Origin: Eubacteriaceae bacterium ES3
GTDB lineage: Bacteria > Bacillota > Clostridia > Eubacteriales > Eubacteriaceae
Assembly: GCA_030586155.1 (NCBI GenBank)
Contig: CP130741.1
Location: 2,970,680 to 3,034,679 of the forward strand
DNA: 64,000 bases
Reading direction: 5' to 3'
A program made the translations under genes and the position numbers. How positions within the stretch are numbered: position 1 is the first letter of the stretch; each line of letters begins with the position of its first letter. The notes under the pieces are model-generated. The model was not told the origin of the DNA. It saw only the letters and a list, made by a program, of their open reading frames with translations, and searched no databases. This document shows, piece after piece, positions 1 through 64,000 of this stretch.

Positions 1-3000
1 CGGTGCTGCAACCGGAGTTCCCAGATCACCCTCAACATCACTTGCGCCATTGTCATAAGGTTCTGCGACAACAGGATCCAAATTCGGTGAAATGATGGTC
101 ACCGTCGTGATGGTCTCATAGTCCTGATAGCCTGGAGCTGTTACACGAACTATCACATCATAAGTTCCTGTCTCTGTAAATGATGGTGGTGTAGTCGAAA
201 AATTTTCCCCATCGGTACTGTAATAAACGGTTGAACCGTTTGGCAGCCCTTCTATATCAATGACGATATCGACTTCTTTATTGGTGGTTGTTGTCAAAGG
301 GTCAATTTGAATGTCGTTCATCGGTTGGGAGCTACTTCCCCCTCCGCCAGTCGGTGCATTAGAAACAGTTACAGTCGTACTCTTAGTATAGTCGCGGTAA
401 CCATCTGCTGAAAAGCGCAGGGTAACAGTATATGTTCCAGTTTCGTTAAAGGTTGGTGCCGTGGTTGTGAAATTAGTCCCATCGGTAGAGTATTCCGTGC
501 TTGCCCCACTAGGTAAGCCTGAAATATTGTAATCAGGTGAGCCTCCAGTATAAATACTGATAGGATCATCACCTGAAATACCTGTCATATCTTGCAGTTG
601 TGTATTTTGAAGGACTAAATCCGTTGTAACCAGTGTATTTTCATCAAATGCTGAATGATCAGAACTATTTTTCCAGTAATAATCATCACCTGGATTGGGA
701 TAATCCCCGACCGTCGCATTATAATTTGCATAACGGGTATAAAGTAGTGAACTGCCATCGGTATCCTTAAAAAGAACCTTCTCGACTTTTTTACTTGAAT
801 AACTCGTCAACACTGGATAATCTTCTTTTGAACCGCCGGATAAAGTCTGCCCCCAAACAAGGGTGTTCGGATCAGACTGACCGCCCTGCAGTTCCCAGGC
901 AACTAAACCACTTTGATATTCCGTAGTTGTAGCTCCTGTAATTTCACCGCTTTGGCTAACACTACCGCCAAGTCCAGAAATGCCGGTGTTAATCGTATCA
1001 TCAGAAATATAGAACAGATTCGATAAAATCGGAGCATCTGCATATTGACCGATGATTCCACCCAAGTTCGTTGACTGACCGCTAGTGGTGATAGAAGCGG
1101 AAACACTGCAATTATTAATCGTAACCGCAATATCTGTAACAAGACCAGTGATACCGCCAACTCCTAAAGGAGTACCAGAAATATTTCCTGACACAGACCC
1201 CGTTAGGCTGCAATTAGCGATCTCACTTGCAGTTCCGGACACTATACCGGCAATTCCACCAGCAACCGCATCACCATCGTTTGCCACAATGGTCGCTGAA
1301 AGGCTGCACTTGCTGATAAGACAGCCATTAGCAGCCGTTCCCGTAATCCCACCGACATTTGTTCCGCCAGTTAAAATTGCCGACAAGTTCAGGTTTTGAA
1401 TGGTAGCTCCGTCACAATAGCCGAAAAAGCCCTGATCTTCCGAGCTATTGTTAATAAAAATTCCGGATACGGTATAACCATTCCCATCAAAAGATCCCCT
1501 GTAACTTGAAGCACTCTTTCCGATAGGAACCCACTGATTGTTCTGGCTTCCGGCTAAATTAAGATCCGCATTTAATGAAGCGTCAATAATAGCATGTCCG
1601 CCTTCATTAATGTAGGCAGAAAAGTTTATCAGGTCATCAAGACTGTTAATTTGAATGCCACTGGGTCCTGCTTCCAGGCAATAAACATCAGCCACCGCTT
1701 CTAAGGACCAGGTCGTCGCATCCAGCTTTTGCTGCAAAATAAAGGTATGGCTCCCTGTCGCAAGTGACAGACCAGATAGACTATAAGGATTATCCGTTGT
1801 CTCAGTGATTACGGTCCAGTCTCCACCATCGATTTTATACCGATAGGTGTACGGTGCCCCCGTTGAACTTAAGGCCGTAAAGGCAAGAGCAAGGCTTTCC
1901 TGGTCATTAATGACGGTTTTATCGGGTGTCATGGTTGGCGCTTCCGATTCGGTAAATGAAAGCTCTGCCGTTGCCATCGTGTAGGTTCCCGGTGTGACCG
2001 CTGTGCTTGTAGCATCATTGACCCAGGTATAACCGGCTGTTGGCTCGGGGATGGTATAGGCCCCCCCGATGTTGCAGTAGTCATTGAGGATTGTAGTATC
2101 TGCTTTATTAAAACTCACCTGGTAGACTTTTTTTGCATTAGCATTATAAAAAAGCAGTTGCGGGGTGGCGTCGGTTCCGACTGTCTGGCCCCAGACTAAG
2201 GTATCCTGACTGGCCTGGCCGTTTTGCAGGCCCCAGCCGGCAATAGCAGTTGAGAAGTCGGAAACAGCATGGACTTCAGTTGAATCATTTATTAAACCAG
2301 CACCACCAAAACCATTAAAATTGCCGTTATCAAGATAGTATCCGTTAGTAAAACTCCCAGAAGACTTTCTTCCGATAAGACCACCTAAATACGTATCCCC
2401 AGATACCGCCCCTGAAGCGAAAACATGGTTTATGGTGTCACTTACTGAACGTCCAATGATACCTCCAATATTTTTACTGGAAGCGCCTGTTCCTGATACA
2501 GCTCCTGTAGCATAACAATTTGATAAAACATTACTGCTTGAGTCTCCAATGATACCACCAATATATTGACTGGATTCCCCTGACCCCGATACCGTGCCGG
2601 AAGAGTAACAGTTTGTTAGTGAGTTGTTGCTACCTGAATATCCAACAATTCCACCAACATTATTCTCCGTACCTGAAACATTTCCAGTAGCATATGAGTT
2701 TTCAATAGATGAGTTGCCAGTGAGATACCCAACAATTCCACCAACATGTGTTGCACCAGTAACACCACCCGTTGAATATGTGTTTGCAATTCTTACAGAA
2801 TTAGCCGACCATCCAACCACGCCACCGACATACATATCCTCACCGGAAACATTTCGGGAAACCTCGCAGTTACTGATTTCAACGACGCAGAAAATGGTCT
2901 TCCCTACAATACCGCCAACGATTGAATTTGAATTAGATGCTGCCGTTGCTCTGATTGCTTCATTTCCGCTAACTGTGCAATTTGAAATATAAACAACTTC

Positions 3001-4053
3001 TTCATAATCACCACTGTAATCATTTACAATATATCCAGCTATACCACCAACGTAGCTGGCTGAACCACTGATAGAGCTACTGCTTCCGTCATCAAAAACG
3101 TGACATCCTGAAATATCACTTAGCTTATCGTACCCAACAATACCACCGACATACTGATAACCAGAAATTTCTCCAGAAAAAGAACAGTTTTCAACATTTT
3201 TATTTACTACCCATCCGACAATTCCACCATAATAATTTGAATTAGATAAACTCTCATTGACAGGTTTTAAACTACCGCTAAAAGTACAACCACTAATTGT
3301 ACTGCTACCTGCATTGTTTATAGCATATCCAACAATTCCACCAATATTTTTACACTCAGCGGAATTTATAGTAATTGTACCTTCATTCGTACAACTAGTG
3401 ATCGCGTCATTTGTAGAGCTGCCAACAATACCACCCACCATTTGGATTCCCATAAAACTAACTCCAATATTCCCTGAAAAACTACAGTTACTAATGGTTG
3501 CGCCAGCAGAACTTCCGATCACCCCTCCAATATACTGTTTGTTTGAATTGATTACAATATCACCAATGAAACTGCAGCCTGTAACCATGCCCCCATTAAC
3601 ACTATCAACCATCCCACCGGTATTGGACGAAGCAATAAAATTATCACAATCCACTGTTAAATTTTTAATTTCAGCCCCATCTTCATCATTATCCAAGTTT
3701 ACAAAAGGGCTGTTTGAAGAATCAATTGGTAAAGTCATTGTATAACCCGCACCATCAAAAATTCCAGAAAAGCTGGAAATAGGCGTTATGACAATCGCAT
3801 CATCAGTGCCAGAATCACCATCAGGATCTTCAAAATTAATATCTGCTGTCATAACGGCATCGCTATAGGTCGTTTCACCTATAAGGCCGCCATTGTTATT
3901 TATCGCATTCGCAAAGATATTAAATTCCGCTGGTGTAGAAATTTCGTAGGGCGTTTCTGATTCTGCGGCCATAACCGTTGTTCCCAAAAATAAAAAGCAG
4001 CTGGCCATAAGAAAAATTGAAATAATAAAGGAGTAGAAGAATTGACGTTTCAT
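1..4053 (-). CDS. Large secreted GLUG-repeat adhesin-like protein (3' end outside window)
   Basis: The minus-strand frame is open from an ATG at 4053 to the window edge (1351 codons, no stop), so this is the N-terminal part of a larger protein. The start has an AGGAG ribosome binding site. Residues 1-35 form a signal peptide (hydrophobic stretch ending VMAAES). The body holds many copies of GG(I/V)(V/I)G.. motifs alternating with cysteine-bearing NCSFSG/SCT-like segments, typical of GLUG repeats. Two repeat blocks are visible, each ended by a segment with LVWGQ, then a spacer module. Near the edge are Fn3/chitobiase-like modules with TGTY..(T/I)V.. and YYSTDG motifs. Known GLUG proteins are surface adhesins or IgA-protease-like exoproteins; attachment here is inference, as any sorting signal lies outside. 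Confidence 0.8.
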   Translation of the reverse strand, partial: MKRQFFYSFIISIFLMASCFLFLGTTVMAAESETPYEISTPAEFNIFANAINNNGGLIGETTYSDAVMTADINFEDPDGDSGTDDAIVITPISSFSGIFDGAGYTMTLPIDSSNSPFVNLDNDEDGAEIKNLTVDCDNFIASSNTGGMVDSVNGGMVTGCSFIGDIVINSNKQYIGGVIGSSAGATISNCSFSGNIGVSFMGIQMVGGIVGSSTNDAITSCTNEGTITINSAECKNIGGIVGYAINNAGSSTISGCTFSGSLKPVNESLSNSNYYGGIVGWVVNKNVENCSFSGEISGYQYVGGIVGYDKLSDISGCHVFDDGSSSSISGSASYVGGIAGYIVNDYSGDYEEVVYISNCTVSGNEAIRATAASNSNSIVGGIVGKTIFCVVEISNCEVSRNVSGEDMYVGGVVGWSANSVRIANTYSTGGVTGATHVGGIVGYLTGNSSIENSYATGNVSGTENNVGGIVGYSGSNNSLTNCYSSGTVSGSGESSQYIGGIIGDSSSNVLSNCYATGAVSGTGASSKNIGGIIGRSVSDTINHVFASGAVSGDTYLGGLIGRKSSGSFTNGYYLDNGNFNGFGGAGLINDSTEVHAVSDFSTAIAGWGLQNGQASQDTLVWGQTVGTDATPQLLFYNANAKKVYQVSFNKADTTILNDYCNIGGAYTIPEPTAGYTWVNDATSTAVTPGTYTMATAELSFTESEAPTMTPDKTVINDQESLALAFTALSSTGAPYTYRYKIDGGDWTVITETTDNPYSLSGLSLATGSHTFILQQKLDATTWSLEAVADVYCLEAGPSGIQINSLDDLINFSAYINEGGHAIIDASLNADLNLAGSQNNQWVPIGKSASSYRGSFDGNGYTVSGIFINNSSEDQGFFGYCDGATIQNLNLSAILTGGTNVGGITGTAANGCLISKCSLSATIVANDGDAVAGGIAGIVSGTASEIANCSLTGSVSGNISGTPLGVGGITGLVTDIAVTINNCSVSASITTSGQSTNLGGIIGQYADAPILSNLFYISDDTINTGISGLGGSVSQSGEITGATTTEYQSGLVAWELQGGQSDPNTLVWGQTLSGGSKEDYPVLTSYSSKKVEKVLFKDTDGSSLLYTRYANYNATVGDYPNPGDDYYWKNSSDHSAFDENTLVTTDLVLQNTQLQDMTGISGDDPISIYTGGSPDYNISGLPSGASTEYSTDGTNFTTTAPTFNETGTYTVTLRFSADGYRDYTKSTTVTVSNAPTGGGGSSSQPMNDIQIDPLTTTTNKEVDIVIDIEGLPNGSTVYYSTDGENFSTTPPSFTETGTYDVIVRVTAPGYQDYETITTVTIISPNLDPVVAEPYDNGASDVEGDLGTPVAAP

Positions 4054-4083
4054 GATCGCTCCTGTAATAAAATTTTCTGCCGT

Positions 4084-4113
4084 TTTATACGCTGGTAGCA
4101 AATCATTTATCAA
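4084..4113 (-). promoter_or_regulatory. Putative sigma-A promoter of the adhesin gene
   Basis: On the minus strand TTGATA (4108-4113) is followed after 18 bases by TATAAA (4084-4089), about 30 bases before the adhesin ATG. The leader is therefore very short and leaves no room for a riboswitch. Upstream, 4114-4660 is very AT-rich and holds no gene that I can see. Confidence 0.45.
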
Positions 4114-4660
4114 TAGAATATAAGAAACTGTTTTTTAAAAACAATACGTGAAGTTAAAGCGTAAGAAAGATTTCGATTTTAAAAACGTGACCTGTCTACT
4201 AACAAATTAATATAAAAATCTATAAAATTATGCAAACGGAAGAATTAGATTTTTTTATCATATCGCTTATTATAGTAACATTTCAAGAAGGAACAAAAAT
4301 ATCTTGTAATTTTTATACATCTATTATGACTTTTTTATAATATTTAAATTATTTTAGTTGTGATTTTTTTCTAAATATACAAATTAAACTGAATAACAAC
4401 TATTTTATATAACATCTAATTTAGTCAATATTGCTTTTAAATTAATTTATTATGAAATAAAGGCATTTATTTGTTTTTGCTTTACTTATAAGATAAGGAA
4501 TTAAATTAAATAAAACGCAAGCATCTTTTGTATAATCTTTCCCATTTACTAGATTTTCGCTTTGAAAAAATAAAAAGTATATTTCTTAAGTGTTTCTTAA
4601 TTGTTCTGATTACCCTCACTATATAGATATAAGGCTCCATTGCCTAAATTTTGTTTCAAT

Positions 4661-4696
4661 AAAAAACTGCACTGGGTGATAATTCCACCAGTACAG
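4661..4696 (-). terminator. Intrinsic terminator after the Rieske protein gene
   Basis: Nine-base arms (4667-4675 and 4688-4696, one mismatch) are followed on the minus strand by a run of six T. It lies about 75 bases past the stop codon of the Rieske-domain gene. Confidence 0.7.
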
Positions 4697-4772
4697 ACAT
4701 TTCTATAGTTCTTTATTCAAATTTTTCATTCTCTCAACACCATCCCGGTTGATCTACAACATCATAACTCTA

Positions 4773-5741
4773 TTACATACTCCTTTTCAGCTCATCCCGA
4801 ATTCGCCGGTACTGAATCACTGGACCATCTCCGGGCAAAAGATTTTCTTTTGATATAAAAGATGAAGCTTTCGGTTTTTGAGTCGTCACTACACGCTTAT
4901 CCTGGCGCTCGATGATCCTGTTACCATATTTCCCAGACCAGGCGATTAGGCTATTAAGCGGACGAAACCCGGATACCTGACAATAAAACCGAATATAGAG
5001 AATCGTGTTTTCATCATCCACCGGAGCAAAATAAATAATAACTTTCATCGTATCACTTATATGGTTCATCCAGAGATTGGGAAACATAAATTTAAGGTAG
5101 GTCGATTTAATTTCACATTCTTCAGCCGGTTTAGGGGATTGACCGGTGTCCACCTCATTATTGGCGCTGGTCACCAGGCCGCCGGGTACAAACTCCACCT
5201 TTGGTCCGTTAACCAGGGTTTTATTCCCCCGACCAATCGTATTGTGATGAACAAACGGAAGGTGGATCACATCCAGCTGATTTTCGATACTGCGGGAATA
5301 ATGGGTGTTCCAATGATCCTCCATTTCGCTGAAGGAATAGGCATCGTTAATATCAGTACCAAAAAAAGGCAGTGTGTCTGTCATTTTATCAGGCTCTCCA
5401 AACCATAGATAAATAATATCATTTTTTTCTCGCACCTCATATTCTATGACATTAAATCGACTTAAATCCTCGGTCGATGCCTTACCGCTTGCCGGAACAC
5501 AAGTACAGCGACCTTTGTGATCAAACTCCAGGCCATGAAAAGGGCACTGAATACAATCGCCTTTTACTTTTCCCTTGCTGAGCGCCGCCCCTCGATGACT
5601 GCACTGGTCTACGACACACCCCAACTCACCACCAACATTTCGAAACAGTGCCAAGTCCAGATTAAGCCGTTTAACAGCCAGGATCTGTTCCGCTTTCACT
5701 GCTCTTGACGGCAGGATGGCATACCATTGATTAGGTATCAT
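4773..5741 (-). CDS. Rieske [2Fe-2S] non-haem iron oxygenase-like protein
   Basis: This 322-residue protein resembles the alpha subunit of Rieske ring-hydroxylating or demethylating oxygenases. The Rieske cluster ligands are visible as C47-x-H49 and C66-x2-H69. The mononuclear iron site appears as N154..D157..H160..H165 (motif NQLDVIHLPFVHH), followed by a helical C-terminal domain. The start has a GAGGAG ribosome binding site. It stands alone between terminators, with no ferredoxin or reductase gene beside it. Family members use O2, which is odd in an apparent strict anaerobe. It could act in oxygen defence, or in an O2-independent reaction; the substrate is unknown. The family call is firm, the function is not. 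Confidence 0.85.
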   Translation of the reverse strand: MIPNQWYAILPSRAVKAEQILAVKRLNLDLALFRNVGGELGCVVDQCSHRGAALSKGKVKGDCIQCPFHGLEFDHKGRCTCVPASGKASTEDLSRFNVIEYEVREKNDIIYLWFGEPDKMTDTLPFFGTDINDAYSFSEMEDHWNTHYSRSIENQLDVIHLPFVHHNTIGRGNKTLVNGPKVEFVPGGLVTSANNEVDTGQSPKPAEECEIKSTYLKFMFPNLWMNHISDTMKVIIYFAPVDDENTILYIRFYCQVSGFRPLNSLIAWSGKYGNRIIERQDKRVVTTQKPKASSFISKENLLPGDGPVIQYRRIRDELKRSM

Positions 5742-5798
5742 AAACGCTCCTCTTTTCTATCTAAAATTTTTCCTTTCTTTATATACCCGTTCAAAGCC

Positions 5799-7931
5799 CT
5801 ATTTATCACTCATTATTGCCATCAAAGGTTCCGGCTTAGAAAACAGATATCCCTGAATGATCCGCAAATCTGTTTCTTTAAGCTTTTCAAGTTGTTCTTC
5901 TGATTCTACCCCTTCAACTACAATTTCGTACCCATATAGTTTAGCAATTTCACAAAAAACTTTCACCAGCTCAAAATCCTTTTCATCAGTCAGAATTTTA
6001 TCGATAAAAGATTTATCGATTTTAAGCTCATCAAATTCAATCTGAACCAAACTGTTAAGTGAGGAATAACCCGTTCCAAAATCATCAATGGCTGTTCTGA
6101 CCCCAATCTGATGGAGTTTTTTAGTAATTTTCTGAATTGTTTCAATATCCGAAACAAAAACATCCTCGGTGATCTCAAGAATCAGTTTTCCCGAAGGAAC
6201 CAAAAATTTATTAAGTGCCTGACTGATTCGATCAAATAGATTGGTATTTAAAAAACTGGAAGGGGTTACATTAATCGATAAATCAATATCCTCTCCGTAT
6301 TTTTTACATAGACCATCGTACTCTTCAAGGGTCCTTTCAATCATATAGTCAGTAAAATCATCCGTCAGATTCATCTCCACGATTAAGGGTAAAAAGATCC
6401 CCGGGCTTATCATCCCCCGCTTCTTCGAGTGCCATCTGGCCAGGGCTTCGACACCAACAACTTTTCCGGTCATATAATCCACTTTTCTCTGGTAATAGGG
6501 AATGATTTCATGCTGCTCCATGGCTACTGACAGTTCCTCAAACAGCTGAATTTTTTCTTCCATTTCCGTTTTCATTTTATTCTGATAAACTTCTGAGTAG
6601 GTAGTCGCGGAGTCCTTAATCAGTTTCATAACCAGCGTCGCTTTTTCATAAAGTGCTTCAAAAGTATTGCCATGTTCGGGATACATGGACACCGTAATCC
6701 TAAAAGTAGCCGTTACAGCAAAGCCCTCATTATGAATAAACTGATTTAGTCCGTCTTTTAAATATTCAATAGAAACCTTTATATCTTCTTGATTGTCGAT
6801 CTCCATCCACAGGCAGAACTCATTACTTCCAGTTCTTGCACAACAGTATTTCTGATTATAGGTTTGTAAAAATCGCCCGACTTCTTTAAGAAGATCATTC
6901 CCTTTATCGTAACCCATCAGGGCATTGATCGTTTTCAAACCTCTAATATTAATCAAAACAAAGGCTGCTGACTTAACCTTCTCATTAATTCGACTATCGA
7001 GATAATTCTTCATCCAGTAGAAGTTTGGTAGTTGGGTCATTTCATCATGGTAGGCCAAATAAGCAATTTCTCGATTTTGAGTTCTTATCTTCTGGTCTCT
7101 TTCTTTTAAGTAATCAATCATCTGATTATAGCCATTAACCAGATATCCCAGTTCATCATCAGTACTATCGACATCAAGTATCTGATAGGTTCCCTCTTCC
7201 AGCGCCTGCATTCCAGAGAGCAGGCTTGAAATCGGTTTTGTAATGGAATTGATATATCGATTAAACATTAATATGATAATTCCCAATAAGGCAAGGATTG
7301 ATAAAAAAGTTGTCAATAGAATCTGATTTGCATCAGAATTAAAATCAACAGCATATGCCGTGGCTACAATAATCCAATCCCATCGTTCAAAATACATACC
7401 AAAAGAATATTTTGCACCAATTTCATCAGAATTAAGCAAATACCAGTCGTATGTCATAAAACCGCCGTCTGCATTTTCTTTGGCAAGCTGAATCTGTTCC
7501 TGGACAATATATCGCTGACTATTGGTTGGCTCAGCCACATCCCAGACATAAGATCCTTCCAGTGCGGGATGCATCACTTCAGTCCCCCGGCTGTCGTAAA
7601 TAAGAAAATAACCATTATTTCCCAGATCAACGACATTATCAACATTACGGGTTCCATCGGCATTAAAGGGCCCCAATAAAATTTCTTTAGCGTCTTCTTT
7701 TGCTTCTTGTTCAGTTTTAAACCCCTTCTCACTTTCTTCATATTGGAGCTCAATAATGTCTAAAGCCTGGTGAACACTATTTTCAAGAATCTGACGGCCT
7801 TTTAAGTTTAAAGCATTCTGGGCAACATAAAAACTGGTGAACCCAATAATCACCGTCGCCAACAATAGAATGATACTGAAATGAACCACTAATTTTTTAT
7901 GAAATGAATAGCTTAAGAGTCGCTTCAACAT
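5799..7931 (-). CDS. Membrane sCache-HAMP-degenerate GGDEF-EAL protein, probable c-di-GMP phosphodiesterase
   Basis: The 710-residue protein has a membrane segment near residues 15-36, an extracellular single-Cache-like sensor (about 37-200, with FERWDWIIVATAY near its end), a second membrane segment (about 203-223), HAMP (about 225-280), a GGDEF domain (about 290-450) and an EAL domain (about 465-705). The GGDEF signature reads GSNEF (368-372), so cyclase activity is unlikely. The EAL signature is intact (GVEAL, E495) with DDFGTG at 616-621 and E673 in VVEGVE, which predicts active c-di-GMP hydrolysis. It is divergent from the chemoreceptor at 9213, with an IS in the intergenic space. The sensed ligand is unknown. 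Confidence 0.9.
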   Translation of the reverse strand: MLKRLLSYSFHKKLVVHFSIILLLATVIIGFTSFYVAQNALNLKGRQILENSVHQALDIIELQYEESEKGFKTEQEAKEDAKEILLGPFNADGTRNVDNVVDLGNNGYFLIYDSRGTEVMHPALEGSYVWDVAEPTNSQRYIVQEQIQLAKENADGGFMTYDWYLLNSDEIGAKYSFGMYFERWDWIIVATAYAVDFNSDANQILLTTFLSILALLGIIILMFNRYINSITKPISSLLSGMQALEEGTYQILDVDSTDDELGYLVNGYNQMIDYLKERDQKIRTQNREIAYLAYHDEMTQLPNFYWMKNYLDSRINEKVKSAAFVLINIRGLKTINALMGYDKGNDLLKEVGRFLQTYNQKYCCARTGSNEFCLWMEIDNQEDIKVSIEYLKDGLNQFIHNEGFAVTATFRITVSMYPEHGNTFEALYEKATLVMKLIKDSATTYSEVYQNKMKTEMEEKIQLFEELSVAMEQHEIIPYYQRKVDYMTGKVVGVEALARWHSKKRGMISPGIFLPLIVEMNLTDDFTDYMIERTLEEYDGLCKKYGEDIDLSINVTPSSFLNTNLFDRISQALNKFLVPSGKLILEITEDVFVSDIETIQKITKKLHQIGVRTAIDDFGTGYSSLNSLVQIEFDELKIDKSFIDKILTDEKDFELVKVFCEIAKLYGYEIVVEGVESEEQLEKLKETDLRIIQGYLFSKPEPLMAIMSDK

Positions 7932-8184
7932 ATTATCACCATTTTGTTCATATTTATAAATAGATTATAACAGATGAAAATATTATATCCAAATACTAAT
8001 AAAATTAACTTTTTTAAGAGTTGTATTCACTTAAACAAATGGACTCATTCCGTTTGAATCTCGGCTTTATACACGGATCAATCCCATTCTTCTGCTACTT
8101 CACTTTTGCTTGTTGTTTTTATATCATTTTCATTGCTTTTATATCATATTATAAATCATTTTTTTATTTACACTTAGATTTTTA
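7932..8184. other. Gene-less upstream region of the EAL gene
   Basis: No gene is visible here. It contains two direct copies of TTTTATATCAT near 8118-8160. This stretch should carry the promoter of the phosphodiesterase gene and ends at the insertion sequence. Confidence 0.4.
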
Positions 8185-8188
8185 CTAG
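8185..8188. repeat. Target-site duplication CTAG (left copy)
   Basis: CTAG lies directly outside the left inverted repeat and again at 9062-9065 outside the right one. Joining the flanks gives the palindromic empty site TTTACTAGTAAA. Confidence 0.75.
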
Positions 8189-8264
8189 GGCGTGTCTGAA
8201 AACAAAATCTTTACAATCACCACAATGCGTTTTAAAATAAAACCAAAACGTTGGGAGCACGATA

Positions 8265-8600
8265 ATGCCATCAAAACGCTATGAAATTACAGACGAACAA
8301 TGGGAACAGATTAAAGCTTTATTTCCCAAAGCGAAAACTGGTCGACCGCCAAAAGATAATCGGTTAATCTTCAACGCAATTTTATGGATTGCGCGAAGTG
8401 GTGCTGCGTGGCGAGATCTTCCCGAACGTTTTGGTTCGTGGAAAACGGTCTACAGCCGTTTCTGTAAATGGCGTGATGACGAAACACTGGCAAATATTTT
8501 TCATGCCTTAAATACCGATGCTGACTTTGAAAATCTCAGCATTGATTCAACCATTGTAAAAGCGCATCAGCACAGTGCTGGTGCTAAAAAGGGGCTGTAA
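8265..8600 (+). CDS. IS5-family transposase, N-terminal part (OrfA)
   Basis: The 111-residue product has the DUF4096-like N-terminal region (YEITDEQWEQI, RSGAAWRDLP) and the first catalytic aspartate in LSIDSTIVKAHQH. It ends at TAA 8598-8600. Just before the stop is A-AAG-GGG (8588-8594), where a -1 slip would keep both tRNAs paired and continue into the OrfB frame, giving GAKKGAVNAEVNQYIGKSRGG, the sequence expected of an intact transposase of this group. Confidence 0.85.
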   Translation: MPSKRYEITDEQWEQIKALFPKAKTGRPPKDNRLIFNAILWIARSGAAWRDLPERFGSWKTVYSRFCKWRDDETLANIFHALNTDADFENLSIDSTIVKAHQHSAGAKKGL

Positions 8601-8608
8601 ATGCAGAA

Positions 8609-9034
8609 GTGAATCAATACATCGGTAAAAGCCGGGGCGGTAACACGACTAAAATTCACGCAGTCGTCGACGCTCTGGGTAATCCGATTCACTTTGAACT
8701 TTCAGGCGGCCAGATTAGCGATAATACCGCTGCAATTGGTCTACTGGCAAACATTGAAATCAAAAATGCCAACATTTTGGGTGATAAAGCTTATGGAACT
8801 AAAGAGATCCGGACTTATATCACTTCACAGGGTGCAACCTATACAATTCCGCCAAAGTCAAACACCAAAGAACCCTGGGACTGTGACTGGTGGCTTTATA
8901 AAGAACGCCATCTGGTTGAATGCTTTTTCAATAAAATCAAACATTTTCGTAGAGTTGCGACTCGTTATGACAAGCTGGCATCTTCGTTTTGTAGCTTTGT
9001 TTACATTGCTGGCATCTGGCTTTTGTCAAAATAA
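8609..9034 (+). CDS. IS5-family transposase, C-terminal part (OrfB)
   Basis: The frame opens after a TAA at 8585-8587, and GTG 8609 is its first start-like codon. More likely it is translated as a -1 frameshift extension of OrfA. It carries the second catalytic aspartate (ILGDKAYGT) and the catalytic glutamate (ERHLVECFFNKIKHFRRVATRYDK). The Y-(2)-R-(3)-E-(6)-K type signature of IS4/IS5 transposases is recognisable. Confidence 0.85.
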   Translation: MNQYIGKSRGGNTTKIHAVVDALGNPIHFELSGGQISDNTAAIGLLANIEIKNANILGDKAYGTKEIRTYITSQGATYTIPPKSNTKEPWDCDWWLYKERHLVECFFNKIKHFRRVATRYDKLASSFCSFVYIAGIWLLSK

Positions 9035-9061
9035 TTGGTGTTTTGACTTTTCAGACACACC

Positions 9062-9065
9062 CTAG
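9062..9065. repeat. Target-site duplication CTAG (right copy)
   Basis: This matches the left copy at 8185-8188. Confidence 0.75.
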
Positions 9066-9125
9066 TAAATTTCAAAATTTTACTTAATTTAAAGTAATAT
9101 TTATAAAATAATTGGGTAACTAATA

Positions 9126-9148
9126 TGCTATACTTGAATTAAATTCAA
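9126..9148 (+). promoter_or_regulatory. Extended -10 element and palindrome upstream of the chemoreceptor
   Basis: TGCTATACT (9126-9134) reads as an extended -10 without a good -35. It overlaps the start of TTGAATTAAATTCAA (9134-9148), a perfect palindrome that could be an operator. Confidence 0.35.
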
Positions 9149-9212
9149 TTAACATTTTGCAAATCATTTTAAGTGAAAATTACTTTTAGAAATTTTAACC
9201 TGGGAGGGTAGT

Positions 9213-12200
9213 ATGAGAAGTATTTTATCAAAACTGGTTGTCTATTTTTCGGCCATGATCTTAGGCGTCTGTGTCATTTTTGCAGGAATTTCAATTTATA
9301 GTACATCGAACTCGGTTATCGATGAGGTTGAACATTCGCTAGTTTGGAAAGCAGATGATGCGGCGGAGATCATCAAGGGACGTAATGAACAGAACTACAT
9401 TTATCTTGAAGGAATCGCCGCCACAAATATGATTTCATCTTCAAGCGTAAGCATTGATGAGAAAATGGCTCTACTTCTAAACATAGTTGAAGAATCTGAT
9501 CGCTTTACACGGATTGGTGTCTCCGATTTAGCGGGAACCCTTTATCTGTCCGACAGCTATGGTCTAAGGGGGCAGACTGTTGACATTACAACGCGAGATT
9601 ATTTCCACGCATCTGCTGCCGGAGCTCGTGGTATCATGAATCCGGTTCTCAGTGTTAATCCTGATGATAATGGCGGATTAGTCATGGTTTACTCCGTTCC
9701 AATCTACGAAAACAGCCAAGTTAGCGGAGTCCTGGTAGCTGTTGCCGACGCCGCGTTTTTAAGTGAAATGGTTGATGAAATGACCTTCGGTGAAACTGGT
9801 AAAACCTTTATCATCGATGGAACCGGTACTATGATTGCTTCTGTAAACCGGGAATTAGTTCAAAATACATTTAACCCCATCACATTAGCAGAAACAGACC
9901 CTGCTTATACTGCACTTGCAGAAGCCGAAACTTATGTCCTTAACAATGAAACAGGTACGATTGTCTATGAATTTAACGGTATCGAAAGATACGCCGGCTT
10001 CTCCCATATCGAAGGGATCGACTGGTATGTCCAGACAGAAATCAATACCGATGAAGCACTTGCCGTCATACCAGCCCTGACAACCACGATTGTCATTGTT
10101 TCAATTATAATTCTTTTACTCGGCATCGGCATCTGCTATCTGATTGCCAGACAGTTCTCTACCCCCATCAAAAAAGTTAACGAGATGCTTTCTGAACTTT
10201 CAAAGGGCCATTTAAGCGCCCGGCTGGAACAACACTCCAATGATGAAATTGGGCAAATGAGCCTTTCAATGAATCAGTTTGCCGATGAGCTCCAAAATAC
10301 CGTTATCGCTTCAATGAACCGGATTTCTGAAGGTGATGTTTCAATGGATATTGAAATTCTGGACGACCAGGACGAAATTCGACCAGCCCTTAAACAGACT
10401 ATCGATTCCGTCCGTGGATTGGTCGAAGAAACCACGACTCTATCCCAAGCCGGTATTAGTGGTCAATTATCAACTCGAGGAGATGCTGAAAAATTCAGCG
10501 GCAGCTTCAGTGAAATAATTCAAGGTGTGAATAATACCCTGGACGCTGTTCTTGATCCGCTTAGTATGGCAGCTTCATATCTTGATAATATTGGTCAAGG
10601 TATGATTCCGGAAAAAGTAACCAAAGAATACTCTGGTGAATACAATGATCTGAAAACCTCTATTAATGCCTGTATCGATGGACTGGGAGCCATTAAAGAA
10701 GGAAATTACATTCTTGGTAAACTTCAGGCCAACGACCTTTCTGAAACTATGTCAGGTCAATACAATGGTATTTATGCTGAAATCGCCGAATCCATCAACG
10801 GTGTACAGGATCAGATAGCAAGAATCGTTGCGGTTGCAAGCCATATTACGGATGGCGATCTGTCCGACCTGGCCTTCTTAAAATCTGTCGGTCAGCGCAG
10901 CGAAAATGACCAGCTGATCCCGACTCTGATTAAAATGATTGAAATTATCAACGCACTGATCGACGAAGCCGAACAACTGTCACAAATGGCTATTCAGGGT
11001 AATTTAAGCTCTCGCGGTGATACGGATCGTTTCCCTGGTGAATTTGCTAAAGTTATTACCGGTTTCAACCATACTCTGGATGCGGTTCTTGCTCCGATCG
11101 AAGAAACCTCCCAAACCTTAAAAGAACTCGCTCAAGGTAACTTAAGCGTCTCAGTCAAGGGTGATTACCAGGGCGACCATGCCAACATCAAAAACGACCT
11201 GAATCAGACAATCACGTTCCTGAAACAGTATGTGGATGAAATTACTCAAACCCTTGAAAAAATGTCTTCCGGTGATTTTAACCAGGAAATTACGACCTCT
11301 TATAAGGGTGACTTCAGACCGATCAAATATTCACTTAATGGAATTTCCGATAGTCTAAGTGATACCCTTAAAGAAATTGGTCGTTCGGCAGACCAGGTTC
11401 ACGCCGGTGCCCAGCAGATTTCCAGTGGCGGACAGGCCCTTGCCCAGGGAACTACCGAACAGGCAAGCTCTATTGAAGAATTATCGGCTTCTATTGACGA
11501 AGTTGCCAATGAAACAAAACAGAATGCCAAACGGGCAAATGAAGCCAATGAACTATCTATCCTGGTTGAAAACAACGCAAAAGCCGGAAATACCCAGATG
11601 CAGCATATGATTGAAGCCATGTCAGAAATTAACGATTCCTCCAACAATATTTCAAAAATTATTCGGGTTATCGATGACATTGCTTTCCAGACCAATATCC
11701 TGGCCCTTAATGCTGCCGTGGAAGCTGCTCGCGCCGGACAGCACGGAAAAGGATTTGCCGTTGTTGCCGAAGAAGTCCGGACTTTGGCTGCCCGTAGTGC
11801 TGAAGCCGCCAATGAAACCACCGGCCTGATCGAGGGTTCCATTGATAAAGTCACGACCGGAACAAAGATTGCCGACGAGACCGCCGAAAGTCTGAAAGAA
11901 ATTTTAAACCAAATCGAAAAGATTACCGGGCTGATTGCCAACATTGCCAAAGCTTCCAATGATCAGGCTTCCGAAATCGCCCAAGTCACTACCGGTATCG
12001 ATCAGGTTGCAAAAGTTATTCAGACTAATTCTGCCACGGCAGAAGAAAGTGCCGCAGCCAGCGAAGAACTTTCCAGCCAGGCTGAGCTTTTAAACAACAT
12101 GGTACAGGCTTTTAAACTAAAACGGGAGTCTTCAAATACACAAGCCACTAATTTTGCTGCAAGGCCAATTAAGGATTCAGGCCCGTCATTATCTGAACAA

Positions 12201-12269
12201 GCCAGCGAAAACATTGAAATCCAGCTCGATGATTTTGGATTTGACCATTTCGATGATGATAAATATTGA
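9213..12269 (+). CDS. Methyl-accepting chemotaxis protein with dCache sensor and HAMP array
   Basis: The 1018-residue receptor starts behind GGGAGGG. It has a membrane segment (about 8-30), an extracellular double-Cache region (about 35-275), a second membrane segment (about 285-310), and then an unusually long series of HAMP-like or linker units (about 310-700). These contain two recurring segments with [15 protein letters not shown] / [15 protein letters not shown] followed by [12 protein letters not shown] / [12 protein letters not shown]. The C-terminal signalling domain (about 710-965) includes the conserved hairpin tip, [23 protein letters not shown]. The tail ends in an Asp-rich FDHFDDDKY, not the CheR-tethering NWETF. 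Ligand unknown. Confidence 0.93.
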
Positions 12270-12307
12270 TCTAAGTCTTAAAGAAAAATAAAATATTATT
12301 TTCTGAC

Positions 12308-12334
12308 TAAGGTAATTCCTGCTTGTTTCGATAT
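12308..12334 (+). promoter_or_regulatory. Candidate sigma-28 (flagellar) promoter
   Basis: TAAG (12308-12311), 16 bases, then TCGATAT (12328-12334) fits the TAAA-N15/16-CCGATAT consensus with small deviations. It lies 37 bases before the ATG of the 207-residue protein and just after the chemoreceptor gene. Confidence 0.5.
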
Positions 12335-12371
12335 ATAATAAAAGAGAGTCTTCTCAAAAGGGGGTGTTACT

Positions 12372-12995
12372 ATGTCAGACTCCGTTAAGGTCAATCAGAT
12401 CCAGAGCCAAAACCAGGCAAACGCTATGGCACGGCAGAGTGAAAAAGCCCAGCAGAATAAGCAGAATCAGGAAATCACCAATGAAGTTGCTGCTTCTACA
12501 AGTGGCGATACAGTCGAACTAACTGCTGGAGAAAAGTTTGATACTGGTATCTATACCATTGACCAAAAAGAAATTGACGCTATCAAACAGGATTTTGCCA
12601 AAAATGTCGGTGCTTTCAAAGCCATGGTTTCTTCCATGCTTGAAAAACAGGGCCTAAAGTTTACTAGTCTCGAAGATTTAATAAAAGCCTTGAAAAACGA
12701 GGATGGAGAATCTTCTATCAAAGTTGACGCGGAAACCCAACAGGCAGCTCAAGAAGCGATCTCCGAAGACGGCTACTGGGGCGTTAAGAAGACATCAGAG
12801 CGAATACTTAACTTTGCCAAGGCTTTGTCCGGTGGTGACCCTGATAAAATCGAACTGCTTAAAGGCGCTTTTGAAGACGGTTTTGGGGAAGCCAAAAAAG
12901 TTCTCGGCGATGAACTTCCTGATATTACTCAGCAGACTTATGATGCGGTTATGGAAGGTTTTGATAAGTGGGCTAATGAGAGTGCCGAATCCTAA
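12372..12995 (+). CDS. Unknown 207-residue cytoplasmic protein, possibly in the motility regulon
   Basis: I do not recognise a named family. The N-terminus (about 1-50) is Gln/Asn/Ala-rich and probably disordered (MARQSEKAQQNKQNQE); the rest is predicted helical and acidic, with repeated D/E and K. There is no signal peptide or membrane segment. It begins behind GGGGGTG. A sigma-28-like promoter upstream, the preceding chemoreceptor and the terminator after it suggest a monocistronic gene co-regulated with flagella. The disordered N-terminus and helical body recall flagellar export substrates, but this is a weak inference. Confidence 0.7.
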   Translation: MSDSVKVNQIQSQNQANAMARQSEKAQQNKQNQEITNEVAASTSGDTVELTAGEKFDTGIYTIDQKEIDAIKQDFAKNVGAFKAMVSSMLEKQGLKFTSLEDLIKALKNEDGESSIKVDAETQQAAQEAISEDGYWGVKKTSERILNFAKALSGGDPDKIELLKGAFEDGFGEAKKVLGDELPDITQQTYDAVMEGFDKWANESAES

Positions 12996-13011
12996 TTAGT
13001 CGGCTGTAGCG

Positions 13012-13060
13012 AAAAAGCTGTCGAAAGACCTATTGGTTTTTCAGACAGCTTTTCTTTTTT
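13012..13060 (+). terminator. Intrinsic terminator
   Basis: AAAAGCTGTC and GACAGCTTTT arms with a 20-base loop precede TTTCTTTTTT, right after the 207-residue protein gene. Confidence 0.8.
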
Positions 13061-13188
13061 TATGCATGAGAATCATTTTTATCTATAATAGATCAAATAG
13101 AATTATTTTTACACTATCTCGATTAAATGCTTCTTAATACCCATTATAAGGGCATTTAGTGATTTCACTGAAACCACATTCCAATAAT

Positions 13189-13217
13189 TTGACAAATTAA
13201 TGCAATTTTGTTATAGT
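13189..13217 (+). promoter_or_regulatory. Sigma-A promoter of the ablA leader
   Basis: TTGACA (13189-13194), a 17-base spacer and TATAGT (13212-13217). Transcription should start near 13224, giving a leader of nearly 300 bases before ablA. Confidence 0.65.
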
Positions 13218-13223
13218 AATATC

Positions 13224-13482
13224 ATAATAATTGTGAAGTATATGTTTTGAGTAATTATTTGCCAAGCTTTTATACGTATGTAAATGTGGATAAAAGTAAA
13301 TCAAAGTTAATAAAAATGAAATTTGCATAGAAAAACAACTACTAGAACTGGGGCTTGTGTAGGATCTTATGGTCATGCACTATACTATTGAGCAAATGTG
13401 CTAAATGGTATAAAGTGAGTTATGATAACGAAGCTTGGAGCACTCTAATTCTGTGAAAACAGAGTTAGAGTGCTCTTTTTTT
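13224..13482 (+). ncRNA. Structured 5' leader of ablA ending in an intrinsic terminator (candidate riboswitch or attenuator)
   Basis: Within 13370-13422, CACTATACTA pairs with TGGTATAAAGTG (two-base bulge) around an inner AGCA-AATG-TGCT hairpin (13391-13402). A strong 17-bp terminator hairpin follows (13438-13454 with 13459-13475, one G-T pair) with seven T. GTGCT at 13398-13402 can instead pair with AGCAC in the 5' arm of the terminator, which would offer an antiterminator. I could not match it to the lysine, T-box or c-di-AMP (ydaO) consensus. It could also be a separate small RNA. Confidence 0.45.
13438..13482 (+). terminator. Strong terminator hairpin in the ablA leader
   Basis: GAGCACTCTAATTCTGT (13438-13454) pairs with 13459-13475 around a GAAA loop and is followed by TTTTTTT. 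The ablA ATG is 38 bases downstream, so read-through is needed for expression from the upstream promoter. Confidence 0.85.
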
Positions 13483-13519
13483 ATGGTTTTCCTCGGTATT
13501 GAGACAAGAAAGGTAAAAA

Positions 13520-14839
13520 ATGTTACAAAAAATTAAAATGACAAAAGACAGACTGAATGAATCCAATGATCGAATTTCCGTATATGATGATTGGTTCAAA
13601 TGGCAATGGCAGATAAAACATACGATCCGAAGTATTGAAAATGTTGAAAAAATTTTAGGTATTCAGTTTTCAGAATCTCGAAAAAGTGATCTTCAAAAAA
13701 CAATTAGTCAATTCCCCATGGCTATTACGCCATATTATCTCTCTCTGGTGGATCCTGCTGATTATGAAAACGACCCGATCTTCAAGCAGTGTTTTCCTGA
13801 TCCCAGAGAATTGAATCATGCAAGCTGTGACTTATCCGATCCGCTTCATGAGGAAGGGGATAGTCCTGTTTCGGGAATAACCCACCGTTATCCCGACCGA
13901 GTTTTATTTCATGTCAGCAATATCTGCTCCATGTACTGCCGACACTGCACAAGAAAAAGAAAAGTCGGAGATACCGATTCCATTCCAAATAAAGATCAGC
14001 TTAAAAAAGGCATCGAATACATTAAAAATACCCCGGTGATTAGGGATGTACTCTTATCCGGCGGCGATCCTTTTCTTCTGTCTGATTCACAAATTAACTG
14101 GTTACTTGAAGAAATCTCAAAAATTGATCATGTGGAAGTAATTAGAATCGGTACCCGCATCCCGGTCGTTCTGCCTTATAGAATTACTGACGATTTAGTC
14201 AGAGTGCTCAAAAAATATGATAATCTCTGGATTAATACCCACTATAATCATCCTAAAGAGCTGACCAGAGACTCACGTGCCGCCCTTAAAAAACTAGCCC
14301 AGACCGGAATCCCTTTGGGTAATCAATCTGTTCTACTAAGAGATATTAACGACTGTCCGATGATTATGAAAAAACTTGTTCATCAGCTGGTCGCCAATCG
14401 AGTTAGACCTTATTATCTCTATCAGTGCGATTTATCAGAAGGTCTGGAACATTTTAGAACAGATGTCGGTAAAGGAATTGAAATTATGGAGAATCTACGT
14501 GGCCATACCAGTGGTTTTGCCATTCCAACTTATGTGATCGATGCCCCAGGCGGCGGCGGAAAGATTCCCTTAATGCCTAATTATCTTATTTCATATTCAA
14601 CCACTAAAGTGGTCCTTAGAAACTATGAAGGCGTTATTACAACTTACCAGATGCCAGAAGACTACGGTCCGGCGACCTGTGATCGAGATTGCGAGAACTG
14701 TAATCTCCAGCTAAAATTGGAACCCCATGAATCTGAAACTCAGCCGATCGGTATTTCAAAACTTTTATGTCACTATGAAGAATCCATCACCCTAGTACCA
14801 CAAAATCTTGAACGTGATGAAAGAAGGTTGGCCGAATAA
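13520..14839 (+). CDS. ablA: Lysine 2,3-aminomutase (beta-lysine synthesis)
   Basis: The 439-residue radical-SAM, PLP enzyme converts L-lysine to L-beta-lysine. The [4Fe-4S] motif is C136-x3-C140-x2-C143 (CSMYCRHC). A PLP lysine is likely in [15 protein letters not shown]. The zinc-type cysteines of the family are seen in CDRDCENC near the C-terminus. The following gene is the matching acetyltransferase, so the pair makes N-epsilon-acetyl-beta-lysine, a compatible solute known from methanogens and some bacteria, and not lysine fermentation. The preceding leader with a terminator suggests regulation by attenuation. Confidence 0.93.
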
Positions 14840-14840
14840 G

Positions 14841-15671
14841 ATGAGTCAAGATCAGATTACCCAAAAGGAAAATATTGTCTATCAGCATGGTAAGGCTAAT
14901 GATCGAATCTATATCATGGAGGTCAACCCGTTCTCAAAGGAGCTTGACATTGATGGCCTGGAGAAGATTGCCCAGCAGAAAGGCTATACAAAAATTATCG
15001 GCAAAATCCCTCGCAGTCTTTCTAATGCCTTTGAATCACATCAGTTCGAAAGAGAAGCACTGGTTCCAAATTTTTATAAAAACGATGAATACTGTTTTTT
15101 TATGAGCAAATATTTTTCGAAAAGCCGGAAAAATGATCCACAGCAGGAAGAAATTGACGCAATTATTCTGCAGGCTCGAGCTAAAATAATGGATCGCTCT
15201 TCGATCCAAAATGAGTACGCTGTCAAAAAGCTTAATACCAGCCATGTATCTGATATGGTCAGACTTTATAAAAAGGTATTTGATAGCTATCCCTTTCCGA
15301 TTTTTGACCCTGAATATCTCTTGTCAACATTTGATGAAGTCTTTTATTTCGGATTTTTCGATCAGGATAAACTGATTGCATGTGCTTCCTGTGAAACCGA
15401 TTTTAAAAACGGCAATGCTGAAATGACTGACTTTGCTGTTTTACCCGAATACCGAGGTGCTAATCTGGCAGTCAAACTGTTGATTGAAATGGAAGCCTTT
15501 ATGCGAAAAAAAGAAATTTATACACTTTATACTATTGCTCGAGCCACTTCTCCAAGCATGAACTGCAGCTTTGGTAAAATGGGTTATATTTATGGCGGCA
15601 CCCTGTATAACAACACTCAAATCGCCGGTTCAATTGAGTCCATGAATGTCTGGTATAAAAACATTTATTAA
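14841..15671 (+). CDS. ablB: Beta-lysine N-acetyltransferase
   Basis: ATG 14841 follows the ablA stop by one base and has AAGAAGG upstream; a longer TTG start at 14808 would overlap ablA and is less likely. The 276-residue product has a GNAT acetyl-CoA-binding domain in its C-terminal half (TDFAVLPEYRGANLAVKLL). It acetylates beta-lysine to N-epsilon-acetyl-beta-lysine. Tight coupling to ablA supports the assignment. Confidence 0.88.
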   Translation: MSQDQITQKENIVYQHGKANDRIYIMEVNPFSKELDIDGLEKIAQQKGYTKIIGKIPRSLSNAFESHQFEREALVPNFYKNDEYCFFMSKYFSKSRKNDPQQEEIDAIILQARAKIMDRSSIQNEYAVKKLNTSHVSDMVRLYKKVFDSYPFPIFDPEYLLSTFDEVFYFGFFDQDKLIACASCETDFKNGNAEMTDFAVLPEYRGANLAVKLLIEMEAFMRKKEIYTLYTIARATSPSMNCSFGKMGYIYGGTLYNNTQIAGSIESMNVWYKNIY

Positions 15672-15716
15672 TTAGTTAAATAGTATTTCTATTTAAATAA
15701 ATCTCAGGAGGATGAA

Positions 15717-16508
15717 ATGAAAAAAAGAAGATTGTCTGTGCTTATTTTAAGCATCATGTTGGTTGCGCTTTTTAGTGGTTGTGGGAGCTCTAATGCTTCA
15801 CAAAGCACCTATGAGCGTATTATGGAAGAAGGTGAAATGACTTTCGCTATGACGGGAGCTTACCCGCCCTTTAATTATATCGATGAAGATGGCGAACTGA
15901 CCGGTTTTGACATTGACATAGCCAATGCACTGGCTGACGAAATGGGTGTTACTGCCGCGCCAATTACGACCGAGTGGGACGGCATTATTGGTGGCTTAAC
16001 CGGAAATCGCTTCGATATGATAATAGGTAGTATGGCTATCACCGAAGAGCGTCTGGAACAGGTTAATTTCACCAATCCATACTATTATGATGGCGCACAG
16101 TTCTTTGCAAAATCCGATTCCGGGCTAAGCAGCATCGAAGATCTGGTTGATGGACAAGTCGGTGTCGTAACAGGAACAACTTTCCAGGATTATTTATCTG
16201 ATCTTGATAATATTGCCGAAATTGTTCAATTTCAAAGCGATGTCGATAATTTCCAGGCCGTTTCGCAAGGGCGTACCGATGGTCTGGTAACCAGTAAAGC
16301 AGTCGGTGCAAGAGCACCTATTGATTATGGGGTCGATCTGGTTCCGGTGGGAGATCTTTTATACTCTGAAGATATTGGTATTGCAATTCGAAAAGATGAT
16401 ACTGACTTATTGGAGGCCGTTAACAACGCACTCAATACAATTATTGAAAATGGCACCTATGATGAGATTAGTCAAAAATGGTTTGGCGTTAACATGCTGG
16501 AGAAATAA
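15717..16508 (+). CDS. Polar amino-acid ABC transporter, substrate-binding lipoprotein
   Basis: A 263-residue family-3 extracellular solute-binding protein. The signal peptide ends in a lipobox (ALFSGCGSS, lipid-modified Cys about residue 22). Typical motifs are GAYPPFNYIDEDGELTGFDIDIANALA and EWDGIIGGLTGNRFDMIIGSM. The ribosome binding site is AGGAGG. It follows ablB by 45 bases and precedes its permease and ATPase. Substrate is unproven; lysine or another polar amino acid is plausible from its place beside ablAB. Confidence 0.88.
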   Translation: MKKRRLSVLILSIMLVALFSGCGSSNASQSTYERIMEEGEMTFAMTGAYPPFNYIDEDGELTGFDIDIANALADEMGVTAAPITTEWDGIIGGLTGNRFDMIIGSMAITEERLEQVNFTNPYYYDGAQFFAKSDSGLSSIEDLVDGQVGVVTGTTFQDYLSDLDNIAEIVQFQSDVDNFQAVSQGRTDGLVTSKAVGARAPIDYGVDLVPVGDLLYSEDIGIAIRKDDTDLLEAVNNALNTIIENGTYDEISQKWFGVNMLEK

Positions 16509-16533
16509 GTCTAGTTAAAATCCTGCATGGATT

Positions 16534-16562
16534 CCTGCTGATGAAGCAATGTCATCAGCAGG
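16534..16562 (+). terminator. Inter-cistronic hairpin after the binding-protein gene
   Basis: Perfect 11-bp arms (CCTGCTGATGA at 16534-16544, partner 16552-16562) with a 7-base loop, then a pyrimidine-rich TCTCCTCATTTTTT. It may terminate partially or protect the 3' end, giving more binding protein than permease. Confidence 0.6.
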
Positions 16563-16652
16563 TCTCCTCATTTTTTGTATAAATCATCAATCGCATTAGG
16601 AATCAAAATAATACTAGCACAATAAATTATTCTTCCGATAAAAGGAGTTTTT

Positions 16653-17342
16653 ATGGAATTTTTGAAACAAATATCTTCTTCATTCATCTCATTTTTTTCA
16701 ACGGTTATCGAGTTTGCTCCAAAGTTTTTACCAGGTGTAGCGCTAACCCTCGAATTAGCTTTCTTTTCAATTTTATTTGGGATGATCATTGGACTTTTCG
16801 TTACAATGATGAAAATGAGCCGATTTAAATTTTTTAAAAAATGTATGAACGTCTATATAACTATCATACGTGGAACCCCACTATTGCTGCAATTATATTT
16901 TATTTTTTATGGCTTGCCAGGATTAGGAATTATGATTGACAGCTTTCCTTCAGCGGTGATTGGCTTAGCCTTGCATAACGGAGCCTATATCAGTGAAATC
17001 TTTCGCGGTGCCATCGAGTCAATCGATTATGGCCAAAATGAAGCTGCCAGATCACTTGGGATGACCAAGCTGCAGGCCACCAGACGAGTTATTCTGCCAC
17101 AGGCTTTTAAAAGATCCATACCAGCCCTTGGCAATCAGTTTATTATCGCAATAAAAGACTCCTCACTAGCCAGTGTCATTACCATTGCTGAAACGATGTT
17201 ACTGGCGCGTCAATTCGGCGCTGCCACCTTCAATGTCTTCCCGATTTACTTTACGGCAGGCGTTTACTACTTAGTTATTACTATGGGGCTGACTAAAATT
17301 CTGGCACAACTAGAGTTGAAATTAAAAGTTAATGAAAGGTAA
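16653..17342 (+). CDS. Polar amino-acid ABC transporter permease
   Basis: The 229-residue membrane protein has the His/Glu/Gln-type permease fold with about five hydrophobic segments. The EAA-type loop is [24 protein letters not shown]. The ribosome binding site is AAAGGAG. It lies between the binding protein and the ATPase. Probably a homodimer, since no second permease gene is present. Confidence 0.9.
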
Positions 17343-17346
17343 AGAG

Positions 17347-18066
17347 ATGATAAAAATAAATAATCTCCATAAGTATTTTGGAGATCTGGAAGTTCTCAAG
17401 GGAATTAATTTAGAAGTAGAAGAAAGCGAAGTAGTCTGCTTAATTGGTTCCAGCGGATCAGGTAAAAGTACACTTTTGCGCTGCATCAATTTTCTGGGAA
17501 CCAAGACTGACGGCGATATCTATCTCGATGGTGAACTCGTGACTAAAAAAGAAATCAATCGGATTCGTCAAAAAGTTGGTATGGTTTTTCAGCGATTCAA
17601 TCTTTTTCCCCACATGACAGTTCTTCAAAACGTTATTGAAGGGCCTATCACTGTTAAAAAACTGTCAAAGGATGCTGCCGAAAAAATCGGAATTGAGTTG
17701 CTTGAAAAGGTTAATCTCAGCGATAAGGCCGACGAATACCCGGCCATGCTTTCTGGTGGCCAGCAACAGCGTGTCGCTATTGCCCGTTCCCTGGCCATGG
17801 AACCAAAAGTCATTCTTTTCGATGAGCCCACTTCAGCTCTTGATCCGGAACTGGTCGGAGAAGTTCTCGGCGTTATGAAGGAACTCGCTAAAGAAGGTCG
17901 AACAATGGTGATTGTCACCCACGAAATGGGTTTTGCACGCGAAGTCGCCGACCGGATCATTTTTATTCATGAAGGTTTGATCGCAGAAGAAGGCCCACCT
18001 GAAGAAATTTTTGAAGCTCCCAAACATGAACGCTTGAAAAGTTTTCTTGGGCAGATTATCGGATAA
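17347..18066 (+). CDS. Polar amino-acid ABC transporter ATP-binding protein
   Basis: The 239-residue ATPase has Walker A (GSSGSGKST), the ABC signature ([13 protein letters not shown]), Walker B ([12 protein letters not shown]) and the H-loop (VTHEMGFA). I chose ATG 17347 because it follows AAAGGTAAAGAG; ATG 17332, within the permease end, lacks a good ribosome binding site. GlnQ/ArtP-like; it completes the three-gene transporter. Confidence 0.92.
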
Positions 18067-18087
18067 TATAAAATGCTATCGAGATAA

Positions 18088-18137
18088 AAAGAGTATGTAG
18101 AAGCTTCAGATTATTTCTGACTTCATAATACTCTTTC
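18088..18137 (+). terminator. Intrinsic terminator of the amino-acid transporter operon
   Basis: AAAGAGTAT (18088-18096) pairs with ATACTCTTT (18128-18136), with further inner pairing and T-rich sequence after it. Confidence 0.7.
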
Positions 18138-18249
18138 TTTATATTATCATCCCAATATGTAATTTACGATTAATTTAATTTGAGAACCTTTGAAATAGTC
18201 TTTCTTTGGAATTATTACATTTTATATATAAACGTTTACAGTTTATCTA

Positions 18250-18277
18250 TGGACTTATCGCCACTTTATGCTATACT
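18250..18277 (+). promoter_or_regulatory. Promoter of repeated unit A
   Basis: TGGACT, 16 bases, TATACT. The whole block, including an upstream AAACGTTTACAG, is conserved at 26716-26743. Confidence 0.55.
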
Positions 18278-18814
18278 ATAATTGAATCAAGGATATAGAA
18301 AATTATTTTCAGAGATTTCGATCATAGAAAAAACCGATTCTGGGCCAGTAAAATCAATGGGAAAAATAATATTCATCAAAATGATTTTACTAATCATTGT
18401 CGGATCTGAAATTCCAAAAGAAAATCAGGACGATATGAACAGCTATTTAAAATGAGTGTCAGTATAGTGGACTGGATACAGTCGTCACAATAAAATAACT
18501 GATTGAAATAAATGTTTAAAAAATGATTAAAAGCAAAAGAGATAATCTGGAACAAACACTAGATTGATCTGAAAAATTGGAAACTCAGATATATATTTAA
18601 AGGATGAAACAAAATCAGAAGCATTGGAGAAGCAGGAAACTGAAAGAAAATCGAACCTCTCGAAAAGAAACCTCCAATACTGATGAAGAAAATTAGAAAT
18701 CCATTAAACTTATATCAAGAAAAACAAAAAAAGTAAGATAATCTTTAAACAGAAAAAGGGTTATAACTGGAGATAGTTGGAAGATTTTTGATAATAATAA
18801 AAAGGAGGACGAAC

Positions 18815-18838
18815 ATGACAATAGTATTTGAAAGCTAA
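18815..18838 (+). CDS. Seven-codon ORF ending in the terminator of unit A
   Basis: ATG ACA ATA GTA TTT GAA AGC TAA follows AAAGGAGG at good spacing. Its stop codon lies in the 5' arm of the terminator. Unit B has a seven-codon ORF in the same place with a different sequence (MTIVFES here, MIGVIQN there), so position and ribosome binding site are kept, not the peptide. Confidence 0.35.
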   Translation: MTIVFES

Positions 18839-18884
18839 GACCGGTTCTACAGAAACATTTGTGGAATCGGTTTTAGTGCTTTTT
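18834..18884 (+). terminator. Intrinsic terminator of unit A
   Basis: GCTAAGACCGGTTC pairs with GAATCGGTTTTAG, using wobble pairs, and is followed by TGCTTTTTG. Unit B has the same hairpin. Confidence 0.7.
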
Positions 18885-18934
18885 GTCTGATTTCGCCTTT
18901 TAGAAATTTTAACCAACATATAAATATCCATACA

Positions 18935-18977
18935 AAAGAATCCGTTCGGAACTTTATATTCCGCCGGATTCTTTTTA
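18935..18977. terminator. Bidirectional terminator between unit A and the 4Fe-4S protein gene
   Basis: AAAGAATCCG (18935-18944) and CGGATTCTTT (18965-18974) pair perfectly, with an inner CGGAA/TTCCG stem; T-rich flanks on both strands. Confidence 0.7.
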
Positions 18978-19045
18978 TAATCGTCAAATAGTAAAATTTA
19001 CAGTCCAGCACAATTCCTTTATTATCAGCTTATATCTGCAATCTT

Positions 19046-20629
19046 TTATTGTATAGAATTTTTCACATCCTCTAAGCTATAACCAGAGACCTGTGCGGAT
19101 ATTTCTTTAAGTAGCGTCTGAGCTGGAACCGTCTCTGGAATCTGGAACAAAGTATAGAATTCCGTCTCTTCTATTCCTAATTGGGCAGCTGCTTCCCGAA
19201 TAGTCATGGATCCCTTTATCCCACTTAGATCATAGGTCCCTGAACTCTCGCCTGCCGTGCTATCAGATGCGGCACCACCGATCTTTGATTTAATTGACTG
19301 GAAATCATATCCCGGTGACAAAGTTTGTATTTCACTTAGTAATGTTTGTGCTGGCACTGAATCAGGTATTTCGAATAGCGCATAGAATTCAGCCGCTTCC
19401 ATTCCCAGGCTATCCATTGCTTCCTGAATGCTCATCGAGCCTTTAATCCCACTGATATCTACGCTTTCTGAGCTTTCTTCAGTTTCAACCGGAATTCCAG
19501 TGATGGCAGCTTCCGCATTTTCCTTGGCTGTATCAAAACTGTATTCAGGCACAATCGCTGAAATATTTTTAAATTGCGTATCCTGCGGTACTGTTGTCGG
19601 AATAGCCAGCTGCTCGTATACTTCTTCAACCGTCAGTCCAGTCAGATCGGCGGCTTCTTCAATAGTATTATAGCCTTTTACCTCGTAAATCGGGATTGTT
19701 TCACCTTCAGCTACCGCTTTTGGTAAAATTTCAAAGTTTCCAGTCAACTGAGCGATTCCAATGGTGCCAAAAAAGATCCCCACAACAATTGCTAATATCG
19801 CAACTGGGGCTACGGTCTTCTTAGCCACTTTCACTTCCAGTGCGCCATTAACCGGGCATTCAAGCACACACTCGTTGCAGTTAATACATTCTGCACTGGT
19901 AACTTTATCTTCCTGCTCAATTTTAATATTAACTGGACAAACTTTGTCACATTTTTTGCAGTGAATACAAAGACTATTATCTTTTTCAACTTTAAGTGGG
20001 CTTATTTTCCCGATAATAGCATAGAGTGCCCCAGCCGGACATAAATACTTGCAGAAAAAGCGGTCATAGAAAAAAGAACCGATCAGAATACCAAATAATA
20101 AAATAAAACCAATAATTGCTGTTGGATCCTCTTCAAGACTTTCGCCAATTACAGTGATATGAGAAAAAGCCGCGTATGGATCATAAGGCGACATCCATAG
20201 CGTTCCATAATACCAGGCCAATCCCGCCGTTAAAACTAGAACTACATATTTAAGATAGCGTAGTGGTTTATCAATTTTTTCAGGCAGAATGAAGCGTTTT
20301 TTGAATATTTTCTGACCAATCTTGCTAAAAAATTCCTGAAGTGCACCAAAAGGACAAAGCATCCCACAAAAACTTCTTCTAAACAATAATGCCAGGACAA
20401 CCGTCAGAATTAACAGGACCAGAGTCCCCGTGTAAATTTTCTTAATAAAGGTCCCCGTCAAAAGCAGTGTGTAGAGACTTTCAAGCGCACCATAAGGACA
20501 CAACGCATGAACCGATGGTGCTTTTCCGCCTCCCAGCACCTGATGCATGTAGGATTCATAGATCACCCAGATCAAAAGACCAGCAAGCACCAGCAGTCTT
20601 CCCCATTTTGAAACTTTTTTCCAATCCAT
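19046..20629 (-). CDS. Polytopic membrane 4Fe-4S protein (NapH/CcoG-like) with three C-terminal repeats
   Basis: The 527-residue protein has several membrane segments and NapH-type cysteine motifs (CPYGA near 44, CGMLCPFGA near 88, CKYLCPAGA near 192). Two ferredoxin clusters follow at about 220-265 (CIHCKKCDKVCP and CINCNECVLECP), then a further membrane segment. The C-terminal third holds three tandem units of about 60 residues: an early divergent one (VKGYNTIEEAADLTGL) and two close copies (GIKGSM(S/T)I.EA...G...EFY.LF.IP..VPAQTLL). It may pass electrons across the membrane; no partner oxidoreductase is adjacent. Ribosome binding site GGGGGA. Confidence 0.85.
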   Translation of the reverse strand: MDWKKVSKWGRLLVLAGLLIWVIYESYMHQVLGGGKAPSVHALCPYGALESLYTLLLTGTFIKKIYTGTLVLLILTVVLALLFRRSFCGMLCPFGALQEFFSKIGQKIFKKRFILPEKIDKPLRYLKYVVLVLTAGLAWYYGTLWMSPYDPYAAFSHITVIGESLEEDPTAIIGFILLFGILIGSFFYDRFFCKYLCPAGALYAIIGKISPLKVEKDNSLCIHCKKCDKVCPVNIKIEQEDKVTSAECINCNECVLECPVNGALEVKVAKKTVAPVAILAIVVGIFFGTIGIAQLTGNFEILPKAVAEGETIPIYEVKGYNTIEEAADLTGLTVEEVYEQLAIPTTVPQDTQFKNISAIVPEYSFDTAKENAEAAITGIPVETEESSESVDISGIKGSMSIQEAMDSLGMEAAEFYALFEIPDSVPAQTLLSEIQTLSPGYDFQSIKSKIGGAASDSTAGESSGTYDLSGIKGSMTIREAAAQLGIEETEFYTLFQIPETVPAQTLLKEISAQVSGYSLEDVKNSIQ

Positions 20630-20760
20630 ATTCCATCCCCCTTAAAGATTTAAATGTATTTTAAGTATTAATTATGTCATTTCTGTGTCAAAACATCGAT
20701 GACATTAGTTGTCTACCCATTTGAAACCCCACAGTAACACTTTTGCCTTTGCTCAAAATA

Positions 20761-20798
20761 AAAAAGAAGACACATCAATTTTTAGATGGCTTCTTTTT
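20761..20798 (-). terminator. Intrinsic terminator after the GGDEF/EAL gene
   Basis: On the minus strand AAAAAGAAG..CATC pairs with GATG..CTTCTTTTT, followed by more T. It ends the operon of the binding protein and the GGDEF/EAL protein. 20640-20760 holds only the upstream region of the 4Fe-4S gene. Confidence 0.65.
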
Positions 20799-20851
20799 AC
20801 ATAACTTTATCCCTTTTATTCTCTATTGCTTGTACTGTTTGCCTATGTAAC

Positions 20852-23233
20852 TTAAGCCTTATCCGCAAGCAGCGATTTCCCAAACAGCAACTGAACTTTC
20901 TCTGCCGGCATTGGTTTTCCAAAATAATAGCCTTGAATCTGATCTGCACCAAATCCGTTAATCACCTCATACTGTGCCTTTGTTTCCACACCTTCAGCGA
21001 CCACTATCAGGTTCATACTATGGGCTATTTCTACAGTTGCTTTGATCACTACCTCCTCAAAATTCCCTGTTTCAATACTTTGGACAAACTGTTTGTCAAT
21101 TTTTAAATGATCAATTGGCAGTTTATGCAAATAATTCAAAGAGGAATAACCAGTTCCAAAATCATCCAATGAAAATTTCACACCTTTTGCTTTTATATTG
21201 CGGATGATACTCACTATATGCTCCAGATTTTCCATCGCCACGCTTTCAGTTATTTCGATATCCAAAAGTTCAGGCTTCATGCCAGTCTGCTCAATAATTT
21301 TAAAAGTCTCATCCACAATATTTTTTCGGTTAAGCTGTCTGCCCGAATAATTGACAGATATACTGATACCCGGGAAATTACCGTTTTCCCAAATAGCACT
21401 CTGTTGACAGGCTTTTCTCAAGATCATTTCCCCAAGCGGCACAATCAAGCCTGATTCCTCTGCCAGTGGAATAAACTCGAATGGTGAAATTAAGCCTCGC
21501 TGGGGATGCATCCACCTGACCAGGGCTTCTACACCGGTGATCAGGCCAGTGGTCAAATCGATCTGGGGTTGATAATAAAGAACAAACTCATCGTTTTGAA
21601 TGCCATGTCGAATTTCGTACTGCATTTCGATTTTTCTTACCATTATTTCGTTGGCCGAAGCCTCAAAAAACTTGAACTGATCTTTTCCAGCTTGCTTGGC
21701 CAGATACATGGCTGAATCAGCATTCATCATTAGTCTGTTAATATCTGTACCATCTTCTGGAAACATGGTAATTCCGATACTGCAACTCATAATAAATTCG
21801 AAGTTATCAATAATAAATGGCTGGCTGATAATATTCATGATTTCATTAGCTAATCTGCTGGCTTGCATCATATCACAGTTTTTGCGAATTACAATCAGTT
21901 CATCGCCGGCAATTCTCGCAATCATATCTTTTTCAATGGTAGAATCCAGCTTATTAGCTAATCCTTTTAGGAGTTTATCTCCAGCACTGTGGCCTTTAGT
22001 ATCATTAATCGTTTTAAAATCGTCGATATCAACATATAGAAGTGCACCATTTTTATTTTCTGTCAGTAACTGTTTGGAATAATCGAGCAATTTTGTTCGA
22101 TTCGGCAATCCTGTCAAGACATCATAATAAGCCAGCCGATTAATGGCTTCTTCGGCTTTAATTCTCTCCGTTATATCCGTATAAAAACCGGATATCCAAA
22201 TAAGCTGGTTTTGGTCATCTAGAATACCCTTTCCACGACCAAAAACCCAGTGTATCTCACCTGTAGATCCCACCATCCTAAATTCAATCTGGCCGTATTC
22301 CGAAATTTTTAACCGCTCCAGGAATCTTTCAAAGTTAGCTCTGTCATCAGAATGTATCAAATCTTTCCAGGTATCCATGCTGATAACCTCTTCCTCCATC
22401 AGCCCAACAATCTGAAAACCTCGCCGGGATAGGTAGTAACTGTCATTGACTACATCCCAATCCCATACCGCATCATTTGATCCATCTACTGCATATCGAA
22501 ACCGCTCCTCTGAAATCCTCAGGGCTTCCTCTTTTATCTTCAGTGACTTATAATTCTCGTTCAACTCACTACTGGTTCTGACGATCACTTCAAACATTTC
22601 ATTAATACGCTGGGCCAGATTTTTTATTTCATCCCCGCCATCAACCGATATTCTTGTTTCGCGATTCCCCTGTGTGAATTCTGTGACACCACCGGCAACC
22701 CGATCCAAAGCCATCGACAGCTTTCGGGAAAGCAGCATAATTAGCAAAAGAATTAGAAAAATAATAACTAGGGTCTGGGCAATTCTTTGTAGTATCGCTT
22801 GTTTAATCGACTGAGTCAAGTAAAAGTTGGTAAATTGCAGCCTTACTTGGCCAATGCTGAAGCCATTCTTAACAATTTCCTGTTTATATTGCGGTAACAG
22901 ATGGCTGGCATCATAGCTTTCTCCGTTTTTATGATGTTCATAAACAATATTGCCATCTTCATCAAGCAGGACAACAGATGCAACTTCCTGATAACTGGCA
23001 ACCGTTTCTCCAATCCTTACCAGACTGGGTTCATTATAAGTCCAAAATGCATTTTCAGCTGCATCTGCCGTAATGCTCAGGATTTTTTCGGCTTCATTAT
23101 ATAAATTATCGGTCATTTTCAATTTTTGTCTATAAGCATCAATACCGGTAAAGACCATTAGAACCGCAAAGACCGTGATGACAATCGGAACCATTAACGC
23201 AATGCTCAACTTGTTTTCAGTCAGCCTCTTCAT
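20852..23233 (-). CDS. Membrane HAMP-PAS-GGDEF-EAL c-di-GMP turnover protein
   Basis: ATG 23233 was chosen because AAGGGGATAAG precedes it; an upstream TTG at 23266 overlaps the previous gene. The 793-residue protein has membrane segments near 11-30 and 151-170 enclosing a small extracellular domain, HAMP (about 171-225), PAS (about 241-360), GGDEF (about 365-525) and EAL (about 535-785). The GGDEF signature is AGDEL (442-446), possibly active or GTP-sensing. EAL is intact (GVEAL, E569; DDFGTGYSSL). It follows the solute-binding lipoprotein by 10 bases, so the lipoprotein may feed it a periplasmic-side signal. Confidence 0.9.
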   Translation of the reverse strand: MKRLTENKLSIALMVPIVITVFAVLMVFTGIDAYRQKLKMTDNLYNEAEKILSITADAAENAFWTYNEPSLVRIGETVASYQEVASVVLLDEDGNIVYEHHKNGESYDASHLLPQYKQEIVKNGFSIGQVRLQFTNFYLTQSIKQAILQRIAQTLVIIFLILLLIMLLSRKLSMALDRVAGGVTEFTQGNRETRISVDGGDEIKNLAQRINEMFEVIVRTSSELNENYKSLKIKEEALRISEERFRYAVDGSNDAVWDWDVVNDSYYLSRRGFQIVGLMEEEVISMDTWKDLIHSDDRANFERFLERLKISEYGQIEFRMVGSTGEIHWVFGRGKGILDDQNQLIWISGFYTDITERIKAEEAINRLAYYDVLTGLPNRTKLLDYSKQLLTENKNGALLYVDIDDFKTINDTKGHSAGDKLLKGLANKLDSTIEKDMIARIAGDELIVIRKNCDMMQASRLANEIMNIISQPFIIDNFEFIMSCSIGITMFPEDGTDINRLMMNADSAMYLAKQAGKDQFKFFEASANEIMVRKIEMQYEIRHGIQNDEFVLYYQPQIDLTTGLITGVEALVRWMHPQRGLISPFEFIPLAEESGLIVPLGEMILRKACQQSAIWENGNFPGISISVNYSGRQLNRKNIVDETFKIIEQTGMKPELLDIEITESVAMENLEHIVSIIRNIKAKGVKFSLDDFGTGYSSLNYLHKLPIDHLKIDKQFVQSIETGNFEEVVIKATVEIAHSMNLIVVAEGVETKAQYEVINGFGADQIQGYYFGKPMPAEKVQLLFGKSLLADKA

Positions 23234-23243
23234 TCTTATCCCC

Positions 23244-24089
23244 TTAATGAGCAATCCCGTTTTCAACCAGAATTCTATCTATTTCGCCATTATCTTTGAG
23301 TTTTTGGAGTGCTGCATTAAATTTTTCCAGAAATTCCTCGGAATCCGGGTAGTCCCTGGATACCAGCATATGATAATCATGGGTTGAGGCTACATTAGGA
23401 AGTATCATAAAAGCATCTGTATCATCCGGGAACAATCTGGCAATGGTCAAATCAGCCACTAACTCATCTTCAATAATAAAGTCAATCCGACCGGAGTAAA
23501 GCATCTTAAACAGAGCCTCGGTATCGTTTGCCCATTCCACCGCCAAACCTTCTTTTTCAACATCTTCTTTTGTTCCATACCAGTAACCGTTGGCCCCGCC
23601 AAAAGTATAGCCTGAAAAATCACCGAGTTGAGTAAAATTCATCCCTTGCTGAGCAAGATCCTGATTAGCTTTTAGAATATAAAAACGGTGTCGGCAAGTG
23701 ACCACCCCATCTGAAAAAAGAAAAGCTTCTTTTCGTCTTTCATTTGCAATATAGGGAAAAGTTGCAAAGGCCTGACCATTTTCAACCATCTCCAGTCCTC
23801 TCTCCCAGGGATAAAAGGCAACTTCATATTCAAGATCCGCCTCCTCCAGAACTTCTTCAATGATCCTTGTAAAAAAACCATTCCCCACCAGTTCCTCCGA
23901 GGTATAGGGCTTATACTCACTAGTTAGAATAAGCAGTTTATTCGATGAAAGACTTTCTATTTCAGTTAATTCATCCGTCTTATTTGTATCATCTTCAAAA
24001 AGTGTCTGACTTTCACACCCCGTCATTAATATAAGCACCATTATCAATAGAAATAAAACTGGCGTTATTATGTTTTTTTTACTAATCAT
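23244..24089 (-). CDS. Family-3 solute-binding lipoprotein paired with the GGDEF/EAL receptor
   Basis: The 281-residue product has a signal peptide with lipobox (LMTGC, Cys about 25) and a two-lobed amino-acid-binding-like fold (GNGFFTRIIEEVLEEADLEYEVAFYPWERGLEMVENGQA). No permease or ATPase gene is adjacent. The next gene, 10 bases on, is a membrane c-di-GMP enzyme, which suggests a sensory and not a transport role (inference). Ligand unknown. Confidence 0.82.
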   Translation of the reverse strand: MISKKNIITPVLFLLIMVLILMTGCESQTLFEDDTNKTDELTEIESLSSNKLLILTSEYKPYTSEELVGNGFFTRIIEEVLEEADLEYEVAFYPWERGLEMVENGQAFATFPYIANERRKEAFLFSDGVVTCRHRFYILKANQDLAQQGMNFTQLGDFSGYTFGGANGYWYGTKEDVEKEGLAVEWANDTEALFKMLYSGRIDFIIEDELVADLTIARLFPDDTDAFMILPNVASTHDYHMLVSRDYPDSEEFLEKFNAALQKLKDNGEIDRILVENGIAH

Positions 24090-24153
24090 CTAAACACCTC
24101 TTTTCAATCAGCTCCCCTTTTTTATACCCGATTTGCAAAGAACATAAACGACT

Positions 24154-26283
24154 TTATAACATAGCATCCTCAGATCCACACGAGGATACAAAAAGAATAC
24201 TGCAGGGTGATGCATTAATCGTTTGAGACATATAATCTCTTTCAAAGGGCATGCCTATTATATTAAAATCTGCATCCACCGTCTTTACATGATAAACAAA
24301 AGAACCTGTATATACACAGATTTTAGTATTGACTGGAAGTCTGGTATTATCGATGAAGGCCGCCATTTCCGCATAAACTGAATTCCTGTCATCTTCTGGT
24401 CCGATCACTCGACAAAGATTAATTTCAGCGGCAAAATTACGGCTCAGCTGCAAGGCTGTTAAAACAATCAAGTCATTATTAGGACTTTTATCCCGTAACC
24501 AGATATTAATTTTTTTCTCGATGCCAAAGCCCTGTTTGGGATGTAACCACAGACAAAAATAAGAAAGGTTAAGTACCTCTATAGATGCCATGATACGGTA
24601 AAGTCTTTGGCGTTTTTCAAGCTCATCAGAAATTGTAAAAAACACAATATTTGGCGGCAAATAGGAGGATTGCAGACTTTGAAGAACAGGTCGAAGCGTC
24701 GTATCAAAGTCGGACTCTGAGATTAAAGTCTTCTGAACAAAAATATTTTTATCCGGCAATAAGCTGATCGCCTGATCTATTTCATCAATCTGCTCAGGTT
24801 CAAAGGCAGTTGCTTCGGTCGTCGAAATATAATAAACACGGCCTGCCGGGTAGGTAAGGCTCAAAATAATTCTGCTCACTCGCTTAAAGTTTGCAGGATT
24901 TTCAATTGGCACCGCAATCGCCGGTTTCCAGATCCGTGGATGGTCAGGAATTGCTGCCGACTTTTGTGCCGCCCATTCGGCAATTGCTACAAAAATCCCT
25001 CCTCGAACATCTCCTGAAGGGGATGAAAAATTATGCCGCTTTAGAATAACGTAAAGTGTAACTATAATAATAAATGAAATAATGGTAAAAATAGGATTGA
25101 TCAGAAACATCACCGCAATACAACCAATCGATCCCGTTAACGGAATAATAATTGGTATCTTCATCGTTGGCCGATAGCTAATCACACCGGTAAATTCTTC
25201 AACAAAAACAACCATATTAATCATCACATAGGTGGTCAGAAAAAACATCGTTAAGAGTTCTGCCAGACTGTCCAGATTCCCAAAGATGATTACCAGGGCT
25301 GATAATCCTGACGAAAGCAAAATCGCATTAAAGGGTTCTCCTCTTTTATTAGGCTTTGCCAGAAAAGGACTAAAAGGTACAACTCGATTTTCTGCCAGTG
25401 CTGCCAGGGTACGTGGTGCACTCACAAGAGTGGAAAGAGCTGAGGATAAAACCGCCCCCATCACCCCGGCAACAATCAGAGCCTGTACTTTAGACAATTT
25501 AAATATGATTGACGGATCATTGAGCAGCATAGTCTGGCTCGCCTGATGGGCAAACCAATAGGCTACAAAAAGATAAACCGCCAAACCAGTAATAACTGCT
25601 GCAAGCGTTCCTTTAATGATACTCTTTCGGGGATCCTTCAAATCTCCTGACATCGTCGCACCGGTCAGAATACCTGTAACAGCCGGGAAAAAAATGGCAA
25701 ATGTTGTCCAAAAATCAGCATCCGCAAAAGATCCGTTCATCACAATTCTACCTGAACTTAAATTCGGTCCCAGTATAAAAGAGATCAGTGATAAAAATAC
25801 GGCCGCCAGCACAATGTACTGAATTCGAAAAGCCAGTTTGGCACTCAGCAGAGAAATCCCAGTTAACATCGCCCAGGTAATTACCCCAACCAGTATCTGC
25901 GAATGATCTGGAAAAAAAGACACCCATAATTCACTAAAACCGGTTATATAAAAAGCCGTTGAGATAGTCTGGGAAAAATATAAGGGTATGCCGATTGCCC
26001 CGCCCATTTCATGCCCCAGCGACCTGGTTATAATTGCATAGGCACCACCGGCACCAATTTTTATATTGGTCAGCATTGACGCCATTGACAGAGAAGTCGT
26101 CAGAGTGATGACATGAGCCAGCAGAATAATGATCACAGCGCCTAAAAGACCGGCATTTCCTACAACCCAACCCATTCGCAGGTAGAGAATAACGCCTAGA
26201 ATCGTCAATAATGTGGGAGTATAAACTCCTTCAAAAGTTCTTAAGCCAGCTTTTTCTTCGGTTGTTTCTTTTTTATTAAACAA
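24154..26283 (-). CDS. SLC12-like (cation-chloride cotransporter / APC superfamily) transporter
   Basis: Residues about 12-420 form roughly 12 membrane segments starting with FEGVYTPTLLTILGVILYLRMGWVVGNAG, the SLC12/amino-acid permease signature. A cytoplasmic C-terminal domain of about 280 residues follows, as in Na-K-Cl cotransporters. I chose TTG 26283 since AGAAGGAG lies 8 bases upstream; an upstream TTG at 26355 has no such site. The likely substrate is K+/Cl- or amino acids (unproven). It has its own promoter and a structured leader. Close to the osmolyte genes, so ion homeostasis is plausible. Confidence 0.8.
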   Translation of the reverse strand: MFNKKETTEEKAGLRTFEGVYTPTLLTILGVILYLRMGWVVGNAGLLGAVIIILLAHVITLTTSLSMASMLTNIKIGAGGAYAIITRSLGHEMGGAIGIPLYFSQTISTAFYITGFSELWVSFFPDHSQILVGVITWAMLTGISLLSAKLAFRIQYIVLAAVFLSLISFILGPNLSSGRIVMNGSFADADFWTTFAIFFPAVTGILTGATMSGDLKDPRKSIIKGTLAAVITGLAVYLFVAYWFAHQASQTMLLNDPSIIFKLSKVQALIVAGVMGAVLSSALSTLVSAPRTLAALAENRVVPFSPFLAKPNKRGEPFNAILLSSGLSALVIIFGNLDSLAELLTMFFLTTYVMINMVVFVEEFTGVISYRPTMKIPIIIPLTGSIGCIAVMFLINPIFTIISFIIIVTLYVILKRHNFSSPSGDVRGGIFVAIAEWAAQKSAAIPDHPRIWKPAIAVPIENPANFKRVSRIILSLTYPAGRVYYISTTEATAFEPEQIDEIDQAISLLPDKNIFVQKTLISESDFDTTLRPVLQSLQSSYLPPNIVFFTISDELEKRQRLYRIMASIEVLNLSYFCLWLHPKQGFGIEKKINIWLRDKSPNNDLIVLTALQLSRNFAAEINLCRVIGPEDDRNSVYAEMAAFIDNTRLPVNTKICVYTGSFVYHVKTVDADFNIIGMPFERDYMSQTINASPCSILFVSSCGSEDAML

Positions 26284-26374
26284 AAGACACGCTCCTTCTA
26301 AATCTTTGTTCAAAACTCGCTTTAGTCTTTTGGAATTTGCTTCAAGTCTATGCAAGTTTTTTGTTCAAATTTGT

Positions 26375-26444
26375 CTGGTGCTTTAAAATGATATCAGGCG
26401 GTACCCATGCCCGGATTAAGCCATGAATACCGCCCTGTATCCAG
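26375..26444 (-). ncRNA. Structured leader of the SLC12-like gene (candidate riboswitch)
   Basis: GGCGGTA/TACCGCC (26397-26403 with 26428-26434), an inner CATG/CATG and an outer CTGG/CCAG (26375-26378 with 26441-26444) can fold as one element inside a leader of about 165 bases. I could not assign it to a riboswitch class I know. Confidence 0.4.
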
Positions 26445-26455
26445 CGTTTTAATTA

Positions 26456-26484
26456 TTTATACCCCGAATTGTTAAGTCTGTCAA
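26456..26484 (-). promoter_or_regulatory. Sigma-A promoter of the SLC12-like gene
   Basis: On the minus strand TTGACA (26479-26484), 17 bases, TATAAA (26456-26461). Confidence 0.7.
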
Positions 26485-26715
26485 GAATAAGATAGTAAAA
26501 GCTAATCCTGTAAAAAAATAAGAAGCAAAATAATCTACACGTTCCGGTATTCAGGGCTAAAAATAATATGAATACCCAGGAACAGTCTGAATTATTATTC
26601 CAGGTACAAACTTTTTTCCGTACTGTCGCAGGAACATATACTTCTCGTACAACTTTATATACAACTCTAATTTAGATCGGTTGCAATTTAATTACAAACG
26701 TTTACAGGTTATCTA

Positions 26716-26743
26716 TGGACTATTCTAAACAATATGCTATACT
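26716..26743 (+). promoter_or_regulatory. Promoter of repeated unit B
   Basis: TGGACT, 16 bases, TATACT, with upstream AAACGTTTACAG; same layout as at 18250-18277. Between 26490 and 26700 I see no gene. Confidence 0.55.
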
Positions 26744-27223
26744 ATAATTGAATCAAGGATCAAGTAAATTATTTCCAAAGATTTCGATCATAGAAATCAA
26801 ACCAAATCTTTAGCCAGTAAGATTCAAATTATAGGTTATAAAGATCTTACTAATCATCTCTGAAACCAAAAAATTAAAAGAAAACTTCATTGAAAACAAG
26901 CCGAGTAGCATTCGCATAGTTAAAGATGAAAACAGATGATTAAAAGCAAAAGTAATGAGCTGGAACAAACACCAGATCGATCCGAAAAAGACAGAAAAAT
27001 GAAAAGAACTTTAAACGATCAAAAATAATCGATAAAGCTAAATAAAAAAAAGAATTGCAAATCGGGAGGGACTCGAAAAAAAATTCAGCCAAATCGAAAA
27101 ATATATTCGATCAGTTAAAGAAAAAAGATTAAAAGCTGCTCAATAAAGTAAGATAAACTTGAAGGTAAGGTTTGAAAAAGAAATAATTGCAGGTTTTTGA
27201 TATCAAATAATAGGAGGTCAACC

Positions 27224-27247
27224 ATGATAGGTGTGATCCAAAACTAA
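27224..27247 (+). CDS. Seven-codon ORF ending in the terminator of unit B
   Basis: ATG ATA GGT GTG ATC CAA AAC TAA follows ATAGGAGG. The stop lies in the terminator 5' arm, exactly as in unit A. Confidence 0.35.
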   Translation: MIGVIQN

Positions 27248-27290
27248 AACCGGTTCTGCAAAATATGTGGAATCGGTTTTAGTACTTTTT
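27243..27290 (+). terminator. Intrinsic terminator of unit B
   Basis: ACTAAAACCGGTTC pairs with GAATCGGTTTTAGT (one G-T) followed by ACTTTTTG. Also able to stop the convergent methyltransferase gene. Confidence 0.75.
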
Positions 27291-27291
27291 G

Positions 27292-27855
27292 CTAGTGATT
27301 CCGGCACTTGAATACAAAAGCTGGCGGAAGATTGAAAAAAACCCTATCCAAATCAATTTGAGTAAAATATGTACTAATATAGGACTTTTTCAACAGGGTA
27401 TACTGAAAGGTAATGAATTTTCCATCATTTTTTAAAATCTTCCTGGTTTTTTGAAGAATCAGATCCGAAGCCGTTTTGGGGAGGCTGGCAAAGGGCAAGC
27501 CTGATACCACGTAATCAGCCTGTTGAATTTTTAACTCGTGTAAATATTTTTCCACATTTTCAGCAGAGCCGTTTATTAAAATCAGATTATCAATTTCTTT
27601 ATATCTTTTCAGTAATTCTTTATAAAATGACCGGTTCTGTTCAATTACCAGCAGAATCGTTTCCGGCCTTTTATTTTTAATCAGTTTTTCGGTAAAAACA
27701 CCAGTTCCCGGTCCGTATTCAATAATACATTTCGCACTACTAAAATTTATATCCTTAATCATCTCAGCAGCCAACATTTTTGAGCTGGGAGCTACTGCCC
27801 CGATTTTCCGGGGAGATTTAAGTCCTTCAATTAAAAATCTTATATGCTTAAACAT
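27292..27855 (-). CDS. Class I SAM-dependent methyltransferase (phospholipid methyltransferase/KsgA-like)
   Basis: The 187-residue protein has motif I IIEYGPGTGVFTEKL (about residues 44-58) and a motif IV-like SGLPFASLP (about 118). N-terminal GAVAPSSKMLAAEMI resembles the SAM-binding region of small PmtA-like phospholipid N-methyltransferases and rRNA adenine dimethylases. Convergent with unit B, whose terminator lies directly at its 3' end. Substrate uncertain. Confidence 0.72.
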   Translation of the reverse strand: MFKHIRFLIEGLKSPRKIGAVAPSSKMLAAEMIKDINFSSAKCIIEYGPGTGVFTEKLIKNKRPETILLVIEQNRSFYKELLKRYKEIDNLILINGSAENVEKYLHELKIQQADYVVSGLPFASLPKTASDLILQKTRKILKNDGKFITFQYTLLKKSYISTYFTQIDLDRVFFNLPPAFVFKCRNH

Positions 27856-27898
27856 ATATACTCCTTATTACTACAATATAGGCTTTAAAGATAAAATT

Positions 27899-27936
27899 GA
27901 GGAGATACTGTGTTTATATTTCCACACTATCCCCTC
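27899..27936 (-). terminator. Intrinsic terminator after busR
   Basis: GAGGAGATACTGTG (27899-27912) pairs with 27923-27936 with two mismatches or wobble pairs; T-rich on the minus strand. It ends the betaine transporter operon. Confidence 0.55.
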
Positions 27937-27950
27937 ATCTGTTTGCTTTT

Positions 27951-28583
27951 CTAAATATCATATATCTGATGCAGGTAACCATCTAACCGCAAATCAGCTG
28001 CATTAATACCTACATAATAAAGCGTATCTTTAGCCCTGATAATTTCTTCGGCTGGCGGTGCAATCATCATTTTTCCGGCTCTGCTGATTCCCACCAGAGT
28101 TACCCCGATTTCCTTGTTAAGGTTCAGATCAGCAATGCTTTTTTCCGGCAGTTCAGTTTCGTAGTCAAGAAAATACTCATAGATCATAATCTGCTCACTG
28201 TTTTTAAAACGGCTGGTATAATCAATAATATTATTCATCGCGTCATTCATTCTCTGCTCAATTTCATCCCGTTGCCTCATTAAAAGCATGATCTCCTTTT
28301 TGAAATCATTGACGCTGAATTTGACTTTATAGCGTTCAATAAATTCTTCAGCATAAGCCTTTGAGGCGATATAAGATCCGCTACCGTGGGCAACCTTGAT
28401 AATTCCCACTTCTTCAAGAAGCCATAGGGCCTTGCGGATCGTCTCCGGTGATACATTGTATTCACTGGCTAAGGTCGTTCGACCACTGATTTTTTGCCCA
28501 ACTTTCAAGTTATCCCGAGCAATTCTGCCTGCCACATCCACTGCTACCTGCATATAGATCGGTGTCTCTTTTCTTGCTGCCAC
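27951..28583 (-). CDS. busR: BusR-type GntR-TrkA_C repressor of the betaine transporter (c-di-AMP sensing)
   Basis: The 210-residue protein has an N-terminal GntR winged helix (about 5-75: LASEYNVSPETIRKALWLLEEVGII), a coiled linker (about 85-120) and a C-terminal RCK_C/TrkA_C domain (about 130-205, VTLVGISRAGKMMIAPPAEEII). This is the architecture of BusR, which in lactic acid bacteria represses the busA betaine importer and binds c-di-AMP. It starts at GTG behind GGAGG and lies 47 bases after the transporter ATPase. A matching operator is found at 31969-32004. The c-di-AMP role is by family, not shown here. Confidence 0.85.
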   Translation of the reverse strand: MAARKETPIYMQVAVDVAGRIARDNLKVGQKISGRTTLASEYNVSPETIRKALWLLEEVGIIKVAHGSGSYIASKAYAEEFIERYKVKFSVNDFKKEIMLLMRQRDEIEQRMNDAMNNIIDYTSRFKNSEQIMIYEYFLDYETELPEKSIADLNLNKEIGVTLVGISRAGKMMIAPPAEEIIRAKDTLYYVGINAADLRLDGYLHQIYDI

Positions 28584-28630
28584 CCGACCACCTCCAAAAT
28601 TCTATTGCTTACGCTTCCTCCTGTAAAATT

Positions 28631-29815
28631 CTAATGCGTTAAAGCTGCCACGACTTCTTCAGTACTCACGACACCCCTAAGCCGTTTCTTTTTATCAATC
28701 ACGGCAATATCATAGGCACTTTCGTCAAGTTTACTGAAGGCTTCGTAAACAAAGGCATTACTCTCAATTGTTTCAAGTTCTTCAATAATAAACTGCTGAA
28801 TTGTCTTGTCTCCCTGTTCTGCCAGGGTTTGGGTTTCAACATATCCCAGCAGAACCTTAGTCTGATCGTCAACGACATAGCAAAAATCTCGATTATTTTC
28901 CTCGAGCCTTTTTAAAACATCTTGAGCTTTTTCTGCTGGCTTAGCCAATACAATCGGTTTGCGCATAATGGATTTTACTCTTAATATACGGGACTTGTCA
29001 ACATCTTCTGTGAAAGATCTGACGTAATCATTTGCAGGATTTTCAAAGAAGTCTTTTGGCTTACCAAGTTGCACTAAAGCACCGTCTTTAAGCAGGGCAA
29101 CCCGGTCACCGAGACGAAAAGCTTCATTCATATCGTGGGTAATAAAGATAATCGTTTTATTGATATAGGCTTCCATACTTAGAAGTTCGGTCTGCATTTC
29201 TCTTCGTATTAATGGATCCAGCGCACTAAAAGGCTCATCCATCAATAAGATTTCCGGTTCGTTGGTCAGGGCTCTAGCCAAACCAACACGCTGTTTCATT
29301 CCGCCTGAGAGATGTTTGGGGAAATATGTTTCCCAGCCTTCAAGACCGACCAGTTTAATGGCTTCTTCAGCCTTTTCTTTGCGTTCTTCCGGTGACACAT
29401 TCTGAACTTCCAGTCCGTATTCCACATTTCTCAAGACATTTCGGTGACTGAATAAACCAAAATGCTGAAAAACCATGGCGACTTTTTTACGTCTCAGATG
29501 CTGTAACTGATTTTTGTCATACTCACAGATATTTTCACCATCAATCAACACCTGGCCCCGGGTCGGAATGTTTAACATATTCAAGCAGCGAATCAGTGAA
29601 GATTTACCGCTTCCTGAAAGTCCTACGATGACAAACATCTCACCTTCTTCAATATCCAGGCTGATATTATTAACCCCAACTGCCAGTCCTGTCTCTTCTC
29701 TGACCTCCTGGATAGATTTTCCTTCATCCAGCATTTGAAGAGCGCGTTCCGGCTTTTTGCCAAACACCAGGGTCAGATCTTTGATACTAACTTTATAGTC
29801 TTCCATCCTATTCAC
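28631..29815 (-). CDS. opuAA: Glycine betaine ABC transporter ATPase with CBS domains
   Basis: The 394-residue OpuAA/ProV ATPase has Walker A (GLSGSGKSS), signature LSGGMKQRVGLARAL, Walker B (ILLMDEPFSALD) and a C-terminal tandem CBS region (about 275-394), which in OpuA senses ionic strength. Its start overlaps the permease stop by 8 bases, indicating coupling. Confidence 0.93.
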   Translation of the reverse strand: MNRMEDYKVSIKDLTLVFGKKPERALQMLDEGKSIQEVREETGLAVGVNNISLDIEEGEMFVIVGLSGSGKSSLIRCLNMLNIPTRGQVLIDGENICEYDKNQLQHLRRKKVAMVFQHFGLFSHRNVLRNVEYGLEVQNVSPEERKEKAEEAIKLVGLEGWETYFPKHLSGGMKQRVGLARALTNEPEILLMDEPFSALDPLIRREMQTELLSMEAYINKTIIFITHDMNEAFRLGDRVALLKDGALVQLGKPKDFFENPANDYVRSFTEDVDKSRILRVKSIMRKPIVLAKPAEKAQDVLKRLEENNRDFCYVVDDQTKVLLGYVETQTLAEQGDKTIQQFIIEELETIESNAFVYEAFSKLDESAYDIAVIDKKKRLRGVVSTEEVVAALTH

Positions 29816-30659
29816 TCTCCTTCATGTTATTTGCAGTTCCCTGCAGGACGCGGTCAAGTATAATGGCTAAAAAAACAATTCCTAACCCGGCCTGGAATCC
29901 ATCACCAATTTCCAGTCGTCTTATGGCAATCAGGACCTGTTCACCGATTCCTTTAGCCCCGATCATTGATGAAATAACAACCATCGACATGGCCATCATA
30001 GTTGTCTGATTGATTCCGGTCATGATGGTAGCCATAGCTTGGGGAAATTCAATCTTGAAAAGCATTTGTTTTGCTGTTGAACCAAAGGATTTCCCTGCTT
30101 CGATGACCTCCTTGTTCACATTGGAAATTCCCAAATAGGTCAATCTAATCAGTGGCGGCAAGGCATAAGTCGTCGTCGCAATAACCGCCGGGACAATACC
30201 AAAGCCAAAAAACATAATCGCCGGTAAAAGATAAACAAAGGAAGGCATGGTCTGCATCCCATCTAGAATTGGCATAATGATCTTTCTGGCCATTTCTTTT
30301 TTTGAAACCAGAATCCCCAGCGGAATACCAAACAGTATTGAAGCTAGCACTGAAATAATAACAATAGCCAGGGTATAAATCATCATCTCCCATAAACCAA
30401 AAAGACCGATTAATAACAGCATAAAAGCCAAACCTAGTCCAGTTCTCAAATTATATAGCTTCCAACCGGCAGCAAAAAGCGCAATAATTAAAAGCCACCA
30501 GGGAATAATCGAAATAACTCCTTGAACACTATAAAAAATACTTAAAATAACACTGCTGATGGCATCAAAAAGCCAATCAAGATTGATCATCAGCCAAGCG
30601 ACTGCGCGATCAATCGGCTCGGCAATTTCAAACCTCAGTGTCTCTGGAAATCCACCCAT
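29808..30659 (-). CDS. opuAB: Glycine betaine ABC transporter permease
   Basis: The 283-residue ProW/OpuAB-type permease has about seven membrane segments. The EAA loop is VIEAGKSFGSTAKQMLFKIEFPQAMATIM. The binding protein is not fused to it, unlike BusAB. Ribosome binding site GAGGAGG. Confidence 0.92.
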   Translation of the reverse strand: MGGFPETLRFEIAEPIDRAVAWLMINLDWLFDAISSVILSIFYSVQGVISIIPWWLLIIALFAAGWKLYNLRTGLGLAFMLLLIGLFGLWEMMIYTLAIVIISVLASILFGIPLGILVSKKEMARKIIMPILDGMQTMPSFVYLLPAIMFFGFGIVPAVIATTTYALPPLIRLTYLGISNVNKEVIEAGKSFGSTAKQMLFKIEFPQAMATIMTGINQTTMMAMSMVVISSMIGAKGIGEQVLIAIRRLEIGDGFQAGLGIVFLAIILDRVLQGTANNMKESE

Positions 30660-30863
30660 ACCTTTTTCCTCCTCTAATTGAATATAGAGATGGCTCTCTA
30701 TTTTCCTATTCTGACAGAATACAAACCAGCACCTGAAAGTGCTGCAGCTAACACGTTTCTGTCTTTTTTACTTTTTAGCCAGAAGCAGCTCCCTATCCTC
30801 TTTGCAAATAGCAAATCGCCGCTTCCTCAAACAATTGCATCTTAACCTTCTTTTTAAGAATAC

Positions 30864-30900
30864 ATTAGGCCTGAATTGTCATATCCAATTCAGGCCTAAT
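30864..30900. terminator. Perfect 15-bp hairpin between opuAC and opuAB
   Basis: ATTAGGCCTGAATTG (30864-30878) and its exact complement (30886-30900) with a 7-base loop. No good T-run follows, so it may be a processing or 3'-end-stabilising hairpin raising binding-protein yield. The rest of 30660-30959 holds a small hairpin (CAGCAC/GTGCTG near 30730) and no gene. Confidence 0.6.
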
Positions 30901-30959
30901 GCTTAGATACCTTTTCATCAGTCAACCAACAAAAAGATTATTAACAACTCAATATTTTC

Positions 30960-31928
30960 TTACGACTCTACATATGCCATGATTTTCTCAAAAGCGTCTG
31001 CCGTAACCATCCCTTCAATTAGGTCAGGATTTTGACTAATAAACCATTTTGCCGCTTCGGCTGCTTCAACTTCATTTTCCTGCATATAAGCCAATCCTTC
31101 ACTGGTTATAGCTGAAGATGTTGAATAGTTGCTTAAGAACTCAGTGATTTCTGGATAACGCTCTTCAAAATCGCTGGTCACAACAACGGTAACCGTAACT
31201 GCTGCAAATCCACCTTCACCTACTTCATAGCCTTCAGGACTATACTCAGTGTCACCAAGCAGAGTCATATCATAAAGTCCCATAATCCAGGTTGGTTCCC
31301 AATAATAACCGACCCATGGTTCACCTCTTTCATAGGCCCCAGATAAAGTCGCTGTTAAAGCTGCTGTGGAATCGATTGAACGGAAGGTATAGAACTCATC
31401 CAATCCATAGGCTTCCATTTTTCTCTGCATGAATGCTGTTACTTCCCAGCCTTCAGGTCCACCATAGATGATACCTAAATCTCCACCTTCAGGATCTGGA
31501 AACAGCTCTGGATATTTTTTTAAATCCTCAACTGTTTTTAAATCTGGTGCAATTGCATCCGGCCCTTCAACCATATAGGTTGGAACATAGAGCCCCTGGT
31601 AATCATCATCGAAATTAATACCTAATTCTACATAATTACCATCTGCAAGGTCTTGCTCATATGAAGGTATGTTATCACTCCACATTTCGACTACGACATC
31701 CATATCACCAGTTGTTAAGCCAGAGACTTCGACCGCTGTATCAGCGACAACGATTTCTGTTCCTACGCCATAACCTTCTTCTACAATAATCTTTACAATC
31801 TGATCATGGAATGCATTACTATCCCAATCACCTTCTCCAATGACAATCTTACTCTCCTCTTGTGGCGCACAAGCGGCCATCGCAAACACCATGACAAACG
31901 TCATGAGCAGTACCGTTAATCTTTTCAT
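30960..31928 (-). CDS. opuAC: Glycine betaine/quaternary amine substrate-binding lipoprotein
   Basis: The 322-residue OpuAC-family protein has a signal peptide with lipobox (FAMAACAPQ, Cys about 20). Aromatic residues likely to bind the quaternary ammonium group are in VVEMWSDNIP and GYYWEPTWIMG. Ribosome binding site GGAGGTG. It is the first gene of the operon, driven from a promoter overlapped by the BusR operator. The exact substrate (betaine, choline or proline betaine) is unproven. Confidence 0.9.
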   Translation of the reverse strand: MKRLTVLLMTFVMVFAMAACAPQEESKIVIGEGDWDSNAFHDQIVKIIVEEGYGVGTEIVVADTAVEVSGLTTGDMDVVVEMWSDNIPSYEQDLADGNYVELGINFDDDYQGLYVPTYMVEGPDAIAPDLKTVEDLKKYPELFPDPEGGDLGIIYGGPEGWEVTAFMQRKMEAYGLDEFYTFRSIDSTAALTATLSGAYERGEPWVGYYWEPTWIMGLYDMTLLGDTEYSPEGYEVGEGGFAAVTVTVVVTSDFEERYPEITEFLSNYSTSSAITSEGLAYMQENEVEAAEAAKWFISQNPDLIEGMVTADAFEKIMAYVES

Positions 31929-31968
31929 AACACCTCCGAATTGAACTAATATTTTTATGACGCACTAA

Positions 31969-32004
31969 AGTGACAACTTTATATTATCACACAAAGTTGT
32001 CACT
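31969..32004. promoter_or_regulatory. BusR operator
   Basis: AGTGACA (31969-31975), 22 bases, TGTCACT (31998-32004); the palindrome extends inward to 12-bp arms ending CTTT/AAAG. The half-site and spacing match what is reported for BusR operators (AGTGAC half-sites 22 bases apart). It surrounds the -10 of the opuAC promoter. Confidence 0.85.
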
Positions 32005-32010
32005 TGTCAA
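31981..32010 (-). promoter_or_regulatory. Sigma-A promoter of opuAC-opuAB-opuAA-busR
   Basis: On the minus strand TTGACA (32005-32010), 18 bases, TAATAT (31981-31986). The operator covers the spacer and the start site, so repressor binding would block RNA polymerase. Confidence 0.7.
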
Positions 32011-32013
32011 ATT

Positions 32014-33483
32014 TTACGAGTAATAACCTCTGGCTTCTTCACTCATGCTGATATAAATCGTTTTTAAACGACTGTAGGCTTCAAGGGCCGATTTATGGTT
32101 TTCCCGACCATATCCCGATTTTTTAATGCCGCCAAAGGGGGTCCCCGATGGGGCTAAATGATATTCATTTATCCAGAACAAACCGGTATCAATTTTTTTT
32201 GCCACCCTAAGGGCTCGGTTAATGTCTTTGGTCCAGCAGGCTCCAGCCAGTCCAAAATCATTGTCATTAGCCATCTCAATGGCTTCCTCTTCAGTTTTAA
32301 AGGGAATCACTACAAGAACTGGTCCAAATATTTCTTCCCGGGCAATCCGCATCTTGTTACTCACATCAGCAAATAATGTCGGCTCCATAAAATACCCTTT
32401 GTCAAAGGGAGGCCGGGTTATTCTTTTTCCGCCGCATACCAATCTTGCTCCTTCTTCAAGGCCAGTTTCGATATAAGAAAGAACAGTATCCAGCTGCTTC
32501 TGATTAATCAAGGTTCCCATCCGGGTCTCTCGTTCAATAGGATTTCCGACCCTTACTTTTTTAAAAATTTTAGCCAGTTTTTCAACCACCTCTTCGTAAA
32601 CGCTAGCCTCTACAAACAATCGAGACCCTGCATTACAAACTTGTCCCTGGCCGTATAGAATAGCCAAAGCCGCTCCTTCAATAGCTTTTTCCATCGGTGC
32701 ATCAGCAAAAATAATATTAGCCGACTTACCACCCAGTTCAAGTGTAGCCGGAACCAGAAGTTTGGCAGCGGCCTGACCAATACTTCTCCCTACTGGAGTG
32801 GAACCGGTGAAAGCAACCTTACTGATTCGCTCATCAGATATCATTGCCTGACCGACCACCGAACCAGCACCAGGCACCACATTTAAAACTCCCGGGGGGA
32901 TAATGTCCTTGGTTAACCGCGCCAGTTCAAGTAGCGACAAAGGGGTCTCTGCTGCCGGTTTAATAACGACACAATTGCCCGCTGCCAGAGCCGGCGCCAA
33001 TTTCCAGCCAGCCAGCAGAAAAGGGAAGTTCCAGGGAATGATCTGGGCTACCACACCATAAGGCTCTTTCATAATCATTGTGATATTTTCAAGATCATGA
33101 CTCAGGCATTCATCGGTTTCTACCCGTACCACACCGGCAAAGTAATCAAACTGATCGGCAATCGCAAGTATGTCCTCAACGGTCTCTTTAATCGGCTTAC
33201 CGCTATCTAATGATTCGATACGCGCTAACTGATTTATATTATCGTGAATCACATAGGCTATATCAGCAAGCAATGCTGCCCGCTCAGTAATTGACTTTTC
33301 CTTAAATGTGACTTGCGCCTCGGTAGCTGCCGTTACAGCTTTTTCTACATCTGTCCCCGATCCTTTTGAAACTTCGGCCAGCTGTTCTCCGGTTGCTGGA
33401 TTATAAACCTCCAACACTTCTCTGTTGGCCGCATCTACAAACTCACCATTTATAAATAATCCATATTTTTGAACTTTCAACAT
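32014..33483 (-). CDS. NAD(P)-dependent aldehyde dehydrogenase
   Basis: The 489-residue enzyme has the oxyanion/NAD residues of the family: IIPWNFPFLLAGWKLAPALAAGN, FTGSTPVGRSIG, LELGGKSAN (general base Glu) and GQGQVCNAGSR (catalytic Cys). It lies between the betaine operon and the 2-oxoacid decarboxylase-like gene on the same strand. Betaine aldehyde dehydrogenase is possible, but the neighbouring decarboxylase suggests it oxidises the aldehyde made by that enzyme. Confidence 0.88.
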   Translation of the reverse strand: MLKVQKYGLFINGEFVDAANREVLEVYNPATGEQLAEVSKGSGTDVEKAVTAATEAQVTFKEKSITERAALLADIAYVIHDNINQLARIESLDSGKPIKETVEDILAIADQFDYFAGVVRVETDECLSHDLENITMIMKEPYGVVAQIIPWNFPFLLAGWKLAPALAAGNCVVIKPAAETPLSLLELARLTKDIIPPGVLNVVPGAGSVVGQAMISDERISKVAFTGSTPVGRSIGQAAAKLLVPATLELGGKSANIIFADAPMEKAIEGAALAILYGQGQVCNAGSRLFVEASVYEEVVEKLAKIFKKVRVGNPIERETRMGTLINQKQLDTVLSYIETGLEEGARLVCGGKRITRPPFDKGYFMEPTLFADVSNKMRIAREEIFGPVLVVIPFKTEEEAIEMANDNDFGLAGACWTKDINRALRVAKKIDTGLFWINEYHLAPSGTPFGGIKKSGYGRENHKSALEAYSRLKTIYISMSEEARGYYS

Positions 33484-33621
33484 ATTTCCTTTCTCTTATC
33501 ATAAACAAGACTTTTTATATATTCTTACTTAAATAACTGCTATGTTTTCCGATAAGTATACTTAATACCATGATTTTTCTCATCCATTTATATGTACAAT
33601 ACAAGTTAAAAAACGACTAGC

Positions 33622-35244
33622 TTATTCACCTCTTTGCCAATGATTGATATTAATTTCAATAATCGTCGGCTGTTCTTTTTTAAAGCTGTCGGTTAGTGCT
33701 GTTTTTAGTTCTTCTTTATTTACTGGCATTACCCCATCAATATCATAGGCCCTTGCCAGTTTTAAAAAGTTAGGGTTTTTATTGTCAACAGCAATAAAAG
33801 AGTCAAAGCCCATAGCAGCTTCATTTCTTTTTATTTCACCGTAACCACCATTGTTCCAGATGACAATCGGAATTGGCAATTTTTGTTCACAGGCCACTGC
33901 CACTTCCTGCATGGTAAACTGAAAACCACCGTCACCAATTAAAGCAATCATGTTTTTCTCAGGATTAGCCACTTTAGCACCAATCGCCGCTGGCATCGAA
34001 TAACCAAGGGTACCGAACCCTACCGGATGTAAAAAAGTTCTGGGGGCTAAGCTATCATATTCACTCAAGGCAATATAAGCGGCTGTGGTCATATCTGCCA
34101 GAAGGATTTCTTCCTCTCCTAATGACTCTCTAAAAACCGATAAGACCTCCATCGCCATATCGTAGGTTTTATCATTTCCAGTAACAGCTGGACCAGTTTG
34201 GATAGCCGCTTCTTTGAGCGCTTTAATTTTAGCTTCCGGTTTAAAATCTTTCACTTCAAGCATTGGTAATATGCTTTCCAGTAAAATCTTACAATCGCCT
34301 TTAACGCCATAATCAGCAGGTACATTTCTATAGAATGCGTCACTGTCAATGTCAAACTGCAGCAGCTGTCCTTTAAGCTTTAAGTCATTTTCCCATAAAT
34401 CAGTGGGTGACAGCTGAGTTCCTAATGCCAGGACCAAATCAGATTCTTCCACATACTGGCGAACCCCTTTAAAGGGTAAACGGGTTCCCAGACACAAATC
34501 ATCTTGATCTGATACTACACCCTTCCCGGCACAGCTAGAAACTACCGCTGCTTTAATTTTCTGACTGAGGTTTCTTACTTCTTTTGCTGCATCAACCGCA
34601 CCACCGCCTGTAATAATAGTAACCTGCTTAGCCTGATTTATCATATCTGCCGCTTTTTTCAGCTGATCTTCATAAGCTGTCATACATATCGTAGGTACAG
34701 TTTTACAAGACGAATCTAAAAGAACTGTTTCTGCTAATATATCTAAAGGCACTTCCGCATGAACTGGTCCCGGTCGACCAGAAACTGCTAACCGGTAGGC
34801 TGCTGCAATCGTCTCCTGTATCTTATCGGCAGAACTGACCCGTCGACTTTCTTTAGCCACTGCCCCAGCAACAATTGTAGAATTTCTAAGCTCATGAAGA
34901 AACCCCGTAGACTGATTCATAATCGTTGTCGGCAGCTGGCTGGAAATGACTACCATGGGAACGGCATCCAGATAAGCCTGACCCATTGCAGTCAGGATAT
35001 TGGTCAAACCCGGTCCAGTAATGACAATCGCCGTTCCTGGCTTGCCCGTGCTTCTCCCATAACCATCAGCCATGAAACCGGCCCCACTTTCATTTCGGGT
35101 TGTGATATGTTTAATCTTGCTTTTGGAAAGGGCCTCGTAAATTTTTAAATTATGGACACCAGGAATTCCAAAAACGGTATCCACACCAATTTTTTCCAAG
35201 GCATCGACAAGCAGCTGACCGCCTGTCATTTTAATTTCTGACAT
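33622..35244 (-). CDS. ThDP-dependent 2-oxoacid decarboxylase (AruI/acetolactate synthase-like)
   Basis: The 540-residue protein has the pyrimidine domain with catalytic Glu (TTRNESGAGFMADGYGR), a central domain, and the ThDP/Mg motif (GDGGFQFTMQEVAVACEQKLPI...WNNGGYGE). The opening GIPGVHNLKIYEAL resembles 5-guanidino-2-oxopentanoate decarboxylase (AruI) more than true acetolactate synthases; there is no regulatory subunit gene. With the aldehyde dehydrogenase downstream it would turn a 2-oxoacid into a shorter acid. Divergent from the GntR regulator. Confidence 0.8.
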   Translation of the reverse strand: MSEIKMTGGQLLVDALEKIGVDTVFGIPGVHNLKIYEALSKSKIKHITTRNESGAGFMADGYGRSTGKPGTAIVITGPGLTNILTAMGQAYLDAVPMVVISSQLPTTIMNQSTGFLHELRNSTIVAGAVAKESRRVSSADKIQETIAAAYRLAVSGRPGPVHAEVPLDILAETVLLDSSCKTVPTICMTAYEDQLKKAADMINQAKQVTIITGGGAVDAAKEVRNLSQKIKAAVVSSCAGKGVVSDQDDLCLGTRLPFKGVRQYVEESDLVLALGTQLSPTDLWENDLKLKGQLLQFDIDSDAFYRNVPADYGVKGDCKILLESILPMLEVKDFKPEAKIKALKEAAIQTGPAVTGNDKTYDMAMEVLSVFRESLGEEEILLADMTTAAYIALSEYDSLAPRTFLHPVGFGTLGYSMPAAIGAKVANPEKNMIALIGDGGFQFTMQEVAVACEQKLPIPIVIWNNGGYGEIKRNEAAMGFDSFIAVDNKNPNFLKLARAYDIDGVMPVNKEELKTALTDSFKKEQPTIIEININHWQRGE

Positions 35245-35274
35245 ATTAACCTCCAGGTTATTGATTTATTTATC

Positions 35275-35286
35275 AATATATTATAT
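35275..35286. promoter_or_regulatory. Candidate GntR operator in the divergent promoter region
   Basis: AATATATTATAT occurs here and twice more upstream of the D-2-hydroxyacid dehydrogenase gene. The surrounding 35270-35310 is a run of imperfect AT palindromes. AT-rich sequence makes chance occurrence possible. Confidence 0.4.
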
Positions 35287-35328
35287 ATTAATATAATAAT
35301 ATATTTTATTATGGCGAAAGGAAGTCCT

Positions 35329-35976
35329 ATGTCACAAATTCAATCTTTACGCGACCATGTCTGCAGCTATATCCATGAGAAAATTAAGGATGGTGGACTG
35401 GTTCCCCATGAAAAACTGAGCGAAGCACAAATCTGTAGCGACTTGAAAATAAGCCGCACGCCGGCTCGGGAAGCCCTGATTATGCTGGCTACCGAACACA
35501 TCATTGACTATGTTCCCCGAAAGGGCTTTTATGTCAAAAAAATTACTGTTGAAGATATGCTGGAATATTACAGTCTGATGAGCAACCTCGATGCTTTTGC
35601 CGCCAGTCTGGCTATCGACCACCTGACACAAAAAGATTATCAGCGTATGGAAGAACTGATCGCCAAAACAAATCTGGCTATTGAATATGACAATCTTGAT
35701 GATTTCATTGCACTGCAGGAAGCATTTCATCAGGTTTACATCAGTAAATCCCATAACACCCCCCTTATTGAAACCATTGCTTCCTTAAGCTCGCGCTACA
35801 TTCCGCTGACTTACAATAAAAAGAAAGTCGATCAAAAAACATACAAGGAACTGCTTTACAAAAGCAATGAGGGGCATAAGAAAATGCTTGATTATTTTAT
35901 TAACCGCGAAAAAAATCTTTTGGCTGATTACATCAAGACGATTCATTGGGAAACAACAGATGTTGACTTCTTATAA
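35329..35976 (+). CDS. GntR-family (FadR/FCD subfamily) regulator
   Basis: The 215-residue protein has a winged helix (about 10-70, EAQICSDLKISRTPAREALIML) and an FCD-type helical effector domain (LQEAFHQVYISKSHNTPLIETI). ATG 35329 has GAAAGGAAG upstream; ATG 35311 does not. It is divergent from the decarboxylase and followed by the dehydrogenase, so it probably controls both in response to a carboxylic acid. Confidence 0.85.
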   Translation: MSQIQSLRDHVCSYIHEKIKDGGLVPHEKLSEAQICSDLKISRTPAREALIMLATEHIIDYVPRKGFYVKKITVEDMLEYYSLMSNLDAFAASLAIDHLTQKDYQRMEELIAKTNLAIEYDNLDDFIALQEAFHQVYISKSHNTPLIETIASLSSRYIPLTYNKKKVDQKTYKELLYKSNEGHKKMLDYFINREKNLLADYIKTIHWETTDVDFL

Positions 35977-35998
35977 TCACCGTTTTTATAAAATATAT

Positions 35999-36024
35999 AA
36001 TATATTATATTAAATATATTATAT
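35999..36024. promoter_or_regulatory. Tandem candidate GntR operators before the hydroxyacid dehydrogenase
   Basis: Two exact copies of AATATATTATAT (35999-36010 and 36013-36024), the sequence also found at 35275-35286 in the regulator's own upstream region. Confidence 0.45.
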
Positions 36025-36089
36025 TTTCTTGTAACTGTCAAATTGGCATACTCTGTCAATTTAAAAAATTACTCAGAAAGCAGGTAAAA

Positions 36090-37076
36090 ATGCAAAAAAA
36101 ATCACTAAAAATCGTCATCAGCGACTTTGAAAATGCTTTAAACAGAGATCTGGAATTCGAAAAGGAATTAATTCATAAAATAATTCCAGATGCCGAAGTT
36201 ATTATTCATCCATTTAAGAATCAGGAAAGTCTTTATCAGACTCTAGCAGATGCAGATGGTCTTCTAACCGCCTATCTGACGATGGACAAAGACTTTTTTG
36301 ATCATTGCCCTTCCCTCAAAGCCATCAGTATTAATGCCACGGGCTATACCTGTGTGGATTTGAACGAAGCCAAAGAAAGAAATGTGGCCGTCTGTGCTAT
36401 CAGAGAATACTGTACCGAAGAAGTAGCCGACTTTGCCATGGCACTACTGCTTAACCTGGCAAAAAAAATCAAACAGCACCAGGACAATCTGGAAAATAAA
36501 AACCTCTGGAATTATGAACTGGTCGGGGAAGTTATGGCACTTCGTGACAGCACCCTGGCTATTTTCGGATTTGGCCGGATTGGACAGGCTCTTGCCAGTA
36601 GGGCCAAAGCTTTCGGGATGAAAATTCTGGCAGTTGACCCCTTTCTGCCTGAAGAAGTTGCCAGAGAGCTTGGTGTCTCTTTGGTCGATGCACAATATGC
36701 CATGGAGCGGGCTGATATTATCAGTAACCATATGAGTGTCAGCACGAATAACGCTGCCATGTTTGATAAAAACTTTTTTATCGGTCTTAAAAAGAAACCT
36801 ATTTTTCTCAACCTGGCCCGGGGCGCTAGTGTTGATGAGTCAGCTTTAGTGGAAGCATTAGATAGCGGTCTGGTTTCTGCCGCAGGTCTTGATGTGCTGG
36901 TTGATGAAAACCCCAATACCGCTCTACATCCGCTTTTTATCCGCAGCAATGTGATTATTACTCCCCATGCTGCCTTTTATTCCCAGGCTTCAATGAGAAA
37001 ACTGCAGAAAATATCCTGCAATAATTTGAGCTATTGCCTGACCGGCCAATTTGATTTGACAGATCATCTGCTGTAA
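36090..37076 (+). CDS. D-isomer-specific 2-hydroxyacid dehydrogenase
   Basis: The 328-residue NAD-dependent enzyme has the Rossmann motif GFGRIGQALASRA (about 150), and the catalytic Arg, Glu and His in NLARGASVDESAL, DVLVDENP and ITPHAAFYS. It interconverts a D-2-hydroxyacid and a 2-oxoacid, and so could supply or drain the substrate of the adjacent ThDP enzyme. Ribosome binding site AAAGCAGG. Confidence 0.88.
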   Translation: MQKKSLKIVISDFENALNRDLEFEKELIHKIIPDAEVIIHPFKNQESLYQTLADADGLLTAYLTMDKDFFDHCPSLKAISINATGYTCVDLNEAKERNVAVCAIREYCTEEVADFAMALLLNLAKKIKQHQDNLENKNLWNYELVGEVMALRDSTLAIFGFGRIGQALASRAKAFGMKILAVDPFLPEEVARELGVSLVDAQYAMERADIISNHMSVSTNNAAMFDKNFFIGLKKKPIFLNLARGASVDESALVEALDSGLVSAAGLDVLVDENPNTALHPLFIRSNVIITPHAAFYSQASMRKLQKISCNNLSYCLTGQFDLTDHLL

Positions 37077-37080
37077 TAGC

Positions 37081-37115
37081 AAAGTCCGAAGTAACATTTG
37101 TCTACTTCGGACTTT
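37081..37115. terminator. Bidirectional terminator
   Basis: AAAGTCCGAAGTA (37081-37093) and its exact complement (37103-37115) with T-rich ends on both strands, between two convergent genes. Confidence 0.8.
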
Positions 37116-37137
37116 ATTGTTTTTAATGAAAATAATT

Positions 37138-38337
37138 TTATTTCCAGGTTTCAAAAGCTGTTTCAGCAAATTCAAGATTCGGTAGAACCAGATTTTCCAT
37201 CATCATCTTCAAAACAACCATAGCTTGCTGATATTGAGGATCATCCTCGGAAGCATCTGGAGAAAGTCGGGTACCTGCCAGTGAAGTTGTCCGAATAGCA
37301 CCGTACATGGCCGCCAACCGCAAACGTGATGCTTTCTCCTCTTCACTTAATCCATCAAAATAATACTCCGCAAAAGCATTCCATAGTCGCATTCCTTCAT
37401 CTTTTGAAAGACCGATCAGCTGCATAAACATCTCTTCTGAAGGATTAGAACTCAAGAATCCCGGAAGTGCATTATAAATCCCGGCAAGTTCCCAGATAGG
37501 ATGGCCATAACCAAAATCATCCATATCAATCAGCAGCAGTTCATCATCCTGAAGCATGATATTTCGACCATGAAAATCACCATGAACAGCGGTATGACGT
37601 TCCGGCACAAATTCCACAGCTTTATTATAGGCATCGATCCATTCATCCGGAAAGATCTTTCGGAATGGTTCCATGATACCAATGAATTTATCGCCAACGT
37701 TTTTTACATCCGGTGAATCGAGTTCTGTTCCGGCCAGTAATACCGCCAATTCTGCATATTGTTTTGCTTTTCTGTCAAAGTCCTCGGGATGTTGATGGAG
37801 ATAGCCGCTCAGCGAATCTGATATAATCAGTTCATAGATGACGCCCACGCCATCAGGTGTCATAACTGTTTCAAAAGGTATTGCGGTTGGTACCCCTTTG
37901 ACAAAGGCCGCTCGAGTGCTTTTGAGGCCTTCTTTTAGACCATCATCGGTATTCTGTCCAAAAAATGTTTTCAGAATACTCTCTGGTGTCAGGCGATAAA
38001 CAGCTCCAAATCCGCCTTTTCCAATAAATTCAAGCCCTTCTGTATCTACAAATCTCAGTTTTTTCTTGACATTTAAAATTTCAGTAAAACCGGTCATATC
38101 AAAGATGTCGTATATTTCCGGCGAAACATTTAGAACGGTTACATCTTTATCTGCTTTTTTAAGCTTCATCAGCACCCTTAATCCAGCACTTGAAATATAG
38201 ACAAGTTTATCAGCGTCTAAGACCACATCCTTTTCTTCGCCACAAAGTTCAAATACTTCTTTTTCAAACTCCATGGCATTTGTCGAATCAATTCTTCCTT
38301 CAATCATCAAATTTCCGTTTTCAGCCTTTTCAACCAT
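37138..38337 (-). CDS. STAS domain fused to APH/choline-kinase-like phosphotransferase
   Basis: Residues about 1-95 form a STAS (anti-anti-sigma-like) domain, with the phosphorylatable-serine region YISSAGLRVLMKLKK. Residues about 105-399 form a kinase of the aminoglycoside phosphotransferase fold: glycine loop IGKGGFGAVYRL, catalytic HGDFHGRNIML and metal-binding LIDMDDFG. I chose ATG 38337; ATG 38346 stands only two bases from AGGAGG. It follows the MATE-HATPase gene by about 77 bases on the same strand. The STAS domain could pair with the HATPase domain of that neighbour (inference). Confidence 0.8.
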   Translation of the reverse strand: MVEKAENGNLMIEGRIDSTNAMEFEKEVFELCGEEKDVVLDADKLVYISSAGLRVLMKLKKADKDVTVLNVSPEIYDIFDMTGFTEILNVKKKLRFVDTEGLEFIGKGGFGAVYRLTPESILKTFFGQNTDDGLKEGLKSTRAAFVKGVPTAIPFETVMTPDGVGVIYELIISDSLSGYLHQHPEDFDRKAKQYAELAVLLAGTELDSPDVKNVGDKFIGIMEPFRKIFPDEWIDAYNKAVEFVPERHTAVHGDFHGRNIMLQDDELLLIDMDDFGYGHPIWELAGIYNALPGFLSSNPSEEMFMQLIGLSKDEGMRLWNAFAEYYFDGLSEEEKASRLRLAAMYGAIRTTSLAGTRLSPDASEDDPQYQQAMVVLKMMMENLVLPNLEFAETAFETWK

Positions 38338-38414
38338 AATAATCATTTCCTCCTGATATAGATTTATTTGTGCCTCCGATTAGTCCGGAGCTAAATAATT
38401 TGTTAAAGTATCTA

Positions 38415-40187
38415 TCAGATATTGATATGCAGTCTCAGATTATTAAGCGTCATGGCATTGACGTATTCCACCTGATCGCATGAATTCATCACCATTCTAA
38501 TACCAATGTGCGATATTTCATCTTCCGGATTCAAAAGTTTAATATATTCTCTGGGATCAAAGCGAATACAGTCATCTCTAAATCGCAAAATAGCCTCCCG
38601 CTCCTTCAAAACCAGCTTAAAATCCATATTGTGGGGTTTCCCGTCATTGAAACCATAGGTAATAATGTTTTTTCCCATTTCTTCCACATAAAGAGAAATC
38701 AGACCGGCCTCTCTTTTTCTTACACCGCTATCCAAACAGAAATCCATGATCTGTCGAGAAACCTCCATGACCTGCTCATTCGTCGCCATGCTTCTTTCAT
38801 ACTTTCGTTCTATTGCTGCATCAAATTTTTCATCAAGAAATAGATAATTTTCAGTTTTAGCTGGCAGCTTATGCTCATGGACATACGCCAGAATAAAGAC
38901 AACGATCAGGGTAAAAACTTCACCAACCGGAAATGCCATCCACACACCATCGGGACCAAGGAGGTTACCCAGCACTAGCGCACTGACTACAACAAAACCA
39001 AAATTATCCAGGAAACTGACAAAATTGGACAATTTCAGTTTATGAGTCCCCTGCAGATAATTCATCACAACAATATTCATACTGTAAAGTGGCAGACTAA
39101 CGGCATAAAACCTGACGGCATGAGTTGCCATTGTCTGAACTTCCTGGGCCGCTTGGGCCCCATACATCTTAACTAATAATGGGGCAAAAAGAAATAGGAT
39201 AAGCGCAATCGGTAAAACAATCGTGACAATCTTTTTCAATCCGGATTTCACAAGGCAATTTAAGGACGTACGGTCTTCTTCTCCATAAAACAGACCTGCC
39301 AGCATCAGGGTTGCAAGTCCGATCCCCGTACCTACAGAACCAAAAAGACCAACCATATTGGACTGAATGGAAAGTGCCGCTACTGCCCCGCTGGAAGCGA
39401 TAAACAAAAGCAGTTTATTCAGACAGAGGGTTCTCATAGTGTTACATAGCCTGGATACCGCAGTCGGTGCTCCGATGACGAACATGGACGGAACACCTTT
39501 CATATCTGCATGACGAAAATCCGGTCGAAACATGATATCCTTTTTTGCAAAATGCAGTAACAAGACAATCAAAGCTGCATAATAACTGATCGAAGTAAAC
39601 AAAGCCATGCCAAACATTCCCCAGGGGAGAACAAATGCCACCAGCATATCTCCGGAAATATTAACGCCAGTCATAGTCATTGTTGCTTTCATAACCCGGC
39701 TTCTGTCATTATCCAGCTGCATGATCGGTGTCAGAAGATTCATCATTATCATTCCAGGAATTCCCAGCCCCAAGCCAAACAGGTAATTCCTTGTCGGTTC
39801 ATGGAGCTGGGCATTGCTGCCGGAGGCACCCAAAGCTGTCGCCAGCGAACCGGAGAACAGCACCAGCACCAGCATAAAGACCAGACCGGTAATCAAGCCA
39901 GTAATCAGCATGGCTGAAAAGCTTCTTTTAGCCTCATCAACCTTTCCGCCACCTAAAAGCTTGGCACATACAGTCTGAAGGCCAGATGAAAATACGCCAC
40001 CAACAGCTGCGATAATTACAAATACCGGACTGGCAAGTCCATAAGACGCCATGGCATCTACACCCAGAAAATTTCCAATTACAAGTCCGTCAATCAACAT
40101 CCCTATCAGGGTAACCATAGCACTCATAACCATAATCCAAAGGGTACCGCTAAATAAATTGTCTACTAAATTTCCTTTCTTATTCAT
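38415..40187 (-). CDS. MATE-family transporter fused to RsbW-like HATPase domain
   Basis: Residues about 1-445 are a MATE transporter with about 12 membrane segments (FLGVDAMASYGLASPVFVI, GLGLGIPGMIMM). After a linker, residues about 475-590 form an HATPase_c_2 anti-sigma-type ATPase: N-box YVEEMGKNIITYGF, DDCIRFDP and SHIGIRMVMNSCD. MATE members export drugs or metabolites using Na+ or H+. The fused ATPase suggests phosphorylation of a STAS partner, probably the next gene. A terminator and structured leader precede it. Confidence 0.85.
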   Translation of the reverse strand: MNKKGNLVDNLFSGTLWIMVMSAMVTLIGMLIDGLVIGNFLGVDAMASYGLASPVFVIIAAVGGVFSSGLQTVCAKLLGGGKVDEAKRSFSAMLITGLITGLVFMLVLVLFSGSLATALGASGSNAQLHEPTRNYLFGLGLGIPGMIMMNLLTPIMQLDNDRSRVMKATMTMTGVNISGDMLVAFVLPWGMFGMALFTSISYYAALIVLLLHFAKKDIMFRPDFRHADMKGVPSMFVIGAPTAVSRLCNTMRTLCLNKLLLFIASSGAVAALSIQSNMVGLFGSVGTGIGLATLMLAGLFYGEEDRTSLNCLVKSGLKKIVTIVLPIALILFLFAPLLVKMYGAQAAQEVQTMATHAVRFYAVSLPLYSMNIVVMNYLQGTHKLKLSNFVSFLDNFGFVVVSALVLGNLLGPDGVWMAFPVGEVFTLIVVFILAYVHEHKLPAKTENYLFLDEKFDAAIERKYERSMATNEQVMEVSRQIMDFCLDSGVRKREAGLISLYVEEMGKNIITYGFNDGKPHNMDFKLVLKEREAILRFRDDCIRFDPREYIKLLNPEDEISHIGIRMVMNSCDQVEYVNAMTLNNLRLHINI

Positions 40188-40215
40188 CTATAACTCCCCA
40201 TTTCTTAAAATCATC

Positions 40216-40272
40216 AAAAAAACCATCTGTCACAGGATAAGTGGCATAGAGTCACTCTTCCGGACAAATGGT
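40216..40272 (-). terminator. Terminator hairpin in the leader of the MATE-HATPase gene
   Basis: Ten-base arms (40222-40231 and 40263-40272, one wobble) enclose a further stem, followed by seven T on the minus strand, 30 bases before the ATG. A likely attenuator. Confidence 0.65.
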
Positions 40273-40300
40273 CTTTGTGTAAATATTTAATAAAATTATA

Positions 40301-40373
40301 AAAGGGCAGAGTCCGCCCAACTTTTTGGACTTCCATAGATTTGTGCATCCTATCATAACTCTGTAAACCCTTT
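40301..40373 (-). ncRNA. Candidate riboswitch aptamer upstream of MATE-HATPase
   Basis: On the minus strand AAAGGG..CAGAGT (40373-40358) pairs with ACTCTG.CCCTTT (40312-40301) and closes a domain holding ATAG/CTAT and GTCC/GGAC hairpins. The terminator at 40216-40272 would serve as expression platform. I could not assign it to a known class. The rest of 40380-40542 has no gene but -10-like TATAAT boxes. Confidence 0.4.
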
Positions 40374-40542
40374 CTGAAAATTTTGTCTAAAAATAGACAG
40401 AATATACGTTTTCATAATTATAGAATAAGCATAGCACAAATAGGAAGATTATACAATGAGCAGATCAACTTCAAGTAATAACTGAACTTTTGATGAAAAA
40501 TAGAACAATCATATGTTTATAAGTTGGTGGCAGGCACAAAAA

Positions 40543-41097
40543 CTACTTGATTTTCATCGGTATTCCTGAAACGCAGAAGTATACCTCATCAGCCCGAGCC
40601 GCTACCAGCTGATTCATCCGGCCGGCGATATCTCTAAAATAACTGCCCAGTTTATAAGCCGGCACCAGGCCCATTCCCACTTCATTGGAAACCAGCACCA
40701 GGGTTTTATCCTGACAAACTTCCAGAAGCTTTTCCACTTCCTGTTTAATCAGATCTTCGATCTGACCAACCGTTTCCATTGTGCAGTTATCATAATCAAC
40801 CTGCTGATCCAGCATATTGTTGGTCACCATTACGGTCAGGCAATCAAAAAGCAGAACTTGGGCTTCTGTGAAAGCCGAATCATTGTTTAATTTTTCAAAA
40901 TCCTTATAGGCTTCGATGGTCTGCCACTCCGATGGCCGCTGAGCCTGGTGTTTTTTTATGCGGTCCTTCATCCCATCATCAAAAGCGATGGCCGTAGCAA
41001 TATAGGCCACTTCTTTATTAAAGGCTTTGGCCGTTTCTTCGGCAAAAGTGCTTTTGCCGCTTCGGGCGCCACCCGTTACAAATATCAGTTTTCCCAT
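40543..41097 (-). CDS. cobU: Adenosylcobinamide kinase / cobinamide-phosphate guanylyltransferase
   Basis: The 184-residue bifunctional enzyme has the P-loop GGARSGKST at residues 9-17 and the nucleotide-binding SNEVGMGLVPAYKLGSYFRD with GRMNQ. It makes GDP-cobinamide for nucleotide loop assembly. Last gene of the long cluster; cobS, usually adjacent, is absent from the window. Confidence 0.92.
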   Translation of the reverse strand: MGKLIFVTGGARSGKSTFAEETAKAFNKEVAYIATAIAFDDGMKDRIKKHQAQRPSEWQTIEAYKDFEKLNNDSAFTEAQVLLFDCLTVMVTNNMLDQQVDYDNCTMETVGQIEDLIKQEVEKLLEVCQDKTLVLVSNEVGMGLVPAYKLGSYFRDIAGRMNQLVAARADEVYFCVSGIPMKIK

Positions 41098-41098
41098 T

Positions 41099-42142
41099 TT
41101 ACCCCTTCCACTTCTTCAGAAACTCTATCAGACGATGATTCGCCTGGCTGCTTTTTATAGCTATACGGAAATAGCTCTGATCGAGACCGGAAAAATCTTC
41201 ACACGTACGCAGACTCATCCCAGCCTGTTCGATGTCATTTTTCAACTTGAGACTGGATACCCCACTCTTTATCAGACAGAGATGAAAATCAGTGGCACTT
41301 TTAAAAACTTCGAACGCAGAAATTTCCTGCAGTTCCCTGTAAACTCTTTCTCGTTCAGAGTTAATAAGAGCAATTGTCTTCTTCGCAAAGTCCTTTTCCT
41401 GATAAACCTGACTCAAGGCGATCAGTCCCAGGCTGTTGACGGTCCAGGGTTCCTTATAGCGCATCATCCCTTCAATGATTTTCGGATTTCCGGCGCCATA
41501 ACCTATTCGCAATCCCGGCAGGGCATAAAATTTAGTCAGCGATTTTAGCACAAAAAAATTCCCCTGATCCAGATCTTCACTAAGCATTCCTAGCTGACCG
41601 GTAAAGTCCATAAATGATTCATCAAAAAACCAGGTCATTTCCCAATCGGGAATGTTCATCCATTCCTTAATTTGATCATTTGAATAAATAACTCCAGTCG
41701 GGTTATTAGGATTACATAAAAAAAGCAGATCCGGTTTCTCTTCTACAAGGGCGGTTTTGAGTTTATCGGCCGTCAGCCTGAAGCCTTCTTCCTTTGTTAA
41801 GACCAGCTCAGACACCTCACAGCCATAAAGCTTGAGAGCTCGGCTGTATTCGTTAAAGGTCGGCTGAATAATCAGAGCTTTTTTTCCAGCCATGGATCTG
41901 GCCAGCAAATAGATCAGCTCAATTGCCCCGTTACCCAGAATCAGCTGATCTGGCCGTTTAGAAATCTCTGCCGCCAGTTTTTCAAGGGCTGTCTGACCGG
42001 TAATTTCCGGATAATCAACCAGGGTGTCAATTCCTTCTTTCAGTTTTTCTTTAATCCCTTGAGGAATCCCCAGCGGGTTTATATTGACGCTAAAATCAAT
42101 CATATCCGCTCTTTCCCCGAAATAACCGCCATGTTTATTCAT
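41099..42142 (-). CDS. cobD: L-threonine-O-3-phosphate decarboxylase
   Basis: The 347-residue PLP enzyme of the histidinol-phosphate aminotransferase fold starts HGG(Y)...IDFSVNINPLG, typical of CobD. PLP lysine is likely in FVLKSLTKFYALPGLRIGYG. It makes aminopropanol phosphate for CbiB, encoded just upstream. Confidence 0.9.
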   Translation of the reverse strand: MNKHGGYFGERADMIDFSVNINPLGIPQGIKEKLKEGIDTLVDYPEITGQTALEKLAAEISKRPDQLILGNGAIELIYLLARSMAGKKALIIQPTFNEYSRALKLYGCEVSELVLTKEEGFRLTADKLKTALVEEKPDLLFLCNPNNPTGVIYSNDQIKEWMNIPDWEMTWFFDESFMDFTGQLGMLSEDLDQGNFFVLKSLTKFYALPGLRIGYGAGNPKIIEGMMRYKEPWTVNSLGLIALSQVYQEKDFAKKTIALINSERERVYRELQEISAFEVFKSATDFHLCLIKSGVSSLKLKNDIEQAGMSLRTCEDFSGLDQSYFRIAIKSSQANHRLIEFLKKWKG

Positions 42143-42150
42143 TATCTCTC

Positions 42151-43173
42151 CTAAACCAAAATCAGAATCACAACGCCCACAGCAATACCTAGTACCATGG
42201 TCACAATTTCGCTGGCATACATAATCCCTACTGTCTCTCTGATATCCAGAAGATTTAAGGGTGTTTTGGCAACACCAATGGTCGGTTTCTCGAGAACCTG
42301 ACCAAAATAGTGATTGGTTCCACCAAGCTGTATCCCCAGGAGGCCAGCCACCACTGATTCCGGATGGGCCGAATTAGGACTTTTATGATTAAATCGATCA
42401 CGTCGAAAAACTGCCAGGCCATCTTTAAAAGAATAACCCAGAAAAAATCCTGCCACGAGCATCAAAAAGCTGCCCAATCGAGCCGGCACAAAATTAATAA
42501 TATCGTCAAAAATTGCCGATGCAGCACCAAACTCCCGATAAGGTTCCTGTATATATCCAACCATTGAGTCAAGAGTATTCACTGCTTTGTAGGCCATTAC
42601 CAGAACGACTGGGTTGAGCCAGGGAATCGGTAACAAAGCTCCCAGAAATAAGTAGAAAATCGGTGCCAGAACACCATCAATAGTATTCTCAGCAGTTGTT
42701 TCAATGGTTGCTCGAATAATTTCTTTTTCTGTCAATGATTGGGTATCCCGGCCCACCAGATAGCCGACTTGAATCCGCGATTGTTCCAGGTCTCCCTTTT
42801 TTAAAACTCTGAGCACCTTCATGACTTCCTGAGCCAGAGTTTTAGCTGCAAGCGCCATGGTGATCAGATAAATGTTTAAAAGAGTATACAAAATAAAGCT
42901 AGCCTGATAAGTAAGCCACTGTAATCCGACTACTATAAGCGCCGTAAATAAGACAACGATAATAAGTAGAGCAACACCTTTAGCCCGGCGATTGGATCCT
43001 TTGTTCATTATTTTGTTCAAAAACCCAATCGCCTTACCGATTAAAATAATAGGATGCAAAAGAAATGCAGGATCACCAATCAGCCAGTCGAGGATAACAC
43101 CAAACGTGATCAGGAAGAGCCAGTAACCGCCACCTAAGCCAAATGATAGTCCTTGAGCTAAATCCAGGCTCAC
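42151..43173 (-). CDS. cbiB: Adenosylcobinamide-phosphate synthase
   Basis: The 340-residue membrane protein carries the family motifs DWLIGDPAFLLHPIILIGKAI, TAENTIDGVLAPIFY and NHKSPNSAHPESVVAGLLGIQLGG. It joins aminopropanol phosphate to adenosylcobyric acid. Its start overlaps the cbiP stop by 4 bases. Confidence 0.93.
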   Translation of the reverse strand: MSLDLAQGLSFGLGGGYWLFLITFGVILDWLIGDPAFLLHPIILIGKAIGFLNKIMNKGSNRRAKGVALLIIVVLFTALIVVGLQWLTYQASFILYTLLNIYLITMALAAKTLAQEVMKVLRVLKKGDLEQSRIQVGYLVGRDTQSLTEKEIIRATIETTAENTIDGVLAPIFYLFLGALLPIPWLNPVVLVMAYKAVNTLDSMVGYIQEPYREFGAASAIFDDIINFVPARLGSFLMLVAGFFLGYSFKDGLAVFRRDRFNHKSPNSAHPESVVAGLLGIQLGGTNHYFGQVLEKPTIGVAKTPLNLLDIRETVGIMYASEIVTMVLGIAVGVVILILV

Positions 43174-44672
43174 TGTCCTATTTCTCCAATAATTGACATG
43201 ATTTTTTCCATATCCATGTTTTCTTCCACCGTTTGAGCCAGACTGTCATATTGTTCTTCTTTAAAAGCCTTAAAATCAAAGGCTCCAGTTGAATCATCCA
43301 GATTCTTTTTGGCTTTTAAAGTTGCAATTATTTTCTCGCGGAAAGCATCATTATCAAAAATTCCATGAAGGTATGTTCCCATGACGGTCTGATCTTGCGC
43401 AACTACTCCATCAATGGTTCCGTCTTCCAGAGTTGCAAAAGATTTTTCACCATCCAGGGCCTGACTCTCGCCCATATGGATCTCGTAACCTTCAACCTTC
43501 ATTCCAGCCAGCTCCATACCCATAAAGTCTGTCGAAATAACACCTTCGGTCCGAACGGTTCGTTTCTCCTGGCCGATTGTCGTCACGATGTTTAGAAGCC
43601 CCAGGCCTTCAATCGATCCCAGGCTTGATTCTACACCATGGGGATCTCTGATTTCTTTACCAAGAAGCTGATATCCGCCACAGATTCCAACGACCGGTAC
43701 ACCAGTAGCGTGGATTCTTTTAATCTCATCACCCATCTTGCTCATGACAACATGGTTGGTGTCATCCATCGTATTTTTGCTTCCGGGAACAACTAACAGA
43801 TCAGGGTTGGCCAACTGCAGTTCCCGCTGATTACGATAATATTCCACCCGTACGTCGGGATGCATATCAAAGGCCGTACAGTCGGTAAAATTGGACAGAT
43901 GCGGCAGGTATACCACACCAATTGTTATATCGCCTTCATTCTGACGATCAAAACGCTCAGTTACCGAGTCTTCATCATCAATGACAAATCGTTTATAAGG
44001 AATAACTCCCAGACAGGGAACATTGACCTTTTCTTCGATCATTTCAATGCCGGGTTTCAAAAGCTCCACATCACCACGGAATTTATTGATAATAAAACCT
44101 TTAATCCGAGCCCGCTCTTCTGGCTCCAGCAGTTCAATGGTTCCGTATATTGAAGCAAAAACTCCACCTTTATCGATATCTCCGATTAAAACGACCGGGG
44201 CATCAACCATCTCAGCCAGTCCCATGTTGACAATATCATTTTCTCGCAGATTAATTTCTGCCGGGCTTCCGGCACCTTCGATGGCGATCACCTGATGTTC
44301 TGCAGCCAATTTATTGTAAGCTTCCATAACAGTTTCTACGAGCTGAGGTTTATGGGCATGATAATCCACTGCATCCATATTGAATTCAGCCTTACCCATC
44401 AAAATAACCTGACATCCCACATCAGAATTGGGTTTTAATAAAACCGGATTCATTTCCACCTGTGGTTCGATACGGGCGCATTCAGCCTGTACTACCTGCG
44501 CGCGCCCCATTTCTTTTCCATCTCTGGTAATAAATGAGTTCAGTGCCATATTCTGAGATTTATAAGGTGCTACTGACAGCCCCTTATTATTTAAGATTCG
44601 GCACATGGCTGCGGTCAGAAGACTTTTTCCCACCGACGAGCCTGTCCCCATAAACATAATATTTTTAGCCAT
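43170..44672 (-). CDS. cbiP: Cobyric acid synthase
   Basis: The 500-residue amidase has an N-terminal dethiobiotin-synthetase-like ATPase (GTGSSVGKSLLTAAMCRIL, APYKSQNMALNS) and a C-terminal glutaminase with nucleophile Cys in GICGGYQLLG. It amidates four carboxyls of the adenosylated a,c-diamide. Confidence 0.95.
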   Translation of the reverse strand: MAKNIMFMGTGSSVGKSLLTAAMCRILNNKGLSVAPYKSQNMALNSFITRDGKEMGRAQVVQAECARIEPQVEMNPVLLKPNSDVGCQVILMGKAEFNMDAVDYHAHKPQLVETVMEAYNKLAAEHQVIAIEGAGSPAEINLRENDIVNMGLAEMVDAPVVLIGDIDKGGVFASIYGTIELLEPEERARIKGFIINKFRGDVELLKPGIEMIEEKVNVPCLGVIPYKRFVIDDEDSVTERFDRQNEGDITIGVVYLPHLSNFTDCTAFDMHPDVRVEYYRNQRELQLANPDLLVVPGSKNTMDDTNHVVMSKMGDEIKRIHATGVPVVGICGGYQLLGKEIRDPHGVESSLGSIEGLGLLNIVTTIGQEKRTVRTEGVISTDFMGMELAGMKVEGYEIHMGESQALDGEKSFATLEDGTIDGVVAQDQTVMGTYLHGIFDNDAFREKIIATLKAKKNLDDSTGAFDFKAFKEEQYDSLAQTVEENMDMEKIMSIIGEIGQ

Positions 44673-44695
44673 AGCTTTTCCTCTTTTCTTAAAGA

Positions 44696-45451
44696 CTATA
44701 GTTTCTCGACCCAGGAAAGTGCCTGGTCCAGACTGTTAACACAATTAGGATAGATAACTTCCGGACGTTTGATGAATAGAATCTTCACGTCTTCCAGATG
44801 GGCCGCTTCTATTTTTTCAGTAATACCACCCACATCCCCACTGTCTTTTGTAACCATAAAGCCAATCTGATATTCTTTGATCATGGTCTGATTCATTAAA
44901 ACCGAAAAAGGCCCCTGCACGGCCAGAATCTGTTTGGGTTTATAGCCCAGATTTTCGCATTTTTTCAAAACCCCCGAGGTGGGTAGAACACGGGCAAAAA
45001 TCCTATTTTTAGGTAATCCTTCAAAACATTCCAACTGACGACTACCGGTTGTCAAAAGAATATTTTTATCGGAATCTTTGAGCAGCTCATTAAGTTTCTT
45101 CTTTGCTTCATCATATGAATCACAAACCAGGGAATCCTCATCGATCAAGGACGGCCGCTCCATTCGCAGATATGGGATATTGGCGGCGTCACAGGACCAA
45201 ATAGCATTTTGAGAAATTTCCTTTGCATAAGGATGGGTAGCATCAATTACTGCATTAATCCCATAAATAATCATGGTTTCCCGCAGGGATTCCGTATCCA
45301 GTTGACCGGAAATTTTCAAAAGATTCGGATCATCCAGAAGCTGATCCGATTGGATGCTGGTTAAGGTCGAATAACAGATCTTGTGTCCAGCTCTCAAAAG
45401 CGCACCCGTCAACTCCCGGCTGTCAAGGGTTCCGCCCAGTACCAGAATCAC
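44696..45451 (-). CDS. cbiJ: Cobalt-precorrin-6A reductase
   Basis: The 251-residue protein has the CobK/CbiJ features LVLGGTLDSRELTGALL at the N-terminus, DATHPYAKEISQNA, and VTKDSGDVGGITEKIEAA. NADPH-dependent reduction of the corrin macrocycle. Overlaps cbiH by 4 bases. Confidence 0.9.
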   Translation of the reverse strand: MILVLGGTLDSRELTGALLRAGHKICYSTLTSIQSDQLLDDPNLLKISGQLDTESLRETMIIYGINAVIDATHPYAKEISQNAIWSCDAANIPYLRMERPSLIDEDSLVCDSYDEAKKKLNELLKDSDKNILLTTGSRQLECFEGLPKNRIFARVLPTSGVLKKCENLGYKPKQILAVQGPFSVLMNQTMIKEYQIGFMVTKDSGDVGGITEKIEAAHLEDVKILFIKRPEVIYPNCVNSLDQALSWVEKL

Positions 45452-46185
45452 AGCTGGTAACCTCTTGGGGTAATCATTTTTTTCAGGTCTTCGGTTACAT
45501 AGGTTTTAGAATTCCCAATAATAACCATAGAGAACATATCAATTTCTGCTTCATGCAGATTACCCAGATTAGTGATCACATAAGACTCATCCTGTCGCTT
45601 GGCATTTCTGACAATCCCCACAGGTGTTTTTGCATCTTTGTATTTTAATAAGATTTCCTGAGCCTTCTCAATATTATGTGGTCGGCCCTTACTTTTAGGA
45701 TTGTACAGGGTCACAATAAAGTCCCCGTCACCAGCACAGTGAAGACGCTTTTCGATCACTGCCCAGTCAGTTAAAAGATCTGAAAGACTAATGACCACAT
45801 AATCATGCATCAATGGCGCACCTAAGGTAGCCGCCGCTGCATTAGCTGCTGAAATACCAGGGATAATCTCAACTGCCACATCACTTTTCTGGTGTTCCAC
45901 GATTTCCAGCATTATGCCAGCCATCCCAAATACACCAGCATCTCCAGAGCTGACCAGACAAACGGTTTTTCCTTCTTCAGCCAGTTCAAGGGCTTTTTCA
46001 CAACGGTCAATTTCACGGCGCATTCCTGAAGAAAGCACTTCTTTATCGCCGATCAAATCAGCAATAATATCAACATAGGTTTTATAACCCACAATGATAT
46101 CTGCTGTTTCAATGCTGTTTCTGGCCGCTTCCGTCATATGTTCATAAAGTCCCGGACCAATTCCGGTTACATATATCTTTTTCAT
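45448..46185 (-). CDS. cbiH: Cobalt-precorrin-3 C17-methyltransferase (ring contraction)
   Basis: The 245-residue SAM-dependent tetrapyrrole methylase starts KKIYVTGIGPGLYEHMT and has SSGDAGVFGMAGIMLE and EIIPGISAANAAAATLGAPL. It methylates C17 during ring contraction. Confidence 0.92.
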   Translation of the reverse strand: MKKIYVTGIGPGLYEHMTEAARNSIETADIIVGYKTYVDIIADLIGDKEVLSSGMRREIDRCEKALELAEEGKTVCLVSSGDAGVFGMAGIMLEIVEHQKSDVAVEIIPGISAANAAAATLGAPLMHDYVVISLSDLLTDWAVIEKRLHCAGDGDFIVTLYNPKSKGRPHNIEKAQEILLKYKDAKTPVGIVRNAKRQDESYVITNLGNLHEAEIDMFSMVIIGNSKTYVTEDLKKMITPRGYQL

Positions 46186-46200
46186 CCTTTTCCTCGTCCT

Positions 46201-47253
46201 TTACACATTATTTTCCCGCCAGACAGAAAGGGTAATCCCGTCCAGTTTTTTCTTTTCGATCAGACATTCCCCAAATCCGGAGGCTACATAGCCGCAGGGT
46301 TCAGAAACGGCATACATCCCGGTGGTCTGAAAAACGAAATCAGAGCCTTCAAAACGATTTTGCACCATTTTGACCATTTCATCCGGAATGATCACCTTTT
46401 TTGCCCCTAACGCCTGACAGGCTTCGGTGATCCCCGCTTCATCAGCTTTCAAAGAAACGGTTGCCAAAAGCTTAATACTTCTTAGATCAAGTCCTACTGA
46501 TAAAAATGTTTCTTCAATTTTTGATAAAATCTTTTCACCAGACACATTACGCCGACAACCAATCCCAATTATGATATTTTTGGGCACCAGACGCACCTGG
46601 GGAAGGCCGTAATCACATTCTTCAAGTCTAGAGCTGATTCGAATCACCCCTGATAAATCTGCAAGCTTTCCGGCATCAGGACAAACCACCAGATTATATG
46701 GCAAATCTAGTCCACTCAGATTCACTTGATCCTCACTGATAATCCCAATTTTCTCACCATTAAGAATCTGAGCGGTAATATCTTTGGCAGCGGTAAAATC
46801 CGCTATTTCACAATTAATTTTTTCTGCCAGTACATCCACAGCCATCGTTCCTTTCACATCTGTTCCGGTAGTAATCACAGCTTTTGATCCAAAACGGTCT
46901 TCAATCAACCGGGCACAGTCGTTAGCCCCACCCAGATGACCGGATAAAAGACTAATCACAAATTCACCCTTTGTATCCATTACCAGAATCGCCGGATCTT
47001 TAGACTTATGCAAAAGATAAGGGGCAGCTGCCCGAACCACAATACCGGTTGCCATAATAGCGATAATTACCGGAAATTCTTTCATGATCTCGCCGAAAAA
47101 AGTGCTGATATCAGTTGCAATCAGTTTTTCATTCTCTCCGGCATACTTTTCTTTTGTAAAAATACTCACTTCCCGATCATCCAGGCGCTTTGAAAGCCTG
47201 CGGGCGGTTGTCACACCATCTTTAGAAAGAGTGATAATTGCCCATTTTTCCAA
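46201..47253 (-). CDS. cbiG: Cobalt-precorrin-5A hydrolase
   Basis: The 350-residue protein has the CbiG core (VIAIMATGIVVRAAAPYL, LLSGHLGGANDCARLI) and a C-terminal CobE/GbiG_C region (IIGIGCRRNVSGEKI). It opens the delta-lactone in the anaerobic pathway, and so marks this route. Confidence 0.92.
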   Translation of the reverse strand: MEKWAIITLSKDGVTTARRLSKRLDDREVSIFTKEKYAGENEKLIATDISTFFGEIMKEFPVIIAIMATGIVVRAAAPYLLHKSKDPAILVMDTKGEFVISLLSGHLGGANDCARLIEDRFGSKAVITTGTDVKGTMAVDVLAEKINCEIADFTAAKDITAQILNGEKIGIISEDQVNLSGLDLPYNLVVCPDAGKLADLSGVIRISSRLEECDYGLPQVRLVPKNIIIGIGCRRNVSGEKILSKIEETFLSVGLDLRSIKLLATVSLKADEAGITEACQALGAKKVIIPDEMVKMVQNRFEGSDFVFQTTGMYAVSEPCGYVASGFGECLIEKKKLDGITLSVWRENNV

Positions 47254-47255
47254 GT

Positions 47256-48014
47256 TTACTCAACCCCTTGACGGTATTCGTGAGTAAATTTAGGATCATA
47301 AAGTTTTGATAAACTGTATTCGTCGCCGAGGAAATCCCCAACTAAAATCTGAGCAGTTTTGGTGATATTGGCTTCTTTTACTTTATCGGCAATAGTTTCC
47401 AGAGTCCCTAAAACAATTTTCTGATCTTCCCAGGTCGCTCTTTGAATAACGGCAACTGGTGTAGACGGCGCGTAATGGGTCGTTAAACGACTAACCACAT
47501 CTTCAATCATCTGAACTGATAAAAAGATTGCCATTGATGCCCGATGTGAAGCCAGATCTTCAAGTTTTTCTTTTTCCGGAACCGGAGTTCGTCCTTCCAG
47601 ACGAGTACAGATAACGGTTTGAGAAACATCCGGCAGGGTAAATTCTTTTTTAAGAGCGGCAGCCGATGCCACAAATGAAGATACACCAGGAACTACTTCA
47701 TAGGGAATACCCAGCTCGTCTAAACGATCCATCTGTTCTCTGATTGCTCCGTAGATCGAAGGGTCTCCAGTATGGACACGGGCAATTTTTTTGCCTTCAT
47801 CTGTACCTCTTTTAATCACAGCAATAACGTCATCCAAAGTCATGGAAGCAGAATTAAAAATTTCTGCATCGGCCTTATGACCGCCAATAATTGCTTTATT
47901 AACAAGTGATCCGGCATAGATAATAATATCTGCCTCATTAACAATACGCTGTCCCTTAACGGTAATCAGCTCCGGATCTCCAGGACCGGCTCCTACTAAA
48001 TAAACTGTATTCAT
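47256..48014 (-). CDS. cbiF: Cobalt-precorrin-4 C11-methyltransferase
   Basis: The 252-residue methylase begins VYLVGAGPGDPELITVKG and has TGDPSIYGAIREQMDRLDELGIPYEVVPGVSSF, typical of CbiF/CobM. Confidence 0.93.
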   Translation of the reverse strand: MNTVYLVGAGPGDPELITVKGQRIVNEADIIIYAGSLVNKAIIGGHKADAEIFNSASMTLDDVIAVIKRGTDEGKKIARVHTGDPSIYGAIREQMDRLDELGIPYEVVPGVSSFVASAAALKKEFTLPDVSQTVICTRLEGRTPVPEKEKLEDLASHRASMAIFLSVQMIEDVVSRLTTHYAPSTPVAVIQRATWEDQKIVLGTLETIADKVKEANITKTAQILVGDFLGDEYSLSKLYDPKFTHEYRQGVE

Positions 48015-48034
48015 AACTTTTCTCCTCTATATTA

Positions 48035-48826
48035 TTACATTTCTTTTACTGCTTGTGCTGCCTGCAGGTGTTCTAAAAATAATGCCTGAATGCCTGAATA
48101 TTCACCCAAACCTTCTAAAATAACCTGGGTTTCAAACCCCTGGGCTTTTAAAAGGGTATTCCAGGAATCCTCTTCATCACCAGCCAGATCATTCTGTGCA
48201 TGATCACCAGCGACCAGCATAAAGGGTGCCAGATAGATTTTTTTATATCCTTTTTCCTTTAACTGCGGTAAGATGTCATCCAGTTCAGGGAAACCTTCAA
48301 CGGTTCCCATGTAAACATCTTTAAATCCCTCACTTTTAAACATATAGTCCAGGCAGGGGTAAACCGAATTGGCGTGATGTTCACTGCCGTGTCCCATGTA
48401 TAAAAGTGCTTCCCCTTCTTTTAACTCTGGCATAGCTTCCATGACGACAGCAATCGTCTTTTTATAATCATCCACAGATGTTAACAAAGGTTTGCCTAAA
48501 GTCAGGACTTCAAAGTCGTCTTCGAAGGCTTTCAGCTCTTTTAAAGTGATGTCATATTCATGACCGTTAATAATATGCGTGGTCTGACAGATCACTTCCG
48601 TATAACCCGCATCCTTTAATTTCTGCAACGCTTGAGTCGGTAAGTCAACAATCTCATTGTCTCTTTTCTTCAGCTTATTAACAATCATACGGGAAGTAAA
48701 TGCCCGGAAAAAATCATATTCGGGATAAGCCACTTTTAACCGTTCTTCAGTTGCTTCAATGGTTTTCTTTCTTGTTTCTGCATAAGAGGTACCAAAACTG
48801 ATAACCAGTAATGCTTTCTTTGCCAT
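48035..48826 (-). CDS. cbiK: Sirohydrochlorin cobaltochelatase
   Basis: The 263-residue CbiK-type chelatase starts KALLVISFGTSYAETRKKTI; likely metal ligands are in QTTHIINGHEYD and YMGHGSEHHANSVYP. I chose ATG 48826 (AGGAG 8 bases upstream) over TTG 48832. It inserts Co2+ into sirohydrochlorin, the early cobalt step. Confidence 0.92.
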   Translation of the reverse strand: MAKKALLVISFGTSYAETRKKTIEATEERLKVAYPEYDFFRAFTSRMIVNKLKKRDNEIVDLPTQALQKLKDAGYTEVICQTTHIINGHEYDITLKELKAFEDDFEVLTLGKPLLTSVDDYKKTIAVVMEAMPELKEGEALLYMGHGSEHHANSVYPCLDYMFKSEGFKDVYMGTVEGFPELDDILPQLKEKGYKKIYLAPFMLVAGDHAQNDLAGDEEDSWNTLLKAQGFETQVILEGLGEYSGIQALFLEHLQAAQAVKEM

Positions 48827-48840
48827 ATTCAATACTCCTG

Positions 48841-50130
48841 TTATTTCATATTTTTTAATGTCTTAAAATGATCTTCGATGGTTTTTAAAAGATCCGCTTC
48901 GTTATGTTGGGTCGATAGGAAAATCCCTTCAAACTGTGCTGGCGGCAAGAGATTGCCGGCATCCAGCATTGCTCTGAAGTAACTTGCATAAGCATTTGTG
49001 TCCGACGTCATGACCGCGTCATATCCGGTAATTGGGGAATCCGTAAAGAAGAAACAGGTCATCCCTTTAAACCGCACCATCTGGGCTTTAGTGCCAGTCT
49101 TTTTAATATTTTCCTTGAAACCTTCTTCCAGCATAATTGCCTTCTTTTCAAGGTCTGTATAAACTTGAGGATTTTCTTTTAAATAAGTTAAAGTATTAAG
49201 CCCCATTTTCATGGCAATGGGATTTCCCGAAAGCGTCCCAGCCTGATAAACTCCACCCAGGGGTGCCACACAAGCCATGATATCTTTACGGCCGCCGTAA
49301 GCACCAACGGGCATCCCGCCACCGATGATTTTACCCAGAGTGGTCAGATCCGGTTTAATTCCCATCACTTCCTGAGCGCCACCATAAGCAAGTCTGAAAC
49401 CCGTAATAACCTCATCAAAAATCAGCAACGCGCCTTCATTTTGAGTCAATTCGCGAAGTCCCTTCATAAATCCCATATCAGGCGCTACTACACCCATGTT
49501 TCCAGCAACCGGTTCGACAATCACCGCTGCAATTTCATCTTTATTTTCGGCAAACAGAGCCTTAACTGATTCCAGATCATTATAGACAGCTACCAGCGTA
49601 TCCTTAGCTGTCCCCTGCGGAACGCCAGCAGAGGTGGGCACTCCAAAAGTCAAGGTTCCGGAACCGGATTTAACCAGCAGGGCATCCCCATGACCATGAT
49701 AGCAGCCTTCAAACTTGATAATTTTATCCCGACCGGTAAAACCACGGGCCAGTCTTAAAGCCGACATGGTTGCTTCAGTTCCGGAATTAACCATTCTGAC
49801 CTGTTCCATCGTTGGATAGGCCTCAGTAATCATTTTAGCCATTTCAACTTCGATAGCTGTCGGTGCACCATAACTGCCGCCTTTATCCAGAGCTTCCATT
49901 ATTCCCTGAGTATAAATTGGAGAGGCGTGGCCAAGAATCAGCGGACCCCAGGAACAGATATAATCGGTATATTCGTTTCCGTCGACATCATAAATTTTTG
50001 ACCCTTTACCGTGATCTATAAAAATCGGTGGCATATTGACTGACTTAAAAGCCCGTACCGGACTGTTAACGCCACCGGGAATCACTTTTTGTGCTCCAAT
50101 AAACAGATTCTCTGACTTTTCTCGATTCAT
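48841..50130 (-). CDS. hemL: Glutamate-1-semialdehyde 2,1-aminomutase
   Basis: The 429-residue PLP enzyme has VIPGGVNSPVRAFKSV, the PLP lysine in TTLGKIIGGGMPVGAYGG and FDEVITGFR. It makes 5-aminolevulinate from glutamate semialdehyde (C5 pathway). Confidence 0.96.
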   Translation of the reverse strand: MNREKSENLFIGAQKVIPGGVNSPVRAFKSVNMPPIFIDHGKGSKIYDVDGNEYTDYICSWGPLILGHASPIYTQGIMEALDKGGSYGAPTAIEVEMAKMITEAYPTMEQVRMVNSGTEATMSALRLARGFTGRDKIIKFEGCYHGHGDALLVKSGSGTLTFGVPTSAGVPQGTAKDTLVAVYNDLESVKALFAENKDEIAAVIVEPVAGNMGVVAPDMGFMKGLRELTQNEGALLIFDEVITGFRLAYGGAQEVMGIKPDLTTLGKIIGGGMPVGAYGGRKDIMACVAPLGGVYQAGTLSGNPIAMKMGLNTLTYLKENPQVYTDLEKKAIMLEEGFKENIKKTGTKAQMVRFKGMTCFFFTDSPITGYDAVMTSDTNAYASYFRAMLDAGNLLPPAQFEGIFLSTQHNEADLLKTIEDHFKTLKNMK

Positions 50131-50139
50131 TTTTTCTCC

Positions 50140-51108
50140 TTATCCTTCAAACTGCTCGATTAAAGCCGGCAGTTCTTTGGCAAAATAGGTGATGATCATA
50201 TCTGCACCAGCCCGTTTAATGGAAATCAGGCTTTCATAAATGACTTTCTGGTCCATCAAACCCGCATCGACAGCATTTTTAATCATGGCATATTCACCGC
50301 TGACCTGGTAAGCTGCCATTGGCAGATAAGAAAGCTCTATACCCTGAACCAGAATATCCAGATAAGGCATAGCCGGTTTGACCATAATAATATCGGCACC
50401 TTCTTCAATGTCCAGCTGCATTTCCTTTAAAGCCTCCCGGGAGTTCGCCGGGTCCATCTGATAAGACCGACGATCGCCAAAAGCCGGAGCCGAATTAGCT
50501 GCTTCTCTAAAAGGTCCATAGAAGCTAGATGCGTATTTTGCGGCATAAGACATAATCGGAATAGACTCGAAACCAGCCAGATCCAAAGTTTTTCGCATAT
50601 GACCAATGCGACCATCCATCATATCGGAAGGGGCTACCATATCCGCACCAGCCAGAACATGGCTGAGCGCGGTTTTACTTAGAATCCCCAAGGTCTTTTC
50701 TCTCTGAATCTCCCCATTTTCTTCAAAGAAGCAGCAGTGTCCATCGCTTTTGTATTCACAAAGGCAAACATCGGTGATCACATACATTTCCGGATCGGCT
50801 TTTTTAATGATTCGAATCCCCTGCTGAATCAGTCCGTTTTCATCAAAAGCCGGCATGGCCATCTCATCTTTTTCGTCTGGCACACCAAAGAGAATCAGAT
50901 ATCGAATTCCCATTTCTCTAAGTTCTGCCACTTCTGCTTCAAGCATATCCAGAGATAAATGGTATTGGCCTTTCATCGACCCGATTTCTTTTTTTACGCC
51001 TTCGCCATCCACGATAAAAAGTGGATAGATGACATCATTCATACTCAGTCGGGTTTCCCTGATCAGATTTCTGATCGCCGTATTTTTTCGTAATCGTGTC
51101 GGTAACAT
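50140..51108 (-). CDS. hemB: Delta-aminolevulinic acid dehydratase
   Basis: The 322-residue porphobilinogen synthase has the zinc-site cysteines in DVCLCEYKSDGHCCFF and the Schiff-base lysines in MSYAAKYASSFYGPFR and MVKPAMPYLD. Confidence 0.96.
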   Translation of the reverse strand: MLPTRLRKNTAIRNLIRETRLSMNDVIYPLFIVDGEGVKKEIGSMKGQYHLSLDMLEAEVAELREMGIRYLILFGVPDEKDEMAMPAFDENGLIQQGIRIIKKADPEMYVITDVCLCEYKSDGHCCFFEENGEIQREKTLGILSKTALSHVLAGADMVAPSDMMDGRIGHMRKTLDLAGFESIPIMSYAAKYASSFYGPFREAANSAPAFGDRRSYQMDPANSREALKEMQLDIEEGADIIMVKPAMPYLDILVQGIELSYLPMAAYQVSGEYAMIKNAVDAGLMDQKVIYESLISIKRAGADMIITYFAKELPALIEQFEG

Positions 51109-51120
51109 TCTTTTTCTCCT

Positions 51121-53535
51121 CTATTTAATTTCTTTCAGGATAGCATCAATCATCCCATTAATCGTATAGACTTCTGCTTCAATTCCTACGTTAATTCCCA
51201 GTTCAAGACATTTCTGAGAGGTCTGGGGGCCAATCGATACAGTTTTTGTCTGATTGATATAAGGCAGGTTATCAGCGCCCGCTTTTTCCAGAAAATACTC
51301 AACCGTTGTCGAACTGGTAAAAGTAATCAGATCAACCTGGCCAGTCTGTAAAAGACTTCCCATATCCACATCTTCCAGATCCTCGCGGATAGTTTCATAG
51401 GACTGGACCTCATCTACACTACAGATTTTTGAAAGCTCCTCTGCCACATAGATTCGAGCATTTTTAGAACGCGGGAGTAAAACTTTAGAGCTTTTATCAA
51501 GCAGTGGGGCCAACCCTTCTACCAGCTCTTCTCCGACATATTTCTTTGGAACAAAATCTGCTGCAAGACCCCGTTCTAACAGGGCTTTTCTGGTTCCTTC
51601 ACCGATAGCCGTAATATGAATGTCACCAAAAGCTCTGGCATCCTTACTTAAGCGGTTCATTCCATCAAAGAACACTTCCACCCCATTAACACTGGTGAAA
51701 ATAATATGGGTATAGTCTTTAAGTTTCTGGATTTTATCATCCAATTGTTCTTCGTTGATCGGGACAATTTTAATGGTCGGATACTCAATCGGATTTCCGC
51801 CCAGTTCGCGAATCTTTTCAGACATTTGTGAGCTTTGTTCCCGGGATCGGGTCACTACAATGTTTTTGCCAAACAAGGGTTTAGTGTCAAAGAACTGTAG
51901 TTTTTCCCTTTTAGTGACGACTTCTCCAACTACAATCAGACTTGGTGCCGTAATCTTTTCTTCTGTGGCAATCCCATAAATGGTTTTAAGATTTCCGGTT
52001 ACCACCCGCTGATAGGGGGTTGATGCCCGGTGTACCACTGCTGCCGGCATCTCAGGATCCATACCGTTTTTCATCAGCTCAGCGCAAATCTTTTCCAGGT
52101 TCTTAACGCCCATCAGGAAAACAATGGTGCCCTTGAGTTTTCCTAATGTCTCCCAATCCAGATCTGAAGAACCATCATAAGCATTGGATTTTAAGTGACC
52201 GGTTACCACATGGAAAGAAGAAACGCAATCCCGATGGGTAATAGGAATACCCGCATAAGCAAGACCGCCAATAACAGAGGTAATCCCAGGTATCACTTCA
52301 AAGCTGACTCCAGCATCATAAAGATCTTCGCCTTCTTCACCACCACGACCAAAGACATAGGGATCGCCGCCTTTTAAACGCAGAACCAGTTTTCCTTCAA
52401 GCCCTTTTTCAACCAGCAGGGCATTGATCTCTTCCTGTTTCATGGCATGATTAGCAGCCCGTTTTCCGACATAGATAATCTCAGCGTCAGACCGGGCTTC
52501 TTTTAGAAAGCTTTCATTGACTAGGGCATCATAAACTACGACATCGGCTTTTCTAAGGATTTCCATGGCTTTGACAGTAATCAGCTCTGGATCTCCACAG
52601 CCGCCACCAGCCAAATAGACTTTTCCTTTTTTACCATGTACCTTCTGATAACAGCTTGCTGCCAGCTTTTCTCCCAATTCTTCTGCCTCCTCAAATTGTC
52701 CGGATAATTTTTGTGTAACTACGGTCTTCCCGTCTTCGGTGCCATAAAGGCCATACAGAGTTAACTCTTTTTCACCAACCTGGCAATAAGCCCCCACTGG
52801 AATATGGCAGGAACCGTTTAGTGCTTTCAAAAAGCTGCGTTCTGCCTTCATCTGAATCAGTGTATTTTGATCTGTCACCGCAGCCATTATTTTTTCAACT
52901 GTTTCATTGCCTTCCTTCATTTCAACGGCCAAAATTCCCTGGGCCGGTGCGGGGATAAAAGTCTCTTCATCCAAAGCAATAGTCGTATATTCAGACGATT
53001 CAAATTTATTGATTCGTTTTAAGCCGGCTGCTGCCAGGACAATTCCATCAAGGTTCTGTTCTGTCATTTTTCGGATTCGGGTGTCAATATTACCACGGAT
53101 TCCCACAATTTCAAAATCAGACCGGAGTGCTTTAAGGCCCGCTATCCGCCTTTTGCTGCCCGTTGCAACGACTGCATTCTTTGGCAGTTCCATCACACTT
53201 TTAACCGGATGTCTGGTTAAAAGGACATCACGGGGGTCTTCTCTGACTGGCGGAACCGTAAGCACTAGGCCTTCAGGAAGTTTTGAAGGCATATCCTTCA
53301 TACTGTGGATCGCCATGTCGATTTCGCCTGACAAAAGTGCATCTTCCAGCTCTTTGGTAAAAAGGCCTTTATCACCAATCTTATCGAGGGGTTTATTCTG
53401 GATCTGATCGCCTTTTGTTTTAATAATCACCATCTCGAATTCAATTTGAGGATGGGCACGCTTTAAAACATCCAGCAGCCACTGACTTTGCACTGTTGCC
53501 AACTGGCTTCCTCTGGTTCCAACTTTTATTTTCAT
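51121..53535 (-). CDS. HemC-CobA-HemD trifunctional fusion
   Basis: The 804-residue protein joins three enzymes. Residues about 1-298 are hydroxymethylbilane synthase (VGTRGSQLATVQSQWLL; cofactor Cys in LNGSCHIPVGAYC). About 302-545 are uroporphyrinogen-III C-methyltransferase (VYLAGGGCGDPELITVKA, GGDPYVFGRGGEE, GITSVIGGLAYAGIPITHR). About 553-804 are uroporphyrinogen-III synthase (NIVVTRSREQSSQMSEKI, ITFTSSTTVEYFL). Together they convert porphobilinogen to precorrin-2. CobA-HemD fusions are common in clostridia; the added HemC is less usual. The frame is continuous. Confidence 0.95.
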   Translation of the reverse strand: MKIKVGTRGSQLATVQSQWLLDVLKRAHPQIEFEMVIIKTKGDQIQNKPLDKIGDKGLFTKELEDALLSGEIDMAIHSMKDMPSKLPEGLVLTVPPVREDPRDVLLTRHPVKSVMELPKNAVVATGSKRRIAGLKALRSDFEIVGIRGNIDTRIRKMTEQNLDGIVLAAAGLKRINKFESSEYTTIALDEETFIPAPAQGILAVEMKEGNETVEKIMAAVTDQNTLIQMKAERSFLKALNGSCHIPVGAYCQVGEKELTLYGLYGTEDGKTVVTQKLSGQFEEAEELGEKLAASCYQKVHGKKGKVYLAGGGCGDPELITVKAMEILRKADVVVYDALVNESFLKEARSDAEIIYVGKRAANHAMKQEEINALLVEKGLEGKLVLRLKGGDPYVFGRGGEEGEDLYDAGVSFEVIPGITSVIGGLAYAGIPITHRDCVSSFHVVTGHLKSNAYDGSSDLDWETLGKLKGTIVFLMGVKNLEKICAELMKNGMDPEMPAAVVHRASTPYQRVVTGNLKTIYGIATEEKITAPSLIVVGEVVTKREKLQFFDTKPLFGKNIVVTRSREQSSQMSEKIRELGGNPIEYPTIKIVPINEEQLDDKIQKLKDYTHIIFTSVNGVEVFFDGMNRLSKDARAFGDIHITAIGEGTRKALLERGLAADFVPKKYVGEELVEGLAPLLDKSSKVLLPRSKNARIYVAEELSKICSVDEVQSYETIREDLEDVDMGSLLQTGQVDLITFTSSTTVEYFLEKAGADNLPYINQTKTVSIGPQTSQKCLELGINVGIEAEVYTINGMIDAILKEIK

Positions 53536-53544
53536 GCAATTCTC

Positions 53545-54141
53545 CTATAGCGTTTTATTGTATTGATCAAGTTTTTCTTCAAGTTCTGAAACGGTGTAAT
53601 CCGCCAGCTGATTAAGCATTTCCCGGGTATTGACATCGATCTGTTTCTGAGTCAGAACAATCTGACGCAAATTTTTTAACAGCTCGACCTTTCGTTCATA
53701 ACTTTCATCATATTCAGTCTTTAATTCGCGGACAATTTTTTTCGTCAAGGTGGGACTGGCTCCTTCTGTGCAAACAGAAATTGACAAATCCCCACGTCTT
53801 AAAGTCGATGGGAAAATAAAATCTGAATCTTCGTGACAGTCCACCCGATTACATAAAATACCCATACTTTTACAATCCAGCCTGACTGTTTCATTGGTTT
53901 TACTGCTGGCTGTAGCTGCCACCACCAGGGTAACATCGGTGAGGTCTGCCCGCTCATATTTTTTCTGTTTCAAAAGCAGTTGCTCATTGGTCAAACCTTT
54001 AAGTTCTTCTGAGAACTCAGCACTGACACAGGTCACCTGACCGCCTTCTGATAACAAGGTAGATACCCGTCGGGTTGCAATTTCGCCACCACCAACAACC
54101 AGGATTCTCTGGTTTTTAAGACTAAACAGCAGTGGAATCAT
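53545..54141 (-). CDS. Precorrin-2 dehydrogenase (possible sirohydrochlorin ferrochelatase)
   Basis: The 198-residue protein corresponds to the N-terminal part of CysG/Met8p or SirC: Rossmann motif LVVGGGEIATRRVSTLL and the catalytic-type Asp in CNRVDCHEDSDFIFPSTLRRGDLSISVCTEGASPTLTKKIR-like sequence. It oxidises precorrin-2 to sirohydrochlorin for CbiK. It overlaps hemA by 20 bases. Confidence 0.9.
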   Translation of the reverse strand: MIPLLFSLKNQRILVVGGGEIATRRVSTLLSEGGQVTCVSAEFSEELKGLTNEQLLLKQKKYERADLTDVTLVVAATASSKTNETVRLDCKSMGILCNRVDCHEDSDFIFPSTLRRGDLSISVCTEGASPTLTKKIVRELKTEYDESYERKVELLKNLRQIVLTQKQIDVNTREMLNQLADYTVSELEEKLDQYNKTL

Positions 54142-55393
54142 ACTTTTTTTCCGAATCTGATGCGAACAGATAGGTCACGGTTTTTTCGATCCCCAGAATC
54201 GCTTCTTCACTGTCCAGCTGCTTGAGCTGCTTAATCGGCGGCATTACCATTTCTCTGAATTTTGAGCGAATGATCTTGGCCAGAAATTTTTCTTCCTTTT
54301 CGTCAAGGCTCATTTTCCCAAGCAGAATTTCAATGGTCTCTTCTGCCAGATTACGGGAGGTTTCGTTAAGATCTCTGACCATGTTATCAACTTTTGCGTG
54401 GGTGATCCAGGACAAGAGCCCCTCAATTTCAACATGGATTTCCTGCTCGATTTTTTTAGCCACTTCAACCCGGTAAGCCATTTTCTCGTCCATGATATCC
54501 TTAAAATGATCGATGGTTAGAAGCTCGACCATGGGCAAATCCCCAACCCCTTCTTCAATATCCCGGGGTAAGGCCAAGTCCATTACGATCAGCGGCTTTT
54601 TGCGGGGGGCTATTTTTTCAGCTTTTAAAATAATGTGGGGCGAGGCCGTAGCCGAAATCACCACATCCATTTCTTCAAGCAAATCATAACGGTCTTCATA
54701 ATAAACCCGCTGGACATTTTCATGTATTGTCTCACAGCTATCCATATGATGATAGGTTCGATTGGTCATATAGGGGTTCTGAAAGCCTTCTGCTTTCATA
54801 TACCTAAGGGCTAAAATCCCCATTTTTCCTGACCCGATAATCAGAATTTTTTTATCGCCAAAATCTTCCGGGTAGGTTCTTTTAATATGTTTTATCGCAG
54901 TAGAACTCAGAGATAATGGCGTTTCAGAGATTTTATACTCAGTTTTAACTTTTTTGGTAAAGGTAACCGCCTCCCGAAACATCTTGGTCAGATATTTTCC
55001 ACAGCCATTCTGTTCCTGAGAAATCTCCAGAGCATCTTTAGCCTGGCCCAGAATCTGGTCTTCACCCAGAATCATCGAATCAAGTCCCGTTACGACCTCA
55101 TAAAGATGATAAAGCGCTTCCCGTTCTTTCTTTTCGAATAAATAGGGTTTTAAAAGCGAGGATTTCTCATTAATATAAAAGTCTTTTAAAATCTCAACGG
55201 CCTGATCCGGGTCTGAGGTTGCCACATAGATTTCACTGCGATTACAGGTTGATAAAATAATGACCTCTTTGATTGGCTTTTTTTCAAGCAATTGCTCAAT
55301 TCCTTCATTAATGGTGCGCCGGATAAATGCACCTTTTTCCCGTATTTCCAGGGGCGTATCCTTATGATTAATGCCCACAACTACCAGTTTCAT
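54122..55393 (-). CDS. hemA: Glutamyl-tRNA reductase
   Basis: I chose ATG 55393 because AAGGAGG lies upstream; a longer reading from 55423 lacks this. The 423-residue enzyme has the catalytic Cys in LSTCNRSEIYV, GLDSMILGEDQILGQ and the NADPH motif IIGSGKMGILA. First enzyme of the C5 pathway. The 130 bases before it hold a small GCCCC/GGGG hairpin. Confidence 0.95.
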   Translation of the reverse strand: MKLVVVGINHKDTPLEIREKGAFIRRTINEGIEQLLEKKPIKEVIILSTCNRSEIYVATSDPDQAVEILKDFYINEKSSLLKPYLFEKKEREALYHLYEVVTGLDSMILGEDQILGQAKDALEISQEQNGCGKYLTKMFREAVTFTKKVKTEYKISETPLSLSSTAIKHIKRTYPEDFGDKKILIIGSGKMGILALRYMKAEGFQNPYMTNRTYHHMDSCETIHENVQRVYYEDRYDLLEEMDVVISATASPHIILKAEKIAPRKKPLIVMDLALPRDIEEGVGDLPMVELLTIDHFKDIMDEKMAYRVEVAKKIEQEIHVEIEGLLSWITHAKVDNMVRDLNETSRNLAEETIEILLGKMSLDEKEEKFLAKIIRSKFREMVMPPIKQLKQLDSEEAILGIEKTVTYLFASDSEKKYDSTAV

Positions 55394-55522
55394 CTTAAAC
55401 CTCCTTATCATTTTCTTTATCAATGCACTTTTTTCAGTCCCCCAGGCAGGGGCAAATTAAAAAATGCACTCTCTAACCGTCTTCGGACAAAATTGCTCGC
55501 CCAATCTGCCAGAACACTTTTC

Positions 55523-56419
55523 TTAAAAACTTGTCAGCCACCAGACCAGAAAAATCCCGGTAATCAGTAAAGCAGCTGCCAGAAGCTGTACGCCTCTAAT
55601 CTCTTTTTCATCTTCCAGAAACAAAAGTTCACCATCATAACACCGGGCTTCCATCGCGGTATAATAAGCGCTGGCCTTTTTCATGGAAACAATCAGCATA
55701 TTTCCAACTATTCCGCCAAAAGTTCTCAGCGACGTCCGATAATCACAGTAGCCTTCCCTTGAGCTGGCCGAATTTTTCATCTTGATAAAGACATCCATTA
55801 AAATAAAAATATAACGATAGATCAAATTCATCAGTTCGATAATCAGACTTGGAACATGTGCTTTTCTCATCACTGAAATAATTTCAGAAGACGGTGTAGT
55901 CAAGGACATCATCAAAAGAGCTGAGACGGCGGCAAAGACCTTTAGCATCATTAAAAGCATTTCGATAATTTTTTCCGGTGAAGTATTGATATAAAAAAAG
56001 CCCAGATGAAGAGCATACACATCAATTGGCTGCCAGGAGAAATCAATCCCAATGGTTATCGTTCCTAACAGAATAAAACTCAAAGGAATTGTCATCAGCG
56101 AAAAATATTCCCGAACAGCTAGCCCACCCTTAATCATCGTCAAATAGCCTGTTGCCATAAGTATCATGATTGAAACGCCGGGGTTATCAAGTATAATACA
56201 GATTAAAAGCAGGACAACGGCCAGCCCGACTTTAAATTCCGGACTCCAACTTTTCAGGTGCGATGCAAAAGCATGCACGTCCAGCTCAAATCCTTCCCCG
56301 TGTTTATGTCCACGATGGTGATGATGACTGTGAGGGGTTTTCTTTTCTTTTATCACAGCCACCACGATCATCAATATATACATGATCGCCAGGCTGATTA
56401 CAATTAATTGTTGCATCAA
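55523..56419 (-). CDS. cbiQ: Cobalt ECF transporter transmembrane protein CbiQ
   Basis: The 298-residue T-component has about six membrane segments, and the coupling motif AMEARCYDGE near the C-terminus, which contacts the ATPase. A His-rich loop (HSHHHHRGHKHGEGFE, about 31-46) follows the first membrane segment and may bind metal; it is unusual for CbiQ. Confidence 0.85.
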   Translation of the reverse strand: MMQQLIVISLAIMYILMIVVAVIKEKKTPHSHHHHRGHKHGEGFELDVHAFASHLKSWSPEFKVGLAVVLLLICIILDNPGVSIMILMATGYLTMIKGGLAVREYFSLMTIPLSFILLGTITIGIDFSWQPIDVYALHLGFFYINTSPEKIIEMLLMMLKVFAAVSALLMMSLTTPSSEIISVMRKAHVPSLIIELMNLIYRYIFILMDVFIKMKNSASSREGYCDYRTSLRTFGGIVGNMLIVSMKKASAYYTAMEARCYDGELLFLEDEKEIRGVQLLAAALLITGIFLVWWLTSF

Positions 56420-56431
56420 CTTCCTCTTTTT

Positions 56432-57292
56432 CTACAGTACCATTTCCAGATTTCTGATTTTACAATCTTTAAACAATGCATTAAATGCCTCGATGCTTCG
56501 AGGTGCCTCTGAATCGTCTTCCAAAACCTGATTTTTGACTAATGTCTCATAAACCTCCAGCATCATCGGTTTAGTCAGGTTTGCTTTCTGCAAAACTTCG
56601 TGGTCTCTAAAAATATCTAATGGTAAACCATCAGCAATAATTTTCCCTTCGGCGAAAACAACAATTCGCTCGGCCCAGCGATAGGCAAAATCCACATCAT
56701 GAGTGGAAATCATCATGGTTTTCCCTTCCTGACTGAGTTTTCCAAGCACTTCTTCCAGCATTTGGGCATTCAGCGGATCCAAGGCAGCTGTGGGTTCGTC
56801 GAAAATAATTATTTCCGGCTTCATTGCAATGATATCTGCAATTGACACCCGTTTTTTTTCACCACCACTTAAATAATGGGGTGGCCGATCTTTATATTCC
56901 AATATATTCATATAGCTCAGCGCTTCTTCAACCCGACTTAAAACTTCCTCCTTAGGAAGTTTTAAATTCATCGGTCCAAAAGCAACTTCAGCTTTGACTG
57001 TTGAAGCGATAATCTGATTATCTGCATCCTGAAAAACAATCCCGATATTCTTTCGCAGCTGCTTCAGGTTTTTTTTATTGATCAATGTTCCACGATAGGA
57101 AATACCACCCTTTTCCGGTGTCAAGACGCCATTGATGTTCAAAAAAAACGTGGATTTTCCCGCTCCGTTTGAGCCCAGAACGGCGATCTTTTCTCCCTCG
57201 TTGATTGTAAGATTAACCCCGTCCAGACCAACCTGTCCGTTGCCATATGTGTATGCAAGATCAACCACATTTAAAATCGGTTCGTTTTCCAT
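56432..57292 (-). CDS. cbiO: Cobalt ECF transporter ATPase CbiO
   Basis: The 286-residue ATPase has Walker A (GSNGAGKST), signature LSGGEKKRVSIADII, Walker B (IIIFDEPTAALDP) and H-loop STHDVDFAYRWAE. It powers cobalt uptake with CbiM, N and Q. Confidence 0.94.
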   Translation of the reverse strand: MENEPILNVVDLAYTYGNGQVGLDGVNLTINEGEKIAVLGSNGAGKSTFFLNINGVLTPEKGGISYRGTLINKKNLKQLRKNIGIVFQDADNQIIASTVKAEVAFGPMNLKLPKEEVLSRVEEALSYMNILEYKDRPPHYLSGGEKKRVSIADIIAMKPEIIIFDEPTAALDPLNAQMLEEVLGKLSQEGKTMMISTHDVDFAYRWAERIVVFAEGKIIADGLPLDIFRDHEVLQKANLTKPMMLEVYETLVKNQVLEDDSEAPRSIEAFNALFKDCKIRNLEMVL

Positions 57293-57328
57293 CTTTTATT
57301 CCTTATCATTTTTTAGCTTAAAGTGTAA

Positions 57329-57365
57329 AATTCCAATCTAAACAAGAACCCTTTAGATTGGAATT
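57329..57365. terminator. Hairpin between cbiN and cbiO
   Basis: AATTCCAATCTAAA (57329-57342) pairs exactly with 57352-57365 around a 9-base loop. There is no strong T-run, so it may be a processing or partial-termination site that separates cbiMN from cbiOQ. Confidence 0.55.
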
Positions 57366-57396
57366 CAACTTTCATTCTCTGCAATTTAATAATTGC

Positions 57397-57744
57397 TTAT
57401 TCTTCTTTTTCGTAATCACTCAATTTTTTCCCGGTTTTCTTTTCCCATTTAGTCCGTTCAGAAAACTTGCCAATGAAGAAAAACAAAACGCCTACGCCAA
57501 TGCCTGTCTGTAAACAGAACATCAGACTTTCTACTTCACCTGGAATTTCACCGTTAATCCAATTTTCCATTACCGGTGTAAACCAGGGCTCATACTCAGT
57601 TCCGGTAATTTCCGAAACAACCTGACTGCCCGCATCATCAGATCCACCAAACTCAGCCCCCTGCAATAAAAACAGAGGAACCAGGGCAATTAAAAACACT
57701 ATCACCAACAAAATCAGAATCGTTCTTTTATTTGCCGATGTCAT
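57397..57744 (-). CDS. cbiN: Cobalt transport protein CbiN
   Basis: The 115-residue protein has two membrane segments (about 8-27 and 79-95) flanking an acidic loop ([27 protein letters not shown]), as in CbiN. Its start overlaps the cbiM stop by 4 bases. Confidence 0.9.
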
Positions 57745-58496
57745 TGTACTTCACCTCTTTCCAAAACTCCCAGCCCCATTAATTCATTGGAGGCATAAGA
57801 TTCAAGAGTAATCATAATGACCACAGTCAAAATCCCTTCAATAATAGCAAGCGGTAATTGAGTCGGTGCAAAGACTGCCAAAAACTTGGCTACAGATGCC
57901 ATCACCCCACCGACTTCAGATGGATAAGCTATTGCCAATTGGAAGCTCGTCACCATGTAGGTAAACAGATCGCCGAGTGCTGCTGCCAGAAAAATTGTTA
58001 CATGCTTATTTAACTTTACTCTTTTGCATAAAATATAGATACCATATGCTGCAAAAGGTCCGGCTATAGCCATTGAAAAGGTATTAGCACCCAGTGTTGT
58101 CAAACCACCATGGGCCAGAAGAATCGCCTGAAAAATCAGGACAATGAGGCCTAAAATAGAAACTGCTGTAGGTCCAAATAAAATCGCCCCCAGGCCGGTT
58201 CCTGTCATATGCGAACAGCTCCCGGTTACTGATGGAATCTTTAGGGATGACAGAATAAAGATGAATGCCCCTGCCATCGCGTACATAGTAATCGCAGAAC
58301 GATTAACCTCAACCTTTTTCTTAATTGACAAATAACCAGCCACTAAAAATGGCAGACACAAAGCTCCCCATATCACACAATATGTAACAGGCAAATAGCC
58401 TTCCATGATGTGCATTGCGTTAGCTACCGGATAAATCCCGAAAAATAGCGCAAAAATCCCCACCATGGTTATAATTTTCTTTTCTTTAAAAGACAT
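57741..58496 (-). CDS. cbiM: Cobalt transport substrate-binding protein CbiM
   Basis: I chose ATG 58496, which stands behind GGAGG; ATG 58508 lies just before that site. A signal peptide ends at ANA, leaving MHIMEGYLP as the mature N-terminus, whose Met-His chelates the metal in CbiM. Five to six further membrane segments follow, with [18 protein letters not shown]. First gene after the cobalamin riboswitch. Confidence 0.93.
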
Positions 58497-58572
58497 AAAT
58501 TCCTCCATAATGCTTTATATATCAATCAGGGCAAAAGCGTTTTTACAATGTCCACACCGGCATGCGTCCATA

Positions 58573-58605
58573 CAAAAAAACCTCTTTTCCATTAAAGAAA
58601 AAGAG
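58573..58605 (-). terminator. Riboswitch-controlled terminator before cbiM
   Basis: ACCTCTTTT pairs with AAAAGAGGT, followed by seven T on the minus strand, between the cobalamin aptamer and the cbiM ribosome binding site. Confidence 0.85.
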
Positions 58606-58718
58606 GTCTAATAAGCGGATTAACTGATCCCTAGTTTAATAAAACGTCGCAGGATCAATACGGTCAATGTTACTAACTTCCCTTTTCCCTGGAAGGATAT
58701 CTTAGTACTTCTGTTTAG

Positions 58719-58850
58719 TAGGTTTCCTGACTTATAGCTTATATTTCTCTCGCCTTCCCAGTTTATATCCCAGTGACATTTTAAAGAGAACTTAACTATT
58801 TACAGTGACCGGATCGCTCTGGACTTTCACCAGATTCCCTCGATGATTAA
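58719..58850 (-). ncRNA. Cobalamin riboswitch upstream of cbiM
   Basis: On the minus strand the conserved blocks appear in order: GAGGGAA, GGTGAAAGTCC, GGTCACTGT, GTCACTGG, TGGGAAGGC and GTCAGGAAACCTAC. With the terminator at 58573-58605 it should switch off the cobalt importer and the tetrapyrrole/cobalamin genes when cobalamin is plentiful. Confidence 0.92.
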
Positions 58851-58879
58851 ATCAGCCTAAACGAATTTATACATTATTT

Positions 58880-59019
58880 ATTCATTTACCCCATTATTAT
58901 ACCATCAATTGGCAAATTGTACAGCTCTTTTTATCTACAATCGCAGGAAAGTTATAATCTTTATTTTAATGAAACTATTTTGCCGTTTTTTTCAAATCAA
59001 GAAATTATAACTCCCTTTT
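58880..59019. other. Gene-less AT-rich stretch upstream of the cbiM riboswitch
   Basis: It holds a likely promoter for the riboswitch RNA (TGTACA, 16 bases, TATAAT on the minus strand near 58895-58922). No gene seen. Confidence 0.4.
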
Positions 59020-59145
59020 TTAAATTTTTTCGCCGCTCTTAACCAGCCGATAATAAACTTTTGCCGTCATTTTGTACACAAAAGCATAGATCAATGCAAA
59101 GGCAACCATCGTCACAAATGCACAGAGTAAAAAAGCCCAAGTGCG
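59020..59145 (-). pseudogene. Possible C-terminal fragment of a membrane protein
   Basis: A minus-strand frame of 41 codons ends at TAA 59020-59022. It reads as one hydrophobic segment (TMVAFALIYAFVYKMTAKV) with a basic tail (RLVKSGEKI), like the end of a transporter. It has no ribosome binding site and its 5' end lies in the terminator of the next gene. It may be the remnant of a metal transporter gene once beside the DtxR-like regulator, or chance. Confidence 0.25.
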
Positions 59146-59165
59146 TCAATGCAACTGGGCTTTTT
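59131..59165. terminator. Intrinsic terminator after the DtxR-like gene
   Basis: AAAAGCCCA..GTGC pairs with GCA.CTGGGCTTTT, with T-runs on both strands. Confidence 0.75.
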
Positions 59166-59212
59166 ATCTCATATAATTTATCGTGTCCAAAGGATCAGAC
59201 AGATCTTTAGGA

Positions 59213-59593
59213 TTAAACACGATTCTGCATTTGTTTTTCAATTTTATTTAAAGTTTCCAGACTGACCAGATGCTCTATCTGGCAGGCATCCCTTGCAGCT
59301 ACTTCCGCTTCAACTCCCAAAAACCCCCCTAAAAAACCTTTTAAAAGATCATATCTTCTGGAAATTTCCATAGCCCTGCTCTTGCCTTCAGGCGTCAAAC
59401 AGACTTTCCCGTATTTCTGCTTGCTCACCAGTCCGTCTTGGGTTAATACCATCATCATATGGCTGACACTGGCGCGGGTCACTCCTAAAGCGTCTGCTAC
59501 ATCACAAGAATGAATTTCCTTCTGATCGGACATCGTCAGCATTACTTTCAGATAATCTTCCTTGGCTGAGGACAACTTGATATTTTTTCCCAT
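59213..59593 (-). CDS. DtxR/MntR-family metal-dependent repressor
   Basis: ATG 59593 is preferred (AGGTG upstream); a GTG at 59620 would add 9 residues. The 126-residue protein has the N-terminal winged helix (SSAKEDYLKVMLTMSD, VADALGVTRASVSHMMMVL) and a dimerisation/metal domain (ARDACQIEHLVS, with Cys/His/Glu ligands). No SH3-like third domain. Probably responds to Fe2+ or Mn2+. Confidence 0.85.
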   Translation of the reverse strand: MGKNIKLSSAKEDYLKVMLTMSDQKEIHSCDVADALGVTRASVSHMMMVLTQDGLVSKQKYGKVCLTPEGKSRAMEISRRYDLLKGFLGGFLGVEAEVAARDACQIEHLVSLETLNKIEKQMQNRV

Positions 59594-59625
59594 CTTTATT
59601 TCACCTGCCTTTTTTGCCACAATTA

Positions 59626-59677
59626 TTTATGAACATATGTTTATAAAGATTATAGCGCAGTAATTGGCATATGTCAA
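59626..59677 (-). promoter_or_regulatory. Promoter and probable autoregulatory operator of the DtxR-like gene
   Basis: On the minus strand TTGACA (59672-59677), 17 bases, TATAAT (59649-59654). A 22-bp near-perfect palindrome, TTTATGAACAT-ATGTTTATAAA (59626-59647), starts right after the -10 and covers the start site. Confidence 0.65.
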
Positions 59678-59796
59678 TTATATTCAATTTAAAGATACTA
59701 TTTTTTATCAAAGCTTGGCCAATACCCTGTAAGCAAATGCGACCATATAGACGCGCAGAGGACTTGGAATTGAAACTCTTTTACCTTTATTTCAGA

Positions 59797-60486
59797 TTAA
59801 TCCTTAAAAACTCCAGTTAAAAAAGCTTTCATAATGCGATTATTACTTTTTATTAGCTCCGTCTGACCAAGGACTTGTTCCGGACTCTGGACAAAGGGCC
59901 CCGGAATCATTTCATCTCCGCAGTTTTCAACCAGATCGTTAATAATCTGCATTGTATTTTCCAGGTGGAACTGAAAACCAAAAACATTATTTCTATAGAC
60001 AAAACCCTGATGCAGACAGCCATCACTTTGAGCAAAAACAACAGCCTCTGGGGGTAAGTCAGTGAAGTAATCGCCATGCCAGTGAAAAACCACCGGATTT
60101 TCGTTTAATCCAGGCAGAAGGTCACTATTTTCACCTCTTGCCTGGATGGGAAACCAGCCAATCTCCGTTTCTCTGTTTCTTTTAACCTTGCCGCCAATCA
60201 CATCAGCAATCAGCTGGGCCCCAAGACAGATTCCCATTACAAATTTATTTTCATCAATCGCTTTTTTAATAAAAGCTTTTTCCGCTCTAAGCCAGGGATA
60301 CTGGTCTTCCTCATAGATATTCATTGGACCGCCCATTACAATCAGAGCTTCAAATGCCTGTTCTTCCGGCAGCTCTTCATTTAAATCCAGACGGGTGTGG
60401 GTCACGGTATGATTATTTTCTTTAATCCACTCAAGGATAATCCCGGGATTTTCAAAGGCCACGTGCTGCAGATAATGAAATTTCAT
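59797..60486 (-). CDS. Class I glutamine amidotransferase-like protein
   Basis: The 229-residue protein has the GATase nucleophile in MGICLGAQLIADVIGG and catalytic His-Glu in FGFQFHLENT, so it is probably catalytic. It resembles stand-alone GMP synthase-like amidotransferases (GuaA N-domain type). Substrate unknown. It follows a terminator and an orphan cobalamin riboswitch unit. Confidence 0.85.
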   Translation of the reverse strand: MKFHYLQHVAFENPGIILEWIKENNHTVTHTRLDLNEELPEEQAFEALIVMGGPMNIYEEDQYPWLRAEKAFIKKAIDENKFVMGICLGAQLIADVIGGKVKRNRETEIGWFPIQARGENSDLLPGLNENPVVFHWHGDYFTDLPPEAVVFAQSDGCLHQGFVYRNNVFGFQFHLENTMQIINDLVENCGDEMIPGPFVQSPEQVLGQTELIKSNNRIMKAFLTGVFKD

Positions 60487-60528
60487 CGTTCACCTCATCG
60501 ATTTTTTCTTATTCTACCACAAACAGAT

Positions 60529-60555
60529 AAAAAAAGGACGCTCAATCGAGCGCCC
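60529..60555 (-). terminator. Intrinsic terminator upstream of the amidotransferase gene
   Basis: On the minus strand GGGCGCTC pairs with GAGCGTCC (one wobble), then seven T. A second hairpin (TTTGAATTTT/AAAATTCAAA) lies just before it. Confidence 0.75.
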
Positions 60556-60559
60556 ATTC

Positions 60560-60737
60560 TTTGAATTTTCGGCCAGAAAAATTCAAAGGAAGGAATGATT
60601 TTTCTATTTAAATAAATTAATGAAAGCAAAGGAACGGGGATGTCACACACCATCCCCGGAAGAAGGGTAATTAAATACTGACTTGGAGATGTCCATTTAT
60701 CTCACGTTTCTTGAATTGGTTAGGAGAAAGAAACCAA
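60560..60737 (-). other. Gene-less segment downstream of the orphan cobalamin riboswitch
   Basis: It contains a perfect 8-bp hairpin CGGGGATG/CATCCCCG (60635-60642, 60651-60658) and a minus-strand 17-codon ORF (MDISKSVFNYPSSGDGV) without a convincing ribosome binding site. No ordinary gene is present. Confidence 0.4.
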
Positions 60738-60766
60738 TAAAAAAATCCTTCTCCAAAGAGAAGGAT
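60738..60766 (-). terminator. Terminator of the orphan cobalamin riboswitch
   Basis: ATCCTTCTC pairs with GAGAAGGAT around a 4-base loop, followed by seven T on the minus strand. Confidence 0.85.
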
Positions 60767-60837
60767 ATAAGAATCATACATAAGAGTTACTCTGATGTTC
60801 TTAACTTACTCTAAATCGGAGGTTTGTAAGAAAGTCA

Positions 60838-60972
60838 CTACAACAGGTCTTCTGGCTCTGCACTAAAACTTCCCGTTAGCCTTCCCATTAATATTAACAG
60901 TGGCATCAAAACGGTCATCATGCATTACAGCTGCGATTACAGCAAAGGATTTACACCTTTTTCCCTTGAGTA
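60838..60972 (-). ncRNA. Second cobalamin riboswitch, without an adjacent target gene
   Basis: Minus strand shows AAGGGAAAAAGGTGTAAATCC, GCTGTAATCGCAGCTGT, ATGCCACTGTT, ATGGGAAGGC and GAGCCAGAAGACCTG in order, the hallmark cobalamin aptamer blocks. It has its own promoter and a terminator, but the next gene (amidotransferase) is behind a second terminator. Confidence 0.88.
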
Positions 60973-61001
60973 TAGGACAAGTTCACTATTTAATTGATTA
61001 T

Positions 61002-61030
61002 ATTCTACCTTATAACCAGTCTAATGTCAA
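61002..61030 (-). promoter_or_regulatory. Sigma-A promoter of the second cobalamin riboswitch
   Basis: TTGACA (61025-61030), 17 bases, TAGAAT (61002-61007) on the minus strand, directly after the cbiT stop. So the riboswitch is its own transcription unit. Confidence 0.65.
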
Positions 61031-61056
61031 GATAATTTATACATTTCTAAAAAATA

Positions 61057-61632
61057 TTATAAATCCCCAGTAATGATAAAAATCGGATTGGCCGCTTTTA
61101 ACATGGTCAGACCACCTATACCTTCTCCGCGACTGATACCCACCTGAATCATCTCCACATTTTTAAATTTCTTATTCATCAGAGAAACTGCTTGCGCCGC
61201 ATTCTCCAGGGTCACAAAATTAGCTATGACTCGACCATTTGCCCGCACATTTTCAAGACACCAGTCCAGCAATTCACCAAGGTTACCACCAGATCCACCA
61301 ATGATTACCCGGTCTACCGGTTCGGTAATTTGACCAAGGACTGCCGGTGCTTTCCCTGCGATAATTTCAACATGACCAGCAGCAAATTTTTCCTGATTCT
61401 TTTTAATCAGCTCTAGCGCTGATTCTTTCGCTTCCACCGCGTAGACTTTGCCCTGGCCAGCAGCATAAGCGGCTTCCATGGTCAGTCCTCCGGTTCCAGC
61501 TCCAATATCCACCACGGTATTGGTTTCTTCAATCCCCAAAAGAGAAATTGTCAGTATCCGAATCTCCCGCTTTGTCATTGGAGCCTTACCGCGAATATAT
61601 TCTTCGTCTTTATAACCTGCTATTTTACTCAT
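61057..61632 (-). CDS. cbiT: Cobalt-precorrin-6B C15-methyltransferase (decarboxylating)
   Basis: The 191-residue enzyme has the SAM motif VVDIGAGTGGLTMEAA and begins near IRGKAPMTKREIRILTI, typical of CbiT. Its start overlaps the cbiE stop by 8 bases. With CbiE it completes C5/C15 methylation and decarboxylation. Confidence 0.94.
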   Translation of the reverse strand: MSKIAGYKDEEYIRGKAPMTKREIRILTISLLGIEETNTVVDIGAGTGGLTMEAAYAAGQGKVYAVEAKESALELIKKNQEKFAAGHVEIIAGKAPAVLGQITEPVDRVIIGGSGGNLGELLDWCLENVRANGRVIANFVTLENAAQAVSLMNKKFKNVEMIQVGISRGEGIGGLTMLKAANPIFIITGDL

Positions 61633-62251
61633 TAATAATCACCACCACTGCCAGTCCTTCTTCTTTAAAAGTTTTTGCTTCTTCGACTGTTAATCGCGTT
61701 ATTTTTTCGGTCGGATAAGACAAGTCCTCTCCCACATACAAAATACACTGGTCAAATCCCATTTCACTAAGCTTATTCCCAATAAAAGCAGTATTCTGTT
61801 CCTTATCGGTTAAAAGCCCCAAGACTGTATTGTTTTCAAGCGACTCCAAAAGATCAAAAGTACGCCCATGAAGACTAGCCAATCTGGCACGCTCCCAGCT
61901 TCTGTTTAACTTGGCAAAAAAATACTGCATCGAACTGATCCCGGGAATTGAGACAATCTCATCCTCCGGAACCCTCTTTTTTGCGTAAGTCAGGAGACTA
62001 TAGAAACCCGTATCTCCAGATACCACCAGGGCCGTTTTTTTACTCTGATAAACCGAAACAACCCGATCCATTAACGCACTTAGAGAAATCCCTTCGCCAA
62101 TATATAAAATCTCTTTGCCTTCTGTAGAAAAACTTTCCGTATGGCGTCTCCCACAAAGAATAACTTGAGCTTCTTCTATTTCTTTTTTAGCGATCGGCAA
62201 AATATAATCCGGATGACCCGGTCCCAGACCAATAATTTTCAATTGATACAT
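61625..62251 (-). CDS. cbiE: Cobalt-precorrin-7 C5-methyltransferase
   Basis: The 208-residue tetrapyrrole methylase starts KIIGLGPGHPDYILPIAKKEI and contains VSGDTGFYSLLTYAKKR and IPGISSMQYFFAKL. It overlaps cbiD by 13 bases. Confidence 0.93.
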   Translation of the reverse strand: MYQLKIIGLGPGHPDYILPIAKKEIEEAQVILCGRRHTESFSTEGKEILYIGEGISLSALMDRVVSVYQSKKTALVVSGDTGFYSLLTYAKKRVPEDEIVSIPGISSMQYFFAKLNRSWERARLASLHGRTFDLLESLENNTVLGLLTDKEQNTAFIGNKLSEMGFDQCILYVGEDLSYPTEKITRLTVEEAKTFKEEGLAVVVIINE

Positions 62252-63372
62252 AAGCTGTCCCTCATTTCAGAAGCGTCCTTACTCTGACCCAGGAAACCCA
62301 GTTCCCGGGAGAAAATAATAACTTCAATGTCGATATTGCCATAAACCCGATCAGCAACTCTTCTTTTAACCGCCTCAGCGAGTACATTAAAATAATCAGG
62401 TATCTCAGATTTAAGAATTAAATCAGTTGCTTCGTCAGTGGTTTTAGACTCCATAATCGCCTTTAAAAGGTCCTGTTCCCCACCTAATAATCCGGCATAA
62501 GCCGTTAAAACTTCCATCCGAGCATCAGCTACATTGCTGTGGGTATTAAATATCCCGCCAGCTACCTTGACTAGTTTACCCAGATGACCGATTAAAAGAA
62601 TTTTTTTAATTTCCATCCGTTCTGCTTCATCCAGCATAAACCCAAGATAGTTGCTGGTTTTAATCAAGGCCGATTCCGGAAGATTCAATTCATTTGCAAA
62701 ATCTTTTCCGTAATTTCCGGGAACAAAAATAATATGCTCCAGGCCCTTGGCTTTTAATACCGACAACTCAAGTTTTAATGAGGCTTTTAGTGCCTCTTCA
62801 CTCATCGGCTCAACAATGCCTGACGTCCCAATAACCGAAAGTCCACCTTCAATCCCAAGTTTTGGATTAAAGGTCCGTTTGGCCAGTTCTACACCCTGAG
62901 GAATCGAGATTTCCACATTCCAGCCTTCACTTCCCTGATGGCCGGTTTGAGCCAACACTTCAGCAATAACTTCCCGAATCATCTCCCGGGGAACAGGGTT
63001 AATAGCCGCCTGGCCCACTGGGACGCTTAAGCCCGGCGAAGTCACGGTGCCAACACCCTGGCCTGCAAAAAAGTGTACACCTTCTTCTTTTGCCGGAAAA
63101 ACTCTGGAAAATATTTTTATCCCATTGGTCACATCCGGATCATCCCCGCTGTCTTTAATCACTGAACAGGAGGCTTCATGACTGTCAAAATGCTGATCAT
63201 GAATCAGCAAATCCAGATCCCAGCCTTTGGGCGTTTTTATTAAAACACTCTCCTGCTTATCCTGATTTAAAAACATCAAAAGGGCCGCTTTAGTGGCGGC
63301 CGTTGCACAGGAACCAGTGGTATAACCGTAACGCAAGACTTTTCCGTTCTTTTCAATGGTTTTGTCAAACAT
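62239..63372 (-). CDS. cbiD: Cobalt-precorrin-5B C1-methyltransferase
   Basis: The 377-residue protein has the CbiD hallmark RYGYTTGSCATAATKAAL at the N-terminus, GDDPDVTNG and PREMIREVIAEV. This is the C1 methylase of the anaerobic pathway. Confidence 0.95.
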   Translation of the reverse strand: MFDKTIEKNGKVLRYGYTTGSCATAATKAALLMFLNQDKQESVLIKTPKGWDLDLLIHDQHFDSHEASCSVIKDSGDDPDVTNGIKIFSRVFPAKEEGVHFFAGQGVGTVTSPGLSVPVGQAAINPVPREMIREVIAEVLAQTGHQGSEGWNVEISIPQGVELAKRTFNPKLGIEGGLSVIGTSGIVEPMSEEALKASLKLELSVLKAKGLEHIIFVPGNYGKDFANELNLPESALIKTSNYLGFMLDEAERMEIKKILLIGHLGKLVKVAGGIFNTHSNVADARMEVLTAYAGLLGGEQDLLKAIMESKTTDEATDLILKSEIPDYFNVLAEAVKRRVADRVYGNIDIEVIIFSRELGFLGQSKDASEMRDSLCIN

Positions 63373-63376
63373 TGGC

Positions 63377-64000
63377 TCAATCCTTAAAAAGAGGATAATC
63401 TTTTTTGATCAGCATTGTTGACAGGTAGGGGATTTTTCCTTTTAAAACATTGATATCCGTAACCACATTCTGGGTTTCCATTCCAATATTGGAAACCAGT
63501 ACAAAAGATTTTTCAAGTCCACGGGCTTCCAGTTCTTCTGCCATCAACTGGTTATTGGCGGAAATTTTCATTACCACGATATTTTTATGCGCATCAAGAA
63601 TCTGTCTGATTTCTTCAATCGGCTGAGTCATTGCCACAACACCTAAAGATTCTTCACCTTGAGTCAGGGGAATGTTTAGCTGAGCCCCCAGATTACAGAA
63701 AGAAGGAATACCTGATAGGGTTACCACTTCGATATCACGTTCTAGCAGAAACTCCATGACATAGGAATAAGTGGAGAAAACCATAGGATCTCCCAACGTA
63801 ATAAATGCAACATCCTTACCCTGATTTAAAAGTTCTTCGATCTCATCGGCATTTTTCTTCCACTGGGCTTCCAAGGTTTCTCGCTCGGCACTTAATGAAA
63901 TCATCGGGAAGTTCATTTCCAGACATTTTGACAAATCCTCAATATGCGGTTTAACAATATTAAAGGCAATACTGTCAGTCCCCATTTTCTTAGTAGGTGT
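63377..64000 (-). CDS. cbiL: Cobalt-factor II C20-methyltransferase (5' end outside window)
   Basis: The frame runs from the stop at 63377 to the window edge, where it reads TPTKK before MGTDSIAFNIVKP; in CbiL this segment lies internally, so the N-terminal GPGDPEL motif is outside. FITLGDPMVFSTYSYVMEFL and TLSGIPSFCNLGAQLNIPL are visible. It directly precedes cbiD. Confidence 0.93.
   Translation of the reverse strand, partial: TPTKKMGTDSIAFNIVKPHIEDLSKCLEMNFPMISLSAERETLEAQWKKNADEIEELLNQGKDVAFITLGDPMVFSTYSYVMEFLLERDIEVVTLSGIPSFCNLGAQLNIPLTQGEESLGVVAMTQPIEEIRQILDAHKNIVVMKISANNQLMAEELEARGLEKSFVLVSNIGMETQNVVTDINVLKGKIPYLSTMLIKKDYPLFKD

Follow-up and report, generated by a model that had tools for sequence, protein, structure and literature searches.

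The question raised by this locus is what is produced by two similar transcription units that hold no normal ORF. The window, i.e. the whole stretch of 64,000 nucleotides that was analysed, corresponds to positions 2,970,680-3,034,679 of the 3.39-Mb single-contig genome of Eubacteriaceae bacterium ES3, and it contains copy A (about 18227-18885) and copy B (about 26693-27291). An initial annotation had described a shared promoter, 5' end, mid-block and terminator in these units, and the alignment of both copies over their whole length bore this out. The promoter block and the 5' end were near-identical (82% over 143 nt by blast), the mid-block and the 3' end agreed at 66% over about 356 nt, and the terminator was also common to both. 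The lack of a normal ORF in either unit was confirmed too, the longest sense-strand stop-to-stop frames being 57 codons in A and 34 in B. That annotation had favoured a conserved long structured RNA family, a proposal which is supported by copies across genera, strong folding, covariation and the lack of a coding homologue of the body. As an interpretation it was incomplete, since the RNA is probably not purely non-coding and ends in a conserved seven-codon ORF. The two window units belong to a family of large folded RNAs, to all appearances undescribed, that occurs in Acetobacterium and related genera. Besides further copies, our additions to the first reading are the seven-codon ORFs, the promoter box (TATAAACGTTTACA/TACAAACGTTTACA) and a stem that closes the 5' end on the 3' end, which are placed in the two copies as follows.

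18227..18240, + strand: copy A promoter box TATAAACGTTTACA, TTACA-type repeats 21 nt apart, putative response-regulator site (promoter comparison)
18250..18277, + strand: copy A core promoter, -35-like TGGACT and extended -10 TGCTATACT (sequence)
18284..18885, + strand: copy A structured RNA transcript, start predicted from the -10 (alignment, ORF scan, fold z -5.73)
18286..18294, + strand: copy A P1 5' strand ATCAAGGAT, pairing with 18784-18792 in the single-sequence fold
18347..18391, + strand: copy A hairpin of the initial annotation, AGTAAAAT at 18347-18354 and ATTTTACT at 18384-18391 (fold)
18730..18743, + strand: copy A conserved AAAGTAAGATAATC element (alignments)
18783..18792, + strand: copy A P1 3' strand GATTTTTGAT (fold)
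18804..18808, + strand: copy A Shine-Dalgarno GGAGG, 6 nt 5' of the ATG (by eye)
18815..18838, + strand: copy A seven-codon micro-ORF MTIVFES, stop TAA (ORF length conservation)
18834..18885, + strand: copy A intrinsic terminator, stop codon within the stem (sequence, fold)
26693..26706, + strand: copy B promoter box TACAAACGTTTACA (promoter comparison)
26716..26743, + strand: copy B core promoter, TGGACT and extended -10 TGCTATACT (sequence)
26750..27291, + strand: copy B structured RNA transcript, start predicted (alignment, ORF scan, fold z -4.60)
26752..26761, + strand: copy B P1 5' strand ATCAAGGATC (fold)
26816..26851, + strand: copy B hairpin, AGTAAGAT at 26816-26823 and ATCTTACT at 26844-26851 (fold)
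27145..27158, + strand: copy B conserved AAAGTAAGATAAAC element (alignment)
27192..27201, + strand: copy B P1 3' strand GGTTTTTGAT (fold)
27213..27217, + strand: copy B Shine-Dalgarno GGAGG, 6 nt 5' of the ATG (by eye)
27224..27247, + strand: copy B seven-codon micro-ORF MIGVIQN, stop TAA (ORF length conservation)
27243..27291, + strand: copy B intrinsic terminator, stop codon within the stem (sequence, fold)

The nucleotide search of both copies in related genomes, which the initial annotation had proposed, returned many relatives and revealed a multi-copy family. By blast, relatives of copy A were detected in 18 of the 19 genomes of the genus and those of copy B in 16, and neither copy had a blast match in a 2.2-Mb assembly (G007). 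When profile matches of the two ends were paired, 58 complete units were obtained, with an unpaired 5' match (L130) and a locus at a contig end (L114) excluded, and 59 together with copy E, which was found via its promoter. The units span about 0.3-0.9 kb with conserved promoter, 5' end and 3' end, and, on sequence alone, they are stand-alone transcription units without an ordinary ORF. In the ES3 genome, 7 copies were detected by R1, a covariance model built on the 3' domain, which matched 27 of the 40 genomes of the bacterial family, in 5 of 9 genera. A broader model (R2) had matches in 33 of the 67 genomes of the order and in 11 of 26 genera. The six genera added by R2 score weakly, three being in the same family (G019, G031, G037) and three in two other families (G044, G045, G059). 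The G045 match was found to be false on reading one locus, and G044 and G059 look like members as judged only from the 3' module and the gene-less body at one locus each. From 130 R2 matches, 115 were accepted as units and 112 were read (85 in Acetobacterium and 27 in other genera, without two in G023 and one in G009). The 15 dropped matches comprised nine body-less 3' modules (L245, L246, L277, L279, L282, L283, L284, L285, L287), four false ones (L274, L280, L281, L286) and two reverse-strand terminator echoes. In a class-level search, 8 of 391 genomes matched; the sole match outside the order (G086) was the end of a protein gene and hence false, and the other 7 were in the same order. At the sensitivity of this search, the RNA family looks confined to this order. 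The single match in a viral contig (L198) lay inside an apparent coding gene and was rejected.

Both window copies folded strongly, with an energy of -136.8 kcal/mol for copy A (z -5.73 against 20 shuffles) and -107.0 kcal/mol for copy B (z -4.60 against 100 shuffles). Their single-sequence folds both contained P1, a long-range stem that joins the 5' and 3' ends (ATCAAGGAT paired with ATTTTTGAT in copy A), and the 5' stem that the initial annotation had noticed. Each of the ten P1 pairs forms in 49 to 59 of the 59 units. The 5' stem of the initial annotation is present in both copies and has an analogue at the same place in a sister genome (L133; AGTAAATT/GGATTTGCT), and it was seen in these three sequences only. 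The more widely shared helices are instead P1, a 5' hairpin, whose loop is UNCG in 14 of the 28 aligned units, and a second long-range stem, P3. The check for covariation in a larger alignment was positive for the long-range helices (28 units) and the terminator (29 units), and so the family has a conserved secondary structure with covariation. The core helices (P1 with its extension, the 5' hairpin and P3) were 92.8% paired in the 28-unit alignment compared with 38-56% for slid partners, a comparison biased towards the core, since this very alignment had supplied the structure and four P3b pairs had been placed by hand. In these 28 units the core covariation score was 0.201 vs 0.156 after shuffling, a value reached by 0 of 500 shuffles, and 39 core cells were changed on both sides vs 17.5 (0/500). 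The number of core pairs with a double change (8 vs 6.0, reached by 65/500 shuffles) and of further pair types (31 vs 30.6, reached by 259/500) was not unusual in the same units, in which P3b was 71.8% paired with modest covariation and P2 was without any double change. These pair counts use 28 of the 59 units, excluding truncated units, whose 5' end was misplaced in a 41-unit alignment, and other short ones. Across genera, all 17 terminator pairs were changed on both sides, with a score of 0.612 vs 0.285 that 0 of 500 shuffles reached (29 units). Folds of seven of eight other-genus units had closing pairs that link the 3' region to the first 30 nt, the eighth being without a 5' end that we could find; in the outgroup folds of L230:7805 and L239, some closing pairs reach the terminator tail and not P1.

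The body between the conserved ends is variable and A-rich. A body hairpin around GCATATAGAGAC or close variants is common to the other-genus units L230, L236, L238 (where it occurs twice), L240, L270 and L271, and within one mismatch it was found in 0 of the 59 Acetobacterium units.

In every unit read, the 3' end followed the same order: P1 is succeeded by a Shine-Dalgarno (SD), an ATG and a handful of codons, and the stop codon adjoins the terminator stem or lies within it. The ORF has seven codons in 108 of the 112 units, eight in three (two of them being ES3 copies C and E, via an extra in-frame codon) and ten in one, and it ends in TAG (42), TGA (39) or TAA (31). Start codons were chosen so as to bring the ORF length as near as possible to seven, and the same rule was applied to the controls. 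Exactly seven codons were obtained in 82 of 86 windows, compared with a mean of 3.0 and a maximum of 8 in shuffles, counts which overstate independence as the units are related, and with 7 of 169 body windows. When the columns of 38 distinct ORFs were shuffled, all of them stayed open in 0 of 2000 shuffles, with a mean of 27.8 open. The search profiles included the ORF region; they do not force a seven-codon ORF, since seven body-less modules lack one. Ten such SD-terminator modules were read in Acetobacterium, namely the nine listed above and L247, which was matched by R1 only, and all except L282 directly follow a protein frame of 197-439 codons. Their ORF has seven codons in three modules, nine in one and ten in one, and is missing from five. 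Because these modules have mostly lost the seven-codon ORF while the terminator persists, the terminator alone does not keep the ORF.

Further features of this region bear on ribosome entry. Anti-SD pairing 5' of the ATG had a mean of -12.1 kcal/mol and was matched by no body window in 47 of the 59 units, the SD region was more open than the body in 53 of the 59, and the stop codon was paired in the terminator arm in 59/59 folds. The distance between SD and ATG was 9-14 nt in 52 of the 57 units measured, which is longer than ideal, and 6 nt in three (A, B and L133, taken by eye). From the start codon to the base of the hairpin there are 19 nt in both window copies, and about 19 nt is the room that a ribosome needs 3' of a start codon. 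The consensus in Acetobacterium is M-T-T-E-I-x-x, with Glu at codon 4 in 100 of the 112 ORFs and absent from copies A and B. The peptides differ within one genome (MTIVFES, MIGVIQN, MTTEEILD, MTTEIQN and others). Frame +1 had a pN/pS of 1.18 and frame +2 one of 0.50, and the frame of the ORF lay in between at 0.72, without clear protein-level constraint. The GGAGGAGTCC..ATGAC surroundings are highly conserved within the genus, and third-position changes were seen at codons 2-4; other genera have many letters altered, yet the ATG, seven codons and the stop are kept. Overall, start, length and stop are kept and the peptide sequence drifts. This combination of kept length and position with a drifting sequence, together with the 19-nt distance, favours docking over peptide and suggests that the exact peptide sequence counts for less than the docking of a ribosome against the terminator hairpin. 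Docking of ribosomes at the tail of an RNA that does not code elsewhere is thus probable.

In both window copies, the promoter has a AAACGTTTACA box and a TGGACT/TGCTATACT core, and the unit ends in an intrinsic terminator. The TACAAACGTTTACA box lies just 5' of the -35 and is near-invariant in the 56 of 59 units which fit the pattern used, the three promoters with variant boxes being excluded from the column counts. Exact matches to ACAAACGTTTACA occurred four times in the genome, all in the promoters of copies B, C, D and E; copy A has one mismatch, and a further one-mismatch site is a second box before copy E. The remaining seven ACAAACGTTTACA-like sites were no excess over a reversed-pattern control (ten). 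The box holds three TTACA-like repeats about 11 and 10 nt apart, and the 10-11 nt spacing recurs in another genus. Repeats of this kind fit PhoP/WalR/OmpR-type regulators as well as LytTR, and those found here fit a putative winged-helix response regulator. LytTR sites were considered because of the 21-nt TTACA spacing; there are two LytTR genes in the genome, far from the units, and no AgrB was found in the ES3 genome, so that a link to agr, with an RNAIII-type effector, was rejected, and LytTR control is at most a candidate. At L158:9520-12193, copy E is directly 3' of a response regulator-histidine kinase pair, and an other-genus unit (L230:7805-7949) also follows a kinase gene, an adjacency that may be chance because the regulators of the two loci are only 40% identical. 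Near copies C and E there is a PstS-like (phosphate-binding-protein-like) gene (L158:1480-1700) whose promoter has TTAACA repeats 11 nt apart; these resemble the boxes of the RNA promoters in form, a likeness that is suggestive only.

The neighbouring genes differ from group to group. The nearest downstream gene was on the same strand in 34 cases and on the opposite strand in 22, the nearest upstream gene in 36 and 21, respectively, and both window copies face convergent genes. Some groups of units hold conserved places, with nine units beside one gene cluster that reads like a hydrolase and eight beside another; therefore, the copies are inherited and not recent debris.

We propose that the unit is a regulated dual-function RNA, in which a folded, trans-acting body would be combined with a micro-ORF that brings a ribosome to the tail, and we give this reading a probability of roughly 0.6. 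The structure and the micro-ORF are well supported, and transcription, translation and function are what we infer. In the proposed mechanism, each unit is a gene of its own whose product is a large structured RNA (about 0.3-0.9 kb), and a putative response regulator would switch on several copies together. The body may then act in trans by binding to target proteins, target RNAs or the ribosome, a mode of action suggested because neighbouring genes differ between groups and orientations are mixed. At the 3' end, a ribosome would be loaded and would translate the heptapeptide, and its presence at the tail may serve for stability or as an effector, as with translated minigenes. A more specific version, which we put forward as a tentative possibility, is a new class of ribosome-docking large RNA, built as a joined-end scaffold and made from several co-regulated loci. 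Its seven-codon frame would park or recycle a ribosome at its own terminator hairpin and, under a stress signal, the RNA might sequester ribosomes or start tRNA, or else bring ribosomes to the targets of the body.

Several other readings share part of this evidence. If the heptapeptide were the product, e.g. a leaderless signal, the unit would be a micropeptide mRNA with the body as an extended regulatory 5' UTR. The nearly constant length of the short ORF in 112/112 units and the third-position changes at codons 2-4 would suit such an mRNA, but the peptides diverge between copies of one genome, the pN/pS values lack clear protein-level constraint, and the body exceeds in length and structure what a UTR would need; we regard this reading as rather unlikely. 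It may also be asked whether the ORF is translated at all, or whether SD, ATG and the next bases form a conserved RNA- or protein-binding sequence beside the terminator. The conservation of the GGAGGAGTCC..ATGAC region in the genus and the lower pN/pS in frame +2 than in frame 0 agree with this, whereas the retention of ATG, seven codons and stop in genera that alter many letters, the interchange of three stop codons and the extra in-frame codon of two copies argue against it, and it is left with a small chance. Leader peptides of about seven codons are classical, and a ribosome on the micro-ORF could in principle open the terminator, whose arm pairs the stop codon in 59/59 folds, and let the polymerase enter the next gene. 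Such a cis-acting leader or attenuator is doubtful, with a slight chance at best, as we did not find a co-directional regulated gene directly downstream as the rule: the strands of the downstream genes are mixed (34 vs 22), both window copies face convergent genes, and the downstream genes vary between groups.

The remaining two readings regard the units as debris, and both fare much worse than the proposed dual-function RNA. Several dispersed copies per genome are what a MITE-like remnant of a mobile element would leave, but groups of nine and of eight units keep one location across many species, the two blocks of A and B agree at no more than 82% and 66% identity, and the units have a dedicated promoter and terminator, so this origin is very improbable. 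For a decayed duplicated protein gene, the initial annotation had pointed to short peptide similarity between A and B (DFDHR, ASKI, TNH). It is better read as DNA similarity of the structured 5' end, because the longest frames are short (57 codons in A and 34 in B) and differently placed among the units. The longest sense-strand frame among 58 units is 84 codons, at differing places, no coding relative of the RNA body was found, covariation is at the RNA level, and promoter and terminator are kept in other genera; we rejected this reading, which retains hardly any credibility.

With regard to known systems, Rfam 15 gave two cobalamin riboswitches only at the gathering threshold in the whole window (58700-58876 and 60825-61017, -). 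In 14 loci searched at E<=1, there were five rows, all far below gathering scores; the sole one over a unit was a nematode snoRNA (E 0.27, L101), and the others, a ureB sRNA row (L126) and three microRNA rows (L230), lay outside units. The earlier statement that the units do not match OLE, ROOL or GOLLD thus held, as neither the window nor the 14 loci gave a credible Rfam match to the units. tmRNA resembles the present units in being a structured RNA whose ends are paired and which has a short reading frame, but the units have their own SD and start codon, and neither tRNA nor tmRNA (ARAGORN) nor a tRNA-like acceptor was found in the window. RNAIII of Staphylococcus aureus is a structured regulatory RNA of about 0.5 kb which also carries an ORF. 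With it and other dual-function RNAs, including VcdRP, our units share the combination of structured RNA and ORF, translation here being predicted from sequence; unlike in RNAIII, the ORF has 7 codons, near-invariant in length, and overlaps the terminator, and the genome is without AgrB. Minigenes such as lambda bar (cited in PMC8012679) and axe-txe mg2 are alike in having an SD and a few codons; the roles proposed for minigenes are protection of mRNA against nucleases or a burden on translation (PMC8708949). The axe-txe mg2 is a two-codon minigene in a leader, whereas the ORF here stands at the 3' end of a large structured RNA. OLE, ROOL, GOLLD and other large RNAs are comparable in their hundreds of nucleotides, conserved fold and mostly unexplained function. 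ROOL and GOLLD are described as phage-linked and often near tRNA islands, and ribosome binding by GOLLD has been reported from pull-downs (PMC12286853); neither Shine-Dalgarno nor peptide occurs as a word in the text of that paper. Unlike ROOL and GOLLD, the present units are chromosomal, multi-copy and have a micro-ORF at the end. Our literature searches found no description of the RNA family, and the supplementary ncRNA lists of acetogen papers, outside their scope, may include these RNAs. A large structured RNA is of a known kind, and the terminator-locked seven-codon ORF is a feature that we have not seen described within the literature searched.

Large structured bacterial RNAs are few and mostly unexplained. 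The present family adds a chromosomal, multi-copy one in acetogens (Acetobacterium) that are of interest for gas fermentation, and its near-fixed seven-codon frame fused to a terminator points at the ribosome. Seven-codon ORFs are far under annotation limits, and here they were recognisable through length conservation. The claim of translation is testable from deposited acetogen reads. Intergenic transcript starts, and in some cases ncRNAs partly of unexplained function, are described in acetogen papers; published data sets give transcript starts for A. woodii (PMC8407422, together with ribosome profiling), A. bakii (PMC6239172) and E. limosum (PMC5651825).

Two further observations concern the surroundings of the units. 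Around copies A and B (13520-15671, 24154-26355 and 27951-31928), the window holds lysine 2,3-aminomutase with acetyltransferase and cation-chloride cotransporter genes and, by eye, also a glycine-betaine-type ABC transporter with a GntR-like regulator, a set that has the look of an osmoadaptation island. Lysine 2,3-aminomutase/acetyltransferase, cation-chloride cotransporters and betaine transporters are linked to osmoadaptation, and no genes of this type were seen beside the other copies read. Several genera have one unit right after the same gene, namely in L094, L104 and L139 (genes related by blast) and, by eye, in L230 (1-1270), L236, L238 and L239. This gene reads like DUF2344/TIGR03936, and the site after it is perhaps the ancestral location.
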